A stretch of DNA of 64,000 bases, from positions 7,501 to 71,500 of the forward strand of contig NZ_CP050301.1 in the NCBI RefSeq assembly GCF_014189505.1, read 5' to 3'. Position numbers and translations under genes: made by a program. The notes below the pieces were generated by a model that saw nothing but the letters and a program-made list of their open reading frames with translations, searched no databases and was not told the DNA's origin. This document shows positions 1 through 64,000 of the stretch, one piece after another. The DNA comes from Phyllobacterium sp. 628. GTDB taxonomy: Bacteria > Pseudomonadota > Alphaproteobacteria > Rhizobiales > Rhizobiaceae. The stretch's first letter is position 1; every line of letters starts with the position of its first letter.

Positions 1-1484
1 GTACGGACCCTACTCCCAAGACCGGTCTGATTTACGGCGCCAAGGTCGAGAGCGAAGTCAGTCTTCGCACCATCGATTTCCCGCTCGCCACGGCGCAGTT
101 CGATCCATCCGACGATTTGAGTGCCGACGAAGTCGAAGAAGTCGTTCGCAATACCGGTTCCTTGCTCACAGACGGGGCGGTTCAAGTTGCCTCACTGCAT
201 TACGTCGATCCCTTGCGTTTTGGCGTTGACGAAGATCCGTTCAATCTGCGCAATCCCCTCGCCGTCAAGATCATTCAGGAAAACGTCAGCGTCACGCCGC
301 GCGATGCGGAAGATGCCGACAGCCATGGATATTCGGAAGAAATTATTCCGTTCCACAGCGACAAGGAAATTTTGAGCGCGTTCAGTGAAGCCGGCTACGA
401 GGACGACGATGCGACCGGCATGTCCGATGCGATTGCCAAGCTGCTGAATTCTCCCCGTTTGAAAGCCGGCAGCGTTTTGCGGCTGGGTATCGAATCACGT
501 AACAGCGTCGACCGGATCATGCGCGCCAGCGTGTATAATGGCACAACGCATATTTTGACCATCGCCCTCAATGATAAAGACCAGTATGTCCCGGCCGATG
601 AACCTGAAATGACGCCCGGTCTGCAGGTCGCCTTTGACGACAACCCGCCGGCGTCGCGGCAGGCTGGTGATCTGCCTACGGTCTATGACGGCATTTATCG
701 TGCGGGCATTGCCTATGGCATGACCGATACGATGATTGAGCAATTGATTCGTATGCTGGCTTCGGATGTCGACTTCCAGTCGCAGCTCGCCCCGGCTGAC
801 CAGTTGGAAGCCTTCTTCTCGCTGCCCGCTGATTCGGAAAAAGCCGGCGACGAATCAGAAATCCTCTATGTCGCCGCAAACTTTGGCGGCAACCTGCGCA
901 AATTCTACCGTTTCCACTCGGGGGATGGTTCAACCGACTATTATGACGAGAACGGCAAGAGCTCGAAACAGTTCCTCTTGCGCAATCCGGTCCCCAACGG
1001 CGTCTTCCGTTCACCGTTCGGCATGCGCCGCCATCCAATTCTCGGCTATTCCCGCATGCATACCGGTGTTGACTGGTCAGCCCCGCGCGGCACACCGATC
1101 ATCGCGGCGGGTAATGGCGTTGTTGAGCGTGCCGGTTGGACCAATGGTTATGGCAACCAGACTTTGCTTCGCCATTCCAATGGCTATGAAAGCAGCTACT
1201 CGCACCAGAACGCCATTGCGTCAGGTGTGACGCCCGGCGCCAAGGTGCGTCAGGGTCAGGTGATCGGCTATCTCGGTTCAACCGGCCTGTCGACCGGACC
1301 GCACCTGCATTATGAAGTCATCGTCAATGGATCAAAGGTCGATCCGATGCGCATACGCCTGCCGGGCGGACGGGCACTGGATGGCGATGATCTCGTCGCC
1401 TTCAAGCGCGAACGCGAACGTATTGATCAACTGCTGAAGGATGACAATAACGTACCGCCAGCCAAGGTCGCGGCCAGCGGCTAG
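1..1484 (+). CDS. M23 family metallopeptidase, 5' end outside window
   Basis: This is the C-terminal part of a LytM/M23 zinc endopeptidase, a family that cuts peptide crosslinks in peptidoglycan in the periplasm. The frame is open from base 3 with no stop before 1482-1484, so the true start is upstream of the window; the first in-frame alternative start is a TTG at 117 and is probably not used. The M23 domain fills roughly 1000-1370. It shows the zinc-binding HTGVDW motif (about 1060-1077) and the HLHYE motif (about 1302-1317), so the metal site is intact. The preceding 900 bases encode a long region without motifs I recognise, typical of the rhizobial long M23 proteins. A short basic tail follows the domain. 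It ends 7 bases before the convergent L,D-transpeptidase gene. The family call is firm; the substrate is inferred. Confidence 0.9.
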   Translation, partial: TDPTPKTGLIYGAKVESEVSLRTIDFPLATAQFDPSDDLSADEVEEVVRNTGSLLTDGAVQVASLHYVDPLRFGVDEDPFNLRNPLAVKIIQENVSVTPRDAEDADSHGYSEEIIPFHSDKEILSAFSEAGYEDDDATGMSDAIAKLLNSPRLKAGSVLRLGIESRNSVDRIMRASVYNGTTHILTIALNDKDQYVPADEPEMTPGLQVAFDDNPPASRQAGDLPTVYDGIYRAGIAYGMTDTMIEQLIRMLASDVDFQSQLAPADQLEAFFSLPADSEKAGDESEILYVAANFGGNLRKFYRFHSGDGSTDYYDENGKSSKQFLLRNPVPNGVFRSPFGMRRHPILGYSRMHTGVDWSAPRGTPIIAAGNGVVERAGWTNGYGNQTLLRHSNGYESSYSHQNAIASGVTPGAKVRQGQVIGYLGSTGLSTGPHLHYEVIVNGSKVDPMRIRLPGGRALDGDDLVAFKRERERIDQLLKDDNNVPPAKVAASG

Positions 1485-1491
1485 AGCATGC

Positions 1492-2910
1492 CTATTCGGT
1501 AAACTCAACCGTTACACCTTTTTGCACCAGTTTCGACAATTCCGTTGCATCCCAATTTGTCAGGCGCACGCAGCCGTGGCTGTTGGTCTTGCCGATCTTG
1601 GATGGTTCAGGTGTGCCGTGAATGCCATAAGTTGGCTTCGATAAGGCAATCCACACGGTACCGACAGGCCCGTTGGGGCCCGGTGGAATGGTCAGCACCT
1701 TGTCATTTTCGCCCTGCTTGAAATTCAGCTTGGGATTATAGGTGTAGTTCGGATTGAGCGCGATGCGCTCGACCTGAACGATACCGGAGGGTGACGGTGT
1801 ATCGGTGGAACCAATCGTTGCAGGATAGGCAACAATCAACCGGCCTTCGGCATTATATCCGCGAACCTGTTTGCGCCCCTTGTCGGCGATAATCTTTGTC
1901 ACGGAACCAGCAACGTTCTGGCCGGGATTGGCAACCTGAATCGTCACGCCGGGCCTGTTGAAATCGGCACCCGGATTGAGCTCCTTCAGATAGGCTTCAT
2001 CCATGTGGAAGCGTTCGCCCAGCATCTCGGTCACGGAGGTGAAGGCCATCCGTTCCAATTGTGCTTTGTGGCTGTAGTCTTCAGGAATGGAAGCCACAAA
2101 AGGATAGGCCGCATCTTCCGACGTAATCGTATAGGGGACGAAAGCCGGGCCACCCGTTTGCTCCAGCGAGGCAGTGATCCCCGCCTCATTGAGCGGATCA
2201 AACTTCTGGCCGGTCATTTCCTCAAAGGCTGCAACAGCTTTATCGACATTGCCGCCCTTGCGCCCATCAATCACACCGGGTGAAACACCGATGCGATCCA
2301 GCAGCACCTGAATTGCAGCAATCTTCGTTTTTGCTCCCTGCCCCTTTGGCAGTTGGACTGCCGGTGCCGGATTGGGGTGCGCAGGGATTGCTTCCTGTGA
2401 AGGCGTATTCGTCATGTTGTCGCCGGGGAAATCCGGTTCGATCAGACCTGGATCGGATGGCTGCAGATTTGGATCGTTGTTTGCCGGTGGCAAAGGTGCG
2501 CGCTCGACCGTGCGATAATCACGCTCGGAGGGTTGCGAGCGTCCTTGAAAAGGATCATTCGGGCGATTTGCATTTCGATCTTCCGGAATTGAGCCGGTAT
2601 CGTAGGGATCCTGCGGTGCTTCCGGGAAGTAATCGTCGCCCTGACCATTGCGTGTATCATTGCGCGGCTCTTCGACGGAAACCACGCGGCCACGGCGATC
2701 CAGCGTAACCCTGCGGCCATATTCATCGAAATAGACCCGGTATTCTTCCTGGCGCGGGCGCCGGTCGAAAAACTGCGCAACCTCATATGGCGCCTGATTC
2801 GCACTTTCCTGCGCACCTGCGCTCGCAGCCTGCACGGGAGATACAGGCGCCAAAACCGCCAAAGCAGCGGCAAAAAGTGATGCAAATAGTATCAGACGAC
2901 GAAACGCCAT
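1492..2910 (-). CDS. L,D-transpeptidase (YkuD/ErfK family), secreted
   Basis: The 472-aa product is predicted to form 3-3 crosslinks in peptidoglycan or to attach proteins to it, in the periplasm. A signal peptide covers residues 1-29 (hydrophobic stretch ending in VQA-A). Residues 50-190 are rich in Pro, Asp, Arg and Asn and look disordered. Next comes a region with peptidoglycan-binding-like sequence (about 195-250), and the YkuD domain occupies the C-terminal third. The catalytic signature is complete: a His-Gly-Thr at about 431 and SHGCVRL at 444-450, with the nucleophilic Cys at 447. It converges with the M23 peptidase, so the two wall enzymes sit tail to tail. Family call is firm; the exact crosslinking role is inferred. 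Confidence 0.93.
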   Translation of the reverse strand: MAFRRLILFASLFAAALAVLAPVSPVQAASAGAQESANQAPYEVAQFFDRRPRQEEYRVYFDEYGRRVTLDRRGRVVSVEEPRNDTRNGQGDDYFPEAPQDPYDTGSIPEDRNANRPNDPFQGRSQPSERDYRTVERAPLPPANNDPNLQPSDPGLIEPDFPGDNMTNTPSQEAIPAHPNPAPAVQLPKGQGAKTKIAAIQVLLDRIGVSPGVIDGRKGGNVDKAVAAFEEMTGQKFDPLNEAGITASLEQTGGPAFVPYTITSEDAAYPFVASIPEDYSHKAQLERMAFTSVTEMLGERFHMDEAYLKELNPGADFNRPGVTIQVANPGQNVAGSVTKIIADKGRKQVRGYNAEGRLIVAYPATIGSTDTPSPSGIVQVERIALNPNYTYNPKLNFKQGENDKVLTIPPGPNGPVGTVWIALSKPTYGIHGTPEPSKIGKTNSHGCVRLTNWDATELSKLVQKGVTVEFTE

Positions 2911-3025
2911 ATTTTCAACTTCCGGTTTCCGCTAACGCACTCTTAAGCATAAATGACCGACTTTCCTGTCTTTATGGTTAATGCGGCACAATTATCGTCG
3001 CATTTACACGAGGAACGAGACATGA

Positions 3026-3051
3026 AAATGGCCGCCATAGGGCGGCCATTT
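3026..3051 (-). terminator. Stem-loop terminator downstream of clpB
   Basis: An 11-bp perfect stem (3026-3036 with 3041-3051) has a 4-base loop. Read on the minus strand it follows the clpB stop by about 30 bases and is followed by a short T run. It lies between clpB and the next minus-strand gene, so it most likely ends the clpB transcript. Confidence 0.65.
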
Positions 3052-3081
3052 CCTTTATTTGCGTATTTAATCAGACACCCG

Positions 3082-5694
3082 TCAGGCCGCCTGGCTTTTT
3101 TCCCGTTCAGGTACGCCTTTGACCGACTTGAAATTCAACCGGTCAGAGCCCGCCGTGATCTTGACTGTTGAGCCATCCAAAATCTCTCCGAGCAGGATTT
3201 TTTCTGCCAAAGGATCCTGCACTTGCTTCTGGATCACGCGCTTCAATGGACGCGCGCCATAAGCAGGGTCATAACCCTTCTCAGCCAGCCAGTTGGTTGC
3301 ATCCTCGTCGATCTTGATCGTGATCTTGCGATCCGTCAGCAAAGATTGCAAGCGCTGCATCTGGATCGCGACAATCGCACCCATTTCCTTCCGCTTCAGG
3401 CGGTGGAACAGAATGATCTCATCGACACGGTTGAGGAATTCCGGCCTGAACGACGCCTTGACCACAATCATGACTTCCTCACGCACGGTTTCCACATCCT
3501 GATCTTCGCCCAGCGAAACCAGATATTCCGACCCGAGATTAGACGTCATGATGATCAGCGTGTTGCGGAAATCCACAGTCCGGCCCTGACCATCGGTCAG
3601 ACGTCCATCATCGAGAACCTGCAACAACACGTTGAACACATCAGGATGCGCCTTTTCGATCTCATCGAACAGCACCACCTGATAAGGCCGGCGACGGACC
3701 GCTTCCGTCAACGCACCACCCTCTTCGTAACCGACATATCCGGGAGGAGCACCGATCAACCGCGCGACCGAATGCTTTTCCATATATTCGGACATGTCGA
3801 GACGAACCATGGCTGTCTCATCGCTGAACAGGAATGAGGCCAGAGCCTTCGTCAGTTCGGTCTTGCCCACGCCAGTTGGTCCGAGGAAGATAAACGAGCC
3901 AATCGGCCGGTTCGGATCCTGCAGACCGGCACGTGCACGGCGAACAGCCTTGGACACGGCCTGAACTGCTTCGCCCTGCCCAATGACACGCTTGGCCAGC
4001 TCGTCTTCCATACGCAGAAGCTTTTCCCGCTCGCCTTCGAGCATCCGGTCAACCGGAATGCCGGTCCAGCGCGAGACGACCTGCGCAATGTGATCAGGCG
4101 TCACAATTTCCTCGACCATCGAGTTTGAACCGTCCTGCTGTTCGGCCTGTGCAAGCTGCTTTTCCAGTTGCGGGATCGTGCCATAGGCCAGTTCACCCGC
4201 CTTCTGGAATTCGCCCTTGCGCTGTGCCGATGCCAGAGCATTGCGTGCATCATCCAGCTGCCCCTTAAGGTCTGCTGCATGACCCAGCTTCTGCTTTTCC
4301 GCCTGCCATGTGTTGGTAAGCGCGGTTGACTGCTCCTCGAGTTCGACCAGTTCCTTTTCCAGCCGTTCCAGACGATCCCTTGAGGCATCATCCTTCTCAA
4401 CCTTCAAAGCCTCTCGCTCAATCTTGAGCTGCATGACGCGGCGATCAATTTCATCAAGCTCTTCCGGCTTGGAATCAACCTGCATACGCAAACGGGCGGC
4501 GCCTTCATCGATCAGATCGATGGCTTTGTCAGGCAAAAACCGGTCGGTGATATAACGGTTGGAAAGAGTAGCGGCAGCAACCAGCGCCGAATCGGAGATT
4601 CGGACCTTGTGATGCTGTTCGTATTTCTCCTTCAAACCGCGCAGGATCGAAATCGTATCCTCAACGGTCGGCTCATCAACAAACACCGGCTGAAAACGAC
4701 GGGCCAAAGCCGCATCTTTTTCAACATGCTTGCGATATTCATCAAGCGTAGTCGCGCCAACGCAATGCAGCTCGCCGCGTGCCAACGCCGGCTTCAACAG
4801 GTTGGAGGCGTCCATTGCCCCCTCGCCTTTGCCGGCACCGACCAGCGTGTGCATTTCGTCGATGAACAGGATGATATCCCCATTGGCCGACTGCACTTCA
4901 GAGAGCACGCTTTTCAGCCGCTCTTCGAATTCACCGCGATATTTCGCACCGGCAATGAGCGACCCCATGTCAAGCGCCATCAATTGCTTGTCTTTGAGTG
5001 ATTCCGGCACATCGCCATTGACGATGCGCAAGGCAAGGCCTTCGGCAATTGCCGTCTTGCCTACGCCGGGTTCACCGATGAGAACGGGATTGTTCTTGGT
5101 ACGGCGCGACAGAACCTGGATCGTCCGGCGAATTTCATCGTCACGACCGATCACAGGATCGAGCTTGCCCGCACGCGCATCGGCAGTCAGATCGCGCGCA
5201 TATTTCTTCAAAGCATCATAGGTGTTTTCAGCGGAAGCCGAATCGGCAGTCCTGCCTTTGCGGATATCATTGATAACCGCATTCAAGCCCGCAGCCGTTA
5301 CACCGGCGCGGCTTAATATGTCTGACGTCTTTGCCGACTTTTCGACCGCAAGGGCAGTCAGCAGCCGTTCGACCGTGACAAAGCTGTCACCAGCCTTCTT
5401 GGCGATTTCTTCGGCAGTTGAGAATACTTTTGCCAATGGCTGGGCCAGATAAAGCTGCTCATTACCACCCGTTACTTTGGGCAGTGCATTGAGCGCCGTC
5501 TGCAAGCCAAGACGGACATCGGCGATGCGGCCACCGGCTCTTTCGATGAGCGATGCGGCGAGGCCTTCATCATCATCAACAAGCACCTTGAGCAGATGTT
5601 CGGGCGTGAATTGCTGGTTATTGGAAGAGAGAGCCAATGTCTGCGCCGACTGAATAAAGCCGCGGACGCGCTCCGTATATTTTTCAACGTTCAT
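3082..5694 (-). CDS. clpB: ATP-dependent chaperone ClpB
   Basis: Hsp100-class disaggregase that works with DnaK/DnaJ/GrpE to resolubilise aggregated protein in the cytoplasm. The 870-aa product has the full architecture: N-terminal Clp repeats (about 1-150), AAA+ domain 1 with Walker A GEPGVGKT near 204, a coiled-coil middle domain (about 410-530) that separates ClpB from ClpA, and AAA+ domain 2 with Walker A GPTGVGKT near 607. The frame continues 27 codons upstream. I choose the ATG at 5694 because AAGGAG lies 6 bases before it and MNVEKYTE is the usual family N-terminus. A sigma-32-like promoter candidate lies about 100 bases upstream and a strong stem-loop follows the gene, which fits a single-gene heat-shock transcript. 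Confidence 0.97.
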
Positions 5695-5788
5695 TCTTGT
5701 CTCCTTTTCCCCGAAGCCCTTAAGCGGCACTTCGAGGTCTGTTGGTGACGGATCCCCTGCAGGAGGCAGATCCATACGCTTCGAAGCT

Positions 5789-5818
5789 CATATGGGAATG
5801 CTTTCCTGTGGCCGCAAG
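5789..5818 (-). promoter_or_regulatory. Candidate sigma-32 (heat-shock) promoter of clpB
   Basis: Read on the minus strand there is CTTGCGG (5818-5812), a 15-base spacer and CCCATATG (5796-5789). This is close to the sigma-32 consensus CTTGAAA / CCCATNT. The -10 lies about 95 bases before the clpB ATG. The element is seen in the sequence; its function rests on similarity and on clpB being a classical heat-shock gene. Confidence 0.5.
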
Positions 5819-5846
5819 ATAGCCAAATCGATGTCGAATGAAAAAG

Positions 5847-5878
5847 AAAACGGCGCGGAAATGATTCCACGCCGTTTT
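5847..5878 (-). terminator. Terminator downstream of the DUF4167 gene
   Basis: Two 14-base arms (5847-5860 and 5865-5878) are complementary apart from one position that becomes a G-U pair in the minus-strand RNA. The loop is 4 bases. On the minus strand the stem is followed by a T-rich run, and it begins about 25 bases after the DUF4167 stop. Confidence 0.75.
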
Positions 5879-5903
5879 TCAGAACATAGTACTGCGCTTG
5901 GGA

Positions 5904-6647
5904 TCAGACGTCAGAATCGACAGCTGCCCGGCGTTTCTTCACTTCGGCAACAATGCCTGCCGGAGAAAGATCATTGGATGTGTCTACCGCAGCAGCAGGT
6001 GCTGGTGCGTTGCCTTCATCGGCAGCACGGGGCTCCCGTGGACGGGCTGGACGACGGCCGCGTGGAGCACGGCGAACCGGCTTGGCCTCGGCAGTGTCCT
6101 CGGATTCAGAGTCGTCGTCATTATTGGACGTATTCTGATCGTTGATTGCAACCTGATCATACTGCTTGCGCTGCTGATGATGCGGCTGGCGCTGGCTGAC
6201 AGGCTGTTCGCCATAGGCAACTTCGGCCGGTGTACCTTCAATCACTGGCTGCGGTCCGCTGCCATTGATCTGCTGGTGTTGAACCGGGCTATCCTGCTGC
6301 TGATCGTTGCCGCCATTATCATCATAACCGTTATCATCGTCCTGCTCATCACCATCATCGCGGTCGTCGCGCTGATACTGAACGGGCGCCTGAGCCTGAG
6401 CCGCAAGAATAATGCGGTTATAATGTTCGGCATGCTGAAGATAGTTTTCCGCGATGACGCGGTCGCCACTGCTCTGCGCGTCACGCGCCAGCGTTGTATA
6501 TTTTTCGGCGATGTGTTGAGCATTTCCCCGGATTTTAACGTCGGGACCGTTGCTCTCATAATTACGGGATAGGGGGTTGGGACCTTTGCTGCGGTTATTA
6601 TTGTTACCGCGTCCGCGCATGCGCCTATTCTGCTGTACTGGCCTCAT
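5904..6647 (-). CDS. DUF4167 domain-containing protein
   Basis: The 247-aa product carries an N-terminal DUF4167 domain (about residues 5-90): a basic, Asn/Arg-rich start followed by a helical stretch with an AEKYTTLAR-like segment. It is known mainly from Hyphomicrobiales, and its function is not established. The rest is strongly polar low-complexity sequence: an Asp/Asn/Gln-rich part (about 95-165) and a Lys/Arg/Pro/Ala-rich part (about 185-225). There is no signal peptide or membrane segment. The basic head with disordered tails would suit nucleic-acid or ribosome binding, but that is inference. It lies downstream of prmC on the same strand, separated by about 295 bases, and ends in a good terminator, so it may have its own promoter. 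Confidence 0.85.
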   Translation of the reverse strand: MRPVQQNRRMRGRGNNNNRSKGPNPLSRNYESNGPDVKIRGNAQHIAEKYTTLARDAQSSGDRVIAENYLQHAEHYNRIILAAQAQAPVQYQRDDRDDGDEQDDDNGYDDNGGNDQQQDSPVQHQQINGSGPQPVIEGTPAEVAYGEQPVSQRQPHHQQRKQYDQVAINDQNTSNNDDDSESEDTAEAKPVRRAPRGRRPARPREPRAADEGNAPAPAAAVDTSNDLSPAGIVAEVKKRRAAVDSDV

Positions 6648-6942
6648 ACTTATCTCTTTTCAGAAAATCAGGGGCGCTAATTTGCTCACCATTTGAGTCA
6701 AAAAGCTTCGCTTCTCAAGTGCCGACCTGAAGCGCGCCCCGCGCTTCAATCGCATCCAAAGTTCATAAAACTTTTGTGCTTCCGCTAAAACCATTTCCCC
6801 AAGAACAATTCCGATGAGAAATCAAACACCCGGAAAATTCCGTATCAATCTCTTGATAGGCAAAACCAGACTTGTTCGGTTTAGAGCGGTGACTGGAAAC
6901 TAGCTGTCTTCGCAGCAAATTCCAAGCCTTTTTTCAATAAAT
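6648..6942. other. Intergenic, no gene seen
   Basis: This is a 295-base spacer between the prmC stop and the DUF4167 start, both on the minus strand. I see no ORF with coding character, no strong stem-loop and no repeat. It presumably holds the DUF4167 promoter and leader. Confidence 0.5.
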
Positions 6943-7812
6943 TTACGTCTTCATGAACAACATTGCTCTTTCGTGCCCCGCTATATCCTTTTGAAGACCT
7001 GTCAATGTGAAACCTGATCTTGCGAAAATGGCCTCAACATCGTTGCGTTGATCAAAGCCCACTTCTACCGCTACCGCCCCATCTCGCCGAAGGTGATCTC
7101 CGGCATGGTCGGCAATAATATGGTAGGGGTCAAGACCATCCGGTCCACCATCCAGCGCCCGGGCCGGGTCATGCACAGCTACTTCACGCTGCAGGTCCGC
7201 AATGTCTTTCGACCGGATATAGGGCGGGTTGGAAATAATCATGTCAAATCCGCCAGTTACCTCAGCAAACCAGTTGGAATGAAGCGCGGCAAAACGGCTG
7301 GAGACGTAGTTTATATGGGCATTGTCGCGGGCTGTTGCAAGTGCACCCGGTGCAATATCGACGCCGATGGCCCGCAGTTCCGGCAACTGGTTCAGCAGCG
7401 CAATGGCGATGGCGCCCGTCCCTGTGCCGAGATCAATAAGATCGGCAATTCCATTTGCAGCAATCCGCTGCCGCAGGAACGGCAAGGCGAGTTCGACGAG
7501 CGCTTCCGTATCCGGGCGCGGCTCCAAGGTGTCAGGCGAAAGCGTAAATTCGAGCCCGAAAAATTCGCGCTTTCCAATGATCCGATGCACCGATTCGCCA
7601 TTGATTCGCCTGACAAGCACGGCATCAAGCCGCGCCGAAACATCATTTGCAATCATGATGCTCGGATTTCGAACCATCGCAAGCCGGTCAAAACCGGTAA
7701 CCCACTCCACGAGCAGCCTTGCATCAAGATCGGCAGTTTCAATTTCAGCTTTAACAAGTAAAGTACGCGCCTGAATGTGGACATCGGCGAGGCGCGAACC
7801 AAGATCAACCAT
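6943..7812 (-). CDS. prmC: Release factor glutamine N5-methyltransferase PrmC
   Basis: PrmC (HemK) transfers a methyl group from S-adenosylmethionine to the Gln of the GGQ motif in release factors RF1 and RF2, which speeds peptide release on the ribosome. The 289-aa product has the N-terminal helical substrate-binding domain, the SAM-binding motif DLGTGTGAIA at 127-136 and the diagnostic NPPY at 195-198 that positions the Gln amide. Its start lies 5 bases after the prfA stop, so enzyme and substrate are made from one transcript, as in many bacteria. Length is normal for the family. Confidence 0.96.
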   Translation of the reverse strand: MVDLGSRLADVHIQARTLLVKAEIETADLDARLLVEWVTGFDRLAMVRNPSIMIANDVSARLDAVLVRRINGESVHRIIGKREFFGLEFTLSPDTLEPRPDTEALVELALPFLRQRIAANGIADLIDLGTGTGAIAIALLNQLPELRAIGVDIAPGALATARDNAHINYVSSRFAALHSNWFAEVTGGFDMIISNPPYIRSKDIADLQREVAVHDPARALDGGPDGLDPYHIIADHAGDHLRRDGAVAVEVGFDQRNDVEAIFARSGFTLTGLQKDIAGHERAMLFMKT

Positions 7813-7817
7813 CGCGA

Positions 7818-8897
7818 TCAGAATCCGTCATTCATCTGGGTCAGCAGAGCAGTCTGGTGATCCGAGATCAGCGCGCCGATCAATTCGTCCAGATCACCTT
7901 CCATCATGCGATCCAGCTTGTAGAGCGTGAGATTGATACGGTGATCGGTCACGCGTCCCTGCGGGAAGTTATAGGTCCGGATGCGCTCGGAACGGTCGCC
8001 GGAACCAACCTGGCTGCGCCGTGCCTCCGAACGTTCACTATCAGCCTTCTGCCGTTGCGCGTCGAACAGGCGCGAGCGCAAAACCTGCATGGCACGGGCA
8101 CGGTTCTGGTGCTGCGACTTTTCCGCCTGCACCACGACAATGCCAGATGGGATGTGAGTGATGCGCACGGCCGAATCGGTCGTGTTGACGTGCTGACCGC
8201 CAGAGCCCGAGGCCCGCATCGTATCGATACGAATATCTTCAGGGCGGATGTCGATGTCGATTTCTTCCGCTTCCGGCAGCACGGCTACCGTCGCGGCAGA
8301 TGTATGAATACGCCCGCTGGCTTCGGTATCAGGCACGCGCTGAACCCGGTGAACGCCCGATTCAAATTTCAGCTTGGCAAACACACCCTTGCCCGAAACC
8401 ATGGCAATGACTTCTTTGTAACCGCCGGCTTCGCCATCGCTGGCTGAGATAATTTCTACCCGCCAGCCATTGTTGGCCGCATAGCGCTCATACATCCGGA
8501 ACAGATCGCCACCGAACAGCGCCGCTTCCGACCCGCCGGTACCAGCACGGATTTCGAGAATGGCATTGCGCTCATCCGCAACATCCTTCGGCAGGAGCAG
8601 CACCTGCAGATCCTGCTCAAGCGTTTCAATACGGTCATTGATATCGGGCAATTCAGCTTCCGCCAGATCGCGCATATCCCTGTCGGTCGAGGCATCGTTA
8701 AGCATGCTCTTCAGACCGTCGGCCTCGGCGCGGGCTGCCAGCAGCTCGCGAATCTTGGCAACCACCGGATCCAGTTCGGAATATTCGGATGCGAGTTTCA
8801 CATAGGTTTCAGAATCCGGATTGCTCGCCATTTGCGTTTCAATCATGGCGAACCGCTTCAGCAGCTGATCCATACGATCCTGCGGAATAGACATCAT
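7818..8897 (-). CDS. prfA: Peptide chain release factor 1
   Basis: RF1 reads UAA and UAG stop codons and triggers hydrolysis of peptidyl-tRNA. The 359-aa product shows the stop-codon recognition region with a PxT tripeptide (PDT, about 189-191, followed by EASGRIHTS) and the catalytic GGQ at 233-235. The PxT motif distinguishes it from RF2, which has SPF. There is no internal frameshift, as expected for RF1. Two Met codons open the frame; the second is 3 bases further in and I cannot separate them. It is followed at once by prmC, which methylates its GGQ glutamine, and lies 24 bases downstream of ptsP on the same strand. Confidence 0.97.
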
Positions 8898-8921
8898 TTT
8901 ATTATGCTACCTCTGCGAATG

Positions 8922-11198
8922 TCACAGCGGAACGCCTGCTCGCTCTGCAAATTTGGTCAGGACGTGGCGCAGTGATCCGGTCTCACCATGATTGTCGATG
9001 GCATCGGCAAGATGGGCATGCAACTGACCAACGTCCAATGTGCCAAGCATGGCCTTGATAGGGCCGATGGATGCAGGCGACATGGATATGGACCGGAAGC
9101 CAAGTCCGATCAAGGCCATGGCCGATAGAGGCTTCCCAGCCATTTCACCGCAAAGCGTCACATCCGTATTGTTGCGGATGCCCGCATCGGCGATCTGGCG
9201 CAGCACCCGCAGGAACGGCACCGACAAATTGTCGAAACGGTTGGTGATCATCGAGTTGCCGCGATCAACCGCCATGACGAACTGGAACAGATCGTTGGAA
9301 CCGACCGAGACAAAATCCACCACGGACATCAACTCATCCAGCTGCCATAGGAGCGACGGCACTTCGACCATGGCGCCGATTTTCACCCGCGTTGGCAAAT
9401 TGTAGGCGAACCGCGACAGATGCTGAACTTCACGATTGATCAGTTCACTGGCCTTGCGCACTTCCGCCACTTCCGTGACCATCGGAATCATCAGGCGCAG
9501 TTCACGTCCGCCCGCTGCTTTGAGTAGCGCGCGTACCTGCGTGCGCAGCAAACCCGGACGATCCAGCGTTAACCGGATCGCACGCCAGCCCATGGCCGGA
9601 TTCTCTTCGTTCACATTGCTGCGGAAATAGGGAAGCACCTTGTCGCCGCCAATATCGAGCGTACGGAAGGTCACTGGCCGCTCGCCTGCTGCTTCCAGCA
9701 CCGAGCGGTAAAGCCGCTCCTGCTGCTCGGCACGCGGGAAGGTGGAAGCCACCATGAACTGCAATTCCGTGCGGAACAGACCGATACCTGCCGCTCCGGC
9801 TTCTGCCAATTGCGGCAGATCAACCAGCAACCCGGCATTCATCAGCAGAGAAATCGGCACGCCATCCTTGGTGACCGATGGCTTGTCGCGCAATTCACGA
9901 TACAGCGCCTGACGTTTGGCGCGGAACTTGACCTTTTCCGAATAGGCCGCCTCGACATCCGCCTGCGGGCGCAAATGGACACGGCCATCATCGCCATCGA
10001 CAATCACCGCGTCATTGTTTTCTGCCATGGACACGACGCCCTTGACCTGCCCGGCAACCGGAATTCCCATGGCGCGCGCCACAATCACCACATGGCTCGT
10101 GGCAGCACCGTCTTCCAGAACCAGCCCGCGCAGCCGTTCGCGCGGATAATCCAGAAGCTCGGCAGCACCCATCGAACGAGCAATAATAATCGCGTCCTTG
10201 GCCAGCGATCCGGCCATGGTCTTCACATCCCGTCCCATCAACTGGCGCAGCAGCCGATTGGCCAAATCATCAAAGTCACTCAGCCGTTCGCGCATATAAG
10301 GATCGGTCAGATGCATCATCCGTGCGCGGGTGTCACTCTGCACTTTCTCAACGGCAGCTTCAGCCGTCAGACCGTTGCGGATCGCCTCTTCGAGACGGCG
10401 CACCCAGCCCGTATCATGGGCGAACATGCGGTAGGCTTCCAGCACTTCGCGATGCTCACCCTCAAACGCCACGTCGCGGCGCGAGAGCATATCGTCGATT
10501 GAAATACGCAAGGAACCAAGCGAATTCTCAAGCCGGTCGATTTCCGTATCGATATTCTCGTTGAAAAGGTTTGTGACGACGATACGCGGCTCGTGCAGCA
10601 CAACATGGCCGAGACCGACGCCATCATTGAAAGCACTGCCTGAAAAACTCATCGGCTTGCCAAGATCAAGTTCGACGCCCGGACGGGCCAGCCGGGTAAG
10701 ACTACCGGCGGCAACCATTTCCGCCAGAACCATCGCTGTGGTTTCAAGTGCCTCGACTTCATCTTCCCGGTAGACGCGCTTGGTTCTGTTCTGCACGACA
10801 AGAACACCAAGCGTGCGTCCTGCCCGCAGGATCGGCACGCCCAGAAACGAATTGTAGATTTCTTCGCCTGTCTCGGGCAGGTAAGCAAAGGCAGGGTGCG
10901 TCTGGGCGTCAGTCAAATTCAGCGGCCGTGCACTCGAAGCAATCGTACCGACAAGACCCTGACCGAGACGCAACTGCGCCAAGTGAACAGCCGACGGGTT
11001 CAAACCTTCAGTAGCATACAGCTCAAGAACACCGTCCGAGCGCAGCACGTAAAATGAGCACACTTCCGCGACCATGTTCTGCGCAATTTCGCGAACGATA
11101 CGGTCAAGCCTCTCCTGCGGCTCAAGAGCCTCCGCCATCAGTTCGCGGAGCCGCTTCAGCATGACACGAGGGCCGGATATCTGCTCGCGTGTGGGCAC
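8922..11198 (-). CDS. ptsP: Phosphoenolpyruvate-protein phosphotransferase PtsP (EI-Ntr)
   Basis: PtsP is enzyme I of the nitrogen-related phosphotransferase system. It autophosphorylates from phosphoenolpyruvate and passes the phosphate to NPr and then EIIA-Ntr; the pathway regulates rather than transports. Domains in order: GAF sensor domain (about 15-165), EI N-terminal helical region, the phosphohistidine domain with GAATSHV (His at about 369), and the C-terminal PEP-binding TIM barrel. The frame extends to an ATG at 11249. I prefer the GTG at 11198 because AGGGAG lies about 9 bases upstream and it gives 758 residues, the usual size. The gene lies between lysC and prfA on the same strand. 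Confidence 0.94.
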   Translation of the reverse strand: MPTREQISGPRVMLKRLRELMAEALEPQERLDRIVREIAQNMVAEVCSFYVLRSDGVLELYATEGLNPSAVHLAQLRLGQGLVGTIASSARPLNLTDAQTHPAFAYLPETGEEIYNSFLGVPILRAGRTLGVLVVQNRTKRVYREDEVEALETTAMVLAEMVAAGSLTRLARPGVELDLGKPMSFSGSAFNDGVGLGHVVLHEPRIVVTNLFNENIDTEIDRLENSLGSLRISIDDMLSRRDVAFEGEHREVLEAYRMFAHDTGWVRRLEEAIRNGLTAEAAVEKVQSDTRARMMHLTDPYMRERLSDFDDLANRLLRQLMGRDVKTMAGSLAKDAIIIARSMGAAELLDYPRERLRGLVLEDGAATSHVVIVARAMGIPVAGQVKGVVSMAENNDAVIVDGDDGRVHLRPQADVEAAYSEKVKFRAKRQALYRELRDKPSVTKDGVPISLLMNAGLLVDLPQLAEAGAAGIGLFRTELQFMVASTFPRAEQQERLYRSVLEAAGERPVTFRTLDIGGDKVLPYFRSNVNEENPAMGWRAIRLTLDRPGLLRTQVRALLKAAGGRELRLMIPMVTEVAEVRKASELINREVQHLSRFAYNLPTRVKIGAMVEVPSLLWQLDELMSVVDFVSVGSNDLFQFVMAVDRGNSMITNRFDNLSVPFLRVLRQIADAGIRNNTDVTLCGEMAGKPLSAMALIGLGFRSISMSPASIGPIKAMLGTLDVGQLHAHLADAIDNHGETGSLRHVLTKFAERAGVPL

Positions 11199-11315
11199 CC
11201 ATTTGCTCCCTAATAGTATTGGCAGGACCGGAATGGTCCCGCCAATCAACCGGTTGATTCATCATGTCAGCCAACGAATTCACCGACAAATAGAATCTCT
11301 GTCTTAGACAGTAAC

Positions 11316-12569
11316 TTAATGCTTATCCAGACCATAGACAGAATGCAAAGTCCGTACGGCAAGTTCCGCATAGGGGCCGTCGATAAGAATGGAAATCTTG
11401 ATTTCCGAGGTCGTGATGGCGCGGATATTGATACCCTTGTCGGCCAAGGCGCGGAACGCCGTGGCAGCAACGCCCGCATGGCTGCGCATACCGATGCCAA
11501 TGACCGAAACTTTGACCATGCCGGCTTCCGACTGGATGATATCACAGCCGATCTCCGCCTTGACCTTTTCCAGAACCACGAGCGCCTTGTCGAGATCGCC
11601 TGACGGAACCGTGAAAGTCATGTCAGTCTTTGATCCGTCCTCAGAGATGTTCTGGACAATCATATCGACATTGATGTGCGCTTCGGCCAGCGGGCCAAAA
11701 ATGCCGGCGGAAATTCCGGGGCGGTCTGCAACACGGCGCAAGGAGATCTGAGCTTCGTCCTTGGCGTAGGCAATTCCAGTTACAACCTGCTGTTCCACGA
11801 TTTCTTCCTCGTCGCAAATAAGTGTACCGGGCGGATTAATCAGATCACCCATGCCCGGTGCATCGGGGTCTTCGAAACTGGATCGGACAAATGTGCGCAC
11901 TTTATGCACCATCGCAAGCTCGACGGAACGTACCTGCAGCACTTTTGCGCCAAGCGAGGCCATTTCGAGCATTTCTTCAAATGAAATGCGTGAAAGCCTG
12001 CGGGCCTTTGGCTCAACGCGCGGGTCCGTTGTGTAAACACCATCGACGTCCGTATAGATATCGCAGCGATCCGCTTTGACCGACGCGGCGATGGCAACTG
12101 CACTGGTGTCCGAACCACCGCGCCCAAGCGTAGAAATGCGGTTATCCGGGCCAATGCCCTGGAAACCGGCAATAACCGCCACCTGACCTTCTTTGAAGCG
12201 TTCGATCAGGAATGATCCGTCAATATCGATGATCCGAGCGGCACCATGGGCATTGTCAGTCTTGATCGGGATCTGCCAGCCCTGCCACGAACGCGCATGC
12301 ACGCCCATGTGTTGCAGGGCAACTGCGAGCAATCCAGCCGTCACCTGTTCGCCCGAAGCAACAATCGCATCATATTCGCGTGCGTCATGCATCGGCGAGG
12401 TCTGACGGGTCCAGGCGACGAGTTCGTTGGTTTTCCCTGCCATTGCTGAAACGACAACTGCAACTTCGTGACCAGCATCAACTTCACGTTTGACATGCCG
12501 GGCCACATTACGGATGCGGTCGATATCGGCCACCGAAGTGCCGCCGAATTTCATCACAATGCGTGCCAT
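11316..12569 (-). CDS. lysC: Aspartate kinase
   Basis: Aspartokinase phosphorylates aspartate in the first step to lysine, threonine, methionine and diaminopimelate. The 417-aa product starts with the kinase signature KFGGTSVAD (8-16). It has the GRGGSDTSAVA segment around 150 and ends in two ACT domains (from about 265 to the end), which usually bind lysine and/or threonine for feedback inhibition. Length and layout match the monofunctional LysC class; there is no homoserine dehydrogenase fusion. It lies just upstream of ptsP on the same strand. The 193 bases upstream, before the parE stop, hold no recognisable element. Confidence 0.96.
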   Translation of the reverse strand: MARIVMKFGGTSVADIDRIRNVARHVKREVDAGHEVAVVVSAMAGKTNELVAWTRQTSPMHDAREYDAIVASGEQVTAGLLAVALQHMGVHARSWQGWQIPIKTDNAHGAARIIDIDGSFLIERFKEGQVAVIAGFQGIGPDNRISTLGRGGSDTSAVAIAASVKADRCDIYTDVDGVYTTDPRVEPKARRLSRISFEEMLEMASLGAKVLQVRSVELAMVHKVRTFVRSSFEDPDAPGMGDLINPPGTLICDEEEIVEQQVVTGIAYAKDEAQISLRRVADRPGISAGIFGPLAEAHINVDMIVQNISEDGSKTDMTFTVPSGDLDKALVVLEKVKAEIGCDIIQSEAGMVKVSVIGIGMRSHAGVAATAFRALADKGINIRAITTSEIKISILIDGPYAELAVRTLHSVYGLDKH

Positions 12570-12762
12570 GGGAAATACCGTTCTGGAAAGGCTTGAAAAT
12601 GAGATTTAAAACGATCCACCTCAACAAAGGCGGAACGCGGTTTCCCATAACGAAATTATGACGCAACTGCAAGAACAGGGGACCAAGCCCATATGGGTTT
12701 TTGAATCCCTCATCACTTTGTAACTTTATTTCGAATGGTAAAAGCAAAAGCCAACACGAGAT

Positions 12763-13074
12763 TCAATCGCGATCCTCCAACAGATCGGTCGTAATGTTGC
12801 GGCCACCATAAAAAATACCCAATATCAGAACGCTGTCTTTTGTAACGGCAAAGGCGATACTCAGGTTGCGCCTGTACCCAACTATTCGAACGCCCTTCAT
12901 GACGTCGTCACGAACTGTTCCACGCTTGGGAAAGGTCGAGAAGCTCAGGCAATATTCGCGAATACCAAACAAGAACGCTTGAGCCCGTTCCGCGCTGGCA
13001 TTGGTATGGATGTAGTCGTAAAGTTCAACCAGTTCCTGTTCGGCCCGTGGGTGAAATACGACCTTGTACTCCAT
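12763..13074 (-). CDS. parE: RelE/ParE family toxin
   Basis: This 103-aa basic protein has the ParE/RelE toxin pattern: an N-terminal VVFHPRAEQELVELYDYI strand-helix segment, then a core containing a VRIVGYRR strand and a final strand segment. ParE members block DNA gyrase and RelE members cut mRNA; sequence alone does not decide which, but the ParD-type partner favours ParE. Its start codon directly follows the stop of the upstream antitoxin gene (TAA-ATG with no gap), the usual translationally coupled antitoxin-toxin order. The pair sits between lysC and ubiG. The gene is full length, so the module is probably functional. Confidence 0.88.
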   Translation of the reverse strand: MEYKVVFHPRAEQELVELYDYIHTNASAERAQAFLFGIREYCLSFSTFPKRGTVRDDVMKGVRIVGYRRNLSIAFAVTKDSVLILGIFYGGRNITTDLLEDRD

Positions 13075-13338
13075 TTATGACTTGATCCTTTTACTGCGGC
13101 CGCGAGCCTCGAGATTGGCGAACACCTTGTCGGCGGGAATGCCAATGGCAGGATTCTCCTGCAATTCAGCGAGGCGGTCCGGAACCTCTTTTCGCAGCCA
13201 ATTTTCACGCGCCTCTTCAAAATCCTCCAGCATACGCAAGCCTGCCCGCACAACTTCACTGGCATTGTTGTAACGCCCGGATTCAAGCTGCTTCTTGATA
13301 AAACGTTCATAGTGATCACTGAGCGCAATGCTTGTCAT
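13075..13338 (-). CDS. parD: ParD-type antitoxin, type II
   Basis: This protein of about 87 aa carries an N-terminal ribbon-helix-helix DNA-binding segment (SIALSDHYERFIKKQLESGR, then NNASEVVRAGLR) and a charged C-terminal tail that would wrap the toxin. ParD proteins neutralise ParE and repress their own operon. The frame has an ATG at 13347, but the GAGGA ribosome-binding sequence abuts it directly. The ATG at 13338 lies about 9 bases from that sequence and gives a usual N-terminus (MTSIALSDHY), so I choose it. The parE toxin gene follows with no gap. Confidence 0.88.
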   Translation of the reverse strand: MTSIALSDHYERFIKKQLESGRYNNASEVVRAGLRMLEDFEEARENWLRKEVPDRLAELQENPAIGIPADKVFANLEARGRSKRIKS

Positions 13339-13493
13339 GGCATCCATTCCTCAAATCGGCTTCGACCATAATTGGCCCATCATTCGATAACAATAGATAC
13401 TAATGGATAACACAACTGGCGCGAAGCGGAATTTGCGTCTTGACATTTTTTGCCGGAACGGGCCTCTCCACAGACAGCAAAAAGGACGTTGCC

Positions 13494-14237
13494 ATGACCG
13501 AAGCCCAACGCAGCACAATTGATGCCGCTGAAGTAGAACGTTTTTCGCGCATGGCGGCCGAATGGTGGAACCCGCAAGGCAAATTCCGCCCTCTGCACAA
13601 ATTCAACCCGACACGTCTTGCCTATATCAAGGAAAAGGTCTGCGCCCATTACGGCATCGACCCGAACAGCCCGAAACCGTTTACCGGATTGCGCCTGCTG
13701 GACATCGGCTGTGGCGGCGGTCTGTTGTGCGAACCGATGGCGCGCCTTGGCGCCAGTGTGGTTGGCGCGGACGCCGGTGAAACCAACATCGAGGTGGCAA
13801 AAATTCATGCCGCGCAGAGCGGTCTCGATATTGATTATCGCGCCACCACAGCTGAAGCTCTCGCCGAAGCCGGTGAAAAATTCGATATCGTGCTGAACAT
13901 GGAAGTGGTCGAGCACGTGGCCGATGTCGATCTTTATCTGTCAGCCTGTGCACAGATGGTCAAACCTGGCGGCCTGACCCTTGTCGCCACGATCAACCGG
14001 ACGTTGAAGGCGCTTGGCCTTGCAATTTTCGGCGCTGAATATGTCCTGCGCTGGCTGCCACGCGGCACGCATCAGTACGAAAAGCTGGTTCGCCCGGAAG
14101 AGATCGAAGGCCCTCTGCGCCAGGCCGGTTTGGAAGTCACCGAAAAAGTCGGCGTGACCTATAACCCGCTGGCCGACAGCTGGAACCGCTCAACGGATAC
14201 GAACGTCAACTACATGATTTTGGCGGTCAGGCCGTAG
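13494..14237 (+). CDS. ubiG: Bifunctional ubiquinone O-methyltransferase UbiG
   Basis: UbiG methylates two hydroxyl groups of the ubiquinone ring (2-polyprenyl-6-hydroxyphenol and 3-demethylubiquinol) using S-adenosylmethionine. The 247-aa product has the [12 protein letters not shown]-terminal signature typical of UbiG, SAM motif [11 protein letters not shown] around 74-83, and the later NMEVVEHV and TINRT segments. The frame opens at 13440, but I take the ATG at 13494, which has AAGGA 8 bases upstream and matches family length. It is divergent from parDE and lysC, and its last 11 bases overlap the end of the convergent transporter gene. Confidence 0.95.
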
Positions 14238-15141
14238 CAGTTTCTTTTGCTGCCATACGCTGCGCTTTTGTCGTCATCAGTACGCCGATCGTGATGATGA
14301 CAGCGCCCATCCATGTCGCGAGTTGATATACTTCACCCAGAAACAACGTACCGGCGATCAGCGCCACCGCTGCGCCGACATAACCGATCTGGCTGAGATA
14401 GACGGGGCCTCCGACAGCCTGCAACCGGAAATACAGCGCGAACATGCATGTGGACGCCAGAATTTGCGCCACCACCAGCCAAGGCACATTGCCCAGCGGC
14501 TCAACCGGGAAACCACCCGTCATCAGGAAGATAATCGGGATAAGCAGCACAGCCGTGGTCAGATGGCTGCCTGCAGCCAACTCGGTTGGATCAGCATCCT
14601 TGGGCCAATCAATGGTGCGATAGACATTGCCCAAGGCAAGCAATACCGGAATGAGCAATCCGACAATGATCCAGAAAGGTTCGGCAGGCTGGCCCACCTG
14701 CCCACGCGTGAATCCAACGAGCACAGCACCGGCAAAACCGACAAAGATACCGAAAAGCCCAAGCATATTGGGTCGCTTGAGCTTGAACAACATAGACAGC
14801 AGAAGCGTGAAAACCGGCGACAGCGTGTACATGATACCGGTGAAGCCTGATCCAAGATGCGGAATCGCCGACAGGGTCATCAGATTAGGAATGGCGTAGG
14901 AGATCAGCGCAGCAACGAGATAATAGCGGATCATGTGTGCATTGATGCGCGGCCGTTTGCCCATAGCGAGAAAGGCTACAAGCAGCACTGTTCCTGCCCC
15001 GGTCGATATAACAAATGCCCAGATAGCGGGCGTTATCCCCGCGCCAAAAGCCAATTTGCCGAACGGCAGCGTCAATCCGAGGAAAGCGCCGGTCAGGATG
15101 AGCAGCGCAGGAGCGGAGTTCAGAAATGGCATGAAAGGCAC
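14227..15141 (-). CDS. DMT superfamily transporter (EamA family)
   Basis: The 304-aa hydrophobic protein has about ten predicted transmembrane helices arranged as two EamA repeats, the layout of drug/metabolite exporters in the inner membrane. Charged residues are confined to short loops and the C-terminal tail is Lys/Arg-rich and cytoplasmic. The substrate cannot be read from the sequence; family members export amino acids, metabolites or drugs. It overlaps ubiG tail to tail by 11 bases. A second EamA protein is encoded at 38110-38994 and is not a close copy. Confidence 0.87.
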
Positions 15142-15196
15142 CCGGGGGACGGTTAAGACTGCCGCACCTTAGACTTTCGTCTTAAACTGGCAAGGG

Positions 15197-15610
15197 TCAA
15201 TTATGCTCGTCCGGGAAGCTCGGCAATGGCATGATTTCCACGCCATCCTCAAGCAGCGATTTCACTTCATCGCTCGAGGCTTCACCGTAAATTCCGCGCT
15301 GCTCCGTCTCGCCAAAATGAATTTTTCGCGCTTCCTCGGCAAAGTCCGCTCCGACATAATCGGCATTCTCGCGCACCTTTTTGGCCACTTCCTTCAGCTC
15401 ATTGACCATCTTGCTCATGGCAACGGCGATCTTCTCTTTTTGCCGCCCGGTGGTCACGGATGGCGCCATCAAGGCCTTTTCCACCTTGTGCGAGCCGCAT
15501 ACGGGGCAGGCAACCAGCTTCCTTTGTGTCTGACTGTCAAAGTCGTCATTGCTGCGGAACCAGCCTTCGAATTCGTGGTCCCGCTCACAGTGAAGGGAAA
15601 AATGGATCAT
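15197..15610 (-). CDS. DUF1178 family protein
   Basis: The 137-aa protein begins with MIHFSLHC and contains a small zinc-ribbon-like arrangement: Cys8 plus CPVCGS at 35-40. The rest is charged and probably helical. The family is widespread in alphaproteobacteria and has no established function. Its ATG overlaps the stop of the upstream carbon-nitrogen hydrolase gene by 4 bases (ATGA), so the two are probably translationally coupled, at the end of the run comF-grxC-hydrolase-DUF1178. The C-terminus is acidic and ends EHN. Confidence 0.88.
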   Translation of the reverse strand: MIHFSLHCERDHEFEGWFRSNDDFDSQTQRKLVACPVCGSHKVEKALMAPSVTTGRQKEKIAVAMSKMVNELKEVAKKVRENADYVGADFAEEARKIHFGETEQRGIYGEASSDEVKSLLEDGVEIMPLPSFPDEHN

Positions 15611-16476
15611 GACGCGGCCGATTGTCTCTCGCTCTGGCCGTCATCCGACTGGATAACCAGACCAAAGGGTCGCGCATTTTTAAGGTTCGGTACTTTCGCA
15701 CGCGCAGCGGCACTCAAAGAGGTGTCGATATCCGCGACAATCACAGCGGGATCCGCATGATTGGCTTCAGCCAAAACCTCGCCCCACGGCGCAACAATGA
15801 TCGAATGACCATAGGTCTCACGTCCATCTTCATGCACTCCGCCTTGGGCTGCGGAAATAACGAAAGCACCATTCTCAATCGCACGGGCCCGCTGCAGAAT
15901 ATGCCAATGCGCCTCGCCAGTCTGGCGGGTGAAAGCCGCCGGTGCCGTCAGCACCGATGCGCCAGCCAAGGCCTGAGCCCGGAACAATTGCGGAAACCGC
16001 ACATCGTAACAAATGGCAAAGCCAAGACGCGCAAATGGCAGGGTCGCGACGACAGAATCCGAGCCCGGCGCATAGACGGCGGATTCGCGCCAGCTTTCGC
16101 CATTGTCGAGATCGACGTCGAACATGTGAATCTTGTCATAGCGGGTGATGATTTCACCATCCGGGCCAAACAAAAAGGCGCGGTTGGCAATCTTGCCATC
16201 ATCCCGGGCAATGGCCGTCGAGCCGATGTGCAGATGGATACCGTGTTGAGCCGCAAGTCCCGAAGCCGTACGGACAATGATATCTTCGTCCTCAGCGCGC
16301 AGAACCTCGGCAAGTGCCTTGCGATCGCGCTGCAAAGCTCCCGTCATCTCCGGCGTCTGGACATATACCGCGCCTTTGCTGGTAGCCTCAGCAACATAAT
16401 CTCCCAAATCCCTGGCATTACGCTGCGGATCAACCCCGGAGCGCATCTGAATAGCCGCAGCACGAAATGAGCTCAT
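15607..16476 (-). CDS. Carbon-nitrogen hydrolase (nitrilase superfamily, Nit-type)
   Basis: The 289-aa enzyme carries the complete nitrilase-superfamily triad: Glu43 in TPEMTGALQ, Lys115 in RYDKIHMFDVDL, and Cys156 in FAICYDVRFP. The pattern is that of the Nit1/Nit2 (omega-amidase or deaminated-glutathione amidase) branch rather than of true nitrilases. Members of this branch hydrolyse amides of small carboxylates; a role in clearing deaminated glutathione would suit the grxC gene 10 bases upstream, but that link is inference. It overlaps DUF1178 by 4 bases. Confidence 0.9.
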   Translation of the reverse strand: MSSFRAAAIQMRSGVDPQRNARDLGDYVAEATSKGAVYVQTPEMTGALQRDRKALAEVLRAEDEDIIVRTASGLAAQHGIHLHIGSTAIARDDGKIANRAFLFGPDGEIITRYDKIHMFDVDLDNGESWRESAVYAPGSDSVVATLPFARLGFAICYDVRFPQLFRAQALAGASVLTAPAAFTRQTGEAHWHILQRARAIENGAFVISAAQGGVHEDGRETYGHSIIVAPWGEVLAEANHADPAVIVADIDTSLSAAARAKVPNLKNARPFGLVIQSDDGQSERQSAAS

Positions 16477-16486
16477 GATCTGGTCC

Positions 16487-16756
16487 TTACGCCAATTCGC
16501 CGGTTGTCAGCAGCGCATCAAGACGCCCTTGCTGATCGAGAGCATAGAGGTCATCGCAACCACCCACATGAACCGCACCGATAAAAATCTGCGGAAAAGT
16601 CGTGCGCCCATTCGACCGTGCCAGCATGGCTTGCCGTGCATCGGGTTCAACCGTCGCATTGTGCTCGACAAAAGCCACGCCCTTTTTATCCAGCAAACCT
16701 TTGGCAGCGGTACAAAAGCCACAACCATCACGTGTGTAGATCGTTACATCAACCAT
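16487..16756 (-). CDS. grxC: Glutaredoxin 3
   Basis: This 89-aa dithiol glutaredoxin has active site CGFC at residues 12-15 in a glutaredoxin fold, with a TTFPQIFIG cis-proline/glutathione-binding segment near 50-58. It reduces protein and mixed disulfides with glutathione in the cytoplasm. The frame extends to 16798, but the ATG at 16756 gives MVDVTIYTRDG, the family N-terminus, and has a GGAG sequence upstream. It sits between comF and the Nit-type hydrolase on the same strand, a common alphaproteobacterial arrangement. Confidence 0.95.
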   Translation of the reverse strand: MVDVTIYTRDGCGFCTAAKGLLDKKGVAFVEHNATVEPDARQAMLARSNGRTTFPQIFIGAVHVGGCDDLYALDQQGRLDALLTTGELA

Positions 16757-16832
16757 CTCGATACTCCATATCAGGTCTATATAAGCACGCATATTCAAAG
16801 CGCAAAGACCCGTTTTTTCTGCAAAACCGCTG

Positions 16833-17588
16833 TTAGACAGATAATTCTTTCGACAGGACCCGTCCGAAGGTCAAAACATCCACATGGGATGCGCCGCCAC
16901 GGAGCAAAGCGCGTGCCGCAGCTTTAACCGTAGCGCCCGTCGTATAGACATCATCGACCAGAAGCACAGTGCGCCCGCGCACCTTGATATCCTGTGTTTC
17001 CGGCACCTTGAAAGCACCGCGAACATTGGCAATGCGCTCATTTGCACCAAGGCCAACCTGTTGCTGCGTTGGTTTGATGCGTTTGAGTGCATCGGGCTCA
17101 AACGGCTTGCCGCTGATCCGGCCCAGATTGCGCGCAAGTTCCGCAGACTGGTTGAACCGGCGAAACCAGAAACGCCGTGCATGCATCGGAACGGGAACGA
17201 TCACATCACACTCATTCAGAAGCTCGCTGCCCGCGCGCGCCATCCACCGTGCCATCCATGGACCGAGATCAGTCCGGTCACTGTATTTCAACTGGTGCAC
17301 CATCGTACTGATTGCGCCTTCATAGACCGCAACAGATCGCGCCCGGTGAAATGGTGGCGGATCGGCAATCGCTTCGGCGGACATGATTTCCGCGCCAAGA
17401 TCGTGGCTGAACGGTATTCCCAGCACCGGGCAATAGGGTTTTTCGATAAACCGGACTTTTGACCAGCAGGCGGCGCAGAGGCTACCGGGCTCGGAAACCA
17501 GACTTTGGCATTCCACGCAAACGGGCGGGAACAGCAGTGTGGACAGCCGATTTGTGACGATGCGCGCAAAAGCGCGGGCAGTTTCCAT
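16833..17588 (-). CDS. comF: ComF family phosphoribosyltransferase-like protein
   Basis: The 251-aa product has the ComF layout: an N-terminal zinc finger with Cys24/Cys27 and Cys38/Cys41, followed by a phosphoribosyltransferase fold with the PRPP-binding loop VLLVDDVYTTGATV near 210-223. In naturally competent bacteria ComF helps DNA uptake and recombination; in most alphaproteobacteria the role is unknown. The gene opens the run comF-grxC-hydrolase-DUF1178 and diverges from the methyltransferase gene at 17653 with about 64 bases between them. Confidence 0.92.
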   Translation of the reverse strand: METARAFARIVTNRLSTLLFPPVCVECQSLVSEPGSLCAACWSKVRFIEKPYCPVLGIPFSHDLGAEIMSAEAIADPPPFHRARSVAVYEGAISTMVHQLKYSDRTDLGPWMARWMARAGSELLNECDVIVPVPMHARRFWFRRFNQSAELARNLGRISGKPFEPDALKRIKPTQQQVGLGANERIANVRGAFKVPETQDIKVRGRTVLLVDDVYTTGATVKAAARALLRGGASHVDVLTFGRVLSKELSV

Positions 17589-17652
17589 TGCAATTCCATC
17601 TCGGGCGACGCATTTAGCGCTGAGAACTATACATTGATCAGAGAAATTCGGA

Positions 17653-18541
17653 ATGGATCAACACCAGATCTTCGATCGAAATCTGCTTCGGCAACGGCGT
17701 CTGCGAGCGCTGCGTCAGCATGGAAAGACGGGGGATTTCCTGCTCGCCCGAGCCGCTGACGATTTGGAGGAGCGCCTTTCGGCTGTTGAGCGCAGATTCG
17801 ACGTCGCTGTCGACCTTGCCAGCCACACCGGACTGGCGGCAGAAGCCATCAACCGGTCCGGCAAAGCCGATATGATTATCCGTGTTGAACAGGACCCCAG
17901 TTTTCTGCAGACAGCCTTTCCGGCTGTGGTGGCCGACGAAGAAATCCTGCCGTTGAAACCATCCAGCATCGGCTTGATCGTCTCGCTGCTTTCTCTGCAT
18001 TTGACCAATGACACTCCCGGCACCCTGCTGCAGATAAGACGCGCTTTGAAGCCTGACGGTTTGTTTCTCGGCGCCATGGCGGGCGAAGCGACACTGTCGG
18101 AACTGCGTGAGGTGTTTGTTGCAACCGAAACTGAAATCAGCGGCGGGGTCTCCCCCGTGTTGCACCTTTTGCCGATGTGCGGGACGTAGGCGGGCTGCTC
18201 CAGCGTGCGGGCTTTACCCTGCCCGTCACCGATATCGAAACCTATACGGTGCGTTACGATTCCCTTTTGCGCTGATGCGCGACCTGCGAGCCATGGGGAT
18301 GCAGAACGTCCTCCTCGGACGCTCGCGCAAACCGTTGACCCGAAAGTTCTTCATGCGGGCGGCGGAGATTTATGCCGAACGCTTCAGCGACCCGGATGGG
18401 CGTATCAGGGCAACCTTTTCTTTTATCTGGATGTCGGGTTGGGCCGCACACGAATCGCAGCAAAAGCCGCTCAAACCCGGCTCAGCCAAAGCCTCTCTGG
18501 CCGATTTTCTCAAAGAGGTCGAAACGCTGGAAAAGAAATAA
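17653..18541 (+). pseudogene. SAM-dependent methyltransferase (BioC/NDUFAF5-like), two frameshifts
   Basis: Read as one gene this encodes a methyltransferase of about 297 aa of the BioC/NDUFAF5-like class, which usually lies beside comF in rhizobia. The first frame (17653 to a stop at 18189) encodes the N-terminal Rossmann part. The continuation APFADVRDVGGLLQRAGFTL lies in another frame after a run of five C at 18152-18156 where six would keep frame. A second one-base loss occurs in the C/T run at 18262-18268 (TCCCTTTTGC), after which the frame ending at 18541 carries the conserved LRAMG and RAAEIYAERF segments. Both lesions are single-base losses at homopolymers, so sequencing error is at least as likely as a dead gene. 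Confidence 0.8.
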
Positions 18542-18554
18542 CCGGCAGGATTAT

Positions 18555-18875
18555 TCAGCAATCGCCGCTTTTTGTGCCATCGCTATTGAGAATGCACACG
18601 GCATTGGGTGATTTCTGCGTCACGCTGCGGCGCACGGTATATTCGCTTGGACCTGCTTTTTTGATCGAGCCCGTCGACATCGTATCGATCGACCGGCTGG
18701 CTGCATAATCGACCACAGATTTTGATCCGCGGTCTGCAAGGGGTGCGATAACCAGAGCGAGCGCGATTGCAGCCGAGCCAAACAGCAACGTTATGCGAAG
18801 AATGCCCCTGCCAGCGTCCAGAAAAGCTCTGGATTGCACTGAAACGTCGTCAAGATTATCAAACTTATATCCCAT
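18555..18875 (-). CDS. Hypothetical single-pass membrane protein
   Basis: I do not recognise this 106-aa protein. It has a charged N-terminus (MGYKFDNLDD), one predicted membrane helix at about residues 28-47, and a periplasmic-type tail with two Cys residues (near 94 and 106) that could form a disulfide. It is convergent with the methyltransferase and sits alone. The hydrophobic segment, a sensible ATG and a spacer of about 115 bases to mutT make it plausible as a real gene; small proteins of this kind are common in rhizobia. Confidence 0.6.
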   Translation of the reverse strand: MGYKFDNLDDVSVQSRAFLDAGRGILRITLLFGSAAIALALVIAPLADRGSKSVVDYAASRSIDTMSTGSIKKAGPSEYTVRRSVTQKSPNAVCILNSDGTKSGDC

Positions 18876-18990
18876 GCCCCACCTGGAAAAATTGATCCGG
18901 AATTGATTAAAAGTCGCTCATTCGCGTGAAGGATCAATTAAGGAATTGGGTTAATTCCGCGAAGAGGAATTTTTAACCATGTTTCGCCCG

Positions 18991-19407
18991 TCAGAGCAGG
19001 TCAATCAGGAAGGGAATAAGCGGAATATCGGCAGGCGGCATAGGGTAATCGCGCATGTCCTTGGGCCGCACCCATTTCAACGCCTGACCTTCCATCGAAC
19101 GCGGAATGCCCTCGTAGCGGCGGCAGATGAACAGCGGCATCAGCAGGTGGAATTTCTCATAGGTGAAACTGGCGAACGTCAGTGGCGCAAAGCATGCGGG
19201 CTTGACCACTATGCCCAATTCTTCCTGCAATTCGCGTATCAAACTTTCTTCCGGTGTTTCACCCGGTTCAACTTTCCCGCCGGGAAATTCCCACAGTCCG
19301 GCCAGCGACTTACCTTCCGGGCGCTGGGTCAGCAGCACACGGCCATCGGCATCAACCAAAGCGCAAGCCGTCACGAGCAAAATGGGATGAACAGGCTTTT
19401 CGCTCAT
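18991..19407 (-). CDS. mutT: (Deoxy)nucleoside triphosphate pyrophosphohydrolase MutT
   Basis: This 138-aa Nudix hydrolase has the complete Nudix box GX5EX7REUXEEXGU at about residues 43-65 (GGKVEPGETPEESLIRELQEELGI-type). MutT removes 8-oxo-dGTP from the nucleotide pool and so prevents A:T to C:G transversions. Short N-terminal extension, compact size and the LAGLWEFPGGK segment are typical of MutT proper. Its ATG overlaps the stop of the GNAT gene by 4 bases, so it is the last gene of the argJ-GNAT-mutT run. Confidence 0.93.
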   Translation of the reverse strand: MSEKPVHPILLVTACALVDADGRVLLTQRPEGKSLAGLWEFPGGKVEPGETPEESLIRELQEELGIVVKPACFAPLTFASFTYEKFHLLMPLFICRRYEGIPRSMEGQALKWVRPKDMRDYPMPPADIPLIPFLIDLL

Positions 19408-20165
19408 TTGGGAGCCTGCCGGTAGACGTAACGATAGGCTTCGGTGAAATCCATCGTCTCGTAGAGCTTAATGGCTGCCAGATTACCGGCCTCGACCTGC
19501 AGCCAGCCGCGCGTGGCGCCCCGTGCAAAAGCCCATTTGATGGCGGATTTCACGATCATGCGGCCATAACCCTTACGGCGGCGGTTCGAAAGAGTGGCAA
19601 TGTTCAGCAAGCCGGCCAATGCGCCGTCCTGTACACAAATTGCGGTTGATACCGGCTCATTACCCTCTTCCACAACGAACAGGCCCTTGGACGGGCGAAT
19701 GGCGTTGATAACCTCGAACAGACCGGGTTTCAGGGCCGGGTCTTCCTGCTGCACTTGCTGGGCAGCATCGATGTAGCGGTCAATATCTTCCAGCGGAATC
19801 TGCTCAATGGCATCAGACAGGTCGATAGTGCCAAGATCAGCCACCATGACGACAGACTCGTCGAAACGCGACCAGCCAAGCTCTGTCAGGTAATCGTCCA
19901 GTTCTTTGGGCGCGAGCGGCGAATGACGAAAAATCGGCCGGCTGCCATACGCCCGGAAACGCTGGATGGCATTTGCCACCCTTTGCTCCATATTATCCGT
20001 ATCACCGGGATCCAGTGGATTAACCGAATTCAGCCGCTTGGCAGGATGGCTGGCCGTCATCCGGATTGCCCAGCTGCCATCATAATGCACCGATGAGGCA
20101 GGCCAGGCCCGGAATCCAACCGCCTCGATCTGCCTGATCTGCGCCAGTTGCATACTGGCACTCAT
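19404..20165 (-). CDS. GNAT family N-acetyltransferase
   Basis: The 253-aa product has a C-terminal GNAT acetyltransferase domain (about 120-250) with the acetyl-CoA-binding segment NRRRKGYGRMI near 195-205 and a final FTEAYRYVYR strand. The N-terminal half resembles the second, degenerate GNAT-like module of this rhizobial family. The acceptor substrate is unknown. It starts within the stop of argJ (TAATG, one base shared) and its own stop overlaps the mutT start, so it is firmly embedded in the argJ operon. A link to arginine synthesis is only suggested by position. Confidence 0.88.
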   Translation of the reverse strand: MSASMQLAQIRQIEAVGFRAWPASSVHYDGSWAIRMTASHPAKRLNSVNPLDPGDTDNMEQRVANAIQRFRAYGSRPIFRHSPLAPKELDDYLTELGWSRFDESVVMVADLGTIDLSDAIEQIPLEDIDRYIDAAQQVQQEDPALKPGLFEVINAIRPSKGLFVVEEGNEPVSTAICVQDGALAGLLNIATLSNRRRKGYGRMIVKSAIKWAFARGATRGWLQVEAGNLAAIKLYETMDFTEAYRYVYRQAPK

Positions 20166-21406
20166 TAGCTGCGATAGTCGCCGTTGATCGCCACATATTC
20201 CTTGGTCAGGTCACAGGTCCAGACCGTCGCTTTGCCTTTACCGAGGCCAATATCGACCTTGACGGCAATATCCTCGTTTTTCATGTAATCCGAGGTTGCA
20301 GCTTCCGAGTAATCCGGATCACGCTCGCCATTGCGGGCAACACGAATATCACCGAACCAGATCGCGAGACGATCGCGGTCAGCCGGTTCACCCGCCTTGC
20401 CAACGGCCATGACGATGCGGCCCCAATTGGCGTCTTCACCTGCGGCCGCTGTCTTGACCAGCGGTGAATTGGCAATGGACAAGGCAATGCGCTTGGCCGA
20501 ACGCGACGATGTTGCGCCGGTTACGGTGATTTCGAGCATCTTGCGGGCCCCTTCGCCGTCGCGCACCACCTGCAATGCCAGATTTTTCAGAACGCGGTCG
20601 AGTGCCTTGCTGAAGGCTTTGAGGCGCTTGTCCTTTTCCTTCGTTACCGGCGCGGCACCGCGCTCTGCGGCGGATCCGGTTGCGAAAAGCAGCAGCGTGT
20701 CCGATGTGGATGTATCGCTGTCGACGGTTACGGAATTAAAGCTCTTGCCGACCGACTTCGACAGAAGCTTCTGCAGAATGTCAGAGGCAATCGGGGCATC
20801 CGTTGCAACAAAAGACAGCATCGTCGCCATATCAGGCGCGATCATGCCGGCGCCTTTTGCGATACCATTGATCGTGACCGGCACACCGCCCAGCAGGACC
20901 GTTTCCGTCGCGACTTTGGGAAAGGTATCCGTTGTCATGATGGCACTCGCCGCATCCTGCCAACGTTCTCCAGTCGCGCTTTGCGCCATGCCTTCGAGCA
21001 AATGGCTGAATTTGCCGGCATCCAGCGGTTCACCGATGACACCGGTCGAAGCAAGGAATATTTCACTGGATTTGCATCCAATGGCCTTGGCAGCAGCGGC
21101 GGCGGTAAGCTTGGTGGACTCGCGGCCCTTCTTGCCGGTGAAGGCATTGGCATTACCGGAATTGACGACAATAGCGCGGGCTTTTCCGCCTGTCAGGCTG
21201 TCACGGCAGAAGTCCACTGCAGCCGACGGGCATTTGGAACGGGTAAACACCCCTGCGACTGCCACGGGCTTGTCAAATACGATCAGCAGAACGTCGGTTC
21301 TGCCCTTGTATTTGATCCCGGCTTCAGCGGTTGCGATCCTCGCACCATGAATTTCCGGCATGGCCGGGAAGTGTTTGGGCGCCAAGGGGGAGACAGACGT
21401 CGACAT
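20165..21406 (-). CDS. argJ: Bifunctional glutamate N-acetyltransferase / amino-acid acetyltransferase
   Basis: ArgJ transfers the acetyl group of N-acetylornithine to glutamate, recycling it in arginine synthesis, and can also use acetyl-CoA in the first step. The 413-aa precursor has the self-cleavage site in PDMATMLSF: cutting between Ala194 and Thr195 yields alpha and beta chains, with the Thr as nucleophile. The [10 protein letters not shown] context is intact. It is followed without a gap by the GNAT gene. An inverted repeat lies between it and the upstream peptidyl-prolyl isomerase gene (21468-21494). Confidence 0.96.
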
Positions 21407-21467
21407 GAGTTACCTCGAAAAGGATGTTTGACAAGGTTTAGAGCAGGTAAAACTCGGGATTGGCAAG

Positions 21468-21494
21468 GCCCGGAATTCCAATGGAATTCCGGGC
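21468..21494 (-). terminator. Perfect 12-bp stem-loop between ppiC and argJ
   Basis: Arms 21468-21479 and 21483-21494 are perfectly complementary with a 3-base loop. It follows the minus-strand isomerase gene by about 12 bases. There is no clear T run on the minus strand, so it may be a weak terminator or an mRNA 3'-end stabiliser rather than a full stop. Confidence 0.5.
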
Positions 21495-21506
21495 CCGAAG
21501 TCTTGT

Positions 21507-22427
21507 TTATTCCTGCTGGCCTTCGGTGGCTGCCTTGATCGCCTTTTCCGTTTCCGGATCAGTGTATTCGACCTTCAGATCAGCCCGCTCTTTCTTGACC
21601 AGTTCCATATAGCGTTCACGGATAAGGATCGACTTCACCTGATCCTTGACCTGATCAAATGCTGGCGGCTGCTGTACGCGCTTGTCTTCCAGCTTGATCA
21701 CGTGGAAACCGAACTGCGTCTGAACAGGCTCCTTGGTGTATTTGCCAACATCGAGCGCCATGGCTGCCTTTTCGAACTCAGGAACCATCTGTCCGGCAGA
21801 GAAATAGCCAAGATCACCGCCCTGTGCTGCGGATCCATCAGTCGACTTCGCCTTGGCGACGTCTTCAAAGGATGCACCGCCATCAAGCTGCTTGATAATG
21901 GCTTCGGCTTCTTCCTTGGTCTTCACCAGAATGTGGCGTGCGCGAACTTCGTTCTGGGGTGGCATTGCTGCCATTTCCTTATCGTAACGGGCACGCACGT
22001 CCGCATCGGTCACCTTGTCGACGACCTGCTGCTTGAAGAAGTCATTGTGCAATGCGCGGTCCTTCAGGAACTGCATGCGTGCCTTGAATTCCGGTGTGGC
22101 ATCCAGCTTCTCGGCTTCCGCCTTGGCTGCGAGCGACTTGATGTCGATGATGGCAGCCAGAGCGGCCAAACGACGCTGATCGTCCGGCAGACGGGCAAAC
22201 TGCGGATCGAGATCGGCAGAAATCTGATCCACGTCCTTGGCAGTGATCTTTGTGCCGTTGACGGTGGCAAGCACCTTGTCCGGATCGACCTTGGCAGGCT
22301 CTGTCTTCGCAGCGTCAGCTTTCGGAGCCGCAGGCTTGCTGGCGTCCTGGGCCAGAGCTGCGGAGGAAACACCGGCCAAAAATACAGCAGCAGTCATGAA
22401 TGAAAGGGTTTTACGCAATTGGTTCAT
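21507..22427 (-). CDS. Periplasmic peptidyl-prolyl isomerase (parvulin/SurA-like)
   Basis: The 306-aa protein has a signal peptide (residues 1-26, ending ALA-Q), an Ala/Lys-rich linker, a SurA-N-like helical region (about 50-150) and a parvulin PPIase domain (about 160-255) with the ARHILVKT and GGDLGYFSAGQMVPEFE signatures. It should help fold outer-membrane and periplasmic proteins. It is divergent from secA, so export and folding genes share the 267-base region between them. The name ppiC/prsA is used for such proteins, but I leave the symbol open because several paralogues exist in rhizobia. Confidence 0.9.
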   Translation of the reverse strand: MNQLRKTLSFMTAAVFLAGVSSAALAQDASKPAAPKADAAKTEPAKVDPDKVLATVNGTKITAKDVDQISADLDPQFARLPDDQRRLAALAAIIDIKSLAAKAEAEKLDATPEFKARMQFLKDRALHNDFFKQQVVDKVTDADVRARYDKEMAAMPPQNEVRARHILVKTKEEAEAIIKQLDGGASFEDVAKAKSTDGSAAQGGDLGYFSAGQMVPEFEKAAMALDVGKYTKEPVQTQFGFHVIKLEDKRVQQPPAFDQVKDQVKSILIRERYMELVKKERADLKVEYTDPETEKAIKAATEGQQE

Positions 22428-22694
22428 AGGTCAATTTCTCCTTGGGAGGACCGGTACGGGCTATGATTACGGCAGAATTTTGCCCAGACGAAGCGATCAA
22501 CTGCTTGCTGCTTCAACATTGACATCATTCGAGCCCCCTCTTATCTGTCCATCGGCTTTGCGTCCAGATAGCTTGGTAACAGATAGGCTTATACATTTGG
22601 CTCAGTGTCCGTATTGTATCAGGCAGTAAAATGCCCGGCATCGGACACCTAAATGCTAGGTTTTCCTAGCGAAACGAATAAGAGAGGACCAGGG

Positions 22695-25415
22695 ATGGTC
22701 AGTTTCGGCGGCCTTGCCCGCAAGATTTTCGGCTCTTCAAATGAGCGTCGAGTCAGAGGCTTCAAGCCACGCGTTGAGGAAATCAATGCGCTGGAGGCAG
22801 AAATTTCGTCGCTCACTGACGAACAATTGAAGGCAAAAACGGTGGAATTCCGTGCGAGCCTTGCCAGCGGAACAAAACTTGATGATCTGCTTGTACCGGC
22901 TTTTGCCGTTGTACGTGAAGCCGCCAAGCGCGTTCTCGGCATGCGCCCCTTCGATGTTCAGTTGATCGGCGGCATGGTCCTGCACGGCGGCGGCATCTCG
23001 GAAATGCGCACCGGTGAAGGCAAGACGCTCGTCGCGACATTGCCGGTTTATCTGAATGCGCTCGAGGGCAAAGGCGTTCACGTCGTCACTGTCAACGACT
23101 ACCTCGCCAGCCGCGATGCGCACTGGATGGGACAGCTCTATAATTTCCTTGGGCTGAGCTACGGTATTATCGTGCACGGTCTGGATGACGAAGAGCGCGC
23201 CACTGCCTACGCCGCGGACATCACCTACGCCACCAACAACGAACTCGGTTTCGATTATCTGCGCGACAATATGAAATATGAACGCGCGCAGATGGTACAG
23301 CGCGCTCACAACTACGCGATTGTCGATGAAGTGGATTCGATCCTCGTTGACGAAGCGCGCACGCCGCTGATTATTTCCGGCCCGCTCGATGACCGGTCCG
23401 ATTTCTACAACCTGATCGACACTTTCATTCTGCCGCTTGAGCCGGTCGATTATGAAATCGACGAGAAGCAGAAAACCGCGATCTTCACCGAAGAAGGCAC
23501 GGAAAGGCTTGAAAACCTGCTGAAGGAAGCCGGTCACCTCAAGGGCGAAGGCCTCTACGACATCGAAAACGTTGCTGTAGTTCATCACGTCAACAACGCG
23601 TTGCGCGCCCACAAGCTGTTCCAGCGCGACAAGGACTATATCGTCCGCAATGATGAAATCGTCATTATCGATGAATTCACCGGCCGCATGATGCCGGGCC
23701 GCCGTTTCTCGGAAGGCCTGCACCAGGCGCTGGAAGCCAAGGAACATGTGACGATCCAGCCGGAAAACCAAACGCTGGCTTCAATCACATTCCAGAACTA
23801 TTTCCGCATGTACAAGAAGCTGGCCGGTATGACCGGTACAGCTTCAACCGAAGCGGAAGAATTCGGCAATATTTACGGTCTCGAAGTCACAGAAATCCCG
23901 ACCAACAATCCGGTCAAGCGCATTGACGAGGATGATGAGGTCTACCGGACCGTCGAAGAAAAATACAAAGCCATTGTTCGCGATATCCATGAAGCACGCG
24001 CCAAGGGTCAGCCGATCCTCGTTGGCACGACATCGATTGAAAAGTCTGAACAGCTGGCAGAGCGGCTGCGCAAGGAAGGCTTCAAGGACTTCCAGGTACT
24101 GAACGCCCGCTATCACGAACAGGAAGCCTATATCGTTGCCCAGGCTGGTGTTCCCGGCGCCATCACCATTGCCACGAACATGGCGGGTCGTGGTACGGAC
24201 ATTCAGCTCGGCGGCAATCTGGAGATGCGCGTCAAGCATGAGCTTGCCGACATGCCGGAAGGCGAAGAGCGCAAGTCCAAGGAAGCAGCTATCCGAGACG
24301 ATATCGCTGTTTTGAAAGAGAAGGCGATTGCAGCTGGCGGGCTCTATGTTCTGGCAACCGAACGCCATGAAAGCCGCCGTATCGATAATCAGTTGCGCGG
24401 CCGTTCCGGCCGTCAGGGCGATCCGGGCCGGTCAAAGTTCTTCCTGTCGCTTCAGGATGATCTGATGCGCATCTTCGGCTCCGAACGCATGGACGGCATG
24501 CTGCAGAAGCTCGGCCTCAAGGAGGACGAAGCCATCGTCCATCCCTGGATCAACAAGGCTCTGGAAAAAGCGCAGAAGAAGGTCGAAGCGCGCAACTTCG
24601 ACATCCGCAAGAATCTGCTGAAATACGATGACGTTATGAACGATCAGCGCAAGGTGATCTTCGAACAGCGTATTGAAATCATGGACGGCACGGATCTGAG
24701 CCAGACAACCGCAGAAATGCGTGAAGACGTTGTTGACGATCTGGTCCAGAGGCATACGCCGGAAGGCGCCTATGCCGAGCAGTGGAAGGTGAAGGAACTC
24801 GACGAAGACGTCCGCACCATCCTCAACCTCGACCTGCCGATCACCGAGTGGGCAAACGAGGACAATATTGCGCCTGATGATATCCGCGAACGCCTGTTCG
24901 AAAATGTCGAAAAGGCTGCCGCTGACCGCGCCGAGCGTTTCGGACCGGAGATCATGGCCTATGTCGAAAAGTCCGTCATTCTCCAGACACTCGATGCTCT
25001 GTGGCGCGAACATCTGGTCAATCTCGACCATCTGCGCTCGGTCGTCGGTTTCCGTGGCTATGCGCAGCGCGATCCGCTCAACGAGTACAAGACCGAAGGG
25101 TTTGAACTTTTCCAGACCATGCTGACAAATCTGCGTCAGAACGTGACAACCCAGCTGATGCGGGTCGAGATCGTTCGCGAGGCAGCCGAAGCACCAGCAC
25201 CGCAATTGCCCGAGATGGAAGGCCATCACTTTGACGGCCTGACCGGTGAAGACGATTTTGGCGGTGATGCAGCTGTGCTCGAGGATTTGCGCGTTGTTGA
25301 TCCGTCGGAACGCGATCCTGAAAATCCCCGCACCTGGGGCAAGATAGGCCGCAATGAGGCCTGTCCCTGCGGGTCAGGCAAGAAATACAAACATTGTCAT
25401 GGCTCATTCGCCTGA
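22695..25415 (+). CDS. secA: Preprotein translocase subunit SecA
   Basis: SecA is the ATPase that drives unfolded preproteins through the SecYEG channel. The 906-aa product shows Walker A (MRTGEGKT, 104-111), the DEVD box of the motor (about 210-213), the preprotein-crosslinking and scaffold domains, and the C-terminal zinc/SecB-binding motif [14 protein letters not shown]. The frame begins at 22653; I take the ATG at 22695, with GAGG upstream and the family N-terminus [11 protein letters not shown] strong terminator follows, so it appears to be a single-gene transcript divergent from the periplasmic isomerase. Confidence 0.97.
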
Positions 25416-25426
25416 CATCATTTCCC

Positions 25427-25456
25427 AAGGCCGCGTTTAACCAACGCGGCCTTTTT
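25427..25456 (+). terminator. Rho-independent terminator of secA
   Basis: A perfect 11-bp GC-rich stem (25427-25437 with 25443-25453) with a 5-base loop runs into a five-T tract. It starts 12 bases after the secA stop. Confidence 0.92.
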
Positions 25457-25555
25457 CGTTACCGCGAGTATTTCCCGTGCAACTCTCGACCTGTTCGAAC
25501 CGTTTTTAAAGGTTTACGGAATATACAGCGAGGGATTGAAAAAAGTGGAGCTGCC

Positions 25556-26968
25556 GTGCGATTTTCTGCGGTAAGAACTGCAGACCGATTTCTGCCAGAA
25601 AAACTGTCACTGCGCCTTAATCCCTGGTTGTCGCGCCTGGATCAGTTGCTCGACGGGTCGAATGAACACGCCGTCGCACAACGTGTTTCGCTGATTGCTT
25701 TTCTTGTTCGCGTGGTCAGCGCCGGCATTGCTCTCGTTTCGCAGGTTATTTTTGCACGCTGGATGGGGCCTTTTGAATACGGCATCTTCGTTCTTGTCTG
25801 GGTCACGGTGGTGATACTTGGCAATCTGTCCTGCCTTGGCTTCCAGACCACTGTCATTCGCTTCGTCCCGGAATATCTGGAACGCGAGCAATATGATCAC
25901 CTGCGCGGCCTCCTTTTCACAAGCAAGGCATTTGCCGTCAGCATGACGACAGGTGTTGCGCTGGCAGGCGCGGTTCTCATCTATGCCCTGCGCGGCCTGA
26001 TCGAACCATACTACGTCGCACCATTTCTGGTCGGCCTGATATGTCTCCCCATGATCGCCCTCGGTGATACGCTGGATGGAACAGCGCGCTCGCGCTCGTG
26101 GGTGCTGGTTGCCCTGACCCCGACCTATATCATTCGTCCCGTTCTCACCCTTGTGATTATGAGCATTGCCCATATCAGCGGCATGGCGCCTACGGCCATG
26201 ACGGCGCTTGGCTCCGCCGTTGTCGCAACCTATGGCACATCGGTTCTGCAGTTCTTTGCCGTTCGCAAGCGCTTCGGAGGTGTCGTGCCACCGGGACCGC
26301 GTTCGATTCATTTCCGGCACTGGTTCGCCGTGTCGCTGCCGATTTTTCTGGTCGAGGGATTTTTCTTTCTGCTGACCAATGCGGACGTACTGATGGTCGG
26401 ACGTTATATGGAGCCCGATCAGGTGGCTACCTATTACGCCACCGTAAAGCTGCTGGCACTGGTGCATTTCGTCTATTTTTCCGTCAAGGCAGGTGCGGCC
26501 CAGCGCTACTCCGAACTGATGCAGAACTACGACCATGCGCAGCTGTCACAATTCGCCAAGGATACCGCGCGCTGGACATTCTGGCCGTCTCTGGTGATGG
26601 CAATCACCCTGCTTGCGCTCGGCAAACCCTTGCTCTGGCTGTTTGGCACGCAGTTCACGGACGGCTATCCGCTGTTGTTCATCATGGTCATCGGCGTTGT
26701 GGCGCGTGCCTCCGTTGGTCCGGCGGAAAGCCTTCTGAATATGGCCGGCCACCAGAAAATCTGCGCTGCGGTCTATGCCATCACTTTGGTTGTTAATATT
26801 TGCCTCAGTATTATTATGATACCTCTGTACGGCCTCGCTGGTGCTGCATGTGCGACGGCTGCCTCTATGGTGTTTGAAGCGCTTGTTCTGGCGTTGACCG
26901 TGTACAATCGTCTCAACATAACAATGTTCGTATTCGCCGGCAGGACATCTGCCAAGGAAGAAATCTGA
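25556..26968 (+). CDS. Polysaccharide flippase (Wzx/MATE-like membrane protein)
   Basis: The 470-aa hydrophobic protein has about 12-14 predicted transmembrane helices and resembles Wzx/MVF-type lipid-linked oligosaccharide flippases of the inner membrane. Characteristic segments include ARWMGPFEYGIF near residue 65 and the VAAR-like MIGVVARASVGPAE region near 380. The frame begins at 25394, inside the secA end and terminator. The GTG at 25556, with GGAG 5 bases upstream, is the first start with a ribosome-binding site. It overlaps the next gene by one base, so the two act together, probably in export of a surface glycan. Confidence 0.83.
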   Translation: MRFSAVRTADRFLPEKLSLRLNPWLSRLDQLLDGSNEHAVAQRVSLIAFLVRVVSAGIALVSQVIFARWMGPFEYGIFVLVWVTVVILGNLSCLGFQTTVIRFVPEYLEREQYDHLRGLLFTSKAFAVSMTTGVALAGAVLIYALRGLIEPYYVAPFLVGLICLPMIALGDTLDGTARSRSWVLVALTPTYIIRPVLTLVIMSIAHISGMAPTAMTALGSAVVATYGTSVLQFFAVRKRFGGVVPPGPRSIHFRHWFAVSLPIFLVEGFFFLLTNADVLMVGRYMEPDQVATYYATVKLLALVHFVYFSVKAGAAQRYSELMQNYDHAQLSQFAKDTARWTFWPSLVMAITLLALGKPLLWLFGTQFTDGYPLLFIMVIGVVARASVGPAESLLNMAGHQKICAAVYAITLVVNICLSIIMIPLYGLAGAACATAASMVFEALVLALTVYNRLNITMFVFAGRTSAKEEI

Positions 26969-28251
26969 TGGCTGCAATACCGCTTCTCGAAGAACTGGCC
27001 GGTGGCCCTTCCTCGCAGATCATTTCGCAGCTGGCTGGCTTTGAATCGCGCGATGCGGCCAAGCAGATTGAGGAAACGCTGGGCAGCCGCGGTGTTCCGC
27101 GCAAACTTTCCGTCTATTCCGCCTCTGCCGGTTTCGACCTGACCGAGGAACTGGAGCATCTGGCCTACCGGACAATCGAACCCAACGTCTTTTTCAATCC
27201 GCGCTTTCTCGCGCCAGCAATGCCACGACTTGATGACCGTCAGGTGCGTTTCATGGTGATGCGCGATGAGAATGACGTGAAGAGCCGCCTGCGCTTCCTG
27301 ATGCCCTATACGATCGAGCGCCCCGGCTTCACGTTCTCCTCATCTATCCTGCGTGCCTGGGCAACACCGTTTGGCCCGCAGGGCACACCCCTGATTGATC
27401 GCGACGATCCGATTGGCGTTCTCAACGATCTGTTCGATATGCTCGCGCGCAAGCACCTCAAATTTCCGAAAGTGCTTGTTCTCCCTGACCTGCTGTTGAA
27501 CCGCCCCGTTGCCCAGCTTTTCCGCACGGTTGCGCTGGACCGCGATCTCCCGACTGTAACCATCAACACCGTCGAGCGCCCGTTCCTTGAGAGCACCAAG
27601 GAGGGTGATGAATATCTGCGCGAAGCTCTCGGCACACGTCATGCCAAAGAATATCGCCGGTTGTGGCGCCGCCTATCCGAGAAGGGTACGCTAACCTATA
27701 CGGTCAGCCGCAGCGAAGAGGAAATTCGTGCGCGTCTGGAAGACTTCCTCACACTCGAAGCCAGCGGCTGGAAAGGCCATCGCGGTTCAGCCATGGCCGT
27801 TGACCGGTTCCGCGCCGCCTTTGCCCGCGAAGCTGTCAACAATCTCGCAGGCCGTGATCTCGCCCGCATCCATACGCTTGAGCTGGATGGCAGGCCCATC
27901 GCCATTCTGGTGGTCTTTGTCGAGGCGGGCCAGGCCTGGACCTGGAAAACCGCCTATGACGAAAGCCTCGCAGCCTATTCTCCCGGCGTTCTCCTGATGA
28001 TTGAAATGCTCAAGAACCATCTGGATGACCCAAACATCGAACGCACGGATTCATGTGCCGTTCCCGATCATCCTGTTGCCTCGCGCCTGTTTCAGGAACG
28101 CCAAACCGTCGGCACGCTGGTTATTGGCCTGACGCCGGGATCCGATCGCGCGGCCCGGCAGGCAGCAGCGCAGATTCACCTCTATCGCCGCACCCAGAAC
28201 ATCGCGCGCCTCGTCCGCGAGCGTTTGCGCGAACTGACGGGCCGGAAATAG
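26968..28251 (+). CDS. GNAT acyltransferase, CelD/BcsL-like
   Basis: The 427-aa protein resembles the CelD-type GNAT family often linked to cellulose or exopolysaccharide loci. The N-terminal 150 residues lack a known motif; the acetyltransferase-like domain lies at about 215-390, with the AAYSPGVLLMIEMLK segment typical of the family. The reaction is probably transfer of an acyl or acetyl group to a sugar, but the substrate is unknown. Its ATG overlaps the flippase stop (TGATG). No glycosyltransferase gene lies nearby, so the glycan itself must be made elsewhere. Confidence 0.8.
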   Translation: MAAIPLLEELAGGPSSQIISQLAGFESRDAAKQIEETLGSRGVPRKLSVYSASAGFDLTEELEHLAYRTIEPNVFFNPRFLAPAMPRLDDRQVRFMVMRDENDVKSRLRFLMPYTIERPGFTFSSSILRAWATPFGPQGTPLIDRDDPIGVLNDLFDMLARKHLKFPKVLVLPDLLLNRPVAQLFRTVALDRDLPTVTINTVERPFLESTKEGDEYLREALGTRHAKEYRRLWRRLSEKGTLTYTVSRSEEEIRARLEDFLTLEASGWKGHRGSAMAVDRFRAAFAREAVNNLAGRDLARIHTLELDGRPIAILVVFVEAGQAWTWKTAYDESLAAYSPGVLLMIEMLKNHLDDPNIERTDSCAVPDHPVASRLFQERQTVGTLVIGLTPGSDRAARQAAAQIHLYRRTQNIARLVRERLRELTGRK

Positions 28252-28260
28252 ACGGCTGCT

Positions 28261-28497
28261 TCAGATCTTTCCCTGAACAACAACGCGCAAGGCATCATTG
28301 ATACGGTCTTGCCATCCAGGTCCATCGTTCTGGAAATAGTCAAGGACAGCCCGGTCAATCCGGATCGACACGAGCTCTTTGGCGTTGGGAACAGCCCGGA
28401 CTTCATATTTGGGCGCTTCGGGCTTGGCTTTCGCCGGCTTGAATAGCGCTTCTGCGGCATCCATCGGATTTGTCGGGCGGCGCGGCGGGGTTGCCAT
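28261..28497 (-). CDS. BrnA-like antitoxin domain protein (DUF4415), no toxin beside it
   Basis: This 78-aa protein has a Pro/Ala/Lys-rich start and a C-terminal BrnA/DUF4415 segment (VSIRIDRAVLDYFQNDGPGW then QDRINDALR), a ribbon-helix-helix-like DNA-binding unit. In type II BrnTA systems BrnA neutralises the RNase BrnT; no BrnT-like ORF lies on either side. The frame extends upstream to 28599, but the ATG at 28497 has AGGAG 7 bases before it. It begins 34 bases after the cyclase stop on the same strand and may be cotranscribed with it. Orphan DUF4415 proteins are common in rhizobia and may be plain regulators. Confidence 0.83.
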   Translation of the reverse strand: MATPPRRPTNPMDAAEALFKPAKAKPEAPKYEVRAVPNAKELVSIRIDRAVLDYFQNDGPGWQDRINDALRVVVQGKI

Positions 28498-28531
28498 TAT
28501 TCTTCTCCTCGTTTTATCGCGTTCGACAAGT

Positions 28532-29785
28532 TCAGGCCAACGCATCCTCTGCAGTAAAACAGTTGCCAGAGAACGCAAAGACGCCAATTTCCTCATCAAG
28601 GCCCCTCAGGGCATGTGAACCAAGATTTTCCAGCTTGGACTCACATCCTGATAAATCCACAAAAGCCTTTGACAGCAGAACCGGACGCTTGACCACCTTG
28701 GTCAAAGTTTCCAGACGCGACGCAATGTTGACGGCGGGTCCAATGACCGTGAAATCAAGACGTTTGCGTGAGCCGATATTGCCATACATCACGTCGCCGA
28801 CATGAACGCCAATTCCGTAGCCGAGCGGCTTGCGCCCTTCCCTTATATGCCCGGCGTTCAATACGGCCATGGCAGCGTCGGCCTCGCTGATCGCCCGCAG
28901 AAGATTGGTACACGCTTCGGGATTGCTGAGCGGGAAAATTGCCAGAAGCCCGTCGCCCATGAATTTGAGGATTTCCCCGCCGTATTTTTCAATCGGTTCT
29001 GACATCGCGTCAAAATAACCGTTCAATAATTCGATCACATCATCGCGCGGCCATGCGTCCGAAATCCCGGTGAAATGGCGCAAGTCGCAGATCAGGATCG
29101 CAGCACCGACCGTAACACCACTGCCACGTGTCGTTGCGCCAGCAAGGATCTGCTCACTCGCATGGGGTCCGACATAGGTTTCCAGTAATGTACGGGCAAA
29201 GCGGTTCTTCAGCCGGATTTCGCTGACAAGAGCCAAAGCAGGAAGCAGGTCCAGCAGAGCCGCAATATGTTCATCGCTGAAACCGCCGGGCTTGTCCGTT
29301 GAAAAGGCGACAACGTGCCGTTTGCCGAGCGTATGATCAATCGGCCAGGCAATGTAGTCCGTGAGCCCTTCGGCCCGCAATTCATCATAGACCGGATATT
29401 TCGGCGTGTTGCCGCTCATATCCTCCAGATCACATCGAACCTCGTTCGAACCATTGTAGATGTCATTCAGAGGGCTGTTCAAGTATTCAAAAGTTTGTTC
29501 CGCGCCATATTCAAACGTACGGATTTCCGCTTCTGCCAATCCTCTGCGCCACAACATTCGGGCACCGCGCCATTGGGGGTGCTGAATCCTCAAATGCAGA
29601 GACGCGCGAGCCACCGGAATATGCACAGCATCAAGTCTTTCGCACAGCTCCACCAGAATGTTGTCGATGAAGCGCTGGTCCCGCGTTTCGATCATCAGCC
29701 AATCAAGCAACTCACTGCGCTTGGCTGGCCAGACGCCGCCACTTGCGTGCGGCGAACCCAAAGTCGCGTCCAATAAAGATTGCAT
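28532..29785 (-). CDS. Class III adenylate/guanylate cyclase with N-terminal sensor region
   Basis: The 417-aa protein ends in a class III nucleotide cyclase domain (about 220-400). Metal-binding Asp is in ILICDLRHFTG, the GGEILKFMGDGLLAIF segment supplies the second Asp, and IGVHVGDVMYGNIGS and VIGPAVNIASRLE complete the active-site pattern. It should make cAMP or cGMP. The first 200 residues look like a GAF-type sensor found in many rhizobial cyclases; no membrane helix or signal peptide is visible, so the enzyme is cytoplasmic. A BrnA-like protein gene follows closely. Confidence 0.88.
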   Translation of the reverse strand: MQSLLDATLGSPHASGGVWPAKRSELLDWLMIETRDQRFIDNILVELCERLDAVHIPVARASLHLRIQHPQWRGARMLWRRGLAEAEIRTFEYGAEQTFEYLNSPLNDIYNGSNEVRCDLEDMSGNTPKYPVYDELRAEGLTDYIAWPIDHTLGKRHVVAFSTDKPGGFSDEHIAALLDLLPALALVSEIRLKNRFARTLLETYVGPHASEQILAGATTRGSGVTVGAAILICDLRHFTGISDAWPRDDVIELLNGYFDAMSEPIEKYGGEILKFMGDGLLAIFPLSNPEACTNLLRAISEADAAMAVLNAGHIREGRKPLGYGIGVHVGDVMYGNIGSRKRLDFTVIGPAVNIASRLETLTKVVKRPVLLSKAFVDLSGCESKLENLGSHALRGLDEEIGVFAFSGNCFTAEDALA

Positions 29786-29964
29786 TCAAATACTCCGTCA
29801 TGCGCATAAATGACCGCGGGGCGACGCGTAAATCAAAGAATGCGGTGCCTCTACAGCTCGAAACGCCAAGCTGAATGTGGTCTGTCACGTGTCTGATTAT
29901 AAGGGGTCAACGAAGAACTTTGCCAACGTAAACTGTTGCCCAGCCCACGCAGCGCTTCCCGCAT

Positions 29965-29998
29965 AAAAAGCCCCAGCATCAGAAAAGGCGCCGGGGCT
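29965..29998 (-). terminator. Terminator of the alpha/beta hydrolase gene
   Basis: Six-base GC arms (29969-29974 with 29993-29998) extend inward with further pairs, and on the minus strand are followed by a five-T run. It lies about 30 bases after the hydrolase stop. Confidence 0.65.
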
Positions 29999-30026
29999 CA
30001 TAACGCATTGAAATAGCGTAATTAAA

Positions 30027-30716
30027 TTACTGATACTTGGCAGCCTCGTCGATCAGCGCCGAAACTTCGACCGGTTTTGAGGCCAGTGACGCATGGCTCG
30101 ATGCCAGCGTGATTACTTTTTTTGCGTTCATCCGGCCGGACATCCACGCCTGATTGGCTGGATGGATCATGCGGTCGTCGCTGGAAATCTGATACCAGCT
30201 GTTTTTCGATTTCCAGGCCGGATTGCTGATCTCGTTGCCAAACGTGCTGGCAAGCGGCGCCTTTTGGGTAATGCCCATGACGAGACCTTCGTCGACCGTC
30301 AGATCCTGACAGAAACTTTCGTGAAACTTGTCCTGCTTGACCCAGAGATAGCCATCACTATCAGGCGCCAGATTGGGTGCGCCAAGGGGCGGGTTTTTTC
30401 CCGTAATGCCGCCGGGGCTTTCGCCCGCATCGGGAGCAAAGGCAGCAATGTAAACCAGACCAGCCACATTAGGCTGGTTGCCAGCCTCGGTTATGACAGC
30501 ACCGCCATAGGAATGGCCCACCAGCAGCACCGGGCCGCTTTCCTGCGCAATCATTTTGCGCGTGCGTTCGGCATCATCAGCCAGCGAGGTCAAAGGCAAT
30601 TCGACTGCCTTGATCGATGTGTGACCCAGCCGTGTCAATTCTACGATCACTTTGGCCCAGTGGGCAGCCCCACCCCAAAATCCATGGACAAGAATAATTA
30701 TTGGAGTCTGTGTCAT
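30027..30716 (-). CDS. Alpha/beta fold hydrolase
   Basis: The 229-aa enzyme has the HGFWGG oxyanion-hole motif at 11-16, the nucleophile elbow GHSYGG (Ser69), an acidic residue in ISSDDRMI near 180 and a catalytic His in LASSHASL near 206. It resembles the cytoplasmic single-domain alpha/beta hydrolases related to plant methylesterases (MES/salicylate-binding type), so an esterase is the best guess; the substrate is unknown. No signal peptide is seen. It stands alone with its own terminator. Confidence 0.87.
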   Translation of the reverse strand: MTQTPIIILVHGFWGGAAHWAKVIVELTRLGHTSIKAVELPLTSLADDAERTRKMIAQESGPVLLVGHSYGGAVITEAGNQPNVAGLVYIAAFAPDAGESPGGITGKNPPLGAPNLAPDSDGYLWVKQDKFHESFCQDLTVDEGLVMGITQKAPLASTFGNEISNPAWKSKNSWYQISSDDRMIHPANQAWMSGRMNAKKVITLASSHASLASKPVEVSALIDEAAKYQ

Positions 30717-30903
30717 ATCGCGTTCTCCCTAGTAAAAAAATAACTGAAAATGGTACGCCGGGATAAGTGCAGCCTTAAATCGGCGCCCACGCAGAGAACC
30801 ATATTCCCGCGAGCCCAACAACTGCGTGACAGTTCACGTTGTTTTGTCAGTTTTGATGAATGTTGATGGCGAGAAGGGCAATGCCTCTAACGTCCCGCCA
30901 AGC

Positions 30904-30932
30904 AAAAACGACGGGCATAGGCCCGCCGTTTT
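30904..30932 (-). terminator. Terminator downstream of the porin gene
   Basis: Twelve-base arms (30905-30916 with 30921-30932) pair perfectly in minus-strand RNA if one G-U pair is allowed, with a 4-base loop followed by a T run. It lies about 80 bases after the porin stop. Confidence 0.75.
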
Positions 30933-31012
30933 CTGCGATTCAATCGACTGGAGGTCATATTGCTTCGCAATTTGACGGCACAGAACAATGCACCGTCAAA
31001 TGGTTTGACTGC

Positions 31013-32029
31013 TTAGAAATTGCGCTGGAAGCGCAGGATGCCCTGGAAAGCATCGCCGCCGGAATAGCGGCTATCGTCAAACGAGGTGTAGTTGACTTCC
31101 GGTGTGATGGTGAAGCCGGGAACAAGTTCGTACGCCACGTTCAAAGCACCAGCGAATGTGCCGCCTTCTTCATAAGCAGCCTGTGCATTCACTGTCGCCT
31201 TGTCGGAAACCTTGGCTGTCACACCACCCCAAACCGCGTAATCGCCATACCATTGTGCAAAGGCATTGCGCTTGTCGCCATCGGAATTATAGCCGCCCAT
31301 GATGAACGCTGAAACCGTGTCGGAGAACTTGGCATCCAAACGTAGTTTACCGGCAAATTCTTCAACCACTGAGTCATACCCGCCAACCAGCGAGATTTTG
31401 CCCCAACCCTGTTCGAACTTCACACCGGCCACAACGTGGGGCATGTAGTCATCAATCACAAAGCCGCTAACACCCTGTTCTAGACCGATCGTGGCCGAGA
31501 AACCGTTTGTTCCGGTATAGGTATAGCTGACCTGGTTGTTCTCAAACGCACCATAGGAAATCACGTCATCAGAGATGATGCCGATCGTATAATCTGTCCA
31601 GCTCGAGAACTGCGAATCCGACAGACCGATGCGGAACCCGCCAAGCTCGATGAAAGCAGCAGGAAGAACCGCTTCCTGTACACCATTGGTGTACTGAAAC
31701 CGGGTTTCGGCAAAGGAGCGCAATGTTCCAAGCTCGGTTTCTGAACGGGCATCAAAACGAAGCGTCGCGCGTGAACGCTTCCACCATGTGCCGCGCTCGC
31801 CGCCATCGTAGGGATCGTCACCCGCTTTTGCGTCGTAACGAAGATAACCGCCGATCTTCAAGCAGGTTTCCGTTCCAGGAATATAGAAGAAGCCTTTTCC
31901 ATATGTATCGCAAACGCGAACATATTCGACTGCCTCTGGCTCGGCGACGACAACGGCATCAGCGGCGCGTGCGCCTGTAACAGCGACGAGAGCTGCTGCA
32001 GAGCCGAGTAAAAGTGATTTGATATTCAT
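31013..32029 (-). CDS. Outer-membrane porin of the Omp2/Porin_2 family
   Basis: The 338-aa protein has the Brucella-type porin start MNIKSLLLGSAAALVA, a signal peptide ending at about residue 22, and the VEYVRVCDTYGKGFFYIPG segment conserved in rhizobial Porin_2 proteins, including the paired Cys residues (in YVRVCD and GTETCLKIGG). The C-terminus ends in QRNF with the terminal Phe used by the outer-membrane assembly machinery. It should form a trimeric 16-stranded diffusion channel. The frame extends 29 codons upstream, but the ATG at 32029 begins the signal peptide and follows a G-rich ribosome-binding sequence. A long leader with a palindrome lies upstream. It is stand-alone. Confidence 0.93.
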   Translation of the reverse strand: MNIKSLLLGSAAALVAVTGARAADAVVVAEPEAVEYVRVCDTYGKGFFYIPGTETCLKIGGYLRYDAKAGDDPYDGGERGTWWKRSRATLRFDARSETELGTLRSFAETRFQYTNGVQEAVLPAAFIELGGFRIGLSDSQFSSWTDYTIGIISDDVISYGAFENNQVSYTYTGTNGFSATIGLEQGVSGFVIDDYMPHVVAGVKFEQGWGKISLVGGYDSVVEEFAGKLRLDAKFSDTVSAFIMGGYNSDGDKRNAFAQWYGDYAVWGGVTAKVSDKATVNAQAAYEEGGTFAGALNVAYELVPGFTITPEVNYTSFDDSRYSGGDAFQGILRFQRNF

Positions 32030-32110
32030 ATAGTTAGTCCCCCAAATAGGAATAGTCGTACTTTTGCTCGAACAGGCTGACAGATGCGAAAACAGAATGC
32101 ACCCAATTTT

Positions 32111-32137
32111 GTCCAATAAATCTACGAATTATTGGAC
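32111..32137. promoter_or_regulatory. Perfect 9-bp inverted repeat in the porin leader
   Basis: GTCCAATAA (32111-32119) and TTATTGGAC (32129-32137) are exact reverse complements with a 9-base spacer, 82-108 bases before the porin ATG. The size and spacing would suit a dimeric regulator's operator or an mRNA leader hairpin. Which one, and whether it acts, is inference. Confidence 0.5.
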
Positions 32138-32245
32138 TTTAGGATGATATTGTTGTAATTTTGTCACAAAACTCACATGGATCACCACTTAATGACCCTA
32201 TTTCATATTTCAATCGTTATAAATATGGACAAAACTGGGTATTAT

Positions 32246-32287
32246 CTTGCAACCGATCCGATCAAACTTGCAACCGATTCAATCAGA
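32246..32287. repeat. 21-bp tandem direct repeat, two units
   Basis: Units at 32246-32266 and 32267-32287 both begin CTTGCAACCGAT and agree at 18 of 21 positions. The repeat lies about 220-260 bases upstream of the porin ATG. It may be a regulator site or chance duplication. Confidence 0.65.
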
Positions 32288-32721
32288 GAAAGTAAGGTTT
32301 GACGCAATGCGGCTCGGCTGTGCAATTGCCGAGCGCTTGGCCTTTGGCATAGCAATGATCACGCGTGGCTGGGACGCAAAACGGGCGACACCAACCTAAA
32401 AACAAGGCTATAATATCTTCGACAAACTTTGGACGGCCACCTCCAAAAGAATGGAAAGCAATCCTGCCCGTATTCGCTCGATACCCCGGTGAGCGCCGCG
32501 TCAGCCCTACCATATATCCCGGCAAACGGAGACTTTTTGTATTCGTTAAACGAAATATGAAGCTTCGGGTTCGAATGATGGTTACTTGAGAGAAATCAGC
32601 ACGGGTATTGAATTCCGATAAGGAACTCTGGTGTGAGCAATGTGTTCGACCTCATCTCTTTCTTTATTTCATCACCGTCGGCCACACTATCACGTGGCAA
32701 ATCCACTACGCGTAGCCGTAA

Positions 32722-33754
32722 TCATGCTGCTTGTGACAACTTTTGACCTTGGTCTATGCGCAATGGTTGTCTGAATAGAAACCGTCGTTCGATAAAATAA
32801 TAAGAAAAAGACGCGACCAAAATCGTAAACCCGAAGACGAGCCCGGTTTTCGCAAAATCATTGAGATTGATGCGCGAGACTATGCCAAGTATCGGAAAAT
32901 GCCAAAGATACATACCGTACGAAATCTTTCCAATGAAGACCATCGAACGCGCCGATAATAACACGGCTACCCAATTCGCCAAGCCTCCCGCCGTTGTGGC
33001 CACAACAAATCCAGCGGTAAATACAGAGATTACCGCGCCCCCCAAGACAGAATGTTTGAGCTCCAATAACCTCGCATCGCGAACCAAGCCAATAAACCAA
33101 TAAAGAAAACACTATATATTCGAAACCAAGAGCTTCGGCGAAGCGTTAAAAACGCAGTAAAACAACCAATCAAAATCGCATCTGCTCGCGTGTCAAAGCC
33201 GTTGTAGATGCGATTGCCAGAAAACTGATACCAAATTAACAACTGCCTCCACGCAAACGCAACAATCAACAGAGCAAGAACTACCCAAGTCGCCCGTTGA
33301 TATCCCCCAAAGCGGAGTATACCAAGGAGAACGATGGGCCACACAAGATAGAACTGCTGCTCGACGGCAAGAGACCAGGTGTGACCGAGAAGTGTTTCAT
33401 AACCCCATCCAAAAGCTCTTGCCCAATTCATCAAATACGTTGCGGTGTAAGCGATCGCACTAAAGTGCTCATTCGATTTACTTGAGAAAAGAGCCATAAA
33501 CGCATAACATCCCAGAAAAAATAAAGGGCAGGAGCCAAGCGCTTAATTCTTCGAAAATAGAATCTAGGGATATTGATATCATTATCTTTTTGCCATTCCA
33601 GCAGCAGGTTGGAAGTAATCAGATAACCGCTGAGGACAAAGAAAATATCGACGCCAATATATCCACCCGGCACCACAGTTGGCTGACAATGAAACGCGAT
33701 CACCATGATGACTGCTAGCGCGCGCAAGCCGTCCAGCGCTGAAATATATCTCAT
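32722..33754 (-). pseudogene. Acyltransferase 3 family (OafA-like) gene with two frameshifts
   Basis: Joined across three frames this encodes an inner-membrane O-acyltransferase of about 344 aa that would acetylate a surface sugar. The first piece (33754 to about 33515) carries the family start ISALDGLRALAVIMVIAFHC with the catalytic His and the YIGVDIFFVLSGYLI segment. Frame is lost at a run of six A (33516-33521, plus strand) where one more base restores LGCYAFMALF. The second piece includes HTWSLAVEQQFYLVWP. A further one-base shift near 33078-33090 leads to the last piece with SYGMYLWHFPIL. The DNA is AT-rich and unlike its surroundings, suggesting acquired DNA now decaying. Sequencing error at the A run cannot be excluded, but two shifts argue for a true pseudogene. 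Confidence 0.8.
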
Positions 33755-34054
33755 TATCTATCCAAGTTCGGACAACATTCAATCTAGCAATGTCAGTCCC
33801 TTTTCAAAAATTCAATAGCAATTTTCGCTTATCTAATCTTGCTTCATAAAATCTGCTGTTGAGCACCTCGTATCGCCAAGATTTACAAAAGCAACCAGCA
33901 CTAAATGAGCTATATTCGCATTGGCTTGAAAAGTTTAAGGCACGCTAGACTAGGTCGATAGCGGGCTATTTGGACTCGCAGTTGATGTCGTCTTGCACGA
34001 CTTCATAAAAAAGTAAAAACGGGAAGAGCAGCACAAATAAATTTAATACTGATT
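33755..34054. other. AT-rich intergenic region
   Basis: The 300 bases between the broken acyltransferase gene and tRNA-Leu are AT-rich and contain no ORF with coding character. I see no duplicate of the tRNA 3' end that would mark an attachment site. Confidence 0.5.
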
Positions 34055-34139
34055 TGGTGCCCCCTGCCGGAATCGAACCAGCACTCCTCTCGGAACCTGA
34101 TTTTGAGTCAGGCGCGTCTACCAATTCCGCCAAGGGGGC
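34055..34139 (-). tRNA. tRNA-Leu, anticodon CAA
   Basis: Read on the minus strand, an 85-base cloverleaf begins GCCCCCU and ends AGGGGGC-A-CCA with the CCA encoded. The anticodon stem-loop CCTGA-CTCAAAA-TCAGG gives anticodon CAA, reading UUG leucine codons. The variable arm (GTTCCGAGAGGAGT region) is long, as class II tRNAs require, and the T-loop GTTCGATTC is canonical. It borders AT-rich DNA with the decayed acyltransferase gene, a typical integration neighbourhood. Confidence 0.95.
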
Positions 34140-34418
34140 CGCAATGAGCGTCAGCCGTGGGCGAACCACAGCCGTAAAAGCCAAATACAGGCAGTCCCCA
34201 CTTCGGTCAACACCATTCCAAGCTTTTCTGAAGGGATAACATCACTGTGTGTTGCGCAGGAGAAACAGTGGCGATAGAGCCGGATTGACCACCCAAGATC
34301 AAACAGCCTGCCTCGTTTTCACCGCCACCACAGAAATTTCGCTGAAATGATTCCGTTTTGTCCGAGCATGGGTTAAGGATCGCGAGCTTTATCGAACAGA
34401 TCAAACAGGAACCATTTC

Positions 34419-35009
34419 ATGCTGCGCCGACTATATGACTGGACAATGTCTCTCGCCGCCCGCAAATCGGCGGAAGTCTGGCTGGCCTTCATCGCCTTTG
34501 TCGAAAGCTCTGTTTTCGTTGTTCCTGCCGATGTTCTCTTTCTGCCAATGGCGCTGGCACGGCCTGAACGGGCCTATCGCTATGCTCTTGTCGCAACAAT
34601 TTTCTCGGTTCTTGGCGGTATTGCCGGTTGGTTTCTCGGCCACTACGCCTATGAGGCACTGGCCAAGCCGGTGCTCGAATTCTATGGCAAACTCGATGCT
34701 TTTGAACAGATGCGCGGATCGACCAGCGCTGACGCGATCCTGCTCCTGCTGATCACCTCGGGCCTTGCCCACCTGCCCCCAATGAAGATCGTGACGATCC
34801 TGTCCGGTGCAGCCAATATCAATATATGGTTGTTCATTGTCTCGGCAGTCATCACCCGCGGCGCACGCTTCTTCTTTCTGGCGTGGCTTTTGCGCCGTTA
34901 TGGCGAGCCAATCCGTCATTTCATCGAAAAGCGCCTCGGATTGATTGCGGCGGCAGCAGCAGTCGTACTGATCCTCCTTTACGCCATACTGCACTATTAC
35001 AGCTCCTGA
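34419..35009 (+). CDS. YqaA/DedA-family membrane protein
   Basis: The 196-aa protein has four to five predicted membrane helices and the YqaA/SNARE-associated (DedA superfamily) pattern, including the N-terminal re-entrant region FIAFVESSVFVVPADVLFLP and the later GLAHLPPMKIVTILSGAA. DedA proteins flip phospholipids or carrier lipids and support envelope homeostasis; the specific cargo here is unknown. It lies 36 bases upstream of dsbB on the same strand, so the two probably share a transcript. Confidence 0.87.
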   Translation: MLRRLYDWTMSLAARKSAEVWLAFIAFVESSVFVVPADVLFLPMALARPERAYRYALVATIFSVLGGIAGWFLGHYAYEALAKPVLEFYGKLDAFEQMRGSTSADAILLLLITSGLAHLPPMKIVTILSGAANINIWLFIVSAVITRGARFFFLAWLLRRYGEPIRHFIEKRLGLIAAAAAVVLILLYAILHYYSS

Positions 35010-35045
35010 TTTGCCCGCCCGTTCAATGAGGATGTCAGAACCATC

Positions 35046-35552
35046 ATGACCCCAGCCACCCATTCGCCCCACCTGAAGACAGCTGTTTTCCTGCTGCTTG
35101 CCATGATTGTTACAGTCGGCTCAGCCCTCGGTTTCCAGTACATTGGCGGCTACCTGCCGTGCAAACTCTGCCTTGAGCAACGCTTTCCCTATTATGCAGG
35201 CATTCCCCTGATGGCGATTGCGGTAGCATCCTCCACGCTCAAATGGCCCGCGGGGCTCACGCGCCTGCTTCTGGCACTGGGCGGTATCCTGATGCTGATT
35301 GGCCTCGGGCTGGCTGTGTTCCACTCCGGCGTTGAATGGAAATTCTGGGAAGGTCCAACCGATTGCACCGCCGTCAGCATGTCGATTACGACCAACGCGG
35401 GTAATCTTCTGAACGATATGAATTCGATCCACCCGCCAGCGTGCGATACGGCAGCTCTACGCGTGTTGGGCCTGTCATTCGCCGGCTGGAATGCCATTGC
35501 CAGCCTGATCCTGGCACTCATCGCGTTTCGCGGCGCAAAAAAGGCGGCTTAA
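35046..35552 (+). CDS. dsbB: Disulfide bond formation protein B
   Basis: DsbB reoxidises periplasmic DsbA and passes electrons to quinone. The 168-aa protein has four predicted membrane helices and both redox pairs: PCKLC (Cys39, Cys42) in the first periplasmic loop and Cys107 with Cys133 in the second. The N-terminal pair is followed by EQRFPYY, typical of the rhizobial branch. It is slightly shorter than the E. coli protein. The palindromic terminator overlaps its stop codon, and the HNH endonuclease gene converges on it. Confidence 0.92.
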   Translation: MTPATHSPHLKTAVFLLLAMIVTVGSALGFQYIGGYLPCKLCLEQRFPYYAGIPLMAIAVASSTLKWPAGLTRLLLALGGILMLIGLGLAVFHSGVEWKFWEGPTDCTAVSMSITTNAGNLLNDMNSIHPPACDTAALRVLGLSFAGWNAIASLILALIAFRGAKKAA

Positions 35553-35560
35553 GCCGCCTT
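35541..35560. terminator. Bidirectional terminator between dsbB and the HNH gene
   Basis: AAGGCGGCTTAAGCCGCCTT is a perfect 20-base palindrome, preceded on the plus strand by an A run. It lies at the end of dsbB (it contains the stop codon) and 26 bases downstream of the convergent HNH gene, so it can serve both. Confidence 0.7.
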
Positions 35561-35585
35561 CGTAACCATCTGGAGACTGGAGTCG

Positions 35586-36143
35586 TTACGGCTCCAGTTC
35601 GACATCCCAGTAGAGATAGTCCATCCAGCTTTCGTGCAAATGGTTCGGCGGAAACATCCGGCCATTGTTATGCAGGTCATGCACGGTCGGCGGATAGGGC
35701 TTTTGCCGGGGCCACATCTTGGCCTTGTCGGGCATCAGCCCGCCCTTGCGCAAATTACAGGGAGAACAGGCCGCAACCACATTTTCCCAGATGGTGGCAC
35801 CACCGGCGCAGCGCGGCACAACGTGATCGAAGGTCAGATCATCCTCCGACCCGCAATACTGGCATTCAAACCGGTCACGCAGAAACACGTTGAATCGTGT
35901 AAATGCCGGTGTGCGCGACGGCTTGATATAGGTTTTCAGGGAAACGACGCTCGGTACCCGCATTGCGAACGAGGGTGAGGAAACCTCATGCTCATATTCT
36001 GCAACGATATTCACACGGTCAAGAAAGACCGCCTTGATCGCGTCCTGCCAGGACCACAGCGACAAGGGATAATAACTGAGCGGACGATAGTCCGCATTGA
36101 GTACCAGGGCCGGTAACCCGTCCGGCGAGACGGCTATTGTCAA
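35586..36143 (-). CDS. HNH endonuclease family protein
   Basis: The 185-aa protein carries an HNH nuclease domain in its C-terminal half: a CQYCGSEDDLTFDHVVPRC stretch with the catalytic His and one zinc Cys pair, then NVVAACSPCN with the second Cys pair. The N-terminal part (DGLPALVLNADYRPLSYYPL) is the rhizobial-type extension. Such stand-alone HNH proteins are chromosomal and conserved in alphaproteobacteria, so this is not evidence of a mobile element. An ATG lies at 36167, but the TTG at 36143 has a perfect Shine-Dalgarno sequence 3 bases upstream and gives the usual N-terminus, so it is the likely start. Confidence 0.88.
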   Translation of the reverse strand: MTIAVSPDGLPALVLNADYRPLSYYPLSLWSWQDAIKAVFLDRVNIVAEYEHEVSSPSFAMRVPSVVSLKTYIKPSRTPAFTRFNVFLRDRFECQYCGSEDDLTFDHVVPRCAGGATIWENVVAACSPCNLRKGGLMPDKAKMWPRQKPYPPTVHDLHNNGRMFPPNHLHESWMDYLYWDVELEP

Positions 36144-36146
36144 GGA

Positions 36147-36156
36147 ATCACCTCCT
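36147..36156 (-). promoter_or_regulatory. Full-consensus ribosome-binding site fixing a TTG start
   Basis: AGGAGGTGAT on the minus strand fully matches the anti-Shine-Dalgarno end of 16S rRNA. It ends 3 bases before the TTG at 36143-36141 and lies inside the longer frame starting at 36167, which argues against that ATG. Confidence 0.8.
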
Positions 36157-36252
36157 AGTCCAACCATCAGGCCCTATTATTGTAAGCTTGAGGTGACAGG
36201 AATGTGAAGCGGCATTGCATCGCAGTGTGCAAAAAACCCCGTTATTTCAACT

Positions 36253-36921
36253 TCATCCCACCGGTGTACCATCCCGGCCACGGGTTGCAGCGTAATAAGC
36301 CCAGAAAAGCCGGGCTGCGACACCCCTCCAAGGCGACCAGCGCTCCGCCAAAAGCCGCAGGGATTTCGAATCAGGCTTCACTGATTCGGCATAGGCGTGG
36401 GCATAGGCATGCTGCAAAGCCACATCCCCGGACGGAAATACATCCGCATGTCCCGCTGAAAACAGAAGATAAACCTCCGCTGTCCACGGCCCGATCCCCT
36501 TCACATTGGTCATGATGGTCATAGCCTCGTCGATGGGCCGGTCGCAGAGATCGAAAAGGTCGAGTTCGCCGGCAATGATCGCCTGGCTGATGCGGGCAAG
36601 GGTCGCCTGCTTGGCCCGCGACAATCCCGCCAGCCGCCAGGCTTCCTCTCCAGCGGCAATATAATTTTCCGGCGTCAATGGATCGACATGGTGCACCAAT
36701 CGCTTCCAGATCGAATCGGCGCTGGCTTTCGATACCTGTTGCGAGACGATCACCGAGGCAAGGCTTTCAAAACCCGGCGCCTGCCTGCGCAATGGCAAGG
36801 GTCCGGCGCGCGCGGCAATGGCTGCCAGTTCCGGATGCGCCACCATCAAGGCGGCAAGCCCTTCCGCAACATCGTCAAGCGTGTCTATTCTGCGCATGCC
36901 TTGCCACTCACTTTTCATCAT
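36253..36921 (-). CDS. alkA: DNA-3-methyladenine glycosylase II (AlkA-type)
   Basis: This 222-aa base-excision glycosylase has the helix-hairpin-helix plus Gly/Pro-Asp motif: VKGIGPWTAEVYLLF (about 155-169) followed by the catalytic Asp in VFPSGDVAL. The VIVSQQVSKASADSIWKRL segment near 58-76 is typical of the AlkA branch that removes alkylated purines. There is no N-terminal AraC-like Ada domain and no TATA-like AlkA N-domain, so it is the short form. An alternative ATG at 36897 would remove 8 residues. It is divergent from gluQ with 51 bases between the starts. Confidence 0.9.
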   Translation of the reverse strand: MMKSEWQGMRRIDTLDDVAEGLAALMVAHPELAAIAARAGPLPLRRQAPGFESLASVIVSQQVSKASADSIWKRLVHHVDPLTPENYIAAGEEAWRLAGLSRAKQATLARISQAIIAGELDLFDLCDRPIDEAMTIMTNVKGIGPWTAEVYLLFSAGHADVFPSGDVALQHAYAHAYAESVKPDSKSLRLLAERWSPWRGVAARLFWAYYAATRGRDGTPVG

Positions 36922-36972
36922 CCAACAAACACCGTATCAATCCTGAAGGTCCTCACGCAAGAATCCCAGTTC

Positions 36973-37827
36973 ATGACTGTCCCGGTTTTCCGTTTTGCTC
37001 CCAGTCCCAATGGCCACCTGCATCTCGGCCATGCCTATTCCGCCTTGCTGAATCAGCAAATGGCAGGGGAAACCGGCGGACGGCTGCTGCTGCGCATGGA
37101 GGATATCGACCGAGAACGCTGCACGCCCGAACTCGAAGCCACGATGCAGGAGGATTTGCGCTGGCTGGGTTTCAATTGGGAAACGCCGGTGCGCCGTCAG
37201 TCCGAACATTTCGAAGTTTACCGTGTGTCGCTGGATAAATTGATCCACATGGATCTGGTCTATCCGGCATTCCTCAGCCGTAACGACATCAAGCACGCAG
37301 TGCAAAAGGCCACAGCAGAGAATCGTGTTTGGCCCCATGATCCGGACGGCGCAGCACTTTATCCCTTATCCGACCGCACACTCTCCCCAAGTGAACGCGC
37401 GAAACGCATGAATGCAGGACGCGCATTTTCATGGCGTCTCAACATGGACCGGGCGATGGAACATGTCAGCCAGACGCTGTTCTGGAACGAGACCGGGAAC
37501 ACCATTCAGGCGCGGCCGCTGGACTGGGGTGACGTCATCATTGCGCGCAAGGACATGCCGACGAGCTATCATCTCTCCGTGGTTATTGATGATGCGCTGC
37601 AAGGCATTACCCATGTTGTGCGCGGCAAAGATCTCTTTCACGCCACCAGCATTCACCGGCTGTTGCAACACATTCTCGGGCTCGAACCGCCGATCTATCA
37701 TCATCATGCGCTGATCCTCGATCAGGATGGCCAGAAACTTTCCAAAAGCCGGAAGGATACCGCATTGCGCTCCTTGCGTCTGGAAGGGATGACGCCTCAA
37801 CAGATTCGCGAACGCGTTGGGCTTTAG
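36973..37827 (+). CDS. gluQ: Glutamyl-Q tRNA(Asp) synthetase
   Basis: GluQ (YadB) attaches glutamate to the queuosine base of tRNA-Asp. The 284-aa protein resembles the catalytic half of glutamyl-tRNA synthetase: a HIGH-type motif HLHLGH at 15-20 and a KMSKS-type GQKLSKS near 255, with no anticodon-binding domain, which is the hallmark of the family. The frame extends far upstream inside the alkA region; the ATG at 36973 gives the family N-terminus MTVPVFRFAPSPNG. A palindromic repeat element follows the gene. Confidence 0.93.
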   Translation: MTVPVFRFAPSPNGHLHLGHAYSALLNQQMAGETGGRLLLRMEDIDRERCTPELEATMQEDLRWLGFNWETPVRRQSEHFEVYRVSLDKLIHMDLVYPAFLSRNDIKHAVQKATAENRVWPHDPDGAALYPLSDRTLSPSERAKRMNAGRAFSWRLNMDRAMEHVSQTLFWNETGNTIQARPLDWGDVIIARKDMPTSYHLSVVIDDALQGITHVVRGKDLFHATSIHRLLQHILGLEPPIYHHHALILDQDGQKLSKSRKDTALRSLRLEGMTPQQIRERVGL

Positions 37828-37854
37828 GGTCAACCATCACAGAATATGGCTCCC

Positions 37855-37995
37855 ACCCTCCCCCAACGTGGGGAGGGTCGCTGCGCAGCGGCGGGGTGGG
37901 GGGACTCACAACCGCCACGCTCTCTTACGTTTCAGATTTGTTATTCCCCCCACCCCGGACCTGACGGTCCGACCCTCCCCACGTTGGGGGAGGGT
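37855..37995. repeat. Palindromic intergenic element, copy 1 (inverted orientation)
   Basis: The 141-bp element has 26-base outer arms (37855-37880 and 37970-37995) that are exact reverse complements, and each arm is itself nearly palindromic (CCCTCCCCC-AACG-TGGGGAGGG type). Inside lie GGGGTGGGGGG (37893-37903) and its exact complement (37946-37956), plus two different small hairpins: CGCTGCGCAGCG on the left and CGGACCTGACGGTCCG on the right. The centre of about 42 bases is unique. It is the same element as 63200-63347 but in reverse orientation. It has no ORF and so would be a non-autonomous, MITE-like or structural repeat. Confidence 0.9.
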
Positions 37996-38109
37996 AAAGT
38001 GGAGGCACCGCTGCATTCTCAGCGCCGCCCACGGAAACAACATCTGGTTGTCAGTCGGTTGTTGGTATAGACACCACAGCAACACATCCATTGATCCGGT
38101 TCACCCATC

Positions 38110-38994
38110 ATGCCCGTTCGTTATTTCCCAGCCCTGTTTGTCCTGTTGTGGGCCACCGGTTTCATCGGGGCCCGCTATGCCATGCCGTATATGGAACCGT
38201 TTTTGTTTCTGACAATAAGGTTTGTCATCGCTGGCGCCATACTGGGCACGTGGGTTGTATTGGCAGGAAATCACTGGCCAAGCCGTCTCGGCGCGATGCA
38301 CGCCATTATCGCGGGCTGCCTGATCCACGGTGTTTATCTCGGTGCGGTGTTCTGGGCCATTCATCGCGGCCTGCCTGCAGGCATGTCGGCCCTCGTTGTC
38401 GGGCTGCAACCGCTGATCACGGCACTGATTGCCGGAGCGTTCCTTAGCGAAAAAATCCAGCCGCGCCATTGGGCCGGGCTGGCCGTCGGTTTTATCGGTG
38501 TCGCCATGGTTCTCTGGCCAAAACTTTCCGTCTCTGCCGATGGCATCACGCCCGCAACAGTCAGCGCATCAATCCTCTCGGTGCTCGCCATCAGCGCCGG
38601 GACAGTCTGGCAAAAACGCTTTGTCGGCACGATTGATCTGAAGGCGGGGACAACGCTGCAATATCTCGGTGCGGCCGTCCTGACGGGCATCTGTTCGCTG
38701 CTGTTCGAGACACATGTTGTGATCTGGGCCGCACCCCTGGGCTTTGCCATGCTCTGGCTGGTGATGGTGCTGTCGATCGGGGCAGTGCTTCTCTTGATGA
38801 TCCTGATCAATCAGGGCGCGGTATCGAAGGTCGCCTCGCTGTTCTATCTCGTGCCCGGCGTTACCGCGTTGATGGCCTACGCGCTTTTCGGTGAAACATT
38901 GACGCTGTTCCAGCTCTGCGGCATGGCCGTCGCCACGCTCGGCGTTGCCCTGTCCACGGGTCAGAGACGCTTGGCAACCCTGCCCTCACGATAA
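38110..38994 (+). CDS. DMT superfamily transporter (EamA/RhaT-like)
   Basis: The 294-aa inner-membrane protein has about ten predicted helices in two EamA repeats. It starts MPVRYFPALFVLLWATGFIG, a common start for this family. Substrate unknown; members export metabolites, amino acids or drugs. It follows the palindromic repeat element and probably has its own promoter. Its last 34 bases overlap the end of the convergent BrkB-type gene. Confidence 0.87.
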   Translation: MPVRYFPALFVLLWATGFIGARYAMPYMEPFLFLTIRFVIAGAILGTWVVLAGNHWPSRLGAMHAIIAGCLIHGVYLGAVFWAIHRGLPAGMSALVVGLQPLITALIAGAFLSEKIQPRHWAGLAVGFIGVAMVLWPKLSVSADGITPATVSASILSVLAISAGTVWQKRFVGTIDLKAGTTLQYLGAAVLTGICSLLFETHVVIWAAPLGFAMLWLVMVLSIGAVLLLMILINQGAVSKVASLFYLVPGVTALMAYALFGETLTLFQLCGMAVATLGVALSTGQRRLATLPSR

Positions 38995-39815
38995 TGGATG
39001 ATGGCTGCGTTGACCTCGGCACCGATAATGAAAATCGCGGCGATAATATAGAGGAAGACGATGGCGACCATGATGGAAGCAAGACCCGCATAGGTCGTGA
39101 CATAGGACGCAAAAGTTTCAAGGTAACTCGCAAAGATCGTCGCGCCGATGGTCCATGCGAGCAGCGTCAGAAAAATGCCTGGCAGGATGTCGACAAGTCT
39201 GCGCCGCCCGGCAGGCAGCCAAAGATGCACGACCAGCAGCCCGACGATCAGCACGGCTGAGGCGATGCAATAGCGCCAGAAACCGATAGTACCCGACAGA
39301 AGATCAAGTTCGGGTATCCACCGTGTCGCGATGCGCAATGCCAGCGGCGCAAGCACCAACAGAAAGCTGATCGCCATGATGCCGATCGTAGCCACGATTA
39401 CATAGCCCAGGCTCTGCAAACGGCAGTAGATGATCGAGCGTGTATCAACCACCCGGTATGCCCGGTTCAGCGCGATACGCAGCGCCTCGATACCATTGGA
39501 GGCAAAATAGGCAGCGGCGATCACGCTGATGGTCAGCAATCCACCGCGCTGGACATTCAGAACATTGCGCACTTCCTGCGCAATGGGCCGGGCAATCACT
39601 TCCGGCCACGTGTCAAACACGACATGCACCGCCGTATCGGTAAAAGCACTGGCACCAAGAAAGCTGGCAAGGGACGTGGCAAAAATCAGGAACGGAAACA
39701 ACGCCAAAATGCCGGAAAGGGCGATGTGGCTGGCAAAAGCCCAGCCGTCATCCGTGCTGAAATGCCTCAATGTATCGAAGGCCACCCGCCGGAGAAAAGC
39801 ATATACTCTACGCAT
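38961..39815 (-). CDS. YihY/BrkB family membrane protein
   Basis: The 284-aa protein has about six predicted membrane helices and the YihY/virulence-factor-BrkB pattern (HIALSGILALFPFLIFATSL near 30-49, GGLLTISVIAAAYFASNGI near 95, and a final IFIIGAEVNAAI helix). The original rbn/RNase BN naming of this family was withdrawn; function is unknown. The frame runs far upstream to 40313, opposite the SDR gene, but that extension has no family similarity. I use the ATG at 39815 (MRRVYAFLRRVAF); the ribosome-binding site is weak. It overlaps the EamA gene end by 34 bases and is divergent from the SDR gene. Confidence 0.86.
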   Translation of the reverse strand: MRRVYAFLRRVAFDTLRHFSTDDGWAFASHIALSGILALFPFLIFATSLASFLGASAFTDTAVHVVFDTWPEVIARPIAQEVRNVLNVQRGGLLTISVIAAAYFASNGIEALRIALNRAYRVVDTRSIIYCRLQSLGYVIVATIGIMAISFLLVLAPLALRIATRWIPELDLLSGTIGFWRYCIASAVLIVGLLVVHLWLPAGRRRLVDILPGIFLTLLAWTIGATIFASYLETFASYVTTYAGLASIMVAIVFLYIIAAIFIIGAEVNAAIIHYREGRVAKRL

Positions 39816-39917
39816 CAAAAATGGTTTGCCCCTTTGGCTCGTGACATTGCAAGGCATAGGCGAATATGTGAAGTCTTTTTTTGATTTTACAGGTCGGTTT
39901 GAACCAATCGGAAAAGA

Positions 39918-40751
39918 ATGACCAGTTCCAGAACGATTTTGATCACAGGATGTTCCAGCGGTATCGGGGCCTATTGCGCCCGCGCACTGAAAGCCGATGG
40001 GTGGACTGTCTTTGCAACCGCGCGGCAGGAGCAGGATATCGAAGCTCTTAAAGCAGACGGTCTTTCCGCCTATTATCTTGATTACCGCGAACCTCAATCC
40101 ATCAAGAAACTTGCCGAGGATGTGCTGGCGCAAACCGGCGGAACACTCGATGCGCTGTATAATAACGGGGCCTATGCGCTGCCGGGCGCCGTCGAAGATT
40201 TGCCGATAGAAGGTCTGCGTGAACAGTTCGATGCCAATTTCTTTGGCTGGCATGAACTGACCCAACAGATTGTTCCTGTCATGCGACGTCAGGGACATGG
40301 GCGCATCGTCCATTGCTCGTCGATTCTCGGTCTCGTGCCGATGAAATGGCGCGGCGCCTATGTGTCCTCGAAATTCGCGCTGGAAGGCCTGATGCTGGTT
40401 CAGCGCATGGAACTCGAGGGGTCAGGCATTCATATCTCCCTGATCGAGCCGGGACCAATTGAATCGCGTTTCACCTATAATGCGCTGAAGCAAATCGAAA
40501 AATACATTGACGTCGAGAGTTCCGTGCATCGCGAAGCTTACCGCAAACAGATCGCGCGGCTATCGCAAGGCGGCACAAAATCCCTCGCCAAACTGGGTCC
40601 GGATGCCGTTTATGCTGTGCTCAGGCACGCATTGGAAAATTCACGCCCGAAACCCCACTATCTGGTCACACGGCCTGCGAAATTTGCTGTTTTTGCCCGC
40701 AGATTTCTGTCGTCGCGTGCGCTATACCGCATGCTTGCCGGCCAGTCCTGA
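39918..40751 (+). CDS. Short-chain dehydrogenase/reductase
   Basis: This 277-aa classical SDR has the nucleotide-binding motif TGCSSGIGAY (10-19), the NNGAYALPG structural segment in place of NNAG (about 82-90), and catalytic Ser135, Tyr148 and Lys152 (YVSSK). It would oxidise or reduce an alcohol/ketone using NAD(P)H in the cytoplasm; the Thr-Ala-Arg at 34-36 after the second strand suggests NADPH preference. Substrate unknown. It is followed 30 bases later by a small membrane protein gene and the cobalamin adenosyltransferase gene on the same strand. Confidence 0.9.
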   Translation: MTSSRTILITGCSSGIGAYCARALKADGWTVFATARQEQDIEALKADGLSAYYLDYREPQSIKKLAEDVLAQTGGTLDALYNNGAYALPGAVEDLPIEGLREQFDANFFGWHELTQQIVPVMRRQGHGRIVHCSSILGLVPMKWRGAYVSSKFALEGLMLVQRMELEGSGIHISLIEPGPIESRFTYNALKQIEKYIDVESSVHREAYRKQIARLSQGGTKSLAKLGPDAVYAVLRHALENSRPKPHYLVTRPAKFAVFARRFLSSRALYRMLAGQS

Positions 40752-40781
40752 GAAGAAGACTGGCCTGAAAAGGAAAGAACC

Positions 40782-40979
40782 ATGGATATCATCTTCAAGT
40801 TTCTGGCGCTGGTCGCCATCGCTGCGGTCACCATTGTGCTGCTGATCGGCCTGCGCAATATGATGAAGGGCGGCGATGCCAACTTTTCCAACAAGATGAT
40901 GCAACTGCGCATTTTCCTGCAATTGGTCGCGATTATTCTGATTGTCGGTGCGATCTATTTCCACCGCGCTGCCAGCTGA
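40782..40979 (+). CDS. Small twin-transmembrane protein (HIG1-type)
   Basis: The 65-aa protein has two predicted membrane helices (about 7-25 and 44-60) joined by a short polar loop GLRNMMKGGDANFSNKMMQL. This is the alphaproteobacterial twin-transmembrane/HIG1 pattern, related to mitochondrial respiratory-supercomplex factors. Which complex it would assist is not known here. The gene ends 7 bases before the ATR start, so the two are cotranscribed. Confidence 0.82.
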   Translation: MDIIFKFLALVAIAAVTIVLLIGLRNMMKGGDANFSNKMMQLRIFLQLVAIILIVGAIYFHRAAS

Positions 40980-40986
40980 AACCGTC

Positions 40987-41568
40987 ATGGTCAAGCTCAA
41001 CAAGATTTACACCAGGACAGGCGATGATGGCACAACCGGCCTTGGCAGCGGCGACCGCCGTCTGAAGCACGACCTTCGCGTCGAGGCCTATGGCACTGTG
41101 GATGAAGCCAATTCCTGCATCGGTCTTGCGCGACTCTACACAGAGAAAGAATTCCCTGACATCGACGCCATGCTGGTGCGTATCCAGAACGATCTGTTTG
41201 ATCTTGGCGCGGATCTGGCAACGCCTGACACTTGCAAGAAACTTGATTACGAACCCCTGCGCATCATTGACAGCCAGGTTCTGCGCGTCGAGGCCGATAT
41301 CGATCTGTTGAATGAAAAGCTGGCACCTTTGCGTTCCTTTGTCCTGCCGGGCGGATCGCCTGCATCTGCCGCACTGCATCTGGCCCGCACTGTCGCTCGG
41401 CGTGCCGAACGGCATATGGTGGAGCTGGTGCAGAAGCCGGATGAGATCGTCACGCCAGCAGCACTGAAATACATCAACCGGGTTTCGGATTTTCTCTTCG
41501 TTGCAGCCCGCGCCGTCAATGACAATGGCGCAAAGGACGTGTTATGGGTGCCCGGTAAGAACCGCTGA
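40987..41568 (+). CDS. Cob(I)yrinic acid a,c-diamide adenosyltransferase (PduO-type)
   Basis: The 193-aa enzyme transfers the adenosyl group from ATP to cob(I)alamin to make coenzyme B12. It has the ATP-binding P-loop-like TRTGDDGTTGLGSGDR motif near residues 9-24, the VEAYGTVDEANSCIGLAR segment, and FVLPGGSPASAALHLARTVARRAER near 115-140, all typical of PduO/MMAB ATRs. The frame begins at 40942, but the ATG at 40987 gives the family start MVKLNKIYTRTG. It lies between the small membrane protein and the rhomboid gene in a run that continues with etfBA and 3-hydroxybutyryl-CoA dehydrogenase. Confidence 0.94.
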   Translation: MVKLNKIYTRTGDDGTTGLGSGDRRLKHDLRVEAYGTVDEANSCIGLARLYTEKEFPDIDAMLVRIQNDLFDLGADLATPDTCKKLDYEPLRIIDSQVLRVEADIDLLNEKLAPLRSFVLPGGSPASAALHLARTVARRAERHMVELVQKPDEIVTPAALKYINRVSDFLFVAARAVNDNGAKDVLWVPGKNR

Positions 41569-41586
41569 ACGGGGGAACGGCGCCGA

Positions 41587-42348
41587 ATGTTCATACCACT
41601 CTACGACGCCAACAGCCTCAAATACATCAAACGCCAATATGTGACCCTGTCCCTCATCGGCTTGAACGTTCTTATCTTTGCTTTGACGAGTCTGGCCGGA
41701 GCGGATTCCAAAACGGCATCTATCGGTTTTGGTTATATTCCGTCCGTGGCACACCATATGACGGTTCTCCCTGACCAATATGATTTCGTCCCTACATACT
41801 TCACCTACATAACTTACGCCTTCCTCCATGCCGACCTCTGGCATATCGGGGGCAACATGATTTTCCTGTGGGTCTTTGGCGACAATGTCGAAGATGCGAT
41901 GGGCCATATCAAATTTCTCATTTTCTACCTGCTTTGTGCCGCCGCCAGTGCTTTCATGCACGGTGCGCTTGATCCTCAATCCGAGGGACCGCTGATCGGA
42001 GCATCAGGAGCGATCGCAGGCGTGGTTGCCGCCTATCTCCTGCTGCATCCGCGTGTTCGGGTGTGGGTGCTCGCCTTTGGCCGTATTCCCTTGCGCATCC
42101 CTGCGCTTTACCCTCTCGCCTTATGGGTTGGGCTTCAGTTTGTGATGCTTGTCACCCATGGCGAGGACCGCATATCATGGTCCGGCCATGTCGGCGGCAT
42201 CATCGCTGGCGCGCTGTTGCTGGTTCCTTTCAAACGCCGCAGCGTTCCGCTGTTTGATCGCGCAATTGTTTCGCCGCGCGCTGTCATTGTCGAGAAGGAG
42301 CCGCCGCAAACACCACCGGAAATGCCTTCGACGCGTTGGGGCCGTTAA
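41587..42348 (+). CDS. Rhomboid family intramembrane serine protease
   Basis: The 253-aa protein has six to seven predicted membrane helices and the rhomboid catalytic dyad: Ser140 in LIGASGAIAG and His201 in SGHVGGIIAG, with the HADLWHIGGNMIFLWVFG segment (about 81-98) on the lumenal side. It cleaves membrane-spanning substrates within the bilayer; none is identified. The C-terminal tail is Pro-rich and cytoplasmic. It starts 18 bases after the ATR stop. Confidence 0.93.
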   Translation: MFIPLYDANSLKYIKRQYVTLSLIGLNVLIFALTSLAGADSKTASIGFGYIPSVAHHMTVLPDQYDFVPTYFTYITYAFLHADLWHIGGNMIFLWVFGDNVEDAMGHIKFLIFYLLCAAASAFMHGALDPQSEGPLIGASGAIAGVVAAYLLLHPRVRVWVLAFGRIPLRIPALYPLALWVGLQFVMLVTHGEDRISWSGHVGGIIAGALLLVPFKRRSVPLFDRAIVSPRAVIVEKEPPQTPPEMPSTRWGR

Positions 42349-42545
42349 ACCTGCAACTTTCAATCGTTTAAGATCGGACAAAGCGTAAACTGCATGATTG
42401 ACCTTTACGTTAGTCATATTTACGGTCCCGCACGATCCTGACACGCCCCAGTGTCGTTTTTTTCACCTCAATGTCGGCATCCGGCAAGCGGGTGCCATTG
42501 CCCGGCAGTTAAACCTGCTTGCAGTTCTTATGAGAGGGAGTCCCC

Positions 42546-43295
42546 ATGAAAGTCCTCGTACCGGTAAAGCGGGTAGTCGATTACAATGTGAAGATCAGAG
42601 TTAAGGGCGATGGTTCAGGCGTTGAACTTGCCAATGTGAAAATGTCGATGAACCCGTTCGACGAAATCGCGATCGAGGAAGCCCTGCGCCTGAAAGAGGC
42701 CGGCAAGGTCGAGGAAGTCGTCGTTGTATCCATCGGACCTGCACAGGCTCAGGAAACCATCCGCACTGCTCTTGCCATGGGCGCCGATCGCGGCATTCTG
42801 GTCAAGGTCGACGATCTTGTCGAGCCATTGGCTGTTGCCAAGATTTTGAAAGGCATTGTCGACGCTGAACAGCCACAGCTGGTCATTCTCGGCAAGCAGG
42901 CCATCGATGATGATGCCAACCAGACCGGCCAGATGCTTGCGGCATTGCTCGGCTGGAGCCAGGGCACATTCGCATCGAAAGTCGAACTTGGCGGCGATAG
43001 CGCAAAGGTAACGCGCGAAGTTGACGGTGGTCTGCAGACCATCGAAATCAAACTCCCCGCCATTGTCACGACGGACCTGCGCCTCAACCAGCCGCGCTAT
43101 GCTTCCTTGCCTAATATCATGAAGGCCAAGAAGAAGCCGCTGGATGAAAAGACAGCAGCCGATTACGGCGTTGACACCAAGCCGCGCCTCAAGGTTCTCA
43201 AGACCGACGAGCCAAGCGGCCGCAAGGCAGGCGTCAAGGTCAAGGACGTGGCCGAACTCATCAGCAAGCTGAAGAACGAAGCCGGCGTTCTCTAA
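42546..43295 (+). CDS. etfB: Electron transfer flavoprotein subunit beta
   Basis: EtfB (249 aa) pairs with EtfA to carry electrons from acyl-CoA and other dehydrogenases to ETF:quinone oxidoreductase. It starts [20 protein letters not shown] and contains the conserved [17 protein letters not shown] segment near 118-134 and the [28 protein letters not shown] signature region near 165-195. AMP-binding residues are in the family positions. etfA follows 20 bases later. The gene is preceded by a good GAGAGGGAG sequence and by a spacer of about 197 bases with no other feature. Confidence 0.96.
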
Positions 43296-43315
43296 GATCA
43301 GGAAAGGAATTCACC

Positions 43316-44245
43316 ATGGCTATTCTTCTTTTTGCCGAACATGACAACGAGACCCTTTCCGACCAGACCGCCAAGGCCCTGACGGCAGCACTTGCCATCG
43401 GTTCCGATGTGCATGTTCTGGTGGCTGGCAAGGGCGCCAAGGGCGTTGCCGATCAGGCTGCCAAGCTTGCTGGCGTCAAGAAAGTTCTGCTCGCCGACAG
43501 CGACGATCTGGCCAACCGCCTTGCGGAAGCCACGGCTGCGCTGATCGTTTCGATCGCAGGCAATTATGACACGATCATTGCTGCCGCAACCACCAACGGC
43601 AAGAACATCCTGCCGCGCGTTGCTGCCCTGCTCGACGTCATGCAGGTCTCGGACATCATCGAGGTCATTGCGCCCGATACATTCAAGCGTCCGATTTATG
43701 CAGGCAACGCCCTGCAGACCGTTCAGGCGACCGATGCCAAGCGTGTCATCACTGTCCGTACCGCGACCTTTGCAGCGGCTGGCGAAGGCGGTTCGGCTTC
43801 TGTCGAAAACGTTTCGGCAGCAGCCAATCCGGGTCTGTCGACGTTCATCGAAGCCAAGCTTTCCGGCGGTGACCGTCCTGAGCTGACATCGGCGAAGATC
43901 ATCATCTCCGGCGGCCGTGCGCTCGGTTCCAATGAAAAGTTCAAGGAAGTCATCCTTCCGGTTGCCGACAAGCTCGGCGCGGCCGTTGGCGCCTCACGCG
44001 CTGCCGTCGATGCCGGATATGCCCCGAACGACTGGCAGGTTGGCCAGACGGGCAAGGTAGTGGCACCTGATCTTTACATCGCAGTCGGCATCTCCGGCGC
44101 GATCCAGCATCTGGCCGGCATGAAAGACTCCAAGGTCATTGTTGCGATCAACAAGGACGAAGAAGCACCGATCTTTCAGGTCGCCGATTATGGCCTCGTG
44201 GGCGATCTCTTCGTCATCCTGCCGGAGCTCGAAAAAGCGCTCTGA
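43316..44245 (+). CDS. etfA: Electron transfer flavoprotein subunit alpha, FAD-binding
   Basis: EtfA (309 aa) binds the catalytic FAD of the ETF heterodimer. The C-terminal FAD-binding domain is complete: [13 protein letters not shown] near 199, [31 protein letters not shown] and [20 protein letters not shown]. It forms an operon with etfB. A long perfect stem-loop follows the stop. Confidence 0.96.
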
Positions 44246-44274
44246 AATTAATCGAAAGATTGAAATGAATCTGT

Positions 44275-44307
44275 ATGGCCGGGGTAGACGAATGCTACCC
44301 CGGCCAT
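44275..44307 (+). terminator. Strong stem-loop after etfA
   Basis: A perfect 13-bp stem (44275-44287 with 44295-44307) and a 7-base loop lie 30 bases after the etfA stop. The downstream T tract is weak (TTAGTTT), so it may attenuate rather than fully terminate, leaving some readthrough into the dehydrogenase gene. Confidence 0.8.
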
Positions 44308-44344
44308 TTAGTTTGTATGATATATAAAACAAACGGATGGAAAC

Positions 44345-45226
44345 ATGGCTGGCTCGATCAAAACGGTAGGCATTATTGGCGCGGGACAAATGGGCGGAGG
44401 TATTGCTCACGTCTGTGCACTGGCCGGTTATGATGTTTTGATCCACGACCAGTCGGCCGACCAGTTGGAAAAGGCTATTGCTACCGTCAACGGCAACATG
44501 GCCCGTCAGGTATCGCACGGCAAACTTGAAGAAGCCGAACGCGTCAAGGGAATGGCAAAAATTCGCCCTGCCCTGCGCATGGAAGACCTTTCAGGCGTTG
44601 ATCTGGCTATTGAAGCTGCTACGGAAGACGAGACCGTTAAGCGCAAGATTTTTGCCCAGCTTTGTCCCAATCTCAATCCCGAAGCCATTCTGGCCACCAA
44701 CACCTCATCCATTTCGATCACGCGGCTTGCCGCGACCACAGATCGGCCTGAGCGTTTTATCGGTATCCACTTCATGAATCCCGTTCCGGTCATGAAGCTG
44801 GTTGAACTCATTCGCGGCATCGCCACGGAAAACGTTACGTTCGAATCCGCCCGCGCTTTTGTGACCAGCCTTGATAAGACACTAACGGTCTCGGAAGATT
44901 TCCCGGCCTTCATCGTCAACCGTATTCTGCTGCCGATGATCAACGAAGCCATCTATGTGCTGTATGAAGGCGTCGGCTCGGTTGAAGCCATCGATACCGC
45001 CATGAAGCTCGGCGCCAACCATCCAATGGGACCGCTGCAGCTTGCCGATTTCATCGGCCTCGATACATGCCTGTCGATCATGCAGGTGCTGCATGACGGT
45101 CTGGCGGATTCGAAATATCGTCCCTGCCCGCTCCTGGTGAAATATGTTGAAGCCGGCTGGCTTGGACGCAAGGCCGGACGCGGTTTCTACGATTATCGCG
45201 GCGAAAACCCCGTTCCAACCCGCTAA
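44345..45226 (+). CDS. 3-hydroxybutyryl-CoA dehydrogenase
   Basis: The 293-aa enzyme interconverts 3-hydroxybutyryl-CoA and acetoacetyl-CoA with NAD(P). It has the Rossmann motif GAGQMGGGIAHV (12-23), the ATNTSSISIT segment near 117 and GIHFMNPVPVMKLVELI near 139-155, followed by the C-terminal dimerisation domain (LPMINEAIYVLYEGV, GANHPMGPLQLADFIGLD). It is the single-domain PaaH/HbdA type. Position next to etfBA suits a shared role in short-chain acyl-CoA or polyhydroxybutyrate turnover; the etfA stem-loop may separate the transcripts. Confidence 0.94.
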   Translation: MAGSIKTVGIIGAGQMGGGIAHVCALAGYDVLIHDQSADQLEKAIATVNGNMARQVSHGKLEEAERVKGMAKIRPALRMEDLSGVDLAIEAATEDETVKRKIFAQLCPNLNPEAILATNTSSISITRLAATTDRPERFIGIHFMNPVPVMKLVELIRGIATENVTFESARAFVTSLDKTLTVSEDFPAFIVNRILLPMINEAIYVLYEGVGSVEAIDTAMKLGANHPMGPLQLADFIGLDTCLSIMQVLHDGLADSKYRPCPLLVKYVEAGWLGRKAGRGFYDYRGENPVPTR

Positions 45227-45292
45227 GACCAAAGGCATTGACGCGCCGCAGCCGATTCAGATTATTTATTTCAATCAAACCCTTGCATTGAT

Positions 45293-45332
45293 CCCGGTGC
45301 CTCCCCAATTCAAGCAGAATTGCAGCACCGGG
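45293..45332. other. Two-tier stem-loop in the hbd-terC spacer
   Basis: An outer perfect 8-bp stem (45293-45300 with 45325-45332) encloses an inner 6-bp stem (45306-45311 with 45317-45322). There is no T run, so it is not a usual terminator. It lies about 80-120 bases before terC and might be a leader structure. Confidence 0.5.
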
Positions 45333-45411
45333 CCCCTCTGGCGAAAGTTACCGGCTCTTTCGTGATGTCGGAGCTGTAATCTGGAACCGATGCCGGCGGA
45401 TCATTTTTCAC

Positions 45412-46464
45412 ATGGAGCTTCTGTTTGTTGACGCCATGGGCAAGCCCCTATGGATGTGGCTTGGCTTTTTTGCCCTTGTCCTTGTACTTCTCGTCCTTGA
45501 TCTGGGCGTTCTCAATCGAAAAAATCACGATATAGGCATGCGCCAGAGCCTTTTGCTCTCGGCGTTCTACATCAGTCTTGGCGTCGCCTTCGGCGGCTTC
45601 ATCTGGTGGGAGCTGGGCAGCGAATCCGGCATGCAATATCTCACCGGCTTTGTGGTCGAGAAAAGCCTTGCGATGGACAATATTTTCGTCATCGCCATGA
45701 TTTTCGGCTATTTCGCCATCCCCAAACAATATCAGCACCGCGTTCTGGTCTACGGCATTCTTGGCGTGGTTATCCTTCGCGGCATCATGATCGCAGCAGG
45801 TGCCGCAATTGTTGAACAATATGAGTGGGTTCTCTATCTCTTTGCCGCGTTCCTGATAATCACAGGCATCCGTATGCTCATGGCCGGCGGCGATGAGTTC
45901 GATGTTTCGGCCAATCCCGTTTTCAAATTCATGAGCAAACGCTTCCGGGTGACAAACGAGTTGCACGGGCAGAAATTCATGATCCGCCGGACCGACCCGC
46001 ATACGGGCAAGTCCAAACTGTGGATCACGCCCCTGTTGCTGGCCCTCGTGATGGTGGAACTGGCGGACGTGATCTTCGCGGTGGATTCCATTCCCGCCAT
46101 TTTCGCCATTACCACCGATCCTTATATCGTCTTCACCTCTAACATCTTTGCAATCCTGGGCCTGCGCGCGCTGTACTTTGCTCTCGCCAGCCTCATCCAC
46201 CGCTTTGTCTATCTGAAATACGCACTGTCGCTTGTGCTTGTTTTCATTGGCGGAAAGATATTCGTGGCTGACGCTTTGGGACTGGCAAAGATACCGCCAA
46301 TGTGGTCACTGTCGATCACACTCGGCATTCTCGCCGCCGGTATTATCAGCTCGCTCTGGAAAACCCGGAACGATGAACCTGAGCCCGGGCTAACGCCGGA
46401 ATTAACGATGGATGCAGAACGTGTCTCTGCAGCTCCTATCGCTGAGGCAGGTAAAAAAGCATAA
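45412..46464 (+). CDS. TerC family integral membrane protein
   Basis: The 350-aa protein has about nine predicted membrane helices and the TerC core with acidic motifs, in particular VELADVIFAVDSIPAIFAIT near 218-237 and SLAMDNIFVIAMIFGYF near 83-99. TerC members act in metal-ion homeostasis (manganese or other export) and some work with the Sec machinery; the cargo here is not shown. A charged C-terminal tail of about 45 residues follows the last helix. The start ATG has only a distant GGCGGA sequence. exoD follows 21 bases later. Confidence 0.9.
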   Translation: MELLFVDAMGKPLWMWLGFFALVLVLLVLDLGVLNRKNHDIGMRQSLLLSAFYISLGVAFGGFIWWELGSESGMQYLTGFVVEKSLAMDNIFVIAMIFGYFAIPKQYQHRVLVYGILGVVILRGIMIAAGAAIVEQYEWVLYLFAAFLIITGIRMLMAGGDEFDVSANPVFKFMSKRFRVTNELHGQKFMIRRTDPHTGKSKLWITPLLLALVMVELADVIFAVDSIPAIFAITTDPYIVFTSNIFAILGLRALYFALASLIHRFVYLKYALSLVLVFIGGKIFVADALGLAKIPPMWSLSITLGILAAGIISSLWKTRNDEPEPGLTPELTMDAERVSAAPIAEAGKKA

Positions 46465-46485
46465 TCCCATCAACGGAGGACTTAT

Positions 46486-47124
46486 ATGAACGCTGACGAA
46501 AAACCGTCCAACTGGGGTCCTGCGGGTAACCAGACCGAACGGCGCCTCTCCAGCGTTCTGGTCCAACTTGGTGAAACCAACGCGGACAGGATTTCGCTCG
46601 ACGATATCCTGTCCGCTCTTTCCGAGCGCGGTTTTGTCGCTCTGTTCATTCTTTTTGCGGCGCTGAATTTGGTTCCTCTGCCGCCGGGTTCATCGACAAT
46701 CTTCGGTATCCCGCTGATCCTTCTATCGAGCCAGTTGCTGATCGGCATGGAGAACCCGTGGTTTCCGGCGTTCCTGCGCCGCAAATCCATGAGCATCACA
46801 ACCTACCGGCGGTTTATTCTGAAACTCGAACCATTGCTGACCCGGTTTGAAAAGCTTGCACGTCCGCGTTATTGGCCACTGCCGCAGGCAATCATGGAGC
46901 GGATCATCAGTATCCTCGTCCTCCTGTTGTCTTTCCTTGTCGTTCTGCCCATTCCGCTCGTCAATCAGCTGCCAGCGCTCAGCATTGTCCTGCTCAGTAT
47001 TGGCCTTGGCGAACAGGATGGCGTATGGCTTGGAACCGGTCTGCTTGTGGCGGCACTGGCTGCCGGTTTTGCTATTGGCCTTGCAGCGTCTGTCGGTCTG
47101 GCTGCACTTCATATATTTGGTTGA
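46486..47124 (+). CDS. exoD: Exopolysaccharide synthesis protein ExoD
   Basis: The 212-aa protein belongs to the ExoD family: a polar N-terminal region, then hydrophobic helices, including [20 protein letters not shown] near 45-64 with the conserved PPG turn, and a hydrophobic C-terminal half with three or four membrane helices. In Sinorhizobium exoD mutants have altered exopolysaccharide and are alkali-sensitive; the molecular role is unknown. It sits between terC and the DUF188 gene, with 21 and 2 bases between coding sequences. Confidence 0.87.
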
Positions 47125-47126
47125 GC

Positions 47127-47603
47127 ATGAACGATCAGAAAACCATTACCATCTATGTCGACGCCGACGCCTGCCCTGTGAAAGCTGAAATTTACCGTGT
47201 GGCCGAGCGCTACGGGGTCAAAGTCTTCGTCGTATCCAACTCCTTCATCACCATTCCGCGCGATCCGATGATCGAGCGGGTCATTGTCAGCGACGGCTTC
47301 GATGCCGCCGATGACTGGATCGCCGAACGCGTATCGCGCGGCGATGTCGTCGTAACCGCCGACATTCCGCTCGCCAGCCGCTGTGTCAAAGCCGGTGCCG
47401 ACGCGATTTCACCCACAGGCCGTGCCTTCACCGAGGCATCTATCGGCAACACATTGGCCACGCGCAATCTGATGGATGAGCTGCGCTCCGCCGGGCAGAT
47501 AACCGGCGGCCCACGGCCATTTTCACCAAAAGATCGCTCGGCCTTTCTGTCTGCGCTCGATCTTGCTGTTGTACGCCTGAAACGAGCTGGGTTTTCTTCT
47601 TAG
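47127..47603 (+). CDS. YaiI/YqxD family protein (DUF188)
   Basis: The 158-aa protein has the DUF188 signature [19 protein letters not shown] near residues 9-27 and the [17 protein letters not shown] segment near 70-86, an NYN/PIN-like fold with conserved Asp residues, so a nuclease is possible but unproven. The frame runs upstream inside exoD; the ATG at 47127, 2 bases after the exoD stop, gives the normal length. It ends the terC-exoD-DUF188 run. Confidence 0.9.
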
Positions 47604-47658
47604 AGCCATGGTTGTGCCCGCCTATACCCGGCACAACCGCAATGTCGCGATTTTCGTA

Positions 47659-49632
47659 TCAATTGAGTGTCATGACAGCCGCTGGATGAGCCCTTGGAAC
47701 AAGCGGCATATCAAGAGTTGTTTGGGACAGATCCAAGGTCGTTTGTTTTGCGCCATCGCTTTCCCAGCTCCGATACCCCTCGATCCGGAGTGAAATTTTG
47801 CTCCCCGGCAGCACCGTGAAATCCCGTGGCATCATCTCCAGTGAAATCGGATAATAGGTGTCCATGGCAATCATCTCCTGCTTTTCCAACCCCTTGTAAA
47901 AGCGGGGATTGGCCCAACCCCACGTTACCCTCTTGCCATCAACCAGGAGGGTAGCCTTAAGATATGGCACCCCGTCAAGAAAGCGCGCCATCATGGCAAC
48001 TTTGATCGTGCCGGCAAAGCGGGTCGCATCAAGAAGGGCTTGGGTCTCAAAAACACCACTGTCGCCGTTTCCATTAAAGCTGACAGGCGTGGACGTAGTT
48101 CCATCCCCAGCGTTTGGTGTGAGCAACAAGCCTGGAGCAGGACTGTTCTGGCGAAGATAATAGGACACAACTTCCGTTTTCGGCCAGGCATCTTCCTTTA
48201 CAAGGAGTTCTCCGTTCGGGATGCAATCCCGGGGCGAATGAGCGTTAGTCCTATTCGTGTCACAATGGCCTACCAGCGTATTGCTTTTATCATTTATGCT
48301 CGGGGGAATGAGATCCCCGGCAATTAAATCGCCAGCCGGTGTTTCCCTGACATAAGTGGGCTGTTTTTCGACACCGTTATTCACCCCGTAAAGATAGCGG
48401 GAGTACCAGAGAAGAATCTCCTTTTGCCATTCCTTTTGCCAAACCGGATCGTCGTGATTCCGGCTGTGGAACCACAACTGCACGGGCTTCTTCATCTGAT
48501 ATAATGTGTCATACAACTGGACACCGTTTTTTGTCTTCACGTTATTATCGCTCTGGCCATGCGCAATGAGGGTCGCGGCCTTGATCTTGCCTGCCAGCAC
48601 GAGCGTGTTACGTTCCTTCCAAAAATCGTTATACGCCAACGTCGTGTTGTCGACGCCATCTTCCAATTTCTTCTGGTTGGCTGCGCATATACTTCTTCTG
48701 GCGTCCCTCACCGTTCCGGAACTCAAAACAAAGCCAGTAAGACTTACAGAGGCGTCGTCGTTGGGCACAACACCGTTATAGCGCGCGAAATAATCGTACG
48801 CATTGCTGATGCCATCCACCGTAACATTGGCTTCAAGACCCGGCACCTCCATAACGGTAGCCATTGTAGACAAGGTTCCACCGTAAGAAATTCCTTCCAT
48901 GGCGATATGGTCCGTTGACCAGGATGCACGCGCCGCGTCACCCTTTTCGTCCGTTCCCTCAACAAGAGGATCATTCGTCAGCCAGCGCGCGACATCTGCC
49001 ATGGCTTGACGTTCAGTAGCGTCCATAATCGACGGGCAACCCTCAGATTCATTAGACCCAAGTGAATCCGCATAGACAACGGTGAACCCCATCCGAATAT
49101 ATTGATCTTCACCAAGGAACGGTGCTCGTCTCTTGGACAAATATTCTGGATCTTCGTAATAGATGGAGGGGCGAACGACCACAGGCGTTTTCAAGCCTTC
49201 GGCAACTTCCGCTGGCTGCACAATACGCAACGCAATGCGATCCAGCTTACCGTCACCGTCGGTGTCCATCGCCGTCTGAACGTTAACTTTAAACCTCAGA
49301 GGCGCACGTTTGGACAACCAGGGCAGGATCATGCCGTCATCCACCATTGGTCCCAGATGGCCGGGGTAAAGCGTTGCAAGTTTGGCATAGGGGACGCCTG
49401 TGGGGGAAGTCAGAAACTGCTCACCCACTTCGGGCAATGGCGCTGGCGGAGTGATATTTCCTACTGGTGGCAATTCAGTAATGGTATGCGGCGGAGGTGC
49501 ATCTAAGGTTGATAAGTCACCTTTGTCGGTAAAGGTCCTCTCCGAAACATCGCTTGCCGGGTCGGGTGAATTGGAGCCGTCACATGCAGCAAGAACGAGC
49601 ACGGCAAATAGCAATAAATGACAAAATTTCAT
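47659..49632 (-). CDS. S15/CocE-family serine peptidase, predicted lipoprotein
   Basis: The 657-aa protein has a lipoprotein signal peptide with lipobox LAAC (Cys17), a Pro-rich linker to about residue 75, and an Xaa-Pro dipeptidyl-peptidase/CocE alpha/beta hydrolase domain. The triad is visible: Ser249 in GISYGG, Asp362 in HGQSDNN, His393 in HSRNHDD. A DTDGDGKLD segment at 123-131 resembles a calcium-binding loop. The C-terminal part matches the jelly-roll X-Pro domain. It should cut proline-containing peptides or esters on the periplasmic side of a membrane. The gene stands alone beside AT-rich DNA and has few close parallels in this gene neighbourhood, which suggests acquisition. Confidence 0.85.
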   Translation of the reverse strand: MKFCHLLLFAVLVLAACDGSNSPDPASDVSERTFTDKGDLSTLDAPPPHTITELPPVGNITPPAPLPEVGEQFLTSPTGVPYAKLATLYPGHLGPMVDDGMILPWLSKRAPLRFKVNVQTAMDTDGDGKLDRIALRIVQPAEVAEGLKTPVVVRPSIYYEDPEYLSKRRAPFLGEDQYIRMGFTVVYADSLGSNESEGCPSIMDATERQAMADVARWLTNDPLVEGTDEKGDAARASWSTDHIAMEGISYGGTLSTMATVMEVPGLEANVTVDGISNAYDYFARYNGVVPNDDASVSLTGFVLSSGTVRDARRSICAANQKKLEDGVDNTTLAYNDFWKERNTLVLAGKIKAATLIAHGQSDNNVKTKNGVQLYDTLYQMKKPVQLWFHSRNHDDPVWQKEWQKEILLWYSRYLYGVNNGVEKQPTYVRETPAGDLIAGDLIPPSINDKSNTLVGHCDTNRTNAHSPRDCIPNGELLVKEDAWPKTEVVSYYLRQNSPAPGLLLTPNAGDGTTSTPVSFNGNGDSGVFETQALLDATRFAGTIKVAMMARFLDGVPYLKATLLVDGKRVTWGWANPRFYKGLEKQEMIAMDTYYPISLEMMPRDFTVLPGSKISLRIEGYRSWESDGAKQTTLDLSQTTLDMPLVPRAHPAAVMTLN

Positions 49633-50015
49633 GGCAATCTTTCAAAAACTTCAAAATAAAATCTACAAAAATCCAATGAGCATCCTCTAACATAGAAAAA
49701 TCAAATTGTTCAATATATATGCAACACTTTTCAAAGCGTAATTATTAATCACCCGCGATGGCCCTGTTTTGCAGAAGCCGTTTATGTGGTTTGATAGGAT
49801 GAGCTTCTGAGCCTGCGCAACGGCAAATCATGTACCAAATTTCGGCCTTGAGGCCTCTGTTCCCGCTCAATTGCAACCGAGCTATGCGTCCCTGCCATTG
49901 ACGAAAGGAGCCGCAACCTCTACGAGAGCGCAACAAAGCTATATGCGTGCCGCTCGAGCTTAAACATATGCCGAGCCGAAAACACCAGCCCAAACACGTA
50001 CTTGAAAGTTCATTA
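49633..50015. other. Intergenic, AT-rich on the left; helicase leader on the right
   Basis: The 383 bases between the divergent lipoprotein and DEAD-box helicase genes have an AT-rich left third (49640-49745) and a right part of normal composition. I see no ORF with coding character and no repeat. A long untranslated leader for the helicase is possible. Confidence 0.5.
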
Positions 50016-51959
50016 ATGACTATTTTCGATTCTATCGCCCCGGCGCTGTCCGGTGCATTGGCGGCCCGTGGTTATGAGACCCTGACCCCTGTGCAGACAG
50101 CGGTACTTGCCCCGGAAGCAGATGGTGCCGACCTTCTTGTCTCCGCTCAGACCGGTTCCGGCAAAACAGTTGCCTTCGGTATTGCCATCGCGCCGACGCT
50201 GCTTGAAGGCGCCGACCGTTTCACCTCCATTGGCGCACCCTATGCGCTGGTTATTGCCCCGACGCGCGAACTTGCCCTTCAGGTACGCCGCGAACTCGAG
50301 TGGCTTTATGAAAAGACCGGCGCGCGCATCGCTTCCTGCGTCGGCGGCATGGACATGACCAAGGAACGCCGTGCCCTGCAAGGCGGCGCCCATATCGTTG
50401 TCGGCACACCGGGCCGTCTGCGTGACCACATCACGCGTGGCTCACTCGACATGACCGAGCTGCGCGCCGTTGTTCTTGATGAAGCCGATGAAATGCTTGA
50501 TCTCGGTTTCCGTGAAGATCTCGAATTCATTCTCGGCGAAGCGCCAAAAGACCGGCGCACCCTGATGTTCTCGGCCACGGTCCCCAAACCTATTGCCCAG
50601 TTGGCAAAGCAGTTCCAGAACGATGCGCTGCGCATCACTGCAACAAGCGAAAAATCCCAGCACAGCGATATTGAATATCACATCATGCCGGTCGCCCCGC
50701 GCGAACGCGAAAATGCGATCATCAATGCACTGCTCTTCTACGATGCACAGAACACGATTGTGTTCGGGTCCACCCGCGAAGCGGTCAAACATCTGACCAG
50801 CCGCCTGTCCAATCGCGGCTTCTCCGTCGTGTCGCTTTCCGGTGAACTCAGCCAGGCCGAACGTACCAATGCGCTGCAGGCCATGCGCGACGGCCGTGCC
50901 CGCGTTTGCGTCGCCACCGACGTTGCCGCCCGCGGCATCGATTTGCCCAATCTCGATCTCGTCATCCATGCCGATCTTCCGACCAACCCGGATACACTGC
51001 TGCACCGCAGCGGCCGTACGGGCCGTGCCGGACGCAAAGGTATCTGCGTTCTGATCGTTCCGGCGTCCCGCCGTCGTTCGGCCGAGCGCCTGCTGCAGAT
51101 GGCAAAGCTCAGCACCACGATGGTACCGCCACCGGATGCTGCTGCTATCAACAAGCGCAACCATGACCGTATCCTCAACGATCCGTCACTGACTGAAGTG
51201 ATGACGGACGAGGAAGGCGCACATGTCCGCGAGCTTCTCGGCCTGCATTCCGCCGAACAGATCGCCGCCGCCTATCTGCGTCAGCAGATGGCAGCGCGTC
51301 CTGCGCCGGAAGAGCTGTCGAACACACCGGCCCACGTCATGGAACCGATCCGCAAGGGTAGCTACGACGACCGTCCCGGCCGAAGCGATCGTGGTGATCG
51401 AGGTGATCGCGCCCCTCGCTCCGATCGTTTCGAACAGTTCGAAAGCGGCGCCTGGTTCTCGCTCAGTGTTGGCCGTAAACAGCGCGCCGAACCGCGCTGG
51501 CTTCTGCCGCTGATCTGCAAGGCTGGCGACATCACCAAGACCGATGTGGGTTCGATCAAGATTCTCGAGACTGAAACCCGTTTTGAAATCACAGCCAGCA
51601 AGGCTGACGCTTTCCTTGCCCGTATCAAGCAGTACGGCACTGGCGAGAAGGGTGTGAACATCACCCGCAGCGAAGGTGCAGGCCCCTCATCGCCGCGCCG
51701 CAGTGAAGGCGGCGATTTCAAGCCGAAAAAGGATTTTGGCGAGAAGCGTGATTGGGCAGAGCGCAAGCCGCGCGCCTATGACGATAAGCCGAAAACCGAT
51801 TGGGCCGCCAAACCAGCCAAGGCAAAGCCGGAAGGCTGGACAGCCGAAAAGCCTGAGAAGGTGAAGAAGCCCAAGGAACGCAAGCCAGGCGACCCTTCGG
51901 GCTTTGACAAGTACAAGGCCAAAAAGGCCCGCAAAGCTGCGGCCGGTCCGACTGAATAA
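50016..51959 (+). CDS. DEAD-box RNA helicase with DbpA-type RNA-binding domain
   Basis: The 647-aa protein unwinds RNA duplexes with ATP. Motifs are complete: Q motif ETLTPVQTAV near 21-30, Walker A AQTGSGKT at 44-51, DEAD near 151, SAT (MFSATVPKP), and HRSGRTGRAG. A DbpA C-terminal RNA-binding domain follows at about 460-545 (GAWFSLSVGRKQRAEPRWLL), then a Lys/Pro-rich tail. DbpA-type domains target 23S rRNA or structured mRNA, so ribosome assembly or cold adaptation is likely. The frame extends upstream to 49947; the ATG at 50016 gives MTIFDSIAPAL, though its ribosome-binding site is weak. A clear terminator and a long inverted repeat follow. Confidence 0.93.
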   Translation: MTIFDSIAPALSGALAARGYETLTPVQTAVLAPEADGADLLVSAQTGSGKTVAFGIAIAPTLLEGADRFTSIGAPYALVIAPTRELALQVRRELEWLYEKTGARIASCVGGMDMTKERRALQGGAHIVVGTPGRLRDHITRGSLDMTELRAVVLDEADEMLDLGFREDLEFILGEAPKDRRTLMFSATVPKPIAQLAKQFQNDALRITATSEKSQHSDIEYHIMPVAPRERENAIINALLFYDAQNTIVFGSTREAVKHLTSRLSNRGFSVVSLSGELSQAERTNALQAMRDGRARVCVATDVAARGIDLPNLDLVIHADLPTNPDTLLHRSGRTGRAGRKGICVLIVPASRRRSAERLLQMAKLSTTMVPPPDAAAINKRNHDRILNDPSLTEVMTDEEGAHVRELLGLHSAEQIAAAYLRQQMAARPAPEELSNTPAHVMEPIRKGSYDDRPGRSDRGDRGDRAPRSDRFEQFESGAWFSLSVGRKQRAEPRWLLPLICKAGDITKTDVGSIKILETETRFEITASKADAFLARIKQYGTGEKGVNITRSEGAGPSSPRRSEGGDFKPKKDFGEKRDWAERKPRAYDDKPKTDWAAKPAKAKPEGWTAEKPEKVKKPKERKPGDPSGFDKYKAKKARKAAAGPTE

Positions 51960-51984
51960 AGTCAGTTGCACGACTCAAATATTA

Positions 51985-52019
51985 AAAACCCGCCGGTGGA
52001 AATTCCCCGGCGGGTTTTT
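51985..52019 (+). terminator. Rho-independent terminator of the DEAD-box helicase gene
   Basis: An 11-bp stem (51986-51996 with 52007-52017) with a 10-base loop is followed by a T tract, 26 bases after the stop. Confidence 0.9.
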
Positions 52020-52047
52020 GTATTTTAAACACCAGCAAAAGAAATAT

Positions 52048-52208
52048 TCACCCCCCTCTGTCCTGTCGGACATCTCCCCCGCAAGGGGGGAGATCACATC
52101 GACATGAATGCTTTCGCTTAAATTCATATGTCAAAGATTGGTAGCGATATCGATGAAGGCTGATCTCCCCCTTGCGGGGGAGATGTCCGACAGGACAGAG
52201 GGGGTGAA
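52048..52208. repeat. Long inverted repeat, second intergenic family
   Basis: The 161-bp element has arms at 52048-52097 and 52161-52208 that are reverse complements apart from two one-base indels in homopolymer runs. Each arm contains its own hairpin (ATCTCCCCC-GCAA-GGGGGAGAT type) and the outer part reads TCTGTCCTGTCGGACATCTC. The centre of 63 bases is unique and AT-rich. It is unrelated in sequence to the other two palindromic elements, apart from the C/G-rich style, and lies between convergent genes. Confidence 0.9.
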
Positions 52209-52229
52209 AGACACGTTTCGCCTTATCTT

Positions 52230-52910
52230 CTACTGCGCCGCAATTGCTGCATCGATCAACCGAAACGCGTCATCGCTTTCCCAGGGTGCCGGACCATTCA
52301 TGGCTGCAATCTGGCAGCCCTCTTTATCGACAATCATAGTCACTGGCAGACCAAACGCCAGGTTCTTGCGCTTCAATTCGTTGAATACGCCCATAGTCGG
52401 ATCGCGGTAAAGTGCGAGCGACTTGACGCCGATGTCGCCAAGAAATGCTTTGGGCTTCTGATCATCGCCTGTATCAATGTTGATGGTCACAACCTGAAAA
52501 TTATCGCCGCCCTTTTTGGCCTGCAAGGCATCAAGCGCCGGCATCTCCTCGCGGCAAGGTGCACACCATGTGGCCCACAAATTGACGAGTATCGTCTTGC
52601 CTTTGAAGTCTGCCAGTCGCACCGGCTTGCCATCGGGTCCGGTGAACGACAGCGAGGACATGGATTGCGGCTTGTCAGCGCCGCGCATGGCTGCGACGCC
52701 CCCTGTGGCAGCCGCATCAATCTTCTTGGCGATATCAGCCTTTGCCGTGCATTGATCCGGCGCGTTTGTTCCTGCAACAATATTGCCAGAAGGCCGCTCG
52801 ATCACGTATACCCCAACCGCACCGGCGACTATGCCTGCGAGCGCAGCAAGAAGAATGATTTTCCTGTTGCCGCGTGAAGTGGTTTTCTGTGTTTCGTTGC
52901 CGTTGTCCAT
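52230..52910 (-). CDS. tlpA: TlpA-family thiol:disulfide oxidoreductase
   Basis: The 226-aa protein is anchored by an N-terminal membrane helix (about 17-37) and has a periplasmic thioredoxin-fold domain with active site WCAPC (Cys116, Cys119). TlpA reduces disulfides on the periplasmic side, in Bradyrhizobium for cytochrome aa3 biogenesis (CoxB and ScoI). Extra Cys54 lies in the linker. The frame extends to 52949, but the ATG at 52910 gives a proper short cytoplasmic tail (MDNGNETQK). It is divergent from argH with 48 bases between the starts. Confidence 0.92.
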
Positions 52911-52958
52911 ATTTTGCACTTTCCGTCTATCCGCCCAAGGCTCACCCAAGGTTTTACA

Positions 52959-54359
52959 ATGTCCGACAAGAAAAACAGCAATGAAATGTGGGGAGGCCGT
53001 TTCGCCTCAGGTCCGGCTGCCATCATGGAAGAAATCAATGCTTCCATCGGCTTTGACCAGAAACTCTATGCCCAGGACATTCGCGGTTCACTTGCCCATG
53101 CTGCCATGCTTGCGAAAACCGGCATAATCGCGGCGGATGACCACGACAAGATCGCAAAGGGCCTGAACACGATATTGTCAGAGATCGAAAGCGGAAAGTT
53201 CGTTTTCTCACGCAAACTTGAAGACATTCACATGAATGTCGAGTCGCGCCTTGCCGACCTGATCGGTGCACCGGCCGGCCGCCTGCACACGGCACGCTCG
53301 CGCAACGATCAGGTTGCCGTCGATTTCCGGCTGTGGGTGAAGGAAGAATTGCAACGCACGGCAACCGCCCTGAAAAAGCTTATCGAGGCTTTCCTCAAGC
53401 GTGCCGAAGAACATGCGGCGACCCTGATGCCGGGTTTCACCCATTTGCAGACCGCCCAGCCCGTCACCTTTGGGCACCATTGCATGGCCTATGTCGAAAT
53501 GTTCGGCCGTGATTTGAGCCGGGTGAAAGACGCGATCGAGCGTATGGATGAATCGCCGCTTGGAGCGGCAGCGCTCGCCGGAACCGGTTTCCCCATCGAC
53601 CGGCACATGACCGCGAAAGAGCTCGGATTCCGTGAGCCCACCCGCAATTCGCTCGACAGCGTTTCGGACCGCGATTATGCGCTGGAATTTCTGTCGATGG
53701 CCGCCATTGCCGCAACGCATCTGTCACGTCTCGCCGAAGAAATCGTCATCTGGTCCACGCCGCAATTCGGTTTCGTGCGCCTGTCGGATTCTTTCTCCAC
53801 CGGCTCCTCGATCATGCCGCAGAAGAAAAACCCCGATGCTGCAGAGCTGGTGCGCGCCAAGACCGGCCGTATCACCGGTTCGCTCGTCGGGCTTTTGACG
53901 GTCATGAAGGGCCTGCCGCTGACCTATTCCAAGGACATGCAGGAAGACAAGGAAACCGTTTTTGACGCGGCCGAAACCCTTGAGCTTACTCTTGCCGCGA
54001 TGACCGGCATGGTCGGCGACATGACCATCAACACCGCAGCGATGAAAAAGGCTGCAGGCTCCGGTTATTCCACGGCAACAGACCTTGCCGACTGGCTGGT
54101 GCGCGAGCTTGGCCTGCCCTTCCGTGAAGCGCATCATGTGACCGGCCGTGCCGTGGCTCTGGCGGAGCAGAAGAAGGTTGAGCTCGGAAAACTGGCGCTG
54201 GAAGACCTCAAGGAAATCCATCCCGGCATTACCGACGCCGTGTTTGGTTTCCTCACCGTTGACAAATCCGTACGCAGCCGCAAATCCTTTGGCGGCACGG
54301 CACCGGAACAAGTGCGCAAACAGATCAAATACTGGCAAAAACGCATCACGAAATCGTAA
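52959..54359 (+). CDS. argH: Argininosuccinate lyase
   Basis: ArgH splits argininosuccinate into arginine and fumarate, the last step of arginine synthesis. The 466-aa product has the fumarase/aspartase superfamily signature [12 protein letters not shown] near 280-291 with the mobile catalytic Ser loop, and the earlier [20 protein letters not shown] and [17 protein letters not shown] segments. The frame starts at 52914, but the ATG at 52959 gives [15 protein letters not shown], the family start. It is followed by lptM and lysA on the same strand, a conserved rhizobial order. Confidence 0.96.
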
Positions 54360-54438
54360 GTCGAATGTAGGGGGATGCAAACGCAGCGTCCTTGCGATAG
54401 ACAGAACAACATACTTTCGGACGACAGGATCAAAATCT

Positions 54439-54627
54439 ATGACAAGCCGTTCCTACTTGACGACAATTCTGATGGCGGTTGCGATTGTGAGCGCGGTATC
54501 GGCTTGCGGCCGCAAGGGCCCGCTTGAGCCACCACCCGCGTCCGTCACCACTCCGGCTCCGGGTGAGCCGAAACCAGCCAAGCCTCCTGTTCAAGACAAG
54601 CGCTTTTTCCTCGACTCGATAATCTAG
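54439..54627 (+). CDS. lptM: LptM-like small lipoprotein
   Basis: This 62-aa protein has a lipoprotein signal with lipobox VSAC (Cys23), followed by GRKGPLEPPP and a Pro-rich tail. This is the LptM (formerly YifL) pattern; LptM assists assembly of the LptD/LptE lipopolysaccharide translocon in the outer membrane. The ATG at 54439 is within a longer frame that lies inside argH. It sits between argH and lysA, as in many proteobacteria. Confidence 0.88.
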   Translation: MTSRSYLTTILMAVAIVSAVSACGRKGPLEPPPASVTTPAPGEPKPAKPPVQDKRFFLDSII

Positions 54628-54638
54628 GCTGATTTTCC

Positions 54639-55905
54639 GTGAACCATTTTGACTATAGGGACGGCATCCTTCATGCCGAGGATGTCAGTATTCCAGATAT
54701 CGCCAAGGCAGTCGGGACGCCTTTTTATTGCTATTCGACAGCTACCATCGAGCGCCACTACAAGGTGTTTGCCGCGGCATTTGCCGAGATGGATGCACTT
54801 GTTTGCTATGCGTTGAAAGCCAATTCCAATCAGGCTGTCCTGAAGACATTGGCTCGCCTGGGTTCCGGCGCTGATATTGTGTCGGAGGGCGAATTGCGCC
54901 GCGCTTTGGCAGCGGGCATCCCCGCCAGCAAGATCATTTTCTCCGGTGTCGGCAAAAAGCCCGGCGAAATGGACTATGCGCTTGCTGCCGGAATTCACTG
55001 TTTCAACGTTGAGTCCGAGCCTGAACTCGAAATGCTGTCCGCCCGTGCGGTTGCGGCAGGAAAGATCGCCCCGGTCTCGCTGCGCATCAACCCGGATGTT
55101 GATGCCAAGACCCACAAGAAGATTTCGACCGGAAAGTCCGAGAACAAGTTCGGCATTCCGCTGGCCAAGGCCCGCTCGGTCTATGCCCGTGCCGCCAAGT
55201 TGCCCAATCTGAGGATTACCGGCGTCGATATGCATATTGGCAGCCAGATCACCGATCTGGAGCCCTTTGAAGACGCCTTTGCTTTGCTCGCGCAACTGGT
55301 TGGCGATCTGAAAGCCGATGGCCATGATATCAAACACGTCGATCTCGGCGGCGGGCTGGGCATTCCCTATCATTTCGACAACAATCCGCCACCCTTGCCC
55401 GACGCTTATGCTGCCATTGCTGCCAAGCACATCAAGCCGCTTGGCCTGAAGACGATTTTTTGAGCCCGGCCGCCTGATTGTCGGCAATGCTGGTATTCTT
55501 GTCAGCGAAGTCATCTTTGTTAAAGAGGGCGATGCGCGCAATTTCATCATTGTCGATGCGGCCATGAATGATCTGATCCGCCCGACACTTTATGATGCCT
55601 TCCACACAATCCGACCGGTGAGAGAAGCGCCCGCAGCGCATCCGCGCATTCGCGGCGACGTGGTTGGTCCAGTGTGCGAGACCGGCGATTATATCGGCCT
55701 TGATCGTGATTTGCCGCGACCCGCCCCGGGTGATCTGATCGCCATCGGCACTGCGGGCGCATATGGAGCCGTGCAGGCTGGGACCTACAATACCCGCCTG
55801 CTCGTACCCGAAGTGCTCGTAAGCGGCGACCGCTTCCATGTTGTGCGGCCGCGCACGTCCTATGAAGAACTGATCGGTCTCGATTCAATCCCGGACTGGC
55901 TATAA
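54639..55905 (+). pseudogene. lysA: Diaminopimelate decarboxylase gene, one-base insertion
   Basis: LysA decarboxylates meso-diaminopimelate to lysine with pyridoxal phosphate. Read across a frame change the product is about 422 aa: GTG start at 54639, PLP-binding Lys60 in YALKANSNQ, DMHIGSQI, the GGGLGIPY phosphate-binding loop, then FEPGRLIVGNAG and the YNTRLLVPEVLVSGDRFHV end. The frame breaks at a run of six T (55456-55461); five would read TIFEPGRL and restore the gene. Since lysine synthesis is normally essential in free-living members, a sequencing error is likely, and the intact gene should be assumed until checked. Confidence 0.9.
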
Positions 55906-56034
55906 ATCGCCCTTTACACACAAGGGTGATGAGCTTTTTGCGCCAAGGCCTCGCCTTTGCCACGATGAATGCTATTCTTGTTGAACATCAACGCGTGCAT
56001 CAGGAATCACCGCCGTTGACGAGATGGAGTGAGG

Positions 56035-58575
56035 ATGACCGGTCAACACCCCGACCAACGGGACGCTGAAAGGGTCAGGTTCGATATTTTCAAAAGTATC
56101 GATCGCCTCCGCTTGTCCGCATGGTTGACCCTCGCGTTCGAGCGCCTCTGGCCTCGCCTTTTGCCGCTTGTGCTTGTCGCCGCACTCTTCGTAATCCTGT
56201 CGTGGTTCGGTATTTTCCGAATGGTTCCGGATCTGGCCCGGCTCGGGTTGCTGGCGCTGTTCCTTCTTTCGCTTCCGGTCTGCCTTTATATTCTCTTGAA
56301 ATTCCGCCTGCCGGATCAGGCCGACGTGAGCCGCCGCCTTGAAGACGTCAATGCGCTGGATCATCAGCCAATCGCCATTCAGTCTGAAACGATTGCCACC
56401 AGCAAAGATGATCCCTTCGCGCAGGCCCTGTGGGACGAACACCGCAAGCGGATGGCGGAGCGGATCAGAGGTCTGAAAAGCGGCCTGCCGCAGACCGATA
56501 TTCCCGAACGCGACCCTTGGGGTTTGCGTGCTGTTGTCGGGCTGCTTTTGTTTGTTGCCTTTGCCTTTTCCGGCAGTCCGTTTGGCGGGCATTTGAGCGA
56601 TGCTTTTCGAAGCCACGGCGCGAGCGATGCTATCCCGCCGCGTATCGATGCATGGGTAACACCGCCACGCTATACCGGCCGGCCGCCGGTCTTTTTGACG
56701 TCGTCGGCCAATGATCTGGAAAAACAGTTCACCGTTCCGCAGAACAGCATCCTTGTCATTCGCGTGATTGGTGGCAATGGCACCGAAAAAGTCACGAAGA
56801 CGCTCCCGGATGGCAAGCCAACCGACGTCGCCGTCAAGGAAGGAAAAAAGGCGGAAGAGGCTGCCCCGGTCAAGGATCAGCCTCGCAACTTTGAAATCGC
56901 GTTGGATACCAACACCAGCATTGGTCTGTCTGACAATGGCAGCCTTCATTCCGAATGGGCTTTTTCCGTCCTGCCGGATCAAGCTCCCAGCATCCGCTTC
57001 ACCAAGGAACCATCGAGTGCCGTCAACGGCACGATGGAACTCACCTACGAAATCAAGGATGACTACGGCGCAGCCAGTGCGCTGGCAAAGATCGAACAGG
57101 CTCTGCCGCCCGCACAAGATGCCCACCCGCTTTACACCGCACCTGAGCTGCCTCTGAGCCTGCCCAAGCGGGGCTCCCAAGGCGGAGACACCAAAACAAC
57201 CAAAGACCTGACCGAACATGTCTGGGCCGGTTCCGAAATCCGCATGACGCTGCTTGCCACCGATGATGCGGGGCAGGAAGCAAGAAGCGAGACCAAGACC
57301 CTCGTGATGCCCGAGCGCCCCTTTGCCAACCCGCTGGCCCGCGCTGTTGTCGAGCAGCGGCGCGTTCTGGCACTGGATGCCAATGCCAAGCGCAACGTGC
57401 TCGATATGCTCGATGCCCTCACCATCTGGCCGGAAGAGACCATCAACAACCCCACCTATTATCTGGCACTGCGCAGTATCCGTTCGCGGCTTAATCTTGC
57501 CCGCAGCGACGACCAGTTGCGCGATGTCGTCGGCTATATGTGGCAGGTGGCCCGAGGCATTGAAGATGGGGCTTTGTCGGAAGCCGAACGCAGCCTGCGC
57601 GAAGCTCAGGAAGCGCTGCGGCAGGCAATCGAACAGAATGCCAGCCCGGAAGAAATCGAAAAGCGCATGGCGGATCTGCGTAAAGCCATGAACAAATATA
57701 TGCGTGAGCTTGCCCAGCAGGCACAGCGCAGCCCCAAAACGGCGCAGGCCGATCCCAATGCCCGCGAACTGCGTCAGGAAGATATTGACCGCATCCTCAA
57801 GCAGATCGAGGAACTGGCCAAACAGGGCTCGAAAGAGCAAGCCCAGCAATTGCTTTCGCAGCTCAACGACATGCTGAACAATCTGCAGATGCGGCAAAGC
57901 CAGAATGGCAAAGATGGTCAGGGCGACCAGATGAAGCAGCAGATGAACAAGCTTGGCGAATTGATGCGACGTCAGCAGGAAATGATGAACCAGACGCACA
58001 AGCTGGAACAGCAGCGCCAGAACCGCATGCAGCAGGATTATGGTGAGTCCGGCAAGGACGGCCAGCAAGATCAGGGCCAGATGTCTGACGAGGAAATCGC
58101 CAAAGCCCTGCAAGGATTGCAGGACGGCCAAGGCAAACTTCAGTCAGACCTGCAGCAACTGACAGATGATCTCAATGGTCAGGGCATCACGCCGAACAAG
58201 GACTTCGGCGACGCCGGCAAGTCCATGGGCGAAGCCAAGAAGTCACTCGGGGACGCCGATGGCGGGCAAGCGCTCGATCAGCAGAGCAATGCATTGGACT
58301 CCCTGCGCAAGGGCGGACAGGACATGATGAAGCAGATGCAGGCGATGGGCCAGACCGGCCGGAATGGGCAGCCTCAACAAAGCGACAGAGATCCTCTTGG
58401 CCGGCCTTCCAGATCAACCGGCGCTGATTTCGGACCTGACAAAAACATGCTGCCCGGCGCTGCAGATGTGCAGCGTGCGCGCCAGATTCTCGATGAAATC
58501 CGCAAGCGCCTCGGTAATGCTCTAAGCCCTCAGGAAGAAAAAGATTATCTCGAGCGCCTGCTGAAGTTCGACTAA
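56035..58575 (+). CDS. TIGR02302 family protein (DUF4175)
   Basis: The 846-aa protein has a membrane-anchoring N-terminal region: two helices near 35-85 and a further one near 160-180. A predicted periplasmic domain (about 185-430) follows, and a long Gln/Met-rich, probably coiled-coil C-terminal part (about 530-840) with many QQ and KQ repeats. TIGR02302 is restricted to alphaproteobacteria and its function is unknown. A GTG at 56029 is also in frame; I take the ATG at 56035, with GGAG 5 bases upstream. It follows lysA on the same strand by about 130 bases. A 719-codon ORF on the opposite strand is a compositional shadow. Confidence 0.9.
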   Translation: MTGQHPDQRDAERVRFDIFKSIDRLRLSAWLTLAFERLWPRLLPLVLVAALFVILSWFGIFRMVPDLARLGLLALFLLSLPVCLYILLKFRLPDQADVSRRLEDVNALDHQPIAIQSETIATSKDDPFAQALWDEHRKRMAERIRGLKSGLPQTDIPERDPWGLRAVVGLLLFVAFAFSGSPFGGHLSDAFRSHGASDAIPPRIDAWVTPPRYTGRPPVFLTSSANDLEKQFTVPQNSILVIRVIGGNGTEKVTKTLPDGKPTDVAVKEGKKAEEAAPVKDQPRNFEIALDTNTSIGLSDNGSLHSEWAFSVLPDQAPSIRFTKEPSSAVNGTMELTYEIKDDYGAASALAKIEQALPPAQDAHPLYTAPELPLSLPKRGSQGGDTKTTKDLTEHVWAGSEIRMTLLATDDAGQEARSETKTLVMPERPFANPLARAVVEQRRVLALDANAKRNVLDMLDALTIWPEETINNPTYYLALRSIRSRLNLARSDDQLRDVVGYMWQVARGIEDGALSEAERSLREAQEALRQAIEQNASPEEIEKRMADLRKAMNKYMRELAQQAQRSPKTAQADPNARELRQEDIDRILKQIEELAKQGSKEQAQQLLSQLNDMLNNLQMRQSQNGKDGQGDQMKQQMNKLGELMRRQQEMMNQTHKLEQQRQNRMQQDYGESGKDGQQDQGQMSDEEIAKALQGLQDGQGKLQSDLQQLTDDLNGQGITPNKDFGDAGKSMGEAKKSLGDADGGQALDQQSNALDSLRKGGQDMMKQMQAMGQTGRNGQPQQSDRDPLGRPSRSTGADFGPDKNMLPGAADVQRARQILDEIRKRLGNALSPQEEKDYLERLLKFD

Positions 58576-58579
58576 GCCT

Positions 58580-59116
58580 TTAGTCTCTGACAACACCGAC
58601 ATAGGGCAATTGCCGGAAGGAATGCCCGACGTCCATGCCATAACCGACTACGAAATAGTCGGGGCATTCAAAACCTTTGAAATCAGCTTCAATATCGGTC
58701 TTGCGCTTCACGCTCTTGTCCAGAAGGACGGCAATCGAAACGCTGCGCGCACCGCGTTCCAGCATCAGTTCGCGTGTGAATTTCAGCGTCTTGCCCGATT
58801 CCAGGATATCGTCGATCAAAAGCACGTCGCGGCCATGAACATCGCTGTCGATATCGCGCAGAAGCCGCACTTCCTTGCTTTCCGTGCCCTTACCGTAGCT
58901 GGACACGGTGATGAACTCGACATCGGGCTCAGCGCCCGCATCGTGCATGGCACGGATCAGATCGGCAGCAAATATGAACGACCCTTTCAGAATCGAGATG
59001 ACCAGAAGGTTGTCGAAATGCTTGGCAACGATAGCCTTGGCAAGTTCAAGATTACGGGCGGCAATCACATCTGCGCTGAACAGAACATCGATTTCTTTTT
59101 CGCCAACCTTCGGCAT
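58580..59116 (-). CDS. hpt: Hypoxanthine phosphoribosyltransferase
   Basis: The 178-aa salvage enzyme converts hypoxanthine (and often guanine) with PRPP to the nucleotide. It has the PRPP-binding motif LLIDDILESGKTL near 99-111, the conserved SILKGSFIFAADL segment near 41-53, and SYGKGTESKEV near 73-83 forming the mobile loop. Length is standard. It converges with the TIGR02302 gene, with only 4 bases between the stops. Confidence 0.95.
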   Translation of the reverse strand: MPKVGEKEIDVLFSADVIAARNLELAKAIVAKHFDNLLVISILKGSFIFAADLIRAMHDAGAEPDVEFITVSSYGKGTESKEVRLLRDIDSDVHGRDVLLIDDILESGKTLKFTRELMLERGARSVSIAVLLDKSVKRKTDIEADFKGFECPDYFVVGYGMDVGHSFRQLPYVGVVRD

Positions 59117-59220
59117 GCAACGTTTCCTGACTTTCCGGTGATAGGTCTGAGAGGCACCCTATAGCCTGATACTGGCCACAAATGCAAAACCGAGCGCTGC
59201 GGATCATCGTTAATGGACTA

Positions 59221-59574
59221 TCAGTGCGGTTTCAAATCATTGCGCAGCGGCGATACGGCATGCAACTCGGACGCGCGTGGCGCGGTGAAAAGCACATGCC
59301 CGCCCGATATCCAAAAGGTTGATGCAGCAATGATTGCAACCAGCAGCCAATAGGCAAATCCTGGCATCCGGCTTTGCCTGTGATGCGATCGCCGCAGGAT
59401 TGCCATGCGGCTGCCGGGCGTTCCAGTGTCTGGCGATCGGGGAAACAGCTGCACCTGTGAAAGAGGCCCGACGGTTTCATAAATCGCGTCCTCAACCCCA
59501 CCTTTGTCAAAATGAAGTCCGGGTGCGATGTGCGAAACGCGCGTCACATCCATGGATTTAAATCGTGCGATCAC
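59221..59574 (-). CDS. Hypothetical protein with one membrane helix
   Basis: I do not recognise this 117-aa protein. Residues 1-70 are polar; one predicted membrane helix lies at about 74-93 (YWLLVAIIAASTFWISGG), followed by a short tail. Its place, divergent from ftsE and next to hpt, is where rhizobia often carry an MJ0042-type zinc-ribbon membrane protein, but no Cys pairs are visible here. The ATG at 59574 lies about 168 bases from the ftsE start. Confidence 0.5.
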   Translation of the reverse strand: MIARFKSMDVTRVSHIAPGLHFDKGGVEDAIYETVGPLSQVQLFPRSPDTGTPGSRMAILRRSHHRQSRMPGFAYWLLVAIIAASTFWISGGHVLFTAPRASELHAVSPLRNDLKPH

Positions 59575-59742
59575 TCGTTTTCCGGTCGTTCCGCCATGTT
59601 GCAGTCATGTTCCTGCGAATCATGGCGCAATCCTACCGCCCAATAATTAATGTTTCGACGAATGGATGCGGCGATTGGTGGGTGGTCAAATCCGTCCGCG
59701 CTGAATAAAACACGCGTGGACAAGAAACTTGGAAAGTCGCGC

Positions 59743-60402
59743 TTGATTCGTTTTGAGAATGTCGGTTTACGCTACGGGATGGGCCCGGAGGTTCTGCGTG
59801 ATGTCAGCCTCCATATTTCGCCTCGTTCGTTCCAGTTTTTGACCGGCCCTTCGGGTGCGGGTAAAACCTCTTTGCTGCGTCTGCTTTTCATGACTTTGAA
59901 ACCCACGCGCGGTCTCATTACCGTGTTCGGCAAGGACATCGCCACGATTTCGTCCAAGGAAATGCCGATGTTGCGGCGCAGGATCGGCGTCGTCTTTCAG
60001 GATTTCCGCCTGCTCGATCACATGACGACCTATCAGAATGTTGCCCTGCCGCTACGCGTTCGCGGCAAGGAAGAGGCAACCTATCGTGCTGAAGTGCAGG
60101 AACTATTGCAATGGGTTGGCCTTGGCGAACGCATGCATGTGCTGCCGCCGGTTCTCTCCGGCGGTGAAAAGCAGCGCGCCGCCATTGCCCGTGCCCTGAT
60201 CGATCAGCCGGAAATTCTTCTGGCGGACGAACCCACAGGCAATGTTGATCCGCCGCTCGCTCGCCGTCTGCTGCGCCTGTTTGGCGAACTGAACCGCTCC
60301 GGCACCGCTGTCGTCATCGCCACCCACGACCTTACTCTGATGGACCAGATCAATGCCCGGCGCATGATTTTGGATCAGGGGAGGCTTGATATCTATGATT
60401 GA
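59743..60402 (+). CDS. ftsE: Cell division ATP-binding protein FtsE
   Basis: FtsE is the ATPase of the FtsEX complex, which controls periplasmic peptidoglycan hydrolases at the division site. The protein has Walker A GPSGAGKT (35-42), ABC signature LSGGEKQR, Walker B ILLADEPTGNVD and a His loop ATHD. The open frame goes back to 59650. I favour the TTG at 59743, which gives IRFENVGLRYG at the N-terminus (219 aa, the usual size) and has a GGAAAG sequence 8 bases upstream; the longer start remains possible. It overlaps ftsX by 8 bases (ATGATTGA). Confidence 0.9.
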   Translation: MIRFENVGLRYGMGPEVLRDVSLHISPRSFQFLTGPSGAGKTSLLRLLFMTLKPTRGLITVFGKDIATISSKEMPMLRRRIGVVFQDFRLLDHMTTYQNVALPLRVRGKEEATYRAEVQELLQWVGLGERMHVLPPVLSGGEKQRAAIARALIDQPEILLADEPTGNVDPPLARRLLRLFGELNRSGTAVVIATHDLTLMDQINARRMILDQGRLDIYD

Positions 60403-61393
60403 CGATGTCCGGCTCAAGGAACAGGCGCGGGAGTGGTTCCAACGGGGCCTCGCCCTCGTTCGCGGCAAGAATCCGCAAGTGTCCATTGTACCCGCCGGAA
60501 ACGTCGTCGGTCATGCCCTGATGATTACCATCGCGATCATGACCTTCCTTGCCTGCCTTACCATCGGGGCTGTTAGCCTTGTTCAATCCACTGCCGCCAC
60601 GTGGCAAAGCCAGATTTCGACCGAGGCGACCATCCAGATCCGCCCGATCGAGGGTCAGGACATGGAAGCACGGCTGGAACAGGCCAGCAAGCTTGCCCAG
60701 GGCTTTGCCGGGGTGAAGTCCACCCATGTGATCGACCGGGCTGCAACCGCCCGCCTGCTGGAGCCATGGCTCGGCACTGGGCTGAACATTGACGAGCTTC
60801 CGGTACCCCGGCTTGTGGTGGTGACGCTCGATGAGGCTAACCCGCCGGATTTCGCCACCTTGCGCAGCGAACTTGTAAAGAATGTTCCCGGCGCAAGCTT
60901 TGACGATCACCGCACATGGGTGGACCGGCTCGTTTCCATGGCCCGTTCGACCGTGCTGATCGGCATGGCAGTGCTCGGACTGGTTATCGCTGCAACCGTT
61001 CTAACTGTTATTTTTGCCACCCGGGGCGCCATGGCCGGTAATGGTCACATCATCGAAGTGTTGCATTTCATCGGTGCGGAACAGAAATTCGTCGCCCGGC
61101 AATTTGAACGCCATTTCTTCTGGACCGCGCTGAAAGGTGCATTGTGCGGAGGAGCGTTGGCTATTTTGATCTTTCTTATTATCGGCTGGTGGTCATCCCA
61201 CAATCTGGCAACGCCGGAGGCGGATCAGGCAACAGCGCTCTTCGGCAATTTTTCCATCGGCTCGGGCGGTTATTCCGGCGTTGTGCTTATCATATTGGCG
61301 GTCAGCGTTTTGACCATGATTACAACACGAATGACGGTCATAGCGCATTTAAGGCAGGTAGACGGACGCACGGGCGAGAGTCACGATACCTGA
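60395..61393 (+). CDS. ftsX: Cell division protein FtsX
   Basis: FtsX is the integral membrane partner of FtsE. The 332-aa protein has an N-terminal cytoplasmic part, a first membrane helix near 45-65 (LMITIAIMTFLACLTIGAV), a periplasmic loop to about 185 that would contact the cell-wall hydrolase or its activator, and three further helices in the last 150 residues. It overlaps ftsE by 8 bases, so translation is coupled. Confidence 0.92.
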   Translation: MIDDVRLKEQAREWFQRGLALVRGKNPQVSIVPAGNVVGHALMITIAIMTFLACLTIGAVSLVQSTAATWQSQISTEATIQIRPIEGQDMEARLEQASKLAQGFAGVKSTHVIDRAATARLLEPWLGTGLNIDELPVPRLVVVTLDEANPPDFATLRSELVKNVPGASFDDHRTWVDRLVSMARSTVLIGMAVLGLVIAATVLTVIFATRGAMAGNGHIIEVLHFIGAEQKFVARQFERHFFWTALKGALCGGALAILIFLIIGWWSSHNLATPEADQATALFGNFSIGSGGYSGVVLIILAVSVLTMITTRMTVIAHLRQVDGRTGESHDT

Positions 61394-61576
61394 CCACATC
61401 TATTCAAATTGATACGATTAAATTTACGGGAGTTTTGGCTTCAAGCGCCTATAGGCTTCAGTGAATATATCCCTCGAACAAGGCAATGCGTGACCCCACC
61501 ATGGACGGCGCGAACGACAGCAACAACGAGATCCCCTGCAGGCCAGAAAGGCCGCGCAGGATGGTTCGTGTCTGCC

Positions 61577-62215
61577 ATGCGAAAACGCTTCGCGCGGCCG
61601 TTTTTTTTGCTTGGCGTTCTGGCCCTCGGCCTGTTCCTTGGTGGTTTCATTGTTTTCAGTGATCACGTCAGCACGATGCAAACGCCTGACATGGTCGAAC
61701 CTGCCGATGGCATCATTGTTCTGACGGGCGGTTATTCACGCATCGAAGGCGCTCTTGATCTTCTGAAGAACAAGCGCGGCGAAAGGCTTTTCATCAGTGG
61801 CGTGCATCCTTCGACAAAACGCGGCGAATTGCAGCGCGTCACGCGCGGCGATGCAACCCTGTTCGAATGCTGCGTCGATATTGACCGCTCCGCCATGGAT
61901 ACAATCGGCAACGCCTCCGAGAGCATCAAATGGGCCAAGGCCAATCATTACAGCCGCGTTATCGTCGTCACCAACAATTATCACATGCCGCGGACCATGG
62001 TGGAGTTGAGACGGGCCTCCGAAGACATCGAATTCATTCCCTATCCGATCGTCAACAGCGACCTGCGCAATGGCGATTGGCTGGCGCGTGGTCAGGTCGT
62101 GCGTGTGCTGCTGGTCGAATATGTGAAATATCTGGGCGCAGTCATACGCTCCGCCCTGCCCGACAATCTCTCGAGCATCACGCAGACCATGGTCAAATGG
62201 GTGAAGACGTCGTGA
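61577..62215 (+). CDS. YdcF family protein (DUF218)
   Basis: The 212-aa protein has one N-terminal membrane helix (about 7-27) and a DUF218 domain with ADGIIVLTGGYSRIEGAL near 44-61, GERLFISGVHP near 68-78, and the ANHYSRVIVVTNNYHMPRTM segment near 136-155. DUF218 proteins such as SanA and ElyC affect envelope integrity. The start is uncertain: the frame runs back to 61409, the ATG at 61577 has a poor ribosome-binding site, and an ATG at 61484 in another frame would join it after a one-base change in the run of eight T at 61603-61610. It follows ftsX on the same strand. Confidence 0.78.
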   Translation: MRKRFARPFFLLGVLALGLFLGGFIVFSDHVSTMQTPDMVEPADGIIVLTGGYSRIEGALDLLKNKRGERLFISGVHPSTKRGELQRVTRGDATLFECCVDIDRSAMDTIGNASESIKWAKANHYSRVIVVTNNYHMPRTMVELRRASEDIEFIPYPIVNSDLRNGDWLARGQVVRVLLVEYVKYLGAVIRSALPDNLSSITQTMVKWVKTS

Positions 62216-62288
62216 GATTGGGGAGTTCACGGCGGCGGTAACTTGCTATAACGAGAGCTTCAAACTTACCGATATGACCGGGACTCCC

Positions 62289-63074
62289 ATGACGATCATC
62301 CGATCAATTGTCTTCAACATCGCATTCTATCTCAATCTGATCGTTCAGATGATCATCTTCACACCCTATTATTTCCTCAGCCCCCGCAAGAATGCCTGGG
62401 CTGTGCCGAAGAACTGGGCGAAGTCCAACCATTGGTTGCAAAAAACCTTGGCTGGCACTGATCATGTGATTGAAGGTCTCGATAATATTCCCGATGGCCC
62501 GTATATCTGCGCGCCAAAGCATCAGTCCTTCTGGGATGCCTATGCATTTCTGCCGCAGATCGCCGATCCGGTTTACATCCTCAAGCGCGAGTTGATGTGG
62601 ATCCCATTGTTCGGCTGGTACATCCTGAAAATGAAGATGGTGCCGATTGATCGCGGCAAACGCTCTGTCGCCATGAAGACCGCCATCAAGGGTGCGCGGG
62701 AAGCAGTTTCCCAAGGCCGTCAGTTGATGATCTATCCTGAGGGCACACGCACCGCACCCGGTGCACCACCGAATTACAAATATGGCGTGGCGCATATTTA
62801 CAGCGAGCTTGGTGTTCCGGTACTGCCCATCGCGCATGTTGCCGGTCTTTACTGGCCGCGCCGCAAGTTCCGCCGCTTTCCCGGTACGATCCGCTGCCGC
62901 ATCCTGCCGCCGATCCAACCCGGCCTTACACCTGAGGCGTTTTTGAAAAAGCTGCAGGAAGTCACCGAAGCGGCGTGCGATGAACTTTTGATCGAAGCTG
63001 CGCAGTCAAAGAACCCGCCGCCCATGCCACCCACAGCGGTTCAGCGGTTGAAGGAACTGGGTGTAACGGTCTGA
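62289..63074 (+). CDS. plsC: Lysophospholipid acyltransferase (PlsC-like)
   Basis: The 261-aa membrane enzyme acylates lysophosphatidic acid to phosphatidic acid in phospholipid synthesis, or a related lysolipid. Conserved motifs are present: HX4D as KHQSFWD (His78, Asp83), the YPEGTRT substrate-binding motif near 139-145, and a PVLPIAHVAG segment near 177. One or two N-terminal helices anchor it. The ATG at 62274 lacks a ribosome-binding site; the one at 62289 follows GGGA. It ends the ftsE-ftsX-ydcF-plsC run. In Brucella-type genomes several PlsC paralogues exist, so the exact lipid is open. Confidence 0.88.
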   Translation: MTIIRSIVFNIAFYLNLIVQMIIFTPYYFLSPRKNAWAVPKNWAKSNHWLQKTLAGTDHVIEGLDNIPDGPYICAPKHQSFWDAYAFLPQIADPVYILKRELMWIPLFGWYILKMKMVPIDRGKRSVAMKTAIKGAREAVSQGRQLMIYPEGTRTAPGAPPNYKYGVAHIYSELGVPVLPIAHVAGLYWPRRKFRRFPGTIRCRILPPIQPGLTPEAFLKKLQEVTEAACDELLIEAAQSKNPPPMPPTAVQRLKELGVTV

Positions 63075-63103
63075 GATTCGTTTGCTGCAGATGTATTGTA
63101 CGT

Positions 63104-63153
63104 GGTTCGCCCCTCGACAAGCTCAGGAAGCTCACCATGAGGGAGATGAGTGG
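63104..63153. repeat. Small intergenic repeat with a CTCGACAAGCTCAGG core
   Basis: The stretch GTTCGCCCCTCGACAAGCTC followed by AGGAAGCTCACCATGAGGGA contains short inverted parts (GAGC/GCTC) and resembles a small repeat frequently seen between genes in rhizobial and other GC-rich genomes. I identify it by resemblance only; no second copy lies in this window. Confidence 0.4.
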
Positions 63154-63199
63154 GCTGTGTAGTCACCAAGCGGAGCTTGCGCAGAAGGCACTCGTACTT

Positions 63200-63347
63200 A
63201 CCCTCCCCCTTGTGGGGAGGGTCGGACCAACAGGTCCGGGGTGGGGGGTACTCAAATAAAAGATAAAGAGTTTTCAAAAACCGGATAGCTGTATTCACCC
63301 CCCACCCCGCTGCTATGCAGCGACCCTCCCCACAAGGGGGGGAGGGT
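63200..63347. repeat. Palindromic intergenic element, copy 2 (forward orientation)
   Basis: This 148-bp element is the same as 37855-37995 in reverse orientation. Outer arms at 63200-63224 and 63321-63347 are reverse complements except for two extra G in the right arm. Their loop bases are TTG/CAA where copy 1 has AACG/CGTT. Inner hairpins CGGACCAACAGGTCCG (left) and CGCTGCTATGCAGCG (right) correspond to the right and left hairpins of copy 1. The central 50 bases are AT-rich and differ from copy 1. It lies between the convergent plsC and ChaC-type genes. Confidence 0.9.
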
Positions 63348-63383
63348 GGGGCCAATCGCCTTAATATTAAAGGCTGTTGCAGC

Positions 63384-63911
63384 CTAACCGACATCGCGAT
63401 TGATCGCAGCCACCAGTGATTCAAACCAGTGGTCACGGATATTCATCTTCTGCATATGTTCGAACGTATTGTGCACATAGTCCTCATTGCGGCCGGATTG
63501 ACCAACCGAGCCCCGAACCGCTGCGGCAGCCTCGTCAACCGTCAATGCTCCGGCATATTGAACATGGTGACGATCAACCACATAGGTCAGCGCTTCAACC
63601 TTGCGGCCATCCTTGAGGCGCACCGCAAGCCGCCTTTCCAGATAGACATTTGTTACCAGCTCCCGCTCGCGCAGATAGGTAACGACTTCCTCTTCCAGCT
63701 CACCCGGCACCCGAAAGGCAAGGCCAAGGCACGAGCCGCCATGGTCAAGACCCAGCACCAGCCCCGGCCGCTCACGCGTTCCGCGATGCACATAGGAATG
63801 CACGCAAAGGGCCCGCCGGTAGCCATATAGACGCGCATGCATCGTCTCGACATGTGCAAAGCCGGGCTTCCACATCAGAGAACCATAGCCAAAGACCCAA
63901 AAATCGCCCAT
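63384..63911 (-). CDS. Gamma-glutamylcyclotransferase (ChaC-like)
   Basis: The 175-aa protein has the cyclotransferase start VFGYGSLMWKPGF (residues 6-18, with the nucleotide-like YGSL loop), RGTRERPGLVLGLDHGGSCLGLAFRVP near 43-69, and an acidic residue position near EELEEEVV that fits the catalytic Glu of the family. ChaC-type enzymes cut glutathione to 5-oxoproline and Cys-Gly; the substrate here is inferred from the family. It faces plsC across the palindromic repeat. Confidence 0.9.
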   Translation of the reverse strand: MGDFWVFGYGSLMWKPGFAHVETMHARLYGYRRALCVHSYVHRGTRERPGLVLGLDHGGSCLGLAFRVPGELEEEVVTYLRERELVTNVYLERRLAVRLKDGRKVEALTYVVDRHHVQYAGALTVDEAAAAVRGSVGQSGRNEDYVHNTFEHMQKMNIRDHWFESLVAAINRDVG

Positions 63912-63975
63912 ATCCGTCCTGATAGCTGTGCTTCACTTCGAAGCTTCTTTCCTGACCGATAGCGAGACCCGGACC

Positions 63976-64000
63976 ATGACGTCAAGCACTCCCGCCAAAA
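63976..64000 (+). CDS. Possible start of a further gene, cut by the window edge
   Basis: An ATG at 63976 opens a frame reading MTSSTPAK to the last base, divergent from the ChaC-like gene. Similar Ser/Pro-rich starts begin DUF2125 proteins that follow this locus in related bacteria, but 25 bases are not enough to identify it. Confidence 0.25.

Follow-up and report, generated by a model that had tools for sequence, protein, structure and literature searches.

A dispersed, mostly intergenic repeat of two facing unlike arms with predicted intrastrand triplexes in Phyllobacterium sp. 628 and other Hyphomicrobiales

Introduction

Two palindromic elements with distant matching arms lie in a 64,000-nt stretch of the genome of Phyllobacterium sp. 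628 (the whole of this stretch is termed the window here), raising the question of what kind of repeat they belong to, which structure their arms would form and how such copies have spread. The outer arms of copy 1, 37855-37880 and 37970-37995, are exact reverse complements over 26 bases and lie 89 bases apart, in agreement with a first-pass annotation of the sequence that had put the distance at about 90 bases. Copy 2 follows the plan of copy 1 in inverted orientation, as annotated as well, with two extra bases in its right outer arm, so that its outer arms are inexact over their full length. The loops read AACG in both arms of copy 1 and TTG in both arms of copy 2, confirming that each copy carries one version.

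The reading preferred here, with a probability of about 0.5, is a REP/BIME-type repeat of two facing unlike arms, for each of which a hairpin-capped intrastrand triplex is predicted in the single-stranded state, and which together would form a four-way junction. Three features go beyond the first-pass annotation, namely a mirror tail in each arm, partners that are always unlike and covariation of the inner hairpins. No printed description of the repeat family was found in the literature searched, arm strings included, and one may exist elsewhere.

Architecture of the paired element

All four arms in the window (4/4) have the same order from the outer end, consisting of CCCTCCCC, a loop, GGGGAGGG, a T, a small hairpin and GGGTGGGG (Table 1). 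CCCTCCCC occurs eight times in the window, always within copies 1 and 2, against 1.74 expected occurrences, and none of 100 shuffles reached eight. In each window pair the inner hairpin of one arm is of the CGCTGC type and that of the other arm is of the GGACC type. The gene upstream of copy 1 is presumably GluQRS-like. The extra motif CAGAATATGGCTCCC was found in relatives beside other repeats too.

Table 1. Positions of the two paired elements, their parts and the adjoining genes in the window
Feature	Position	Strand	Remarks
Copy 1, whole paired element	37855..37995	+	sequence and folding
Copy 1 left arm	37856..37877	+	pyrimidine strand CCCTCCCC (37856-37863), loop CAACGT, purine strand GGGGAGGG (37870-37877)
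Copy 1 left inner hairpin, CGCTGC type	37879..37893	+	linker between purine strand and tail; helix covaries
Copy 1 left tail GGGTGGGG	37894..37901	+	exact mirror of purine strand; candidate third strand
Copy 1 spacer	37902..37947	+	differs among copies (alignment of 14 pairs)
Copy 1 right tail GGGTGGGG, read on - strand	37948..37955	-	
Copy 1 right inner hairpin, GGACC type	37956..37971	-	outside the 16-base-insert covariation set
Copy 1 right arm	37973..37994	-	pyrimidine strand, loop CAACGT, purine strand (- strand reading)
Extra motif CAGAATATGGCTCCC	37840..37854	+	accompanies the CGCTGC arm of several copies; mosaic character
Copy 2, entire pair, in the opposite orientation to copy 1	63200..63347	-	
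Copy 2 left arm, GGACC type	63201..63246	+	hairpin 63223-63238, tail 63239-63246
Copy 2 right arm, CGCTGC type	63300..63346	-	tail 63300-63307, hairpin 63308-63322
Gene upstream of copy 1, tRNA-synthetase class Ic domain	36688..37827	+	Pfam PF00749; stop codon 27 bases from copy 1
Gene downstream of copy 1, EamA transporter	38110..38994	+	Pfam PF00892
Acyltransferase gene left of copy 2, convergent pair	62274..63074	+	Pfam PF01553
ChaC-like gene right of copy 2	63384..63911	-	Pfam PF04752; stop codon 36 bases from copy 2

Both window copies, folded as RNA or as + strand DNA, have a four-way junction as their minimum-energy form, with an outer stem, two side hairpins and an inner stem built by the tails; as DNA, the copy 1 minus strand gave one long interrupted stem without side hairpins. 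The fold of copy 1 as DNA reached -57.6 kcal/mol against a shuffle mean of -28.1 (z -10.2), and copy 2 as RNA gave a z of -11.1, each with 200 dinucleotide shuffles. These energies hold no triplex term, which leaves a triplex and the junction fold unranked. A role of copy 1 as a terminator was rejected, as no intrinsic-terminator-like site lies within 37700-38150. Neither element matched a family of Rfam 15 above its gathering score, copy 1 hitting only microRNA models far below theirs, and copy 1 had no match in phage records at E 1e-5. A transcript of the elements was likewise not found.

Covariation and retention of the inner hairpins

The inner hairpin was aligned from arms with a 16-base insert only, of which 67 were kept and 40 were distinct. 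In these distinct arms 97.9% of the cells were paired, compared with 72.8% in shuffles, and 62 double changes were counted, compared with 18.7, both values being reached in 0 of 500 shuffles, a figure that is no probability, as the sequences are related. When the partner was shifted by 1 to 3 columns, pairing fell to 24-50%. Weaker measures gave less, since the four pairs observed with a double change were reached in 186 of 500 shuffles and the further pair types in 10 of 500. On these alignments the inner hairpins are real, and the compensatory changes within them support the retained structural role that the first-pass annotation had offered as one of its explanations.

Three sites of the Phyllobacterium sp. 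628 genome (G000) carry a family element at the same place in the congener G008, one of them also in the congener G019. At site 1521k, GGACT/AGTCC in G000 stands against GGACC/GGTCC in G008, a compensatory double change, and the right arm has decayed in G000. At site 1667k, GCACC/GGTGC in G000 and G008 corresponds to GCAGC/GCTGC in G019, which is compensatory again, and the other hairpin bears an uncompensated change in G008. Four R. tropici-group plasmids have the element at a conserved site, between the genes for a substrate-binding protein and an ABC ATPase (annotation from one plasmid), where the stems, hairpins and tails are near-invariant and the spacer has diverged. These comparisons show long retention of the elements at some sites. 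The element at 1667k is an inside-out pair with its tails outside, present at this site in all three species (L024 at G000:C1:1667069, L292 and L304).

The mirror tail as a candidate third strand

Read in reverse, GGGTGGGG gives GGGGTGGG, which corresponds to GGGGAGGG with T opposite A. An arrangement of GGGGTGGG with GGGGAGGG in which T stands opposite A is the layout of an antiparallel purine-motif triplex, termed class II in PMC4666352. The tail mirrors the purine strand at 8/8 positions in 4/4 window arms, where at least six triads had been set as the threshold, and the linker from purine strand to tail measures 16-17 bases. From this mirror layout each arm is predicted to form an intrastrand triplex, and the arms have one grammar of pyrimidine strand, loop, purine strand, hairpin and mirror tail.

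The tails also track other purine runs, GGGGAGAAGG being accompanied by GGATGAGGGG, GGGGAGAGG by GGGTGAGGGG and GGGGAGAGA by AGAGAGGGG. Among asymmetric 10-base purine runs (179 loci), a perfect mirror tail was found in 22/57 hairpin readings and a perfect direct copy in 0. For 9-base runs, with overlapping runs of one hairpin tallied separately and every hairpin read on both strands, a tail being possible on one of them only, 64/163 readings had a mirror and 4 a direct copy, against 1 mirror after a single shuffle; 15 of the 64 mirrors belong to the AGGGGAGGG run, which had served to select many loci. The purine-run classes GGGAGAGGA (9 readings) and GGGGGAGAA (7) showed no mirror tail. As the copies of a family share ancestry, the mirror counts amount to only a handful of independent families. 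The sister family of GGGGAGAAGG with the tail GGWWGWGGGG was detected in 26/199 genomes at 488 places (summed by hand), with 1 match in the backward control, compared with 4 places in 4 genomes for the direct-order pattern (199 scanned). Members with GGGGAGAAGG, hairpin and GGATGAGGGG were seen in G045, G088, G089, G103, G121, G147 and others, reaching 91 places per genome. In some arms the T required in the third strand is replaced by C, as in the left arm at the Rhizobium site (4/4 plasmids) and in the 864k copy of G000, so the triplex is not strictly kept.

It is somewhat unlikely, in our estimate, that these are ordinary REP/BIME heterodimers whose G-rich tails only pair across the spacer, the mirror relation being incidental. 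In the minimum-energy folds the two tails are indeed paired across the spacer, heterodimers are common in the CGTC and GTAG REP families according to PMC3733652, and the position at gene ends fits REPs, a stop codon lying within ~113 bases of 9/10 clearly intergenic pairs in G000. Pairing across the spacer needs no mirror within the same arm, however, yet such a mirror was found in several families with different runs.

A G-quadruplex is improbable; it would stack four G runs, drawn from purine strand and tail, and have the inner hairpin for a duplex loop. GGGGAGGG and GGGTGGGG indeed supply four G runs, each three bases or longer, with loops of one base and the hairpin between them, but this fold gives no role to the conserved pyrimidine strand, and the sister family of GGGGAGAAGG and GGATGAGGGG keeps the same plan without four runs of three G in those segments. 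Moreover, in PMC4666352, NMR of the related E. coli motif favoured a triplex over a quadruplex.

The predicted triplex arms resemble the PIT/TM-ECO intrastrand triplex motifs as presented in Holder et al. 2015 (PMC4666352), where pyrimidine strand, purine strand and mirror third strand follow in the same order with T or A opposite A, and where the motifs are likewise intergenic and sometimes in inverted pairs. That study gives loops of 1-6 bases, the second loop being 3 in TM-ECO, whereas the arms here have a 16-17-base linker with a covarying 6-bp hairpin and unlike partners. It also describes the related E. coli motif as a triplex in vitro, with in vivo footprinting giving no support to a stable triplex, and the ITxF search for such motifs as limited to loops of 1-6 bases. 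If the triplex is true, motifs with a linker hairpin would escape surveys that limit loops to six bases. One locus in Rhizobium tubonense (L077) carries a triplex motif of the E. coli type, GGGGAGAGGG TTA GGGTGAGGGG, with a 3-base linker.

Unlike partners in each pair

Identical inner inserts were found in 0/153 pairs from five sets, the first eight bases being common in one pair, with the qualification that 91 of the 153 pairs come from loci fetched via a GGACC arm and the collection is no unbiased sample. In genome G134, for which all exact-pattern arms were considered, 22/22 convergent pairs differ in class against an expectation of 51%, and 0 of 100,000 shuffles reached this result; 62 of 63 rows were used, two rows being one arm listed twice, and 20/22 pairs were fetched as sequence. 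In the sister family, at least eight convergent pairs among the matches listed for G089 are all unlike (counted by eye), and one divergent like pair was seen in G078. Across the sets examined the arms obey a rule of unlike partners.

In PMC3733652 the preference of REPs for unlike pairs is described as having no obvious explanation. The present family provides a clean case of this habit, as the outer stems are alike and the inner hairpins are unlike (153/153) and covary within the arm. Three-stranded arms as predicted here would open the pairing of unlike with unlike to test.

Agreement of loops between the two arms

The first-pass annotation had read the agreement of loops within each copy as a sign that the two arms are kept paired or are copied onto each other, and had proposed covariation of the loops across copies as a check. 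The summed edit distance between the loops of a pair, compared after removal of the leading C, was below the permutation mean in three genomes, with 17 against 25.0 in G000 (p 0.016, n=12 pairs), 12 against 19.0 in G008 (p 0.037, n=9 pairs) and 10 against 22.8 in G134 (p 0.0002, n=20 pairs). Identical loops were present in 5/12, 4/9 and 11/20 pairs, respectively. In genome G153 the arms differ in loop in 7/7 pairs parsed, a set for which a recognisable pyrimidine strand was demanded, 21 pairs being obtained without that demand. In the four R. tropici-group plasmids, the left loop is nearly constant and the right loop has changed alone.

The agreement is therefore a tendency, given the partial identity, the mismatches in G153 and the lone right-loop change in the plasmids, and strict arm-to-arm maintenance of the loops is ruled out by the same observations. 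The annotated covariation holds above chance in three genomes, with loops that are often non-identical or changed on one side alone. A relation between the arms stands in weakened form, being favoured by the above-permutation loop agreement and by the outer arms, which are paired to one another in 102/153 DNA minimum-energy folds; the outer cross-arm stem is missing in the other 51, 46 of which are from the named Hyphomicrobiales set. Loop agreement probably came along with the inherited copy or was restored when one arm was copied onto the other, and copying of whole elements with occasional arm-templated repair would explain the loops better than a strict need for pairing.

Copy number and distribution

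The Phyllobacterium sp. 628 genome (5.25 Mb, 94% complete) contains 30 matches to the arm pattern, compared with 0 in the backward control; 29 of the 30 are arms, the exception being the match at C3:302073, which has no pyrimidine strand. At least 14 full pairs of the family were aligned in this genome, chosen by hand, 12 of its own pairs passing the automatic rule. The total length of the elements is roughly 110-180 bases.

Two of the 14 pairs (499.4k and 499.7k) are in ftsY, two (768k and 864k) overlap an ORF of a crude caller and 10 are intergenic, four of these between convergent, five between co-directional and one between divergent genes. In line with the general description of REP/BIME, the palindromes here are short, scattered over the genome and for the most part intergenic, and they often face one another as pairs; the family is a dispersed repeat of the REP/BIME type with two facing unlike arms that is mostly non-coding.

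A scan of named genomes returned at least 109 matching stretches, and all but one of the 80 titles listed are from genera that we take to be Hyphomicrobiales, the exception being a metagenome-assembled genome labelled Rhodobacteraceae. The arm pattern is present in 67/199 sampled genomes of Hyphomicrobiales. At class level a slightly narrower pattern matched 14/289 genomes, including G000 and one more of the order, with some of those listed lacking an evident hairpin.

Spread and the search for a mobilising enzyme

The spread of the family is real, as indicated by the many copies, the absence of the element at the orthologous slots of both window copies and the copies in ftsY. The element is absent from the copy 1 slot in 19/19 congeners, four of which (G008, G009, G015 and G019) have other long inverted repeats there, and from the copy 2 slot in 4/4 relatives. 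In G008 and G015 the latter slot holds a different repeat pair, GTCATCCTCGGGCTTGACCCGAGGA, resembling CGTC-type REPs by eye.

Copies within ftsY occur in two species (L061 at G000:C1:499286-499893, and L298 in G008). The reading frame of ftsY in G008 is continuous through the pair, and the arms would consequently be translated within the acidic region of the protein. The site in G000 has repeated units with frame shifts between them, a change of frame that may be real or an assembly error, and the C-terminal part there is FtsY-like (Pfam SRP54 and SRP54_N).

Mobilisation by an enzyme encoded elsewhere, as the first-pass annotation had suggested, agrees with the real spread, but the known mobiliser of REPs, the Y1/RAYT transposase, was not detected as Y1_Tnp in G000, where completeness of 94% makes a missing gene possible. 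Y1 transposases are present in 29/199 sampled genomes of the order. Arm matches numbered 10 or more in 24 genomes, counted by hand from tables over the 199 genomes; of these 24, Y1_Tnp was found at E 1e-3 in seven (one below the family cut-off) and in none of the other 17, which include the four copy-richest genomes, G103, G153, G032 and G133.

It is hard to credit that these are MITE-like elements whose outer inverted repeats are the substrate of a conventional transposase, even though terminal inverted repeats, the short length and the location inside ftsY in two species would suit this view. The unlike inner hairpins and the inside-out pairs (1667k) misfit a transposon with fixed ends, and a target-site duplication was unreadable by eye, as the empty regions could not be aligned (19 congeners for copy 1, 4 genomes for copy 2 and two plasmid sites). 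Least credible of all is a RAYT-mobilised REPIN, to which the dispersed inverted pairs and the seven copy-rich genomes with Y1 transposases would correspond, since Y1_Tnp is missing from G000 and 17/24 copy-rich genomes at the above threshold and GTAG is in neither window copy, leaving RAYT mobilisation unsupported.

Proposed mechanism and comparison with known systems

Under the preferred reading of facing arms with predicted triplexes, the selected feature would be the folded structure, as DNA during replication or as RNA past the stop codon of a gene. The two unlike side hairpins would fix the junction and block one long perfect hairpin, which structure-specific nucleases would destroy. New copies might arise as whole units from the copying of single-stranded DNA, helped by a non-RAYT factor, and loop agreement could then follow from copying as a unit together with arm-templated repair.

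A tentative and rather unlikely extension holds that such triplex pairs are a distinct class, in which the obligatory difference of the arms fixes the four-way junction and allows a switch between two triplexes and the junction, several families with the same grammar having evolved in Hyphomicrobiales and the structure, rather than a sequence tag, being recognised by a single-strand copying factor.

Several known systems share parts of this plan. The RIME elements of Rhizobium, attributed to Osteras 1995, are reportedly rhizobial intergenic palindromic mosaic repeats, and the likeness of the present family to them lies in this description. REPIN/RAYT systems likewise have inverted REP pairs spreading as a unit, in contrast to which RAYT was undetected in G000 and 17/24 copy-rich genomes. 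The GTAG tag of GTAG REPs is absent from both strands of both window copies, and GTGG is present, including inside the tails after the hairpin.

BIME/REP heterodimers of the GTAG and CGTC superfamilies, in the account of PMC3733652, are similar in being short palindromic units in facing pairs, often unlike and near gene ends, and differ in that the outer palindromes are shared here and only the inner hairpins are unlike. The A. tumefaciens CGTC-3 dimers of the same account resemble the elements here in having two stem-loops at the ends of the spacer. The CGTC REPs described there bear a CGTC tag, and stem positions 1-2 are A-T pairs, whereas the outer stems here have no tag beside them and start with one A-T pair followed by G-C; the only CGTC in the two window copies sits in an inner hairpin of copy 1. 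The Bradyrhizobium repeats Br-REP1 and Br-REP2, as described in PMC5082802, are also alphaproteobacterial 3'-end REPs with stem-loops and are seen in RNA, with a consensus unlike the arms here when compared by eye.

What is new would be the combination of a REP heterodimer with an intrastrand triplex motif, both of known kinds, with a covarying linker hairpin and a consistent difference between the arms. The literatures on REP/BIME and on intrastrand triplex motifs are thereby joined in one grammar, whose third strand follows the changes of the purine strand. Structure-driven spread without RAYT becomes testable if the triplex is true.

Neighbouring elements in the window

A second abundant palindromic repeat is centred on TTCGACAAGCTCACCATGAGGGAGA and lies beside copy 2 at window ~63101-63148, with a further occurrence at L007:1398-1460 and many copies in four congeners. 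A terC RNA was recognised at window 45320-45380 on the + strand (Rfam RF03067, 56.2 bits, gathering score 39.9).
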